DNA of 64,000 bases. It comes from Corallium rubrum (Eukaryota; Cnidaria; Anthozoa; Scleralcyonacea; Coralliidae). The translations under genes were made by a program, and so were the position numbers. This document shows, in pieces, positions 1 through 64,000 of this stretch (positions within the stretch are counted from its first letter, which is position 1; every line of letters begins with the position of its first letter). A model generated the notes under the pieces. The model searched no databases and was not told the origin of the DNA. It worked only from the letters and a program-made list of their open reading frames with translations. The stretch lies in the NCBI GenBank assembly GCA_964035015.1, contig OZ036004.1:9201468-9265467 (forward strand), given 5' to 3'.

Positions 1-26
1 TATATATATATATATATTATATATAG

Positions 27-91
<65 letters not shown>

Positions 92-118
92 TATATATAT
101 AGTTATATATATATATAT
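1..118. repeat. (TA)n microsatellite with TATAGTTA interruptions
   Basis: Almost pure TA dinucleotides from the window edge, broken a few times by a G. It runs into a hairpin-forming sequence. Nothing coding is seen. Confidence 0.95.
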
Positions 119-144
119 ATGCAAGGGTTATATACCGAGAACGC

Positions 145-211
145 GGGATATAAGTCATATATTGACCCGAGGGGCCGAAGGTCTCGAGGGTCAATATATG
201 ACTTATATCCC
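145..211. repeat. perfect 24-bp-arm hairpin
   Basis: Arm 145-168 is the exact reverse complement of 188-211, with a 19-nt loop containing GGCCGAAGG and CTCGAG. It follows the TA tract and is surrounded by shorter GATATAA/TTATATC motifs to about 400, so it is probably the centre of a small foldback element. The open frame across it (119-397) looks like chance. Confidence 0.8.
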
Positions 212-742
212 AAGTTCGAGGTATATAACCGACTTATATCACGATTGAGGAGGTTTTCGAACAAGGTTTCGTCAATTTCGAAGAGTTTCGATCAAGATTT
301 TTCGAGTTATATCCGCAAGTTTTATCCAATTATTTATGCACGGGATATAACCTGTATATATCCCGCGGTACATCAAAGAAAACCGACTCAATCGTGATAT
401 AAATATATATATATCTATATAGTTGCTTCCAGTTTGACTGTACTAAACACCGCAGGTTTTATCTGGGTACTCCAGTTTCCTTTTACTTTTGTTAGTAACA
501 GTGGACCAACGAAGGATGGTCCTTAGTGGACCTCTAGGGAGAACATTTAGATATTAGTGATAGCGTTATCTATAGTATAAATAAAGTTAGTTTACTGTGA
601 TGAAGGGCTTCGCTCGAAAACTATTCTCGGCAGTTTACCATGCACCTCTTTACTTTAATCTGTCAAAAACACTGTTTATATGCATGCCTAAGCGTGGCTA
701 TTTTAACACTGTCCGTAAAACTGATTGCTAAAAATCTCTTAC

Positions 743-802
743 CAATCCTCTATTTCGCTGAAACGTTCCTGAACATATGACTAGTACACCAGTAACAAGG
801 AA
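743..802 (-). CDS. gene A exon 2 (TM2)
   Basis: A 60-nt exon read right to left, from TTTTTGCAG acceptor to GTAAGA donor, phase 0 at both ends. It encodes FLVTGVLVICSGTFQRNRGL, matching [20 protein letters not shown] in gene B. Together with the preceding WAGIP it forms TM2 followed by a short basic turn. Confidence 0.75.
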
Positions 803-3800
803 CTGCAAAAAATATCAAACCACATGAATATGTGTACATGCAAATGAACTTGATAAACTAAATAATATCACATTAAATAATGACTTTTAATTGACTCGTT
901 TAGACTGATCCACCTCAGATTCGTTCAGATCGATCGCAGACTCGTTTAGATCGATTGCAGACTCGTTTAGATCGATCGCAGAGTCGTTTAAATCACTCTC
1001 ACACTCGTTTAGATCAATCTCACACTCGTTTAGATCAATCTCACACACGTGTAGATCAATCTCACACTCGTTTAGATCAATCTCTCACTCGTTCAGATCA
1101 ATCTCAGACTCGTTTAGATCAATCTCTCACTCGTTTAGATCAATCTCACACTCGTTCAGATCAATCTCACACTCGTTTAGATCAATCTCACACTCGTTTA
1201 GATCAATCTCACCCTCGTTTAGATCAATCTCACACTCGTTTAGATCAATCTCACACTCGTTTAGATCAATCTCACACTCGTTTAGATCAATCTCACACTC
1301 GTTTAGATCAATCTCACACTCATTTAGATCAATCTCACACTCGTTTAGATCAATCTCACACACGTGTCGATCAATCTCACACTCGTTTGGATCAATCTCT
1401 CACTCGTTTAGATCAATCTCAGACTCGTTTAGATCAATCTCTCACTCGTTTAGATCAATCTCAGACTCGTTTAGATCAATCTCACACTCGTTTAGATCAA
1501 TCTCAGACCCGTTTAGATCAATCTCAGACTCGTTTAGATCAATCTCACACTCGTTTAGATCAATTTCAGACTCGTTTAGATCAATCTCACACTCGTTTAG
1601 ATCGACCTCAGACTCATTTAGATCAATCTCACACTCATTTAGATCAATCTTACACTCGTTTAGATCAATCTCACACTCGTTTAGATCGACCTCAGACTCA
1701 TTTAGATCAATCTCACACTCTTTGGATCGACCTCAGACTCATTTAGATCAATCTCACACTCTTTGGATCGACCTCAGACTCATTTAGATCAATCTCACAC
1801 TCGTTTAGATCAATCTCACACCCCCTTTGTAGCAATGTCACACTCGTTTACATCGATCTCACACTCGTTTCAATCTATCTCAGATTCGTTTGGGTCGATC
1901 TCACACTCGTTTAGATCAACCTCACACTCGTTTAGATCAATCTCACACTCGTTTAGATCAATCACACACTCGTTTAGATCAATCTCACACTCGTTTGGAT
2001 CAATTTCACACTCGTTTAGATCAGTCTCACACTCGTTTAGATCGATGTCACATTGAAACGTGCACATTCAGATCAATCTATTAAAGTTACTCGTGTGTGT
2101 TCAACGAAAATCGTCTAACTTTGAACGGTGACAAATCTGAGTTTATCCTGAATGGTAGTCCATATAAGCTGAAATCCTGTACTGGCACTTCTATTATTAT
2201 AAATGGCACCTGCGTGGGTCAAACAGACTCGATTAAATACCTTGGTGTAGCAATAAATAGAAACCTTACTTGGGCTGATCACATCGAAGAAATTAAAAGC
2301 AAAGCAAGTCAACGTATCGGGTTGCTGAGTCGCGTTGGCTATTTGGTTCCATTACGCACAAGATTAACACTTTACAACACATTAATTCTACTCGTTTTGG
2401 ATAACGCTGATATCATATGGGGTGATAAGGATAACAAAACATTAATGGATGATTTACAACTACTACAGAACAAAGCAGCGAAAGTTATCTTAGGTCAGCC
2501 TCTTTACTCTTCAGCATCAGACGCCCTTGGAGAACTAAAATGGAAACCTCTTTTATTAAGAAGACAGTTTCGTCGATGTGGTTTTGCTTATAAGTGCATT
2601 AACAATTTGATTAGTTATTATCTTGAAGTAATTGTTAACAAAAACATACATAACCACAATACACGTAAGTGTAATGATTTGCACATACCGAAACCCAGAA
2701 CTAAATGGGGAAAACAAAGATTTGTGGAACGCAATTAACGTCGATATCAGAAACTCTGACTCTTTTTTATCTTTTAAGCGGAAACTTAAACTTATTTTTT
2801 AAATTTTAATTGTACTTTTACATTGACTTTTACTTTTACTATGTATTTTAAAAATTACAATCGAAATATGGTATAGTAGGTTAATACTGCCGAAACAGAG
2901 AACGTAAGTGGTCTAACGTTTCGAGCGAAGGCCCTTCGCCACGTTTCTCTCTGACGAAGGGCCTTCGCTCGAAACGTTAGACCACTTACGTTCTCTGTTT
3001 CGGCAGTATTAACCTACTATACCATATTTCGATTGTTGTTTCAACACTGCCTACGCAGCACACTACTTTTATTACACTATTTTAAAAATTAGTTATGTAA
3101 TTTTTAATCTATTTGCTAGGGCCCTATTGAAAAACATCTCTGGTGATGTAGGTACCCTATTAAAATATTATTATTATTGATCTAAACGAGTGAATTAATG
3201 CTTTCTCGAGGCGAATCCGGATCGATTTGGGATCGATCTACGCATAAACGGCCATTTCCTTTCATAGTCTCCTTCGCTATTACATCTCCCCATCTTTATG
3301 AAAACTGGCCCAACCTCGAAACATCTTTGAATTTATTTGAATTTTGAATTTGAATTTATTAATTTGAATTTATTAAATTTGCCACTTAACGTGTGGCAGG
3401 AGAGAGGAACAGAACTTTCGTCCCAATTGACACCAAACTCCTATGTGTAGACAACTAAGACCTATGTGTTGATTTTACGGAGGGAGGAAAACCGGAGAAC
3501 CCGGCGAAAAACCCTCGGAGCACAGGAGAGACCAACTAAACTCTAGTCACATAAGTCCCAAGCTGGTGGAGTACGGAGTTATTCCCAAATGGTCACCCAT
3601 CCAAGTACTAACCCCGTCCGACCGGGCTTAACTATACATTGGTGAGAAGCAGCGCCCTAACAGCACACGCCACCCGTGCGCCACCAAGTACCAACACATA
3701 GATTAGCATCCCATCAAAACATACATGTACATCATTGCCATTCAAATGCACTGTTCTTTTTCGTGGCAACTTTAGACTTCTAGTCAATATATAGCTTTGA

Positions 3801-4960
3801 TACTATTTTTTACAACTCAATTTAAAAGGAATGAAAAGGTCTTACAATCTCTAAAATATTTATTTGCGTTTAAATATTTTTCTTTATCTCTTAATAGCTA
3901 AAATTCTCGAAGGACGCCCCATGGTTAACATAATTAAATACTAAGGACTGGATGCATAACTGATCGCCTTGAAAACTTTTGAAGGCCAACGTCAACGGAA
4001 TGGAATGCAAAGTGCGAGAAGAAAAGCGAATTCATAATGAGGTATGATTTATTCATATGGGTTTAAATATTGTTAAGTTGGTTCACGAACTATATGCGAA
4101 ATGAAATTAGTAATAAAAGACATAGACGACTTTTAGCTTTGTTACGTCACGCACGATGTGAAGTTCGTTTCACACACGATTCGATTTATTGACGCGGAAT
4201 TTCGCTCCTGAACAGTTGGATATCGGTTCACACGACCCAATCTAACTGTCAGAAGGCTATTTTAAAGGCGTTTATATGAACTGATTTTGGAAACGAACCG
4301 AAATTCGGTATGTCAATTAGGATTGCGTGAATCGGTCTTATGAAATAGCGAAAACACCAAAATGCACACGATCTATTTCGTGCTTTCTTCAACAAGAAAA
4401 ATGTCTACTGTAGATGAACACACGTATGATCCTTTGTAGTTAATAAATACCAGCGCAATAATTGCGTATGGAATTATTTTTTGCATGCGAGGCTTACACT
4501 ACACCAAAGCAAGCTATCTGGCCTTAACTTCTCAAATTAGTTTCGTTGAAGACTAAAGTTTCGTTTACAGAACTACAAGAACGACCTTTTTATGTTGTCT
4601 CTCGATATGACACTAAGGAATTTCGAAATAGATTTTTTGGGTCACCGGTCAATATAGATCGTGTGGTTAACATAAATTGAGAAAAACTAGTCAGGTAAAC
4701 GAGTTTTATATACATATATACATACTCACCGGTATTCCAGCCCAATATTGAGTGTAGTTAAACTGACTCTGTACCGTTTCCTCAATACTACCTGTAACGT
4801 CCGTACTGGTTTCAAAATCGTCAGCGTAATTGATGACAAATGAGCAAGCCATTAGGACGATTCCGAAAAAGATGATCCCACAGCCGAGTAGAACGAGCGT
4901 AAAGAGGGCCGCTCCAGATCTTCGATGTCTCGAAGGTGGTCTTTTACTGTATGGATCCAT
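743..4960 (-). CDS. gene A: four-TM (CD20/MS4A-like) membrane protein, 3' part beyond left edge
   Basis: Two coding exons are visible on the minus strand: exon 1 (4730-4960) and exon 2 (743-802). Joined in phase 0 they give 97 residues: a basic N-terminus, TM1, an acidic loop, the WAGIP hinge and most of TM2. Exons 3-5, present in paralogues B, C and D, would lie left of position 1; I searched 1-740 and did not find exon 3. The ATG of MDPY was chosen because gene B has the same MDPY start, although the frame stays open upstream to 5026. The 3.9-kb intron 1 holds a 21-bp minisatellite, a LINE fragment and a 5S-derived SINE. The architecture suggests a plasma-membrane tetraspan of MS4A type; the function is unknown. 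Confidence 0.7.
893..2054. repeat. 21-bp minisatellite, about 55 copies
   Basis: Tandem units of the type CTCGTTTAGATCAATCTCAC plus one base. Because the unit is seven codons, long open frames appear on both strands (heptads SHTRLDQ forward and NECEIDL reverse). A longer-period variant with CTTTGGATCGACC occurs twice at about 1715-1790. The array lies in intron 1 of gene A and ends directly before a LINE fragment. It is not a gene: both strands are open only as a result of the period. Confidence 0.9.
2097..3178 (+). mobile_element. 5'-truncated LINE, C-terminal part of reverse transcriptase
   Basis: An open frame at 2097-2738 encodes the part of a non-LTR reverse transcriptase after the catalytic core: a LTLNGDKSEF segment, then IKYLGVAINRNLTWADHI, then a region ending QLLQNKAAKVI. 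This is the usual end of CR1/L2/Jockey-type ORF2. The FADD catalytic motif is missing, so the copy is dead. The 3' UTR runs to an ATTATTATTATT tail near 3178 and is interrupted by the inverted-dimer element at 2858-3077. It lies antisense in intron 1 of gene A. Confidence 0.85.
2858..3077. mobile_element. inverted dimer of a hammerhead-like repeat, 14-bp target duplication
   Basis: Flanked by the perfect direct repeat TATTTTAAAAATTA (2844-2857 and 3078-3091). Arms of 82 bp (2857-2938 and 2955-3036) are exact reverse complements around a 16-nt spacer. Each arm carries the core GAAGGGCCTTCGCTCGAAAC; the right side then continues into a CACTACTTTTATTAC tail. The same repeat occurs as a monomer near 41300-41430. 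The 14-bp target duplication points to LINE-type target-primed insertion of a snapped-back RNA or cDNA. Confidence 0.85.
3340..3690 (-). mobile_element. 5S-rRNA-derived SINE
   Basis: Read on the minus strand, about 3580-3660 contains GGTTAGTACTTGGATGGGTG, the signature of the 3' half of 5S rRNA, preceded by a diverged 5S 5' half. The body includes GGGTTTTTCGCCGGGTTCTC and the tail is an AAATTCAAATTAATAA repeat. This is the layout of 5S-headed SINEs (SINE3). Body fragments recur at 40130-40230, 42700-42760, 57195-57300 and 59840-59890. Confidence 0.75.
3700..4729. other. gene A intron 1, right part: no recognised feature
   Basis: AT-rich single-copy-looking sequence between the 5S SINE and exon 1 of gene A. 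I see no coding exon, RNA gene or clear repeat. Confidence 0.6.
4730..4960 (-). CDS. gene A exon 1 (N-terminus, TM1, loop 1)
   Basis: 77 codons from ATG (MDPYSKR) to a GTGAGT donor, phase 0. A basic N-tail of about 15 residues is followed by TM1 (about residues 17-38, with LLGCGIIFFG) and INYADDFE. Loop 1 ends FNYTQYWAGIP. N68-Y-T is a possible N-glycosylation site in the extracellular loop. Exon 1 of gene B aligns throughout. Confidence 0.8.
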
Positions 4961-6060
4961 GACGGCGAAATGATCTGAGGTTGATACAACTGGGTGTTGT
5001 GTATGTGTTGCCTTCACGAACGACACCTCCTTTATGATCTATTCAAAGCGAAATCATGGTTGGGAAATATAATTGGGCTGGTCACTGAATCGAAGCCGCC
5101 TCCCGCCGTTCACTTTGAAAAAACTATGATTGGTAACTATGTGTAGGTAGAGAAACATCCTTTACCCCCACACTATTACCTTGGCCGCCGACTGTCGCCG
5201 TGTAGCTGAATCATGCTTTTAAAATAACGATGAACTATCCGGTTAAACTATCGAAAAATGATAAAACTTTGTCCACTCACATGGACTAATGTATCGCCAT
5301 GAGGTTTATGCCAAGTAGCTATATATGTTTCCTCGTCTGAACGTGGAAACATGACGAATTCGTCTTTGGCGAATTTCCAAAACTATACAAGCTGGCATGA
5401 CAAATTTTCGGCAAGGGACTAAAACTTGTCGAGGAAAACTTGTCAAACGGTCGCGAAATTGGTGAAGGGCCGATTAGATGAGGCTAGCTGGCCCGGATTA
5501 CAAGGCGGGTTCGTTGATTTATATCGCACTGTGATTTTGAAACTCGCATCAATTAAATTTAAGTACAAAGAAGAATTAGTTTAAGTTTATTTTAGTTTAG
5601 GTGCAAATGAATCCTAACATTGGTTCAAATTCCCTTTTGCTGCAGAGGAAAGAATTTCGTGACACGAGTTAGCCCAGTTAGTTGGGGTAGTTCGGGCTCG
5701 TGTAAATAGCCCCTAATGCATCGTGTCGCGTAATTGGCGACGTCAATAACCGAAAAATATATAACTCAAAGAGCACAGCATGGTTTCGACATAGTGAAGT
5801 TCCCTCATTTTCAAACAGTATGAAATTTAATATAAATAACCATGCTTCCGATTCCAATTCTGAAATTTCAAGCCATTTTAGCTTGAGTAAATCAAATAAA
5901 ACGTTTATGCAAAAGTAGGACGATGTTGTATCTGATTTTAAAAGCATATTTGTTTTGTCTTTTCTTTATACACATGCGTACTCTGAGCCTGGTGACGTAA
6001 CTCAGTTGTTACCCGAGACAACTCGGGACGAAACTTTCGGTTATGCCATCAGTCAATTCC
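4961..6060. other. 5' flank of gene A and intergenic sequence
   Basis: Contains the 5' UTR and promoter side of gene A; no clear TATA box was seen. The remainder is AT-rich with only short unsupported open frames. Confidence 0.5.
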
Positions 6061-6072
6061 AATTGTGCCCAT

Positions 6073-6094
6073 CCCCCCCCCCCCCCCCCCCCCC
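6073..6094. repeat. poly-C run of 22
   Basis: 22 consecutive C followed by GGG. Homopolymers of this length are prone to assembly error. Confidence 0.95.
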
Positions 6095-6565
6095 GGGCCA
6101 ACACCCAGGCATTAGACATTTTGGAGAAAAAATTGATCATGTCCCCACCTCAGGGAAAGACATAGTGTGCCAAGGCCCCACCCATGGGCAACAAATATAG
6201 GTTTAAACCCCAAATGAAAACTCAGATAAATCGCTTCAAATCGACTCAAGAAGCACACAAATAGAAGACAACACATGAACTCAAGGTAATGCTATTTTAC
6301 TGAAAAATTTGTCGTATTTTAGCTCATTTAACGTCCGATTTACTTGGAAGATTGAAACCTTATATTTCAAATATATTTCCGTTAAAATGCCCGCACGGCG
6401 GTGCGAATTAGGGTGGAATGGAATGGGCACAGCTGGAATTGACTGATACATTATCTGGAGCCCTAGAGGCTATATTCCATTTGTTTCTTCCTTCTTTTAT
6501 CCTTAAATCTCATTGGTGTCGCGTTGTCGTATACAGGGTGTAACCTCAGGTCTATTGCGGTATTA

Positions 6566-6870
6566 TATTTACCATAGATAATGGAAGGGGAACTGGATAG
6601 GAAACTTACGAAACCGGAAACGATGTTTGCACAACTTGCTATGGTAATTCTACGCTTATAAGCGGGCAATGCACCTAACGGGTGGTCCCACATGGCTAAA
6701 ATCAGACACTGCTGAACTTAAATGATATTACACTTTTGTCTAATTTCAGCAATATGTGCATTAGCTGCTTATAAGTGTGTAATTACCATAGCAAGTTGTG
6801 CAAACAACGTTTCCGGTTCTTTAACCTCGTTTGAAGTTTCCTATCCAGTTCCCCTTCCATTATCTATGAT
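6566..6870. mobile_element. foldback element with about 100-bp arms
   Basis: The segment from about 6566 to 6672 (CCATAGATAATGGAAGGGGA onwards, with CAACTTGCTATGGTAATT) is inverted at about 6763-6870 (AATTACCATAGCAAGTTG ... TTCCCCTTCCATTATCTATG). The spacer is about 90 bp. No ORF or transposase is present, so this is a non-autonomous foldback or MITE. Confidence 0.7.
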
Positions 6871-6954
6871 ATTTACTACCAGTTTAATATCTAAAAATAT
6901 TTCCAAAACAAAATATTTTAAGCAACCAAAACCAACAACCCCCTACAGTCTTTA

Positions 6955-7320
6955 AATGTATATATTCTACACTCGAATTTTCCTTCACCCAAAATCCTTA
7001 GAACATGCTATGTAATCGAGTGAAATGCCCATTATTACTTATAATATACCCAATTCTCTCCTGGCATTACCACCTTATTATATACAGAACTCGCGATCAA
7101 GCTTTCGGCAACGCCCTCCGTGGCTCAGTGGTCAGAGCATTGTACTAGAATCGCAAGATCGTGGGTTCAATTCCTGCCGGAAGGCCTGTGTAGTTGCATT
7201 TTTCGCAACTGGTCCCGGTTTGGTCTTAAAATGTATATATTCTACACTCGAATTTTCCTTCACCCAAAATCCCTAGAACATGCTATGTAATCGAGTGAAA
7301 TGCCCAATATTACTTATAAT
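6955..7320 (+). mobile_element. tRNA-headed SINE with repeated 3' segment
   Basis: A tRNA-like segment at 7113-7187 has an A box (TGGCTCAGTGGTCAGAGC) and a B box (GGGTTCAATTCC) with acceptor-like ends CCTCCG/CGGAAGG. It is followed by a body ending CGAGTGAAATGCCCAATATT. The same body end also precedes it (6955-7040), so the element looks like a partial head-to-tail repeat. A second copy lies at 31145-31558. Confidence 0.75.
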
Positions 7321-8212
7321 AAAAACCCCTACTCAGTTCAGCTTGTAACAAAAAATTTCCCCTTCCCCTCTCCACCTTTTATTTTATCAGAATACTAATC
7401 TTAACTAATAACCCTTCTCCAAAGCCCCCCACTAATACCACAACACAAGAACACACACTTTTTAAAAAAAATCTTTATTTTACCAAATCCAAAACACGGG
7501 GTCTCAACGACCCTTGTTTTTCTCTTCCAAAATAAACTCTAATTGCAGGATTGGACCAAAATCCAACCTGTTTTGATGGTAGCACATGGTACGTCCGGGA
7601 TCAGATTAACTGTTTTATACATTATAATTATTTATGATTTCCCTTTTAAAAACAAAAAAGGAGACCAAGCTGGTCTCCTGTGCTATCCGATAGAAATAAC
7701 TTGGTGTCATGTGAGCACGCTCTGTAATTGTTGATTTCATTTGCTTTGCTGAATCACGCACGTTGAGAATCATAAGATCTCCTCTATGTTTCTCTGAGGG
7801 TGATTCTGAAATACCTTGAAACACCGCAAAATTCAATCCTTATGAATAAGCGTTAAGTTGTCGCAGACTTAATTTCTCTGCGTAAACCGTCTGTTATAAT
7901 AATAATAAAAGTAGTTTCTCTCTGACGAAGGGCCTTCGCTCGGAACGTTAAAATCCCGACCTCTCAGGAACCAATCAGCGTGCGTCGTTTTGCGTACGGA
8001 CCGGAAATCAAACCCAGCCATATAATAATTCGTTATCAAGACTAACCTTGACAGTTTACCACATTTTCACCTTGCGTTATAATACATAGACGCGCGCTTA
8101 GGCCCTATTCTATTACGTCAACACCTAACTAATTTTCTTCTTTCTTTTTTATCGGTGTACAAATTGCACTTATCTTATTACACGTGATTTAACCAATAAA
8201 AGGGGCAATTAC
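7321..8212. other. intergenic; fragment of hammerhead-like repeat at 7905-7955
   Basis: No gene is seen. At about 7917-7951 a decayed copy of the CTGACGAAGGGCCTTCGCTC repeat is preceded by TAATAATAAAAGTAG. A short hairpin (GGAGACCAAGCTGGTCTCC) lies at about 7660-7679. Confidence 0.6.
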
Positions 8213-8647
8213 TAATAGACGACTTTCACGATCATGCGCAGTAGCAACAAATATTCAAATTTTCGTCGGAGATAAAAACAACTGTTTTAGCTGGAACGAG
8301 CATATTGAAAATAGTAGAAGTGCAAAGTTTGAAACGAATTGTTTAACAAATGGAAAAAGTTTCACAAGCGGAAAGTTGACCATTCCAACAGGGATTTATT
8401 AGTGATTTAATAGGGATTTTGGCTTGGCGGGCGGGAGTTGCACGCCAAGCCAAAATTCCTATTAAATCCCTAGTGGAGAGCAAAACTTCCGAAGAGCGTA
8501 GCTTTCGCACTATTTGTCCGATTTATTTTAAACTTTGCACTTTTACTATTTTTAATATGATCTTTCCAGCTAAAACAGTTGTTTTTACCTCCGATGAAAA
8601 TTTGAAGTAAAGTTGCTACTGCGCATGAGCCTGAAAGTCGTCTATTG
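8213..8647. mobile_element. foldback element, about 120-bp arms
   Basis: Outer arms start AATAGACGACTTTCACGATC and end with the inverse, GAAAGTCGTCTATT. The inverted identity continues through AACAACTGTTTTAGCTGG. A second inverted pair inside (TAATAGGGATTTTGGCTTGG and its complement, about 8408-8470) forms the central hairpin. No transposase is present. Confidence 0.75.
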
Positions 8648-9650
8648 AAGAAACTGTGATTTAGTTAGTTAGACAGTGAATAAGGATTAGACAGTGATGA
8701 GCTTAAATAACATTTAACAATCGTCGAGCAATGCCTAAAAGATGTCACAAACATGTCTCTCAGTCTGTCAAATCATCTCTTCAAAGATGTTTTTAACCAA
8801 ATGCCAAACTATACCTATGCATGTAGACGTATTTTAAATTAGTATTTTCTAGTGGGGCCTTGAGCCTGTTATAAACTTGCCTCATTGTATTTAGCTATAA
8901 ATTTATTCCAATACAATGAAAATCGAGTAAATAAATAAATAACAAAAGGACTAGAGGGGTTGCGTAGAGCATACTTATATATTGCTTAATCGTTGAATAA
9001 CATAGAATTTTCGCCAGGCACCTATAGGTATTTTAAAACTCGTTTAAACGCTGATTATTGCAGACAACGCGATTATAAGCAGCATTTCTGCAATTCGCCC
9101 AAAGATTCTTGCGTGCATGTGCGGATGCATTCGTGCTGTTATGAAAGCACGCTTGACGTCATTTGAACACGAAAGAATTAAGTCCACGCACTTGACAGCC
9201 GACGAATATACAGAGAATACGAACAAAAAGTACCCATCACTTTTCTAGTGAAAGAAGCGTCTAGGAATAGCGGCTGTTTATTGTTGTCGTCGAAATGTAA
9301 ACGACGGGCAATGAGAGAACACATTTTTTTGAAAGATTGCCTTTTAAATGCCTACATTACACTGTAAATGCCAATGACAGTGGGCGGCAAATTGAACTTT
9401 ATCGGTGTTCAAAACAAAGAGTTGTTTGTCATACCATATTGTTCCGGCATTATAGTTATTGCAAAAACACCCACTCAAATTCTTTGCGTGGTTAGACATT
9501 TGCTAACACGTTTTTCCCCTTTATACTAAAATACTAATGCTTTAAAATGCTCAACTTTTTTACAACCTGCTTGCTGACAATTTTGTTTAAAAAATAATAA
9601 AATGCTCAAAAAATGCGTGTAAACAAGAATTTATTTATAAACTAATAAAC
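8648..9650. other. intergenic, no recognised feature
   Basis: AT-rich sequence with scattered stop codons in all frames. No exon or RNA gene could be supported. Confidence 0.6.
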
Positions 9651-9662
9651 CTGAAGGTTAAT

Positions 9663-9750
9663 ATAAATAAGTTTTGTGGAAACACCACGTAAAATATTTC
9701 TTTGCAAAGAAATATTTTATCGCCATGAAAACGTTCAAAGAATTAATTAT
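9663..9750. mobile_element. miniature foldback element, 12-bp target duplication
   Basis: An 88-bp element between direct repeats CTGAAGGTTAAT (9651-9662 and 9751-9762). It starts ATAAATAAGTTTTGTGGAAA, folds on AAATATTTCTTTGCAAAGAA, and ends ATGAAAACGTTCAAAGAATT. It is the smallest of three family members in the window (others 44208-44828 and 60748-61068), all with 12-bp duplications. This copy has lost the hammerhead-like core. Confidence 0.75.
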
Positions 9751-9766
9751 CTGAAGGTTAATAGTT

Positions 9767-9872
9767 AACAATTATTCACCGAAGTGGAGGTGAATAGTGC
9801 TGGATATTCACCGAGCCGCTTCGGCGAGGTGAATATCCACACTATTCACCGACACAGAGGAGAATAATTGTT
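9767..9872. repeat. nested hairpin
   Basis: Inverted segments AACAATTATTC ... GAATAATTGTT and, inside them, GTGAATAGTG(C)TGGATATTCACC against its complement. It is adjacent to the 12-bp-duplication element. A further GTGAATAGTGCAGGATAT copy lies near 10182. Confidence 0.65.
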
Positions 9873-10682
9873 TTAGCATATACCTCATAAATGAAATGAC
9901 AAGTTTAACGTTAACATTCTTATATTTTTCGGTATTTTATACAAGACACGGCCGCTAGCAACTTGGGCACTTGGCGTACTCGATATTTGTCGACAAAACA
10001 GTTTTTACAACTTTTGAATACATTAGTGGCCAGAAAATTGTAAAGAAACGTACCTGTGGACACTCTTGTACTTAATTTTGTTGACTTTTCTCGTTATTCT
10101 ACAACATCAGCCTAGTTTATCAACAAAATCTCCTGCTTCGGTAAACAAAGCAAAACTGTCCGCCATTTTGTTTTGCTTGCAGGTGAATAGTGCAGGATAT
10201 CCCGAGCTAGAGGAACCAATCAGATTGCTTGAAAAGCACTATAAACCTGAAGGTTAAGTAATATTTAATCTATTGTTATAAGTTTCTATTCAGAAATCTA
10301 AAATAAGCAAGCCTGCTATCCAGGCTGTATATACTTCACTATTGGGAAATGTAAAGAAAATGCTTAATTAATCTGACTTCAAAAAGTCGAAATAATATTG
10401 ATTCAAAAAACGAGCAAAGAGCAGCCATCTTTCTCAAATGGTAGCGACCGCTGACTTGACGTGTTTATTTGACGGTGGGCTCAGTCGCGTTCGCCGTCCG
10501 ATTATTTCATTTATAACTGATATACCGAGTCACGAATGTGATAACGTATTTGTCACATACTTGTGCCTGTATCATGTTTTAGGGCTCCCAGCGCAGGACA
10601 GCGGGATATATGACGGGACAGATACGGTACAGCAGGACATATCGTTTTTATGTTATCACCCTGATAAAGGCACAAGTATGTG

Positions 10683-10685
<3 letters not shown>

Positions 10686-10734
<49 letters not shown>
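10686..10734. repeat. (TA)n microsatellite, 3' of gene B
   Basis: About 24 TA units just beyond the presumed 3' UTR of gene B. Confidence 0.95.
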
Positions 10735-10738
<4 letters not shown>

Positions 10739-10752
10739 ACCCCCCGTTTGTC

Positions 10753-10800
10753 ATGACTTTGATTGATATAACACTGATTGATATAACACTGCTTAGTAAG
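10753..10800 (-). repeat. 15-bp repeat in gene B 3' UTR
   Basis: Minus-strand units of the form GTGTTATATCAATCA, two to three copies, directly after the stop of gene B. The related AATGTTATGTTAATC array follows the stops of C and D, so the motif was already in the ancestral 3' UTR. Confidence 0.65.
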
Positions 10801-10828
10801 GCGCTTGTCATGACTTTGATTGATATGC

Positions 10829-10993
10829 TTAGTAAGGATAGTTTCTGGGGAATGATTTTTTGTATGGTGATCCTTCCAGTTCCGCCAGTTGTCCACCACG
10901 ATTATCGTGCGAAAGCTCAAGGACAGATGGCAGACGAGGTCTACTGTCCATGTAATAGTCATCAGCGTAATAACGACGTGGTGGGATCTTAGC
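10829..10993 (-). CDS. gene B exon 5 (cytoplasmic tail)
   Basis: Acceptor TTATTTTTAG, 54 codons and TAA. It starts [20 protein letters not shown] and ends KSFPRNYPY. Seven tyrosines and several acidic and proline residues suggest a signalling or trafficking tail. The exon has no similarity to the shorter tail of C and D. Confidence 0.7.
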   Translation of the reverse strand, partial: AKIPPRRYYADDYYMDSRPRLPSVLELSHDNRGGQLAELEGSPYKKSFPRNYPY

Positions 10994-13900
10994 CTAAAAA
11001 TAACAAACCAAACCGTCAGGGACAACCTTATCTTTGTATATTGCGGTGCCCTGAAAGTTAGCTTGCGGACGCAGCTAACTTTCAAACCGCTTTACTATAT
11101 TCTGTGTGTGAGTTCGTTTGTTCGTTCGTTCGTTCGTTCGTTCGTTCGTTCGTTCGTTCGTTCGTTCGTTCGTTCGTTCGTTCGTTCGTTCGTTCGTTCG
11201 TTCGTTCGTTCGTTCGTTCGTTCGTTCGTTCGTTCGTTCGTTCGTTCGTTCGTTCGTTCGTTCGTTCGTTCGTTCGTTCGTTCGTTCGTTCGTTCGTTCG
11301 TTCGTTCGTTCGTTCGTTCGTTCGTTCGTTCGTTCGTTCGTTCGTTCGTTCGTTCGTTCGTTCGTTCGTTCGTTCGTTCGTTCGTTCGTTCGTTCGTTCG
11401 TTCGTTAGGAATCAATAGTATATTTTTGACGCGACATTTTTAACGCGACATTTTGAACGCCACAGGGCACCGCTTTTTAGCACTGTGTCTGGTTATTAGT
11501 GTTTTCAGCTTGAGTCGGTAAAGTTTTTTCGTATGTTTTTGCTGTACAAGCTGTCGTAAGTTAAACTTAGAGAAAAACTCTGAGCTCCAGACGGGACTCG
11601 AGCCCACAACCTTCCGAATGCCAGCCAGATGGTAGACCGAGGTTGTTTCCGATATTTATACGCCTGGGAACTAGTCAAACCGTAGCCTAGTTTCTAGGCC
11701 TTCCTCGGTTGACACGCTTCGAAGTGATCCGAACGGACCCGCTGGGGAAGGCCTAGCAAAATTCGTAAACACTTTCACTTTACAGCTCAGTTGTTTATTG
11801 AGGAAGAATTGTGATGTTATGACGTCCTAAGTGTTTCCCGACACTTACTATTTCCATCTGCATAAAATAATACAAGCCTGCATGCTCACCTCGGATCGAC
11901 GAAGGTTCACTGGCCTCGCTTTCTTATCACTAGCTTTCCTTTTGGAACCGCCGAAAGTTGAAAGTTAAACAATTAAATTTTCATTCCGAGCTCCAATTGG
12001 AATGTATTCCATGATTTCCTTCTTTAGGTCGCCAAGATCTTTGGTAAAATCTTCGCAGACATTCTTAATATACTGTCACTCAGTATTGTTTTAGATTTAC
12101 TAGTTCCCAGGAACACTCGAATGGCCAGAACGATTCTGGGCAGCACTTTTTGCGCATGTTACTAGGCCTTCTCGTTTCCAGCCTCTCCCCAGTCTTCCCA
12201 AGAACCCAAACCGACTACGCGGCCAAGCTCGTGGCGGAAACAAAAGGCCTAGAAACTAGAGAATTCTATTGATAAAGTCGAGTTTTCTTCATTTAGATTC
12301 TTTGGTTGGTATCTATACGCAAAATATTAGTACGATTAAATTCTATGAAAAGCGAAATTCTTTTTTATGCACACCAGGCTAAAGAAATACAGAACAAACT
12401 TCAGAAGTGGTATAATGGGGTAGTTTTTGTATTTTGACTGTAAATGTAAATATTTAAAGCCGAAATATTTACAATTATATTGTTATTGACTTTTGTACTT
12501 TCGTTGACGTCACGAAGTCACAAAAACCAATCAGAACAGCCATTTTTCTATCATTATCCAATCAGGTTGCTTCATTTGTATAGAACATTCATGACGTAAT
12601 AAAACATGAATTCTATTTAGTTGTTGGAATATAGATGTTACCCCACAATTTTCCTCATTCAAAATGCCCTCACCACGTGAGAATTTAAGATTTCCAAATT
12701 TTGGAAAACCTACGATTTATTGTATAACACATGTACTTTTTTGTTTTACTCGCTGTAACATCATCTGTGCATTTATCGCATTACAAACACGCTGAAAAAT
12801 GGAAACTGTGTTTGTTAAATATCATTTTAGATTTTAGATTTTTTTAATTATCAGTAGCTAAGTTATCCTGCGAACCTAGACGTATATAGGGTACTTACGT
12901 ATCTTATTCGTTTCCATGACAACGACTTGGCGATGACGATAAGACTAGACATACAGAATAAGGTTACCAGCATGGCTGATGCAAGCACTGATCCGTACAA
13001 AGCACTGAGTCTAGTGATGTCATTGCAGCTGTAATCCTCAGTAAGTTTTTCCTCCGCTAAACAAAAAAAAATATTAGTACTGTACTGTACTGTACTGTAC
13101 TGCACTGCACTGCACTGCACTGCACTGCACTGCACTGCACTGCACTGCACTGCACTGCACTGCACTGTACTGTGCTGTGCTGTGCTGTGCTGTACTGTAC
13201 TGTACTGTACTGTACTGTACTGTACTGTACTGTACTGTACTGTACTGTACTGCACTCTTACTGCACTGCGTTGCATTGTACTGCAAATAAGATCATCAAC
13301 AAATTCCGTAATCATAGGAGACAGTTAATGAGCTCTATGACGGCACCCAATGCTTTACCAAGTGACCTAACAGAGCTCCGCTTTAAACCAAAAAACATTG
13401 CGAAACATTTCAATTTAAATTCTACACGACATTATGGAGATGAGTCCTTTTTCGAGAGGGAGTACTGAACCACAAACGTTTTTACGTGAGTCAAACACTG
13501 CACTATACAGTAAAGAGCTGCACTGCACTGTACTGCACTGCACTAAGATTTTAACAATCTTTTTTTTAACGATGGGCTTACAAAATAAATAATAGACTAA
13601 TTAGTGTAAAACTGAAGTAAAACTAACGTAACTTTGCCCTTATTTACTTGATAATTGCGAATTTCGGCCTGAAATCATCCCGGCTTACCGGGCTAGCCCG
13701 CTCCATGTAATCGTTTCGTAAACTCATCCGGGTTAACCGGGCTGCTCGGTTAATCGCCCCCTAAATCCCTGCAAGTAAAAGTCCGGAGTGGTCGACTCGT
13801 GGCAAGTCTACACTGCACTGTATTGTATGATTTAGTGAGTTTGAAAAAAACAAACACTGAGCTTCTCATAAAGGAAATATTAATTGTAAAAACCTACAGG

Positions 13901-15181
13901 CGTCAGTGGTCCTACACACGCACTGAGTCTTGGTAGCGGAGGTTTTCACCGTACCACAAGTATAACCATCTTTGAACTCCCAGTAGAGTATTCTTCTGCG
14001 GGCTAAATTCCAGTGGGAAAAGTTGCCACTGTCCAGACTCAATAACAAAAGCGTTATGCTCACAGAAACGACGCAAAAAATGGCGGTAGTAATAGTCTAA
14101 ATTAGAGAAAAAAGAAAAGTTGAAAATTATTATCAGGTTCTTGCCATGATATAAATAAATCTATGTACAGAGTGGGGTTTTTTAACCAGGTTTTTACTTT
14201 ATTTAGAAATCAGAGGAAGATTTTCCTTTACGAATTATTAATGGTTTACATGAACATTACTCAACCGTTCAGAAATGAAAGTACGAAAAAACTCTTTAAA
14301 GTGCCTATGAAACAAAAATTAAGTTTATCTTATTGGAAAAAAAAACCCCACTTAAAATGACAGAGTAACATCTTTTGAAGTTTTTCGTTTCCTTGCTAAT
14401 TGTTCTTGAGATAATTCAGTTTGTTTGATGTAAATGTCACCGGCATTGTTGCAACGTCACACTTGCATAATGAGTTATCGAAGACATATATCTTTGCTAT
14501 TGTCAAATATAATCGCTTGAAAATCTACGTGTTTAGTGTTCTGGGCGAAACACACGCACATGCTTCCATCGAATTATTTTGATGTAATAATAGCAAAGAT
14601 ATCTAACTTTTTTCGATAACTCATGCAAATGTGACGTTAAATGTTTAATTTGCATATCAAACAAACTGAAATATCTCAAGAACGAAGCAAGGAAACAAAA
14701 AACTTTAAACGATGTTACTCTATCATTTTAAGTGTGTCTTTCTCAAAGACTGTCTTTGAGATTTATGAACTGGATTTTTTTTTTGTATATATTTCGCACC
14801 AGGCCATCGAGGTTACTTACCAGTCCCCTTGATCGCTGGAAAATTCCTGAAAATAACACCAATATACCAGTGACAAGGAACTGCAAAGACAAACAATTGA
14901 TATTTAGAAGTTAGTGATATTTAGGCAAAAATTGAGCCCAACGCGTAATAATGTAGCATGTATCCTCACATGAAATGTTCGGTGTAGATATACACCCTTT
15001 CACTACATTGTTGTTGTGGGACAACTTTATCTTTTTACTGTTTAACGCCAGATAATTTTACTTGCCAAGGGGAGATGTCTCGGAAAACCATCAGTGAGAT
15101 AAAGTAGATTGGTGTTGGCGTTTCGGAGGTCCACAAAGGACAGAGATGCCGACAGACACCCAGCCATTTTTTATATATTTA

Positions 15182-15220
<39 letters not shown>

Positions 15221-15258
15221 GAAACGTACGAAATGTACAAGAAATAAAGTTATATTTG

Positions 15259-15312
<54 letters not shown>

Positions 15313-15329
15313 CTAACTTCCGGGGTATA

Positions 15330-15373
<44 letters not shown>

Positions 15374-15824
15374 AGTATACCCCGGAAAGAAGTTAGGTTG
15401 GATCACCAACAAAATTTCAGAAGCGCGGACTCGAAGCAGATTTCGTAATTTACAAACAATAGTACTGATGAAGGGCTCCGTTCGAAAGGTCAGTATTTCG
15501 TTACTAAAAGTTTTGGCACTAGTTTACCACCTTTCCACTTTGCTCTATCTAAACCACTGACTACGCACCACTCTAATCTTTTACACCCGCACTTCTTACC
15601 GGAATCCCAGCCCAATATTGGTCGTAGTTAAACTGACTTTGAACTTTCTCTTCGATTCCGCCGCCACCTTCAACTTCAAAATCTTCAGAATAATTGATTG
15701 TGAACGCGCAACCGATCAAGACCATAGAGAAAGATAAAATAGCACAGCCAAAGAGAATCAGCATAAGCAGAGCTGGACGGGACCTTCGATATTTCGCCAT
15801 TCTTTTACTTTCGTATGGATCCAT
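10829..15824 (-). CDS. gene B: complete four-TM (CD20/MS4A-like) protein, 268 aa
   Basis: Exons on the minus strand are 15600-15824, 14821-14880, 13898-14096, 12899-13056 and 10829-10993. All five have GT..AG borders with phases 0, 0, 1, 0, total 807 nt and join without a stop. Order: basic N-tail, TM1 (about 18-40), acidic loop with poly-Gly, TM2 (about 70-86), TM3 (about 98-116), a second extracellular loop with C, CxC and C, TM4, then a 54-residue tyrosine-rich tail. MS4A proteins likewise have four TMs and a cysteine-bonded second loop, and often act as receptor partners or in ion-channel complexes. The assignment is by layout, not by search. Introns carry pure simple repeats next to exon 4 and exon 5. 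Confidence 0.75.
11112..11406. repeat. (TTCG)n, about 72 uninterrupted copies
   Basis: A perfect tetranucleotide array of about 290 bp without a single interruption. Open frames in several registers (SFVR and ERTN repeats) are only its translation. It lies in intron 4 of gene B, about 120 bp before the exon 5 acceptor. Confidence 0.97.
11530..11650 (-). mobile_element. tRNA-derived SINE fragment
   Basis: Minus-strand B box GTGGGCTCGAGTCCC followed by GGAGCTCAGAGTTTTTCTC and CAGCTTGTACAGC, matching the SINE at 63540-63675. The tRNA 5' end is diverged and the copy is inside intron 4 of gene B. Confidence 0.65.
11660..12898. other. gene B intron 4, left part
   Basis: Single-copy-looking sequence. 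An inverted pair of the type TAGTTTCTAGGCCTTC/GAAACAAAAGGCCTAGAAAC (about 11690 and 12240) suggests an old foldback remnant. No coding exon is supported. Confidence 0.4.
12899..13056 (-). CDS. gene B exon 4 (end of loop 2, TM4)
   Basis: 158 nt from TTTTTGTTTAG acceptor to GTAAGT donor; enters in phase 1, leaves in phase 0. It encodes [14 protein letters not shown], then RLSALYGS, then TM4 ([20 protein letters not shown]) and a basic end. LSxLYGS is conserved in C and D. Confidence 0.75.
13066..13265. repeat. pentanucleotide (ACTGT/ACTGC)n array
   Basis: About 38 five-base units in blocks of ACTGT, ACTGC and ACTGT(G). It begins within about 20 bp of the exon 4 acceptor of gene B, so it occupies the usual branch-point region. 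Smaller islands recur at 13495-13545 and 13808-13825. Confidence 0.9.
13540..13770. mobile_element. half of a Harbinger-like MITE
   Basis: Matches the right half of the element at 54300-54912, including the TTTACTTGATAATTGCGAAT stretch, the ACCGGGCTAGCCCGCTCCAT stretch and the end ATCGCCCCCTAA. The left terminus is missing here. It lies in intron 3 of gene B. Confidence 0.7.
13898..14096 (-). CDS. gene B exon 3 (TM3, loop 2)
   Basis: 199 nt from AATTTAG acceptor to GTAGGT donor, leaving phase 1. TM3 is [20 protein letters not shown], then [20 protein letters not shown] and a [16 protein letters not shown] cysteine segment. It is five codons longer than the C and D exons, with the extra length in the extracellular loop. 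Confidence 0.8.
14821..14880 (-). CDS. gene B exon 2 (TM2)
   Basis: 60 nt between TTTGCAG and GTAAG, phase 0. It encodes [20 protein letters not shown]; the size and both phases equal exon 2 of genes A, C and D. Confidence 0.8.
15168..15401. repeat. three (TA)n blocks, one at the centre of a hairpin
   Basis: TA arrays near 15180-15220, 15265-15308 and 15332-15370. The last is flanked by AACCTAACTTCCGGGGTATA on the left and TATACCCCGGAAAGAAGTTA on the right, giving an inverted repeat with a pure TA loop. It lies in intron 1 of gene B. Confidence 0.85.
15465..15487 (+). ncRNA. hammerhead-like ribozyme core
   Basis: CTGATGA, a short GGGC/GTTC stem and GAAA, in a repeat continuing GTCAGTATTTCG. 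Relatives with the same downstream segment (TCAGTATTT..TCTTATC, then GGCAATTTACCAC) occur at about 23740, 40910 and 58093. Hammerhead ribozymes are known from Penelope-like retroelements and retrozymes. Helices I and III and a cleavage triplet are not resolved. Confidence 0.5.
15600..15824 (-). CDS. gene B exon 1 (N-terminus, TM1, loop 1)
   Basis: 75 codons from ATG (MDPYESK) to GTAAGA, phase 0. TM1 contains [20 protein letters not shown]; loop 1 reads [19 protein letters not shown] and ends [12 protein letters not shown]44-Y-S is a possible glycosylation site. The frame is open upstream to 15893, but only MDPY is shared with gene A. Confidence 0.8.
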
Positions 15825-15899
15825 GTTGGGGTGATCTAAGAATGGAATGACAAAGCGTTTTGTTACGTTGAACTGTCGCCGAAAACAGTCCAAATATGA

Positions 15900-16824
15900 T
15901 TGCCACTGGCGCTAAGCGAACTTTGAGAATGTTTTGATGTGTCGGCAGTCTCTAGTTTCGTTCGTCTTATTGGGTGGACCACTCAGTTGGAACCACCCCC
16001 TCTCGTAATTTGCCCTCTCGTAATTTGCTTTGAACTATTCATACTTGCATGGCTCGACACATCACGCAATGCGTTTCTGTATTACTGGGCACCAGTGCAG
16101 TATTACAAGTTTGCCCAGTGCAGTATTACAAGTACAATATATATATTTGACATTCCACTTGATTAACCTAGATGTTGCATGTAGGGACGTTTGGTTTCGA
16201 CTTTCGAGTGATATTATTGTGCCCATTGGAGAAACGCCACTCAATCTTTGTTTACGATAATCTGTGTTTTAACAAGTTTTAAAATACTTAATGTCATGCC
16301 TTGCGAGAATGCTGTCAATATGCAGTAAGAATATACGCTCTACGCCTCTTTCCTGTCCGAATAGGTCTTTAGTATTTTATTTTGACTAACGCCAGACGAT
16401 TTTATTCACCTCTGGGATTGGAAAGCCCTCGGACAGGAATGAGTTAATGTGAATGACCCGCTTCAAAAAAGAACTGCAAGTACATGCTGGTATCAGTACT
16501 TAATATAAGAGGTAAAATGTTTTGCCAACAGTTTTGTGTTGCCTGATCTTGTTTTGTAAACTTTACGATCTGACGCATAACATTTGGCACTCTACTCATT
16601 TTGTGATTCAAAGTCGCCTTTGAATGATCGCAAATCGCTCTTTCAGAACATTCTTAACTTTATTAAGATTTCTTTCGCCTTTTATGGAGAGGTATTTTCC
16701 GCTGGCAAGGTTTCCCCACATTTTGCGATGTTTGCTTCGAGCGTTTTTTTGCCGACCTTCTCGTATATATAATCGTTCTTTATAAACATTCCTAATTAAT
16801 TTAGGGTTTCATTGTTTCAATTTG
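15900..16824. other. 5' flank of gene B and intergenic sequence
   Basis: No gene is supported. A 21-bp direct duplication (GCCCAGTGCAGTATTACAAG type) lies at about 16092-16132. Confidence 0.5.
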
Positions 16825-17517
16825 TGCCATTCCGTGTTTAGTAGCTAGTGTTTACTTTAGTGTCTTGTGAATAGTTTGTTGTTTGCCTTATCCCTAATCA
16901 TAAAATGACAATTTTAAGGTAAATTGGCAAAAACAGGAAACGCGGTCGCTAATTGCATTGTTAGAATGATCTGGTCGTTTTCCGAAGTGATTTTAAATTA
17001 TAGCTTACTTTACCACGAATCTAATAGTTCGCGCTGAGTTAAGCACTGAATTGGCGAATAGAAATACGATGAGAACGACAAGTTGTGTCACCATATTGTT
17101 GTTTCTATATAGTGGGTTTGTATGCGTTCGCGATGAAGGTTGATCTAAAATGTGATCAGAGCGACATTTCGTGTTAATTAATAGTGTGTTGTGAATATGT
17201 CCTCGTCGTTTTGTGAATTGATTTTAAACTATAGCATAGCTGATGAATTAAATGAACTTGCTTTGCTAGTGTTCGCGCTGAATGATGTAAAATCCGATCA
17301 GAGTGACATGCTGTGTTTTAATATAGTGTGTTGTGAATGTGTTCGCGTTGAGTTGAGCACAGGATGCATGGCGATCAGAAATACGATCGGACGACGTGTT
17401 GTGTCTATATGGTTTTTTGTGCCATTCCGTGTTTAGTAGCTAGTGTTTACTTTAGTGTATTGTGAATAGTTTGTTGTTTGCCTTATCCCTTATCCCTAAT
17501 CATAAAATGACAATTTT
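16825..17517 (+). repeat. pair of 90-100-bp direct repeats, about 590 bp apart
   Basis: TTGTGCCATTCCGTGTTTAG..TAAAATGACAATTTTA occurs at 16825-16920 and again at 17419-17517 with few changes (one has TATCCCT doubled). Related TGATTTTAAA..AGCTTACT and TTCGCGCTGA segments between them suggest a tandem duplication or small repeated element. The open frame between them is not convincing. Confidence 0.65.
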
Positions 17518-17519
17518 AG

Positions 17520-18604
17520 GAATCGTATTAAAAGAATGTCACGCTATATCGCTTTCGTTCTATTAATTAATCTTTACTATATGTTTTAGACTCGGTAACA
17601 CATTCATTGATTTGCCTGAACAATGATCAACGCGCTTTGGAATAAGTATTTTATACGCCTACATATAACTCAAGCAGTGCCAAGTACAGTTGATTTCTGC
17701 GTATAGATATACAGACATATAGCTAAGACATCTTGGCCGAGGATCTAACATGTCAACTGTACATTTGAAACATTAGTTAAAAGGCTATTCAGATTTCAGA
17801 AAGATCTTGATTCAAAGCCAAACACTCGCTCTGTCTTTTCGTCCATGGAAAGCTTGTCGTTTGAGAGAGAAAGTCGAGGCGCGTGGTTTTATTTACGCGA
17901 TGCTGAACTACTAAATTGAGAATGTTGTTACAACTTGTACCGTAGCGCAGTAGATATACATGTACGCTGAGCGTGCCTATTTGTACATTTGTGAAAAGGA
18001 ATTTTAAGGTAGCACTGAGATTCCGCTTCGGTTTACCAGAAGTCAAGGAATTTTTGAAATGCTTGGGTCGTGAAATTAAAATAACAGAATTATTTCTCAT
18101 GACAACAACAACTATAGAAAGTTAACTCTTAGGTACATAACTTATCATCACTCAGTCCTATTCACCCAGATCTTTCGTCTCAGAATGGCGAGATAAGCGT
18201 TTTTTTTGATTTTGAAGATTACAAAACTGCCAAAATGGGAAAGTTGAGGGAATCATTCAAAATGTGTTGTTTTGCTATTCTACGGTCAAAAACACTCAGA
18301 AACTTTTCACTCAGACAGATTTCTCCGTAATGCCCGGGGGCATTATGAAAATTGTTAATGCCCTACGATTGGAAACAAACTAAAAGTCCTAATAAAAAAC
18401 TTCTGTTGCCGAAAAACGACGAAAATAAATGAAATAAACGTCGAAAATAAATGAAATGAACGACGATGAACATTATTAAAGTAGATCAGTCCTATAGTAT
18501 CCAGACGAGAAAGAAACAGCAGCAAATAACGCTAGTTCGGTGTTTTGGCGAAGTTAAAGGACGCGAAGACCAACAAATACAAGATTGATTTTGAAATAAA
18601 AAGT
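17520..18604. other. intergenic, no recognised feature
   Basis: Short AT-rich repeats only (for example GAAAATAAATGAAAT twice near 18420-18460). Confidence 0.55.
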
Positions 18605-18775
18605 GCTGTATAATAAACTACTTAAAAACCTCGACCGTTCGGTCTTTACTGTAAAATATCAAACCTCGGCCTTGAATGTATTAACCTCGCTATCGCTCAG
18701 TCAATACAGCAAGACCTCAGTTTGATATTTTACCAAAAAGACCTCACTCTCGGTTATTAAGTAGTTAACGTTAAT
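18605..18775. mobile_element. foldback MITE, family with 28585-28755
   Basis: Inverted AACCTCGACCGTTCGGTCTT..AAATATCAAACCTCGGC against GACCTCAGTTTGATATTTTAC..AAGACCTCACTCTCGG. The copy at 28585-28755 has the same pattern of paired ACCTCG/CGGTCT blocks. No ORF. Confidence 0.7.
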
Positions 18776-19920
18776 ATATCATTATTGTGTACTTTCATCA
18801 ATCTTACATAACTTTAGCTCTGTATCTCATAAACAACGTAAATCGTGACATTTTCATCGACATTGTTACAAATAACAACCCTCCTACTGCATGTGTCCTG
18901 TAAACTCTTTATATTTGGTAAAATAAACTTTGATTTGACAATCTCATAATAAAATATAAATAATAGTTCAATAAATGGTTTATAATAGATCATAAACTAA
19001 TCAATACTTCTAACTAACCGCCAATATATATCATTACTATTGCATTGATGATTAGTATATATAAAATATTAACCCTTTCACCACCAGTCGTTTTCCCCAG
19101 AATTATACTCTGAACACCAGCACTTTTGACGGTTTCTCCCAAGTTACGCATGTTTTCTTTAAAACGCATTATTCACAGAGGGGAACACATATTTTTATAA
19201 GGACACCAGGTGTTATTTTGATCATCAGAAAATTGTCTGTCTTTTAAGCCTATTTAGAGGTACAGGAATTGAATACTGAATGAGAAATATACCTTCAAAC
19301 TCAGACAACTGGAAATTATCTAAAAATATACACTCTTTTGTCAATTAAAAAAGAGTCTTGTTTATATTATCCATTCAAACATTTCAAAATATGAAAGAAA
19401 AACTATTCAAAGATAACCTTTGATAGAAATACACAACTTTGCTCATGAAAAAAAAAAAAATATATATATATATATCACAATATATATCATAACAATTTTT
19501 GTAATTTCCTGTCTTCAGATTGTTCTATCAGGATAAGATGCTCTGTTTTTGTCTTATTTACTATACATGTATGTAATTCATATTTAAAGGAATTACATGT
19601 AGATGGGCAATACAGTAATAAACAAGTATACAAACAAAACTGGGGACTACAGGCGCAAGTATAGGATATGTAGACAAGCATTATGCTTAATCAAATTTCT
19701 ATCATTTGACTGGCTCAGGGACTGGCTCAGGAACTGAGCTGACTGACAACCATAGCGAGCAGACGGAGCAGTGCCTAGGACACATGTTACTTCAAGTTTC
19801 TGGAGGTGTTCCTCCGTCTTCAGAAAGTTTGTAGTGATTTAATTATTCACAAAGTGTCCCTACTGTATTAAAATTTAAGAATGCTAATGGTTCGATAATA
19901 GAACCATTGTATGTACTATT
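18776..19920. other. intergenic AT-rich sequence
   Basis: Contains an A12(TA)8 tract near 19448-19475. No coding or RNA gene is supported. Confidence 0.55.
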
Positions 19921-22900
19921 TAAAATTTATTTATTTATTATTTATTTTATTGAACTATATTTAAACACGGTAGCCTATCAACTTAAAGTGAGTTACAAAT
20001 ACAATAAAATCCAAGAGTAAAAAGAAACTATAAAATGTTGATTTTCATAGGGCCGTGTAGAACTAACTATTAAAAGACTTAAAAACAGTTTGCTTAATTA
20101 CGACTAAAACTATCTAACTAAAACACTATTTACATTCTAACATTGTTAAAATTATTAAAAATTATTAAAATTACTAAAATGGAAGGGAAAAATCATTGCT
20201 AGTACTTCAAGTTATTTAAAATAGTACAGTTTTCATCCTTAAAAACCTCCCTGAGTTTAGTTTTAAACTTAGTTATAGTAAGGGAAGTGTTCTTAAGATG
20301 TAATGGCAGAGTATTCCAGATCTTGGCAGCTTCATAACTAAAGCTGCGTTTCATTGCATTTGACCTGGGTTTTGACAACATTAGCATATTATTGTTGCTT
20401 CGAAGATTGTAAACCTGGTTTTCTGAAATTTGATACAGCTCCATAATAGCTTTAGGCGCATCATTGTTGAGTATTTTGTGCATTAACACCAGCAACTGCT
20501 CAAGTCGGTAATAATTTAGTGGATACCAATTCAATTTTTTTAAAATATCTGTTGAACGAATTTCATAATTATCTCCACTTATTACTCTGGCTGCTCGATT
20601 TTGTAATTTCTGTAATTTTAATTGTAGCGACACATTGCAATTACCCCAGACCAAAGAGCAGTAATCAAAGTAAGGTTTAACTAGAGCATTGTAGGTATCA
20701 ATCAAATTTTCTTTAGGAATATATGGTTTAATAAGTTTTATGGCTCCAATGCTTTTTGATACTTTCTTGCTAATGCTGTCAATATGTTTTTCCCAGTTTA
20801 GTTTCTCATCTATTATCACACCTAGACTCTTAGCAGTTTTTACTCTTTTAATTGATTTACCATCAATAGTAATATTTGGGTCTTCTGTAAATTTTGTTAT
20901 TTGATTACGAGACCCAATTATCATGTATTCTGTCTTAGAAACATTTAATGTCAACTTATTCGCTACTAGCCAAGTGTGAATTTTTGTTAAATCAGAGTTT
21001 AATTTCATTTGAATTTGGTCTGGGCAATTTCCTGTAGCCGTGACATTTGTATCATCTGCAAACATCGAAGGCTTTGAATATTCTAAACAGTTTGGAAGAT
21101 CATTGATGTATAATAAAAATAAGAGTGGACCTAGGTTTGATCCTTGAGGTACACCACACTTAATTTCTTTGTTAGAGGAAATTACATTATTAACTTTGCA
21201 AGACTGTTTACGGCAGTTAAGGTATGATTTAAACCATTTCAATGGTATTTCAGTTATACCATATAAACTGAGTTTACTGATGAGAATTTGATGATCAACC
21301 GTGTCAAAAGCCTTCTTGAGATCAAGAAACAAAACCCCATTTATTAAACCTTCATCAATATTCACAAGCCAGTTATTAGTGGCATTAAGAAGCGAAGTTA
21401 GGGTTGAGTGAGACTTTCTAAAGCCGAATTGATGTTGAGTCAGTATATTATTTTCGTCTAGATAGCTAATAAGTTGATTAAAGATTATTTTTTCAAATAG
21501 TTTAGCTATCACTGATAGAACTGATATTGGTCTAAAATTTCCACAGTCTTGTTTATCTCCTGTCTTATAAATCGGTGAAACCGTTGCATTTTTCCAATCA
21601 TCTGGAAATATTCCAGTAGACAATGAAGAGTTAAACATAATACATAAAGATGGAACTATAATGTTGGCCGAATCTTTTAAAAGTCTTGTGGAGATTTTAT
21701 CAGGACCGGAAGCTTTGGAACATTTAGCAGATGATAAAAGTTTAAAAACATCACTCAAAGTAATAATTCTAAATTTAAAAATGGATTCAGCTGGTGAGAC
21801 ATTACTTGCAAAATTTACATTACTATCTGGTAAATTTTGTGAGAGATCAGGGCCAACATTTATAAAATGATTATTGAAGGTCTCTGCTATGTCCGATTCG
21901 TTTGAAATCGTTTTTTCTTCAGCATGAAGACTAGTAATTGTTGTTGTTTTTGAACCCTTCCCACGCAGTTGATTAATATTTTTCCACAGTTCCTTTGGGT
22001 TATGCCTATTTTGAGTGATATTTTTAAGATAGTATTCCGCTTTGGTTTTAGCAACAATCTTATTTACCTTATTTCTGGCTTTTTTATAAGCTATATGACA
22101 ATACTTAGAACCAGTCTGTATAGATTTCTTTCTTAGGTAGTCTCGATGATACATTTCCCTTTTAACTTCGCTTGTTAGCCATGGCGTAAATGTGCTTTTT
22201 ACTCTACGAGTTGTATATGGTGCATGTTTGTCTGCAATGTTTGTAAAAACTGTTTTCCAGTCATTCCACATATGATTTGGATCAGATTTGCTGCTGAAAT
22301 CAAGAGTGCAGAAATTATCCGCAAGTTCAGAACAGAAGTTTGTCTTGTTGTATTTCTTAAAATTTCTTGACTGAATCACTTTAGGTTTTGGTCTCTTTAA
22401 TGCTGTTTTTATACTAGCAAAAATCAAACTGTGATCACTTATTCCTATCGGAATTACTCCAGAATTTAAAATTTTATCAGCCTTATTAGTAATAAAAAGA
22501 TCAATAAGTGATTGAGAATCTTTGGTGACCCTAGTCGGATCCTGAATTACTTGTTTTAGCTGATAAATATCAATTATTTCAATCAATCGCTTTGTATGCT
22601 GTTTATTTGCAGTATCCAATAGATTGCAGTTTAGATCTCCCACAATATGAAAGTCTACATCATCAGCATCAAGGCGACGTACAAATATTTCAAATTTGTC
22701 CATTAGTTCCGAGGAGCTGTTTGGAGGTCTATACCAAGTGGCAATTAATAAAGGTTTACTATTCTGTCTCTTGATTTCGACACAAATAGCTTCTAATCCT
22801 TCTGGGACTAGATCATGTCTTATTTTTGTATTAAGGGCAGTTTTAATAAACAAAGCTACTCCTCCGCCTTCGCGATTTCTATCTTTTCGAAATACATCAT

Positions 22901-23411
22901 AACCATTGATACTTACATTGTCATCATGAATATTTTGATTGAGTCTTGTTTCATTTATGCTCAAGACATGAAACGGTTGATCATTCATATAAATTCTCAA
23001 TTGATCGATATATTTTGGAAGACTTGTAATATTTAAGTGCCCTACACTGAAACCCTTTAATTTATCTTTTATATCATCAAAAGGGCTATCAAAATCACTT
23101 AAACTCTGATTTATTAATGTAGTACTGCTCTGTTTCGCATTTTCCATATTACTCAGATTCTCTACGGATAGTATATGGTCATGGAATACTCTGACATTAT
23201 TGAAATTTCTACTTACGTTTACGTTTTCCCTACCAATAAGTATAGACGAATCTTCTCTTTGGTAGAACTGATTACTTTCAAGTTCTTTATTTTTAATCAA
23301 CTTCTCATTGTTCGGCGTACAAGTTCTAGGTGATTTAGCCAAGAGGTGGTCAGGTCTTGATTGATAAAATATGAGTGGTCGTGTTGTATTGGATATACAA
23401 GCTCGAGCCAA
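19921..23411 (-). mobile_element. LINE with intact endonuclease/reverse transcriptase ORF
   Basis: The whole element as seen: ORF at 20199-23411, then a 3' UTR ending in an AATAAATAATAAATAAATAA tail at about 19921-19953. The 5' end was not identified because no target duplication could be matched. Confidence 0.85.
20199..23411 (-). CDS. LINE ORF2: endonuclease plus reverse transcriptase, 1070 aa
   Basis: A single uninterrupted frame. An N-terminal extension of about 115 residues is followed by an exonuclease/endonuclease/phosphatase-type nuclease: GHLNITSL, SINETRL (catalytic Glu, about 150), GGGVALFIK, VGDLNCNLLD (about 258) and SDHSLIF (about 325). The reverse transcriptase has FRPISVLS, LFLDLKKAFDTVDH (about 690), GVPQGSNLGPLLFLLYIND (about 755) and the catalytic FADD (about 784), then SLGVIIDEKLNW. 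This is the usual CR1/L2/Jockey-like arrangement: the nuclease nicks target DNA and the RT primes on it. No ORF1 was seen upstream. The lack of any stop suggests recent activity. Confidence 0.93.
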   Translation of the reverse strand: MARACISNTTRPLIFYQSRPDHLLAKSPRTCTPNNEKLIKNKELESNQFYQREDSSILIGRENVNVSRNFNNVRVFHDHILSVENLSNMENAKQSSTTLINQSLSDFDSPFDDIKDKLKGFSVGHLNITSLPKYIDQLRIYMNDQPFHVLSINETRLNQNIHDDNVSINGYDVFRKDRNREGGGVALFIKTALNTKIRHDLVPEGLEAICVEIKRQNSKPLLIATWYRPPNSSSELMDKFEIFVRRLDADDVDFHIVGDLNCNLLDTANKQHTKRLIEIIDIYQLKQVIQDPTRVTKDSQSLIDLFITNKADKILNSGVIPIGISDHSLIFASIKTALKRPKPKVIQSRNFKKYNKTNFCSELADNFCTLDFSSKSDPNHMWNDWKTVFTNIADKHAPYTTRRVKSTFTPWLTSEVKREMYHRDYLRKKSIQTGSKYCHIAYKKARNKVNKIVAKTKAEYYLKNITQNRHNPKELWKNINQLRGKGSKTTTITSLHAEEKTISNESDIAETFNNHFINVGPDLSQNLPDSNVNFASNVSPAESIFKFRIITLSDVFKLLSSAKCSKASGPDKISTRLLKDSANIIVPSLCIMFNSSLSTGIFPDDWKNATVSPIYKTGDKQDCGNFRPISVLSVIAKLFEKIIFNQLISYLDENNILTQHQFGFRKSHSTLTSLLNATNNWLVNIDEGLINGVLFLDLKKAFDTVDHQILISKLSLYGITEIPLKWFKSYLNCRKQSCKVNNVISSNKEIKCGVPQGSNLGPLLFLLYINDLPNCLEYSKPSMFADDTNVTATGNCPDQIQMKLNSDLTKIHTWLVANKLTLNVSKTEYMIIGSRNQITKFTEDPNITIDGKSIKRVKTAKSLGVIIDEKLNWEKHIDSISKKVSKSIGAIKLIKPYIPKENLIDTYNALVKPYFDYCSLVWGNCNVSLQLKLQKLQNRAARVISGDNYEIRSTDILKKLNWYPLNYYRLEQLLVLMHKILNNDAPKAIMELYQISENQVYNLRSNNNMLMLSKPRSNAMKRSFSYEAAKIWNTLPLHLKNTSLTITKFKTKLREVFKDENCTILNNLKY

Positions 23412-23639
23412 AGAATACTCCGAGTCTTTGATGTAAATATGAGTAATATTTGTTCAGATTAATTCAGAAAAGGCTCAATTTCAATGTTTTAGAGCTGAGA
23501 AAGACCTGATATGCATCCACTAGTGGTTGTAACTAATTAGGATCATTGGTTTTAGTTTGTATGGGGTTTACAGGGGTATACATGTGACGTAATTTCTGAA
23601 ATTGGATTGGCTGCAAAACTCATGAATTATTAATGAATT

Positions 23640-23641
23640 TC

Positions 23642-23668
<27 letters not shown>
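23640..23668. repeat. (TA)n microsatellite
   Basis: About 14 TA units between the LINE and a hammerhead-like repeat. Confidence 0.9.
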
Positions 23669-23674
<6 letters not shown>

Positions 23675-23677
<3 letters not shown>

Positions 23678-24360
23678 GACTGGGTCAGGATTTCTCAAAC
23701 GAGTCCAGCACAGCCTGACAACCAAATCGAGCAGCATCTACTCTGATGAAGGGCTCCATTAAAAACATCAATATTTCCTTATCTAAACTATATTCTGGGC
23801 AATTTACCACTTTTCCACTTCGCTTTATACTTATACTACTGTTGTTGCCATGGTAATTATACTTACTGCTGTTGTTGTTGTTGCCATGGTAATTATACAC
23901 ATACATAATAATATACTACTCTCGCATTAGATTGTACAAATTGAGAAGAAAAAAAGCTGTATATTCACTTTGGTTTTCAATAATATTATATGCGACTTTT
24001 CCAAAATTAGAAATTCTTATTGTAAATGAGAAATAACTTAAGCGTTACTAGGGATATAATACACGAACAATGTAGTTATATACAGACTAATATCCTAAAC
24101 CCGTTTTATTAATATTCTCGGATGTATAAACTAAATATAAGCAATGCAGAATTACTTATATATAAGTAATTGTTTTTTTATTTCGAATATTTTTACCTCT
24201 TGGAGTAGGCATGACCAGGACTGGCTGGAGAATGAATTTTCGTCTGATTATTCTTTTTCTTCTTCGTTACGTGTTGTGAGCGAGGCACCAGTGAGTGAAG
24301 CTGCGGCAAACCTGTCAGTGAGGTTGCCATACTGGGCATTAAGTAAAACCACAGGTTAAT
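23675..24360. repeat. older third copy of the 40840-41620 / 58020-59095 block
   Basis: Begins with GTCCAGCACAGCCTGACAAC and a degraded hammerhead-like core (about 23741), continues through the AAATGAGAAATAACTT segment, and ends in a possible exon (minus, about 24257-24331). It is clearly more diverged than the two 17-kb copies are from each other, which indicates an earlier duplication round. Confidence 0.65.
24257..24331 (-). other. possible orphan exon conserved in three copies
   Basis: On the minus strand a CTTAATGCCCAG acceptor-like site precedes a frame starting YGNLTDRFAAASLTGASL and closing in a stop. Copies at 41464-41600 and 58940-59077 have an extra base near the start that changes the frame and end at a GAG|GTAAAT donor-like site. 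It could be an alternative tail exon for the membrane-protein family or conserved non-coding sequence. Weak evidence. Confidence 0.25.
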
Positions 24361-25750
24361 TACTCGGGCTACCGCAGGTAGACGAGTCTAGGTTTCGGCT
24401 CGTTTTTTTTTTGTTTTTTTCCCCTTCTGTGTCACGCTCTTTAGGCTAGGCTCAAGTCAAGTGCGCATTTAACTTATTCCGCCGTCTCGATCAAGACGAA
24501 CATAATAAGACTTTGCGAAACTGATGCGTGCATGCCAAATGCTTTCTTTCTTTGCTTTCCTGATGTCTGATCAAGTCTTTCTCCTCTCGGATGTGTTTTA
24601 TGTTTTCACAGACATAGTTATTGGTCAGTAATGTCGCTGGCAAGTATCTTGATATTATATACGCTTACGATCTCACACGCCGTATACATGAAGCTGTGTT
24701 GATATTTAATACCCGAAGAGACTTGACATATGAACGCTGTAGGCCTACATGTGTCGAAATGCTTTCTTTCTTAGCTTTCCTACTGTCTGATGATCAGAGT
24801 CCGATCAAGTTTTTCTCGTCTCGGATGTGTTTTGCAATCAGACAAGGCCAGACATTTCAGTAAAATTTATTATCTGTTAGATACATTTCGCCAACACTTG
24901 TAGCCTTTTCAAAATCTTTCACGTAGATTCATTTACACGAGCAGTAAGAACACGTTCAAAATACCAGTCTTCATAAATTTCGTAAAGTTCTAAGCTATAT
25001 ACTATGCGAAAAATTAACTTTTAAGTAAACTTAAGTTCTGACAATCCCTGCTTGGCTGTATGAGCTTTTGTTTACAATATTTAATTTCTCTTATGCTTTA
25101 GGCGTGAGTTTAGCTTAACTGCTCATTACATTGACTTTCATGCACACTTATTTGCCCGGGCAGAAAGAATATAGTCAAAACAATATTTTTTTGTAAATTT
25201 CGTGAAGTTTGAAGCTAAACTTTTTAAAATATTAGCTTTCGACTAAACAAATTTCACATAACAACACTCGCCCGGTTAAAATATAACTAATTTGCATAAA
25301 CTTGAAAGGGACACAATTAGCGCGGTGTTAAATAGCAGGCTCTTCTCGCGTCCATTTTCCCAAGGGCGCGATGTGAAGGGTCTGTATTAGCAGGCTAAAA
25401 ACACAACTGCCTACGCAGCGCTATTGAAAACTTTCTTGACACAGAAATTGAATAACATGAAGTAATTTTATTGACTGATATACAATATTAAAAACCACCT
25501 GTAATTTCTTAAAAACAATATACAGCAATTATTCAAATTACAATTAGATATTAGCCATTAGATTCACGAGGAGACTGGTGTTGAGTTTTAAAAACTACGA
25601 ATGTTAAGAAATAAAAGCAGTCACTGAAACTTCAAAATTAGTAAGGCGTTTAACGAAAGTAAAGCTTACAATTCAAATCCTATTTACCCAAACATCTTTA
25701 AACTTTGCATATATCTACTAATTTTGAGGTGCTCCTTTCAGTAATTAGGG
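24361..25750. other. intergenic between LINE and 17-kb duplication
   Basis: Two imperfect direct copies of ATGCTTTCTTTCTT..GCTTTCCT..TCTCGGATGTGTTTT at about 24538-24602 and 24758-24832. No gene is supported. Confidence 0.55.
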
Positions 25751-25756
25751 TTTATT
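25751..25756 (-). terminator. polyadenylation signal AATAAA of gene C
   Basis: Minus-strand AATAAA about 218 bp after the gene C stop, in TTCAAAAATAAACCC. It lies just outside the left edge of the 17-kb repeat and so is not part of the duplicated unit. Confidence 0.5.
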
Positions 25757-25849
25757 TTTGAATTTTAATATTCAACCAAATACCTCATCGAATTCGAAAC
25801 GGCAAATACCTACTTTCCCTTTTTGTCTCTGATTTGCTTTTCATTTGAC

Positions 25850-25937
25850 ATAACATTGATTAACATAACACTGATTAACATAACATTGATTAACATAACA
25901 TTAATTAAGATAACATTGATTAACATAACATTGCTTA
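25850..25937 (-). repeat. 15-bp repeat in gene C 3' UTR, about 6 copies
   Basis: Minus-strand units AATGTTATGTTAATC directly downstream of the stop. Gene D has about five units at 42897-42972 and gene B two to three related ones. Confidence 0.8.
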
Positions 25938-25973
25938 TAGTAAGTGTCTGTCTGATTTCCGTCCCAGGCTCTT

Positions 25974-36614
<10,641 letters not shown>

Positions 36615-36651
36615 TCTTGTATATAGACTGAGATGGATCTTCGCTGAGTTG

Positions 36652-36662
36652 GTGTATATAAG
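36652..36662 (-). promoter_or_regulatory. possible TATA box of gene C
   Basis: On the minus strand CTTATATACACC lies about 40 nt before the preferred ATG. Gene D has CTTACATACACC at the same place. If this is the promoter element, D has lost its best TATA match. Confidence 0.3.
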
Positions 36663-36847
36663 AGTGCGATGTGCTTTCACCGACAACTATACAAAGACAC
36701 GTCCGAGATGAAAACAGTAGTTATGTGTTTACAAGCACTGTAAACAACTTTATACAGACTCTGTGACAAAGTATTCTTATTTCTTTACGGAAATGTTTTA
36801 AATAGTAAGTAAAGACATAAAAACAAGCTCAATTGGCCAGGGACGTA

Positions 36848-37535
36848 AGTGGGTTAACCCGCACATATGGGATCGGAAGTGACGTCATAGGGGTGTGCGC
36901 ACAGGCTGACGTCACAGGGGTGTGCACCCGGGGGTGACGGCATCATTTTTGCGCACGTACGCGTACGTACGCACACGTACGCGATATCATCAAATTCCCC
37001 GTAAATTCTTTTTTTCGGAATAAAGAACACAATGCTTATAGTTTTCATTGAGATACCATTACTACTGCATAAATATGGATACGAAGATTACGGAATGCCG
37101 AACTATAGCCGAACTAACGAGTTTGGAAAACATGTATGTCTTGAGCGAGTACGAACAGGGTTTAGTGTTTGAGAGGAAAGTGGAATTAATTACTCGTTCG
37201 CTCGAGTGGGGAGTCGAAAATGAACAACTTGGGTTAACAGCGAACCTTACGGATTCCTGGACACCAGAACAAAGACAACAGTTTTTGATGGACTGGCAAG
37301 ATGATGAGGCATTGCTACAGAACGAACGATTAGGGCTCGCTTCAAACCATATGGATTCTTGGACCCCTGAACAACGAGAAAATTTCATGATGGATTGGCA
37401 AGACGACGAACCTTTGCTACAGACTGGCCGTGGGGAGAAGAGATCAATCGACGACGTAGACGATGGTGCAAGTACATCTGAACAGGTTAGCGGAGCCGTT
37501 CATTTTTGTGAGATGAGAAGATGAGCACATGCTCA
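36848..37535 (+). repeat. left terminal inverted repeat of the mini-element
   Basis: The outer 200 bp include GACGTCA/TGACGTC motifs and an ACGTACGCGTACGTACGC palindrome (about 36955-36983), then the arm gene and GAGCA/TGCTC repeats. Compared with the right arm it has 31 extra bases at about 37049-37079. Confidence 0.85.
37075..37524 (+). CDS. arm gene, left copy: protein with tandem WTPEQR repeats
   Basis: ATG of MDTKITECR at 37075; the frame is open from 37048. 149 residues, acidic. Two consecutive repeats of about 38 residues share DSWTPEQR, F(L/M)MDWQDDE and LLQ; a diverged first unit precedes them (FERKVELITRSLEWGVENEQ). The C-terminus is GEKRSIDDVDDGASTSEQ and a basic end. I do not recognise the family. 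The protein part shared by both arms is identical, which suggests recent conversion between arms or selection. Confidence 0.65.
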   Translation: MDTKITECRTIAELTSLENMYVLSEYEQGLVFERKVELITRSLEWGVENEQLGLTANLTDSWTPEQRQQFLMDWQDDEALLQNERLGLASNHMDSWTPEQRENFMMDWQDDEPLLQTGRGEKRSIDDVDDGASTSEQVSGAVHFCEMRR

Positions 37536-37625
37536 TAACTGCTCTGAACACTTGCTCATTTGCTCATAACTGCTCATGAGCACTTGCTCATTTGCTCATA
37601 TGGCCCGATCAGGCCCGATAGAAGG
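37518..37625 (+). repeat. GAGCA/TGCTC repeats, short left version
   Basis: About two to three units of CTTGCTCATTTGCTCATAAC, then TATGGCCCGATCAGGCCCGA. The right arm has the same motif expanded to about eight units (38690-38935). Confidence 0.85.
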
Positions 37626-37742
37626 TACGGCTTAACTCTGGTGTACATTTTTTTTCTTCAAGGACTTATTATTGCTTAAAAAATGAAACAAGACACAATA
37701 CAATTTTGATAAATTTTTATTTCACATAAGCATTACATCGAT

Positions 37743-38303
37743 TCACTGATCATCATCACTATCTGAAAAACGTCCTTGATCTTCTAAAAGCTGTTTCAAA
37801 AGAAACTTTCTTTTGTCAACCGCTGCAGATAAAGCTTCATCAGGATCAAACGAGTCTTCGTTCACAAGTGTCTGCTTCGTTTCCATGATCTTTCCATGCA
37901 CAGGATCCTTTTTAAGTGCTTTCATCCAACGTAAATTATCCACGTAAACGTCAGCGAATTCTTTCTGAAGTTCAGGGAGAATTTTTTCAAAGGCTTTCTG
38001 CTTAGCTACACTTTCTTCTTGCCATTCCATTTGCAACGTTTTTAATAGTTCATCATATTCTGGCCGAACCGTCACTTTTGCATCGTCAATCATGGTTGCC
38101 CAAGGATCAATCTCTTCCTTTATTTCACCATCATCTTCGGAACTCTGACTGTTTTCATCATACGACGAGCTTGACATTTCTTCATCAGATTCCATATCAG
38201 GCTCCTCAGTGTCAGTGTATTCCCTTGACGGACAATAATCGTTTTCGTGCCGTCTTAGATTATAGCCTTTACTAAACATTTTCCCACAATATTGGCAGTT
38301 CAT
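37743..38303 (-). CDS. zinc-finger protein of the mini-element, 186 aa
   Basis: N-terminal finger C3-x2-C6-x12-H19-x4-C24 (NCQYCGKMFSKGYNLRRH), a C2HC type. A very acidic low-complexity stretch (about 30-65) is followed by a helical, charged region with DPWATMIDDA, WMKALKKDPVHGKIM and FDPDEALSAAVDKRKFLLKQ. Similar N-terminal-finger proteins occur in many invertebrate genomes, from memory, often near mobile elements. A minus-strand AATAAA follows at about 37711. DNA binding is likely; its exact role is unknown. Confidence 0.7.
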   Translation of the reverse strand: MNCQYCGKMFSKGYNLRRHENDYCPSREYTDTEEPDMESDEEMSSSSYDENSQSSEDDGEIKEEIDPWATMIDDAKVTVRPEYDELLKTLQMEWQEESVAKQKAFEKILPELQKEFADVYVDNLRWMKALKKDPVHGKIMETKQTLVNEDSFDPDEALSAAVDKRKFLLKQLLEDQGRFSDSDDDQ

Positions 38304-38380
38304 TCTTTCAGCTCAGACAACCTGTAAATGACGAGTAGGGACGGAAAGTCCTTATTAATAAACACCACTTGATTTTTGGA

Positions 38381-38590
38381 CTAGGAATTTCTTTCGTCCA
38401 TGCTTTCTATAGTTATTTCAACTTTAGCAACCGGTTTTTGTCGATCATTCTCTAACGTATTTAATCTTGCTTGAGTAAGATATGGCTGCCTTTTCTCGCG
38501 AGAAAGTTGATGAACATCAGCCAAATGGTTGGATAGCTTTACCAAACTTTGTTTCACACATAAGGGACAATCTTTACGTCTTCGTGGCAT
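38381..38590 (-). CDS. small zinc-finger protein of the mini-element, 69 aa
   Basis: A basic start (MPRRRKD) is followed by C8-x2-C11-x10-H22-x4-H27 (CPLC..LSNHLADVH), one C2H2 finger. It lies 77 bp upstream of the 186-residue gene on the same strand, so both could be exons or cistrons of one transcript. TTACAG-like sequence just before the larger ORF may be an acceptor. Confidence 0.6.
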   Translation of the reverse strand: MPRRRKDCPLCVKQSLVKLSNHLADVHQLSREKRQPYLTQARLNTLENDRQKPVAKVEITIESMDERNS

Positions 38591-38689
38591 GTTTCGAAAT
38601 GAAGTTCTCTGATTCGCAAGCGCGTGTAATATAACTCATAAAATGACATTTAGACGTCTAGTCAGCAATCGGGCCATCGGGCCTGATCG

Positions 38690-38935
38690 GGCCATATGAG
38701 CAAATGAGCAAGTGCTCATGAGCAGTTATGAGCAAATGAGCAAGTGCTCAGAGCAGTTATGAGCAAATGAGCAAGTGCTCATGAGCAGTTATGAGCAAAT
38801 GAGCAAGTGCTCAGAGCAGTTATGAGCAAATGAGCAAGTGCTCAGAGCAGTTATGAGCAAATGAGCAAGTGCTCAGAGCGGTTATGAGCAAATGAGCAAG
38901 TGCTCAGAGCAGTTATGAGCATGTGCTCATCTTCT
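38690..38935 (-). repeat. 30-31-bp minisatellite, about 8 units
   Basis: Units ATGAGCAAATGAGCAAGTGC plus TCA(T)GAGCAGTT. The motif also lies at the inner edge of the left arm in fewer copies, so the arms differ in length by copy number. Confidence 0.9.
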
Positions 38936-39571
38936 CATCTCACAAAAATGAACGGCTCCGCTAACCTGTTCAGATGTACTTGCACCATCGTCTACGTCGT
39001 CGATTGATCTCTTCTCCCCACGGCCAGTCTGTAGCAAAGGTTCGTCGTCTTGCCAATCCATCATGAAATTTTCTCGTTGTTCAGGGGTCCAAGAATCCAT
39101 ATGGTTTGAAGCGAGCCCTAATCGTTCGTTCTGTAGCAATGCCTCATCATCTTGCCAGTCCATCAAAAACTGTTGTCTTTGTTCTGGTGTCCAGGAATCC
39201 GTAAGGTTCGCTGTTAACCCAAGTTGTTCATTTTCGACTCCCCACTCGAGCGAACGAGTAATTAATTCCACTTTCCTCTCAAACACTAAACCCTGTTCGT
39301 ACTCGCTCAAGACATACATGTTTTCCAAACTCGTTAGTTCGGCTATAGTTCGGCATTCCGTAATCTTCGTATGAAAACTATAAGCATTGTGTTCTTTATT
39401 CCGAAAAAAAGAATTTACGGGGAATTTGATGATATCGCGTACATGTGCGTACGTACGCGTACGTGCGCAAAAATGATGCCGTCACCCCTGGGTGGACACC
39501 CCTGTGACGTCAACCTGTGCGCACACCCCTATGACGTCACTTCCGATCCCATATGTGCGGGTTAACCTACT
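38925..39571 (-). repeat. right terminal inverted repeat of the mini-element
   Basis: Inverse of 36848-37535. The outer 200 bp differ from the left arm at about six positions, but the coding part is identical. Confidence 0.85.
38927..39328 (-). CDS. arm gene, right copy: start region deleted
   Basis: Identical in sequence to the left copy from MENMYVLSEY to the stop (133 residues). A 31-bp deletion (between TTTTCA and TACGAAG) removes the upstream ATG, so translation would have to start at the internal Met. Only the left copy looks full length. Confidence 0.65.
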   Translation of the reverse strand: MENMYVLSEYEQGLVFERKVELITRSLEWGVENEQLGLTANLTDSWTPEQRQQFLMDWQDDEALLQNERLGLASNHMDSWTPEQRENFMMDWQDDEPLLQTGRGEKRSIDDVDDGASTSEQVSGAVHFCEMRR

Positions 39572-40400
39572 GACGTAGCCAGGATTTTGAAAAGGGGGCA
39601 GCCGAAATCAAAATAAATTTTTAGAGGGGTCCGGGGGAATGCTCCCCCGGGAAATTTTGAAATCGAGAGTCGCTGAAATGCCATTTCCTGGCTTTTGGAG
39701 GAAGATTTTACGGACTCTAAAGGTTAAAAAGCGTCATAAAATACTCAAAACACGCAAACGTCACATAGATACTCAAAATGCATACACTCAGTAGATTGAA
39801 TACACTGTTCACAGTTTATTTCCTGAGACAATGGCATATTGCATCAGTTTTGTAGTTACATGTCTGTTGTTTTATATCAAAAGGGGGAAGCCACGGCTCC
39901 CCCCTGGCTACGTCCCTGCAACTGGCTCCGTAAACAACTCGTTGGTCATTGGAACGTGTTGTACCAAACCTGTTTTCAAAACTGGTTTGACACATCAAAC
40001 AAAGTGTCGGATCTTTGCATCATGAGGGAAGTTCTATAGACCCTCTGATAAGTTTAAATTAAATTAAAGTATACGTCATTTTCTGCACTTGACGTCAAAC
40101 AGAGCGAAATTCCCATATTGAACATGGAAGGAAAACTGGAGAACCCAGCGAAAAACCCTCGAAACACAGAAGAGATCAACTACAACTCTACTCACACGAG
40201 TTGCAAGCTCGACAACGGGTCTGTATAAAACGTACACTGCTAGACAATCTTCGTTTAAACTTTAATCAGACAACTTCGAGAATTACATCAACATCAGACC
40301 AGAGTTCAGTTCGAGGAAGACCTCTTCCAGGAATTTAATCACGTGATGTCAATAATAAACTAGGATCCAGTTCTCAACAGGGTCATTCGCCGCAAGTGGT

Positions 40401-40764
40401 CACGTGTTGCCAACCTTGGGATTTTATCCCAAGATCTTGGGATTTTTTGAAGGAGTTGGGATTTTTTTTTGATTTTTCCAGAGCAAACAGTTTTGGTTTT
40501 AAAAAGCTGATTTCAATGTTAATTATTATTTTTTTAATTCACGTGATAATTAGATCATACTCAGTGATCATACTCCACTGCCTGTATATTCCTTCGTGGA
40601 AACGTGAAAAACAATTTAAATGTAAAAATTTGATATCATATAATGAGAACCGATTGTTTATAGGAGAAGTGTGAACCATGGGATTTTTTGGTAAAAAATA
40701 GGGAATCTTGGAATATTTTCAGACCTTTATTGGGATTTTTACGAAACTTGACTTGGCAACACTG
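40401..40764. mobile_element. hAT-like MITE, CAGTGTTGCCA ends, copy 1
   Basis: Left end GTGTTGCCAACCTTGGGATT, right end GACTTGGCAACACTG; interior rich in GGGATTTT/AAAATCCC. Same family as 53600-54060, where an 8-bp duplication is visible. It was present before the 17-kb duplication (57476-57948). Confidence 0.75.
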
Positions 40765-40904
40765 ACCCATTCAAGTAGCACCGCTAACAGCGCACGCCAC
40801 CCGCCTGCTACTCAATCAAATTTCTGTCATTTTGACTGAGTTAAGGATTTCTCAAACGAGTCCAGCACAGACTGACAACCAAATCGAGTAGCATCTACTC
40901 TGTG

Positions 40905-40935
40905 ATGAAGGCCTCCGCTTGAAACATCAGTATTT
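40905..40935 (+). ncRNA. hammerhead-like core in a dispersed repeat
   Basis: TGTGATGAAGGCCTCCGCTT then GAAACATCAGTATTTTC. The first core bases are degenerate compared with 15465. The copy in unit 2 is at about 58090-58118. Confidence 0.4.
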
Positions 40936-41297
40936 TCTTATCAAAGCTATTCTCAGCAATTTACCACATATAAATTACATGCAATTTACCATATTTTGTG
41001 TATGTATATAACTAACTATACTACTCTGCATGGAATTAGATTGTAGCACTTGAAAAAAAAAGCCATATATTCAATTTGGTTTTCAATAATATCATGTATA
41101 CCATTTTTCCAAAATTAGAAGTTCTGATTCTAAATGAGAAATAACTTTTAAGCGTTACTATATATAGGGATATAATACACGAACAACGTTTTATACAGTT
41201 TTAAAATATCCGCTAAACACGTTTTATTAATATTCTTGGATGCATAAGCCGTAAACTAAATTCTAACACTGAGTAACAATGGAAACATAATTCTAAC

Positions 41298-41432
41298 GTT
41301 TCTCTCTGACGAAGGGCCTTCGCTCGAAACGTTAGACTCCTACGTTCTCTGTTTCGGCAGTATATCTAACCTTGCTATATTTCGATTGTTGTCTACACTG
41401 CCTGCGCAGCACGCTACTTTTATTACAATAAT
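41298..41432 (+). mobile_element. monomer of the hammerhead-like repeat
   Basis: CTCTGACGAAGGGCCTTCGC, TCGAAACGTTAGAC, TTTCGGCAGTATAT, ATTTCGATTGTTG and the tail CGCTACTTTTATTAC. It is the unit that forms the inverted dimer at 2858-3077. The unit-2 copy (about 58478-58910) is split by a MITE. Confidence 0.7.
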
Positions 41433-42766
41433 TCTAATAAATTTGTTGGGTTTTTTCATTTCGAATATTTACCTCTTGGAGTAGGACTGGAGAATGAATT
41501 TTCGACTGATTACTCCTTTCTTCTTCGTTATGTGTTGTTAGCGAGACACCAGCGAGTGAAACTGCGGCAAACCTGTCATTGAGGTTTCCAATACTGGGCA
41601 TTAAGTAAAACCGCAACCTGTATTGTTATATATCAAGTGTCAAAGTCCGTTTTTCTAGCTCTCTGATTGGGCGAACGGTCCCTCGCGTGGCGGTCCGAAA
41701 ATCGTGATGTTTCCTGCGTAACCCATGGCAGCGGGCAACATTACATTTATTTTTCCCTTGGGAAAAATATAAAAATCGGAAGTAGATGGTCAGGTTCAGT
41801 TTGTCTTTGTTTTTTCCAGTTTTCCTTCATTAAAAACAATGTCTGAAAGTTTTGCTCAACATTTTCGTTGTCATTCGATACTTCATAGGCTTCGGATATA
41901 TAACAAAACAGTTATTTACTGGTACCTCGGCTTCGCCTCGGGAAACAACGGTCGTCTCGGGGTCACAACACAGTTTCCCTCAGTGCCAGTAAATAAGTGT
42001 TTATTATAAGCTAAAATGAAAGGGATAAGTCAGGGTAATATATGACCGCTTATTTAGGTACTGATAACCCAATAGATAATCACCTTAAGGTGAGGTAATA
42101 CGGACAACAACACTATTCAACTTGCAACGCAACTTTGTTTCAGCAATTTGTTGCTTGTATTACTTCGCCAACCTCGTCCCCTCCACGTTGGGAGGTCGGC
42201 GAAAATGGCCCTGGCATCGGCTGGTCACGTGACACCCAGAATTTTGGGGTGTTTTGGCAAGAAAATTTATGCGGTCTTTGTGTTTCGTTTTTGTATAATA
42301 CGTATACATGAATAAGAAACAAGAAATATTTAACGCTCTGTCGAATCACTCATGTGAACCTTTATCATAAATGCAACTGGCTAGCATTATTCATCATGAT
42401 ACTCCCCACGATTATCCAGGATACATTTAAATGTCGGGAAGAAACATATATCTAATGTTGTTCTTGACTTTAACCAAAGCTATCGTTACAATTCTTTGGA
42501 TGAACTTCGCAGAGTGGATTTATTGCAATTCATATTTTGATGAATAAATTACACTGTATCTGAATAAATCAAGTTTTTAAACTGGCCAATCCGATTATAG
42601 AATCGATCAGCCGATGCCAGGGCCATTTTCGCCGACCTCCCAACGTGGAGGCAAAATGCCCTGGGGACGAGGTTGATTACTTCGCCTTAAGCTTCATGTG
42701 TGAGGGTTTTTCACCGGATTCTCCGGTTTCCCCCAGAAAATCAACACTGTATTTCCCGCCATGGAG

Positions 42767-42772
42767 TTTATT
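42767..42772 (-). terminator. possible substitute polyadenylation signal of gene D
   Basis: Minus-strand AATAAA in GTAGAATAAACTCC, about 240 bp after the gene D stop and beyond the duplication junction. The gene C signal at 25751 lies outside the duplicated unit and so is missing here. Confidence 0.4.
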
Positions 42773-42896
42773 CTACGAACTAGTTCCATCAAGGAGTGAG
42801 GGTCAGTACTAATCCCCATATTCAACGAAATACCTCCTCGAATTCGAAACGGCAAATACCTACTTTCACTTTTTGTCTCTGATTTGCTTTTCATTT

Positions 42897-42972
42897 GACA
42901 TAACATTGATTAACATAACATTGATTAACATAACATTGATTAACATAACATTGATTAACATAACATTGCTTA
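42897..42972 (-). repeat. 15-bp repeat in gene D 3' UTR, about 5 copies
   Basis: Same AATGTTATGTTAATC unit as gene C, one copy fewer and more uniform. Confidence 0.8.
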
Positions 42973-43008
42973 TAGTAAGTGTCGGTCTGATTTCCGTCCC
43001 AGATTCTT

Positions 43009-56242
<13,234 letters not shown>

Positions 56243-56354
56243 TCTTGTATATAGACTGAGATGGATCTTCGCTGAGTTGGTGTATGTAAGAGTGCGATGT
56301 GCTTTCACCGACAACTATACAAAGATACGTCCGAGATGAAAACAGTAGTTATGT

Positions 56355-56545
56355 GTTTAGAATGTCGCTGGTTTCTGGAATCAGAAGGAGACCTCAAAGA
56401 TGCAAACATCCGACACTTTTCCTGCGCGCATGCGCGAAGTTACCTTGACAACGAAGTTCATCACGAAATATGCGTGAAAAAACATGAGGTGATAGCCGAG
56501 TGCTTCACTAGCTCTGAGTCGTCTTGTAACTTCCCAAGCACTGTA
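56355..56545. other. 190-bp segment upstream of gene D, missing upstream of gene C
   Basis: Lies about 115-300 bp upstream of the gene D start. Copy 1 joins its flanks directly (ATGTGTTTACAAGCACTG near 36725). It holds a plus-strand frame with a CLECRWFLESEGDL start and several Cys and His, without a recognised domain, and a GCGCGCATGCGCG palindrome. Either an insertion in copy 2 or a deletion in copy 1. Confidence 0.5.
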
Positions 56546-56640
56546 AACAACTTTATACCGACTCTGTGACAAAGTATTCTTATTTCTTTACGGAAATGTT
56601 TTAAATAGTAAGTAAAGACATAAAAACAAGCTCAACTGGC

Positions 56641-56997
56641 CAGGAACGTAGCCAGGATTTTGAAAGGGGGGGGGGGGGTAGCCGAAATCAAAATAAATTA
56701 TTAGAGGGGTCCGGGGGAATGCTCCCCCGGGAAGTTTTGAAATCGAGAGTCGCTGAAATGCCATTTCCTGGCTTTTGGAGGAAGATTTTACAGACTCTAA
56801 AGGTTGAAAAACGTCATAAAATACTCAAAACACGCAAACGTCACATAGATACTCAAAATGCATACACTCAGTAGATTGAATACACTGTTTACAGTTTATT
56901 TCCTGAGACAATGGCATATTGCATCAGTTTTGTAGATGCATGTCTGTTGTTTTATATCAAAAGGGGGAAGCCGCGGCTCCCCCCTGGCTACGTCCCT
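56641..56997. mobile_element. hAT-like element, uninterrupted copy
   Basis: Starts CAGGAACGTAGCCAGGATTT after CAACTGGC and ends GGCTACGTCCCT. A deletion of about 25 bp in copy 2 removed the right-hand CAACTGGC. It is the empty site for the Polinton-like insertion of copy 1. Confidence 0.85.
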
Positions 56998-57475
56998 CGT
57001 CATTGGAATGTGTTGTACCAAACCTGTTTTCAAAACTGGTTTGACACTCCAAGATCACGTGCGGCGGCTACATCAAACAAAGTGTCGGATCTTTGTATCA
57101 TGAGGGAAGTTCTATAGACCCTCTCTGATAAGTTTAAATTAAAGTATACGTCATTTTGTGCACTTGACGTCAAACAGAGCGAAATTCCCAAATTGAACAT
57201 GGAAGGAAAACCGGAGAACCCAGCGAAAAACCCTCGAAACACAAAAGAGATCAACTACAACTCTACTCACATGAGTTGCAAGCTCGACAACGGGTCTGTA
57301 TAAAACGTACACTGCTAGACAATCTTCGTTTAAACTTTAATCAGACAACTTCGAGAATTACATCAACATCAGACCAGAGTTCAGTTCGAGGAAGACCTCT
57401 TCCAGGAATTTAATCACGTGATGTCAATAATAAACTAGGATCCAGTTCTCAACAGGGTCATTCGCCGCAAGTGGT

Positions 57476-57948
57476 CACGTGTTGCCAACCTTGGGATTTT
57501 ATCCCAAGATCTTGGGATTTTTTGAAGGAGTTGGGATTTTTTTTTGATTTTTCCAGAGCAAACAGTTTTGGTTTTAAAAAGCTGATTTCAATGTTAATTA
57601 TTATTTTTTTAATTCACGTGATAATTAGATCATACTCAGTGATCATACTCCACTGCCTATGTGTTCGTTTGATTTAGACAAGATGAAGTACTCTATCCAA
57701 ATGACATATCACTGATATAGTGGGCTCAGATTGCTATAAACGGAAAAAAATTGGTACTCACAAAACGGTATATACCTTCGTGGAAACGTGAAAAACAATT
57801 TAAATGTCAAAATTTGATATCATATAATGAGAACCGATTGTTTATAGGAGAACTGTGAACCATGAGATTTTTTGGTAAAAAATAGGGAATCTTGGGATAT
57901 TTTCAGACCTTTATTGGGATTTTTACGAAACTTGACTTGGCAACACTG
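57476..57948. mobile_element. hAT-like MITE, CAGTGTTGCCA ends, copy 2
   Basis: Counterpart of 40401-40764, about 110 bp longer in the centre (57660-57775), where copy 1 has a deletion. Confidence 0.75.
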
Positions 57949-58532
57949 ACCCATTCACTAACCGGAGCACCGCTAACAGCGCACGCCACCCGCGTGCTAC
58001 TCAATCAAATTTCTGTCATTTTGACTGAGTTAAGGATTTCTCAAACGAGTCCAGCACAGACTGACAACCAAATAGAGCAGCATCTACTCCGTGATGAAGG
58101 CTTCTGCTCGAAACATCAGTATTTTCTTATCAAAGCTATTCTCGGCAATTTACCACATGTAAATTACATGCAATTTACCATATTTTATGTATGTATATAA
58201 CTAACTATACTACTCTGCATGGCATTAGATTGTAGCACTTGAAAAAAAGCCATATATTCAATTTTGGTTTTCAATATCATGATACCATTTTTCCAAAATT
58301 AGAAGTTCTGATTCTAAATGAGAAATAACTTTTAAGCGTTACTATATAGGGATATAATACACGAACAACGTTTTATACAGTTTTAAAATATCCGCTAAAC
58401 ACGTTTTATTAACTGATATTCTTGGATGCATTATGAGCCGCAAACTAAATTCTAACACTGAGTAACAATGGAACATAAAAGGGCCTTCGCTCGAGACGTT
58501 AGACTCCTACGTTCTCTGTTTCGGCAGTATAT

Positions 58533-58835
58533 CCATAGTCAATCGAGCCTGAATGGCCTGGAAACTCGGCAAACTTCAAAGCGCCTATAATGAGCTGTGA
58601 TTTTATGTTGAACCGTACCTTGCACCGTGCACATCCTTTGTTTTAGGTTTATTAATATTTAAATAGCACGGTTGAGTGATTGAACTGAAACGTTGCTATT
58701 GGACAATTCGTTCATTATACTAAAATACAATGTGTTCAGTGACCATGCACCGTGCACAAAAATGCATAAGGGCGAACAAAAAGATAGACCAAAGACTTTA
58801 GCTGAGTTTCCAGACCATATCTCGATTGACTATGG
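58533..58835. mobile_element. MITE inserted into a hammerhead-like repeat
   Basis: 303 bp with ends CCATAGTCAATCGAG / CTCGATTGACTATGG, flanked by TATAT on both sides; copy 1 reads CAGTATATCTAACC without it. The interior has two CACCGTGCAC motifs. Confidence 0.8.
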
Positions 58836-59401
58836 TATATCTAACCTTGCTATATTTCGATTGTTGTTTCTACACTGCCTACGCAGCACGCTACTTTTAT
58901 TACAATAATTCTAATAAATTTGTTGTTTTTTTTCATTTCGAATGTTTACCTCTTGGAGTAGGAATGGAGAATGAATTTTCGACTGATTACTCCTTTCTTC
59001 TTCGTTATGTGTTGTTAGCGAGACACCAGCGAGTGAAACTGCGGCAAACCTGTCATTGAGGTTTCCAATACTGGGCATTAAGTAAAACCGCAACCTGTAT
59101 TGTTATATATCAAGTGTCAAAGTCCGTTTTTCTAGCTCTCTGATTGGGCGAGCGGTCCTCGCGTGGCGGTCCGAAAATCGTGATGTTTCCTGCGTAACCC
59201 ATGGCAGCGGGCAACATTACATTTATTTTTCCCTTGGGAAAAATATAAAAATCGGAAGTAGATGGTCAGGTTCAGTTTGTGTTTGTTTTTTCCAGTTTTC
59301 CTTCATTAAAAACAATGTCTGAAGGTTTTGCTAGGCTTGATATATAACAAAACAGTTATTTACTGGTACCTCGGCTTCGCCTCGGGAAACAACGGTCGTC
59401 T

Positions 59402-59611
59402 TATCCTGAATCTTTTCGCTTATATCCAAGATAAATCACAAAAGGTTTTAAAAGTTTTATTCACAGTTCACAGTTCACAGATTAGTTTAATACTCTCACT
59501 CGAAGCACGGCCGCACAACAACAACTCAGTTCCCACGGTCTTCAGCTTAGGACTATGCGTGTTATTTCCGGCGGAAATACGTAGTCTGTTTTTAGCTCAA
59601 TCTCGAACAGT
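59402..59611. other. about 200-bp indel between the two 17-kb copies
   Basis: Copy 1 reads AACGGTCGTCTCGGGG near 41960; here about 200 bp separate CGTCT from TCTCGGGG. It includes TTCACAG three times in tandem. Element ends are not clear. Confidence 0.5.
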
Positions 59612-60002
59612 CTCGGGGTCACAACACAGTTTCCCTCGGTGCCAGTAAATAAGTGTTTATTATAAGCTAAAATGAAAGGGATAATTCAGGGTAATATATG
59701 ACCGCTTATTTAGGTACTGATAACCCAATAGATGATCACCTTAAGGTGAGGTAATACGGGCAACAACACTATTCAACTTGCAACGCAACTGTGTTGCAGC
59801 AATTTGTTGCTCGTATTACTTCGCCTTTAGCTTCATGTGTGAGGGTTTTTCACCGGATTCTCCGGTTTTCCCCAGAAAATCAACACTATATTTCCCGCCA
59901 TGGAGTTTATTCTACGAACTACACGCGTAAAAACGCACAACTTGTTCACGGTTGTCAACAGGCGTGAACAATGTTGTGCTGCTCGCCATGAACAAGTTGT
60001 CA

Positions 60003-60480
60003 CACTGCAAAAAATGCATTTTCGTGTTTGAGTAAATCTAACTCACATTTCGAGTAATCCAAATGCATTACTCATAATTTTGAGTACAATTTACTCTTAA
60101 CATGAGTTAAAATATTCCTACTCAGTCTTATGAGTAAAAAATTACTCATTGTTTTGAGTAAAAAGCAAGTTGAGTAATTGTTACTCAAAGAGCAGAGTAA
60201 ACTTTACTCTTCCTTGAGTAATTGCACAATTTTGTTTTACTCAAACGATTGAGTAAATACCCGCAACTCGTTTTTTGGAGTAAACTTCGAGTTTTACTCA
60301 TATTTTGAGTACTAGTGCAACCAACTCAATAACTCGAGTAAACTTCATTTGGATGACAAACTCAAATTTTTGAGTTAACCACTACTCATCGTCTTGAGTA
60401 AATCAATAATGGAATTTTTTTGAGTAAACCTGACACCTTACTCGAAAAATTGAGTACAATTACTTTGAGCATGCAGGAAT
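60003..60480. mobile_element. field of GAGTAA/TTACTC motifs, probable transposon end
   Basis: About 30 copies of GAGTAA, GAGTTA or their complements in 480 bp, in both orientations, starting at CACTGCAAAAAATGCATTTT. Dense subterminal hexamers are typical transposase-binding regions, and CACTGCAAAAA resembles a terminal sequence. A matching right end was not found. Confidence 0.5.
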
Positions 60481-60605
60481 TGGAATTTTTCTATACCCAT
60501 GGTCGTGCAATCTTTTCAGGAGATACAGCTAAAGTGAAATTAGAGTGTTTAAAACTAATCGGTGATTTGAGTAAATCGATAATGGCAAATATAAACAAAC
60601 TATGA
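60471..60605 (+). CDS. small ORF next to the GAGTAA field
   Basis: MQELEFFYTHGRAIFSGD then KVKLECLKLIGDLSKS and a TGA, 44 residues from the internal Met. A GAGCATGCAG acceptor-like site precedes it, so it may be a terminal exon. No family is recognised. Weak. Confidence 0.2.
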   Translation: MQELEFFYTHGRAIFSGDTAKVKLECLKLIGDLSKSIMANINKL

Positions 60606-60747
60606 CAGTACATCGAAATAATAATTATTTTTTTTAAATTTCCCATGGCAGCAAAAAAATCTTTTATTAAAAGTCTATACAACTATAAGTATTAAAATAA
60701 AATTACTAAATATTGACAAGGTGTTGGAATTTACAGTTATCAGATTA

Positions 60748-61068
60748 TAAATAAGTTTTGTGGAAACACCACGTAAACTATTTCTTTGCTAAGCTTTCGG
60801 CCTGTTGACTCAGGCCTTCATCAGAGCAATGACAACAAGTTGTTGGCTCACGTCATTTATAAACTAAGCAACTGATCAATTAAATCACGTAAGAATACAA
60901 TGGCGTATCACGTTAATTTTATTAATTAGAAAACAAAATCAAGAATGTTCTCCGAAAAAAAAGAAAAAGAAAAGAAATAGTTAAGAAATAGCAAAGAAAT
61001 AGTTTACGTGGTGTTTCCACAAAACTTATTTATATTACTTTATCGCCATGAAAACGTTCAAAGAATTA
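60748..61068. mobile_element. foldback element with hammerhead-like core, 12-bp target duplication
   Basis: 321 bp between GTTATCAGATTA (60736-60747 and 61069-61080). The left arm ATAAGTTTTGTGGAAACACC is inverted near 61005-61030; minus-strand core 60796-60825 is identical in plan to that at 44265-44294. It ends GAAAACGTTCAAAGAATTA. Confidence 0.82.
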
Positions 61069-61080
61069 GTTATCAGATTA

Positions 61081-61670
61081 CTGTAATTCTTCTTTAATGG
61101 CTGGTTACACTATATATACACATACCGTACTATATATACAAGTACCAGAATACTTTTCAACAGTGCATTTGTATCGTTCGTCATTTTTCTTTTTAATTAT
61201 TTAATGATAATTCAATGTTTTAATTCAGTATCAACATTTTTAATTTACATGAAAAATATACTGCAATATTAACCTGGTAGTTCAGCAGTGTGAATCCATA
61301 TACACGTGACCACAAACATATATAGGTATTTATATAGGTCTCCGTTTCTAAAAAGTTATAAACGCTTTGCGTTAATTCCAACAAAACGTTTTTGAAACGT
61401 TTAGTGGTCGGGCACCTCTTTCTCGCCTGGACCAAATAAAGGGCCGATTAGCCGTATTGCATGGATAACTTGCTATTAATTAAATTTCAAGATTAGTTTT
61501 TTGTAACAATTACGTAGCCAATCATTGATCAGGAAATCCGCGCGGTAAGCGGACTCAAGTCATTTGAAAATTGAAACATCTGGTGTCAAGTCAACTGTCA
61601 CTGACTTCCCTCTCTTTCTCCGGCGAAGACTGTTTGTCGAACAAAGCGCGGAGGTAATCATTTAGTCTAA
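61081..61670. other. 5' flank of the SAM-domain exons
   Basis: AT-rich to about 61480, then more mixed. A GCGCGGAG|GTAATC donor-like site near 61653 could end a 5' untranslated exon. Confidence 0.4.
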
Positions 61671-61782
61671 TTTCTCGTTCCTGGTGGTTGGCAATCCTTT
61701 TATAATGGCGGTGGATCATCCCGTGGATTCAAATCCTGGTTGACAGAAGTGGGATTCGAGAAATATAGTCAGATATTTGAAG
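61671..61782 (+). CDS. SAM-domain gene, first recognisable exon
   Basis: The frame is open from 61671 (after an in-frame TAA at 61668) to a GAAG|GTACGT donor at 61782. It encodes helix 1-2 of a sterile alpha motif: RGFKSWLTEVGFEKYSQIFE. The exon leaves in phase 1, which fits the next exon. No ATG exists in this frame, and the only acceptor-like AG upstream (61664-61665) would include the stop. The start is therefore missing or frameshifted: pseudogene, unannotated start, or an error. Confidence 0.6.
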
Positions 61783-62961
61783 GTACGTTTATCCCCCACG
61801 AATATACGGTAAACGCTTAAATTGGCTTCAATTGCTTAGAACGTCGCGACTTTATAAATGATTCTATCACTCTATAACCAACATTACTCCGATCTAAACC
61901 ATCGTCAGTGTATTCCAGTCTGTAACTATAGCATTACTATTTCAATTTTAAACTTACATCTGTCCAGTGAATGACAATTTCTTAACGCAGTGCTCGCATG
62001 CTGCGCGCAGTAATTTAAGGTCTTGATTGCTTTGTGTTTTGCGCAGTATCAAGATTACTTATGATATGAGCTTATTGAAGAAACTGTGGGTGTATGAACA
62101 AATCAAACAAGACTGCCACGTTCTAAACCTTTTTAGTGAAAAACTGTCACTTCGTTTTGAAATCGCCATATTGTCTAATAGACATATAATACGTCTTTGT
62201 CGATCCACAAAGAACGTTGTTCAGTCGTTCTAAATAGAAACGAAGCATCCGAACCGGTTGGGTCACCGTTCTACACCCTGCCTGTATGTATACCCTGTGT
62301 ATATTATTGATTTGCCAGTCTTATCGAGTCAGTCTGGTGCAGTTTAAAAAACTATTAATTCTGAATAGTTCGACTGTTCAGATGCACAGCTTGACGTCAC
62401 AGTTGCTGGACCCTGTTTGACATACTGTATTGTATGTATTAAACATGATGCGGAAGTAACCGAGAATAAATGAATAACACCCGATAAATATTTCTGTTAT
62501 GAGCCGGTAATTGCCAGTTTTTACTGACCTTTGAATCATTTATATAAAGAATACAGTAGAGTTACAGTAAATTAAAAAAATGTTTGCAAAGGGGTCTACT
62601 GAAGATCCACTATAAAATGAGTACAACTAACCAGCTACATGCATACATTAGGACCAGAGAGTGACACCATTGCTGCTATTGTTCTATTTTTCTCTCAACA
62701 TTTTTGTTTTTTGTTGCCTTCGTAGAATTATTGTTAACTAGTATTAGGAATGTGGTTCAGGTTTTGTTTACAGTATTACAAAGACCAAATTAACTGACCT
62801 GCAGTACAGTGGGACAATGTGGTCTTTATAACCAGGGTTGGAATAGCCTGCGAGCAGAACCCCCTAAAGACAGTCTGTTTACAGGCTATCGTTGCACATT
62901 AGCATTTCATATTTTAATGTCATTTTGTTTCAAATAGTAATAATATGCAATTATACTTTAG
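61783..62961 (+). other. intron of the SAM-domain gene
   Basis: GTACGT to TTTAG, 1179 bp. No exon is supported inside; the open frame at 62027-62233 has no recognisable domain. Confidence 0.5.
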
Positions 62962-63146
62962 AAAATATGATTGATGGAACAGCCCTACATGTATATATTG
63001 TCATTGAAAGAGCACTGGAAATTTTGATCCCCATAATGGGGCACAGAATGAAATTTCTTAAGATTTTGGAGGAACCGAGGACCAAAAATACAAACATGGT
63101 AGTTGGGGAGAGTATCATAGAGAAACACGTACACAGAGGTGGATAA
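62962..63146 (+). CDS. SAM-domain gene, second exon
   Basis: After a TTATACTTTAG acceptor the joined codon completes E, then NMIDGTAL, then a segment ending IMGHRMKFLKILEE. This matches the second half of SAM domains (IDGxxLLxL..., GHRxKIL). The frame runs on with KNTNMVVGES to a TAA at 63144, or splices at CATG|GTAGTT near 63098. SAM domains mediate protein-protein or RNA contacts. Substitutions at usually hydrophobic core sites make decay possible. Confidence 0.6.
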
Positions 63147-63539
63147 TCAAGTTGATAAGAGTGGACCAGATTTTCAGTGTACCGGTACAGTACATCTGCC
63201 AGTGTTCTTGGTGGTGATGATGAAAGCCAAATGCAATCCAGGTTGGTAATTTCTTACATAAACTTCACAAAGTACTTTCCCCATTTTTAGAATCGGTAAT
63301 CACTGAAATACAGTACCACCAATCTTTACTTAGAATGCACCATTAAGCAGTATATATATAATATGGTTTGTTTCAGCTTTGATCACTTCATAATTGAAGT
63401 AGTCCTATTAGAGCCACCTGTTTATACCTATAACTTTAAATGTTAATCAGTAGGTATATTATCCAATAATCCACAGGTTTTAAGTATTAGGTTTGGATGG
63501 CTTGGCATCTCACCAGTTTTTCTGAATGGCTAATACTAA
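63147..63539. other. downstream of SAM exon 2, nothing firm
   Basis: A possible small exon at about 63198-63232 (after CTGCCAG, before GTTGGT) could not be confirmed. Confidence 0.35.
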
Positions 63540-63675
63540 TAATTGTTAGTTGTTTGCTGTACAAGCTGTGTTTGTAGTTAGTAATACTCAGAAAAACTCT
63601 GAGCTCTGAGCGGGAATCGAACCCACAACCTTCTGAAAGCTAGCCAGACGCTCTAACCATTGAGCCACCAGAACT
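63540..63675 (-). mobile_element. tRNA-derived SINE with intact cloverleaf-like head
   Basis: Minus-strand head 63602-63675: acceptor AGTTCTG/CAGAGCT, A box TGGCTCAATGGTTAGAGC, anticodon loop CTAGCTT, B box GGTTCGATTCC. The tail continues CAGAGTTTTTCTGAGTATTA..CAGCTTGTACAGC as in the copy at 11530-11650. The shared tail marks it as a SINE rather than a working tRNA gene. Confidence 0.7.
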
Positions 63676-64000
63676 CAGATACCGGAGCAAGGTTAATTAA
63701 GGTACTTTATACCTTAGACTGTGCCCAGTCCTCTAGGAACGAATTCTGCAATTTCTGAAACTGGCTAGTACTAAGTTGATTGTATACATTTAGGCTAATG
63801 CACTTTCTGTTTATGCAATAAAATGACATTACAGTACAGTACACAGCATGTCTTGACTCTGTCCAAGCAGTGCTCTTTAGCAGCTTTTGTGTAAGGTGAT
63901 TTTAATCGCCTTTGACCATTATCTCACTCAGGTGGCCTTTAATGAGCCGCCTGTTAGTGAGAACTGCAAAGACAGGACTCAAGGCTTGTATACATTTATG

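Follow-up and report, generated by a model that had tools for sequence, protein, structure and literature searches.

The 2.7-kb element described here is very probably a non-autonomous Polinton/Maverick with candidate helpers resident in the same genome, since it shares its ends and its 6-bp target-site duplications with long relatives that carry a PolB polymerase and, in one case, an rve-type integrase. It is located in a 64,000-nucleotide stretch of Corallium rubrum DNA (contig OZ036004.1, positions 9,201,468 to 9,265,467), referred to as the window.

Structure and insertion site of the element

Polintons are defined by AG termini and a 6-bp target-site duplication. Analysis of the window confirmed the GACGTA duplication, the AG...CT termini and the long terminal inverted repeats which an earlier note on this DNA had reported; the coordinates of all features are collected in Table 1. 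The element starts with AGTGGGTTAACC and finishes with GGTTAACCTACT. Its two arms are complementary over 206 nt at 97% and over 497 nt at 100%, and the right arm lacks a 32-bp segment that the left arm has around 37047-37080. The outer motifs and the terminus of the left arm are related to the ends of the long elements described below.

The absence of replication, integration and capsid genes, also stated earlier, was borne out, the 5' end of polB being the only such sequence present. No rve-type integrase was found among the ORFs of the element, by the ORF list and a domain search, and the protein-primed type PolB is represented by the first ~140-149 codons of its frame only. The element falls short of the autonomous type, in which about 15-20 kb of DNA include genes for capsid, protease and ATPase.

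A region of the window is duplicated in tandem (offset ~17 kb), and the insertion site has an empty counterpart in the other copy. The element therefore most likely moved after this duplication, in agreement with the earlier note; precise excision is considered less likely. The element sits 10 bp within a stretch bounded by inverted CAGGGACGTAGCCAGG ends, recognised by eye, which is probably another transposon.

Table 1. Features of the element and its insertion site (positions in the window).
Feature	Position	Strand	Remarks
Complete element, very probably a non-autonomous Polinton	36848..39571	.	2724 bp; based on ends, duplication and empty site
Left target-site duplication	36842..36847	.	GACGTA; exact match to 39572-39577
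Right target-site duplication	39572..39577	.	GACGTA; exact copy of the left one
Left terminal inverted arm	36848..37575	+	728 bp; AGTGGGTTAACC terminus, TGACGTCA / GTGCGCACA motifs, polB 5' end
Right terminal inverted arm	38876..39571	-	696 bp; 32 bp shorter than left, polB ATG missing
WTPEQR ORF, 149 aa	37075..37524	+	Left arm; truncated N-terminal end of helper-type PolB
Second truncated PolB N-terminal ORF, 130 aa from first ATG	38927..39319	-	Right arm
ZF1 ORF, 186 aa	37743..38303	-	N-terminal C2H2-like finger, acidic linker, C-terminal part with four predicted helices
ZF2 ORF, 69 aa	38381..38590	-	Residues 1-47 resemble small ORFs, some of them close to polB of other lineages
Left 31-bp repeat array	37545..37599	-	Two matches to 23-base search unit
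Right 31-bp repeat array	38688..38937	+	Seven matches to search unit; palindromic TGAGCANNTGCTCA cores
Interrupted target stretch	36838..39918	.	36838-36847 and 39578-39918; CAGGGACGTAGCCAGG inverted ends, by eye
Empty target site in tandem copy	56640..56656	+	Single AACGTA; reads ccaggAACGTAgccagg, without insert

Each arm contains a WTPEQR-repeat ORF, which had been taken for a duplicated gene. Its presence in both arms stood; its status as a separate gene did not. In the candidate helper on C12 (see below) the WTPEQR stretch and the polymerase occupy a single 1387-aa frame, and in a sister element on C18 the stretch continues into the polymerase without a stop; a stop at codon 51 of the C18 polB frame, counted against our explanation, lies further upstream. 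An independent WTPEQR gene was ruled out by this continuity of frame, and the arms therefore hold a truncated polB 5' end. As the WTPEQR ATG is within the missing 32 bp, the right-arm ORF begins at an ATG further inside the frame.

The arm DNA reaches 95.7% identity with two PolB elements over 483 bp; similarity is lower in the outermost 160 bp. A query with the PolB N-terminus found the clade in six of the long end pairs described below and in C13:11136063-11150562. The WTPEQR stretch is located at one end only in the C13 element, in C1:47789201 and in C12:11416403, and at both ends in C1:59659215. Both arms of the small element would derive, by copying, from the polB end of a Polinton lineage resident in the same genome, and symmetry about the truncated polB end suggests copy-back: most likely, inverted re-copying of such an end produced the long symmetrical ends.

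Small copies and long relatives in the genome

The genome sequence (474 Mb, 312 contigs) was searched with the left arm, which yielded at least 43 matches (40 of 450 candidates scored), many of them arranged as inverted pairs at a spacing of 2-3 kb. The terminal pattern AGTAGNTTAN{8,25}GGAAGTGACG was found in the whole genome 125 times in forward and 120 times in reverse orientation; for the reversed control the counts were 1 and 0. Pairing used 95 of the first 100 of these 245 end places, those on C1, C5, C8 and C12 (one on C9 and four on C13 were omitted), and 34 end pairs were formed, 25 of them shorter than 9 kb and 9 longer.

The small pairs had a median length of 2965 bp. A listed ZF1 match was present in 22 of the 25 and PolB in none; the three without a listed ZF1 are counted against our explanation. 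The long pairs were 9.5-23.6 kb in length, and PolB of the matching clade occurred in six of the nine; among the matches listed, one of the others had two ZF1 and no PolB and two had neither, and these three also count against it. On C1, C8 and C12 there are 57 ZF1 places, 36 of which have an exact-pattern end no more than 3.5 kb away and 21 of which do not.

Twenty small copies were examined for target-site duplications. An exact 6-bp duplication flanked all 11 in which both ends were recognised, the window element included; the other nine showed no recognisable end pair in the fetched stretch and are likewise counted against the explanation. One of the 11 is interrupted by other DNA. For the long pairs (ten listed, C13 included), exact 6-bp duplications were found in seven of the eight with ends examined and in five of the six bearing PolB. 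One PolB-holding long element has a duplication with a single mismatch (ACCGGA/ACCGCA), which also counts against, and two of the seven long pairs with an exact duplication had no listed PolB-clade match. The target sequences differ among copies. Full-length relatives with the same ends and 6-bp duplications, which the earlier note had proposed to look for, are therefore present in this genome.

A locus considered as a helper of intermediate length, C53:1038-1049 kb, was rejected, as by eye it proved to be a small element divided by other DNA. A RecQ-like helicase was noticed among its ORFs, also by eye.

Arm divergence averaged 0.90% within an element (range 0-2.1%) versus 2.74% between elements (16 elements compared; C17, L023, L024 and L027 omitted). 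Low divergence within elements is expected if the arms are equalised when a new copy forms, and a panhandle intermediate in formation or repair would fit this closeness. A plain duplication of a whole end would likewise give initially equal arms. At C17:89.9-92.9 kb the two flanks are identical to each other in inverted orientation along the 1000 bp compared, which include part of the arm; this locus was excluded from the arm and selection counts, and C37:4575600, with the same inverted flanks, was retained. The inverted flanks at these two loci may be longer arms and not a feature of the assembly.

The candidate helper C12:5585567-5600443, which is 14.9 kb long and was covered in six separate pieces, resembles the small element in its AGTAGNTTA...GGAAGTGACG ends, its TGACGTCA/GTGCGCACA motifs, its exact 6-bp duplication and its polB 5' end. 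It differs from the small element in length, in its inverted repeats of only 147-149 nt, as compared with arms of ~700 bp, and in its ORFs. A profile search identified a PF03175 match over cut-off (in the genome as a whole, at least 199 PF03175 matches were obtained, with 76 of 1079 candidates scored). The integrase frame matched rve (E 3e-13) and a chromodomain, and an adenovirus-type (adenain-type) protease matched Peptidase_C5 at 22.9 bits, the Pfam cut-off being 21.3. Another ORF has a Walker-like motif, seen by eye, with sub-threshold AAA matches only, and ORFs of 442, 250 and 157 aa are putative capsid or core genes by their position. In a Pfam search the Walker-motif and putative capsid ORFs gave no match over cut-off, and the 442- and 250-aa ORFs matched no PHROG. 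In the sister element on C18, PF03175 was matched with E 2.7e-50, and ORFs for a protease and a GRF zinc finger are located towards the other end. PolB was thus found in long elements, and rve in the one examined throughout (C12).

The small element retains the terminal sequences that would serve as substrates for a protein-primed PolB and an rve-type integrase. We infer mobilisation in trans by the helper proteins: the helper PolB would replicate the element and the helper integrase would insert it with a 6-bp duplication. Relatives that bear PolB and have the same ends lend support to the earlier suggestion of a non-autonomous Polinton relative for which such mobilisation is plausible.

That the element is instead a cut-and-paste transposon from a different superfamily that makes 6-bp duplications (Ginger2, Dada or IS3EU), Polinton-like by chance, is extremely improbable. 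Dada and IS3EU are DNA transposon superfamilies with duplications of this length, and the size and the long inverted arms taken alone would be compatible with such an origin. However, the arms include the PolB N-terminus, and elements with the same ends carry PolB, in one case together with rve. The AGT[AG]GNTTA ends and varied targets found here are also unlike Ginger2, for which 6-bp target sites, TGTNR ends and AT-rich RTATAY targets are described (PMC2836005). Ends, targets and PolB content together led us to reject this origin. The two observations that the earlier note had named as speaking against a Polinton, copies with another duplication length or other ends and a cut-and-paste transposase in relatives, did not appear.

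The core cassette

Between the arms, two zinc-finger genes had been described. The ORFs are present; ZF1 matched zf-C2H2 at 20.8 bits, under the curated cut-off of 25.2, and ZF2 matched no zinc-finger family in the domain search, so that its reading as a zinc-finger gene rests on appearance.

A genome search with ZF1 gave at least 150 places at 83-100% identity (150 of 213 candidates scored). By hand count, 130 of these 150 are free of internal stops and 20 contain stops; in 25 the match starts only at residue 20, the finger being absent, which counts against the preferred explanation. When the query was a more remote member of the ZF1 family (150 of 193 candidates scored), the search returned, by eye, the same places or fragments; a divergent outlier was seen at C39:7083162. 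The window element and 16 of 17 other small copies contain the 31-bp repeat, arrays of which flank ZF1 and ZF2, in both orientations; the remaining copy, L024, has it in one only. No 31-bp repeat was found in 58.6 kb of partly overlapping pieces in or beside long elements, and neither ZF1 nor ZF2 had a tblastn match (E up to 1) in the six pieces covering the C12 helper. Lacking from that helper, ZF1, ZF2 and the repeats form a core that is, as far as the sequences tell, a unit distinct from the helper examined.

At 29 other PolB loci (~3.5-kb stretches) the only match was one of 21 residues to ZF2 (E 0.12). The first 47 residues of ZF2 matched small ORFs at 63 places at 57-66%, and at least 23 of these places are within 7 kb of PolB, among the PolB matches listed; ZF2 is therefore likely of Polinton origin, from other lineages.

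The core also occurs with a second type of arm. At C1:19128491, in the left part that was read, the arm has another zinc-finger-like fragment in place of polB, followed by the same repeat and core. A search with this arm (40 of 201 candidates scored) listed 40 places: 31 are within 3 kb of a listed ZF1 match. Of the other nine, six have a PolB of the clade no more than 7 kb away, and for four of these the distance is at most 1.5 kb, with orientation varying. Since the second arm carries the same core and some of its places adjoin PolB, one cassette is joined to different Polinton-type ends.

Elsewhere, 206 protein relatives of ZF1 were found, with 43-87% identity among the 120 matches listed, and 17 of ZF2. 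Four longest-contig sizes (75906, 89605, 24323 and 1132) are common to the two lists, which suggests that ZF1 and ZF2 are kept together as a pair. In an alignment of 40 ZF1 members the finger is present in many and missing from others, and the C-terminal part is conserved, with predicted helices. The predicted structure of ZF1 (pLDDT 70.6, pTM 0.41) is too weak for naming a fold; among solved structures, a ZF1 profile retrieved only zinc fingers. Scans of viral contigs with ZF1 alone and with the ZF1 alignment found no relative.

Selection ratios within the genome, calculated from few sites, were 0.51 (singleton) and 0.34 (shared) for ZF1, 0.84 and 0.35 for the arms, and 0.50 for ZF2 (singleton only). 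They were based on 17 of 22 rows for ZF1, 15 of 19 for ZF2 and 31 of 44 for the arms, after removal of duplicate loci, the C17 locus, frameshifted rows and, for the arms, long elements. At ZF1 the ratios do not separate selection from drift, the counts being too small.

Under the preferred explanation ZF1 would most likely bind the 31-bp repeats and act for the element, for example by controlling replication, packaging or silencing, a weaker suggestion than that of helper mobilisation. It is possible, but rather doubtful, that the element is an ordinary internally deleted Polinton in which only the ends matter, the ORFs being inert passengers that are open because the copies are young. The low divergence between arms of one element would agree with young copies, and the ZF1 ratios and the ZF1 places with stops are also compatible with inert ORFs. 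However, the ZF1 protein relatives elsewhere, with conserved positions, the apparent pairing of ZF1 with ZF2 and the presence of the cassette on two arm types argue against mere passengers.

At the other extreme, ZF1 and ZF2 could be genes of a strict satellite, which suppress, hijack or gate replication or packaging of the helper in trans and bind the 31-bp repeats. Their co-occurrence with the repeats, their absence from the helper covered, the ratio of small to long pairs (25 to 9 among the pairs formed) and the protein relatives elsewhere are in line with this idea. We consider it unlikely, however, as both binding and interference are putative, solved structures found with the ZF1 profile are zinc fingers only, the finger is missing in part of the family, and the viral contigs scanned yielded no ZF1 relative. 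A broader proposal, put forward as speculation and with low expectation, is that of genomic satellites of Polintons. Here a conserved gene pair, together with the repeats that one of its products putatively binds, would be a travelling cassette which acquires symmetrical ends from any available Polinton end (type A, polB; type B, other); it would be replicated, integrated and possibly packaged by the helper and may limit helper copy number.

Comparison with known systems

What makes the non-autonomous Polinton described here useful is that a single genome contains multiple copies of both the dependent element and a candidate helper, the PolB and integrase frames of the C12 helper being open. 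It becomes feasible to ask if Polintons can mobilise DNA in trans, and which end sequences are sufficient.

Copy-back defective genomes of protein-primed viruses are symmetrical molecules with one end duplicated. Set beside them by analogy, the small element would differ in that it carries genes and is multicopy in the genome.

The phrases non-autonomous or nonautonomous Polinton or Maverick, miniature Polinton and Polinton-derived MITE were not found in the literature searched. Nor was a non-autonomous Polinton with conserved genes of its own, as judged by titles and the beginnings of abstracts (subscription papers and Repbase Reports lay outside this scope). The arrangement had been thought to belong to no described class; this did not hold, as the general class has already been named. 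Polinton-1N1_DR, in the relevant portion of PMC9341505, is a Repbase-style name for a non-autonomous Polinton of zebrafish, and the likeness of the small element to it is one of class, drawn from that name and a promoter example. What appears to be new here is a non-autonomous Polinton carrying a gene cassette with relatives elsewhere.

Tlr elements of Tetrahymena were once proposed as non-autonomous Polinton derivatives; they are unlike the small element in that, according to parts of PMC4028283, an ancient divergence has been argued for them and they encode virion proteins. Transpovirons and virophages, in the sections of PMC3671162 that concern them, are like the small element by analogy, being small, dependent on a larger virus and in some cases equipped with zinc-binding proteins. 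They differ in hosts and helpers, and the likeness is not based on homology. If ZF1 and the repeats are functional, Polintons would gain a counterpart of virophage-type parasites.

Ends, flanks and insertions of the small elements

Two small copies, on contigs C17 and C37, share inverted flanks that continue past the usual end; those of the C17 copy match perfectly across all 1000 bp compared, including the arm. These flanks may be either longer arms or a feature of the assembly. The termini of a copy on C1 differ from each other (AGTAGATTACCCC versus AGTAGCTTAATCC), so that this copy may be a hybrid of two arm types. A small element on C53 contains inserted DNA, in which ORFs resembling a RecQ-type helicase and other proteins were recognized by eye; by the same inspection, the inserted DNA is probably another mobile element.

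The tandem duplication and a divergent ZF1 relative

The two copies of the tandem duplication in the window, offset by approximately 17 kb, showed piecewise identities of 84-97% and do not carry the same insertions. A single divergent match to the family of ZF1, the C2H2-like core ORF, was found on C39 (32%), within a 333-aa open frame which possibly belongs to a host gene or to another element.

Features discussed (Corallium rubrum genome; L021 and L022, pieces of C53; L059, a piece of C18; L060, a piece of the C18 element)
Feature	Position
Small copies with inverted flanks	C17:89300-93500; C37:4575600-4578550
Small copy with unlike termini	C1:19128491-19131032
Inserted DNA	L021 2719-3717; L022 2018-4298
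Duplication copies	window 25768-42169; 42818-59825
ZF1-family match	C39:7083162-7083632
Additional sequence	C18:1029900-1030682 (L059 1-783)
122-aa ORF	L060 2796-3164
Long element	C1:59659215-59675090

Long Polintons

Beyond the polB end of the C18 Polinton lies approximately 780 bp of additional sequence, which occurs at six genomic places; PolB loci account for at least three of these, and no inverted pair of the sequence was found. The 122-aa ORF in the right part of this Polinton gave a weak match to the Bcl-2 family, below the cut-off (E 0.044). The long element on C1, containing a PolB-clade match, has inverted repeats of approximately 690 bp (90.8%), and each of its arms carries the polB 5' end; it is a possible structural link between the candidate helpers and the small elements.
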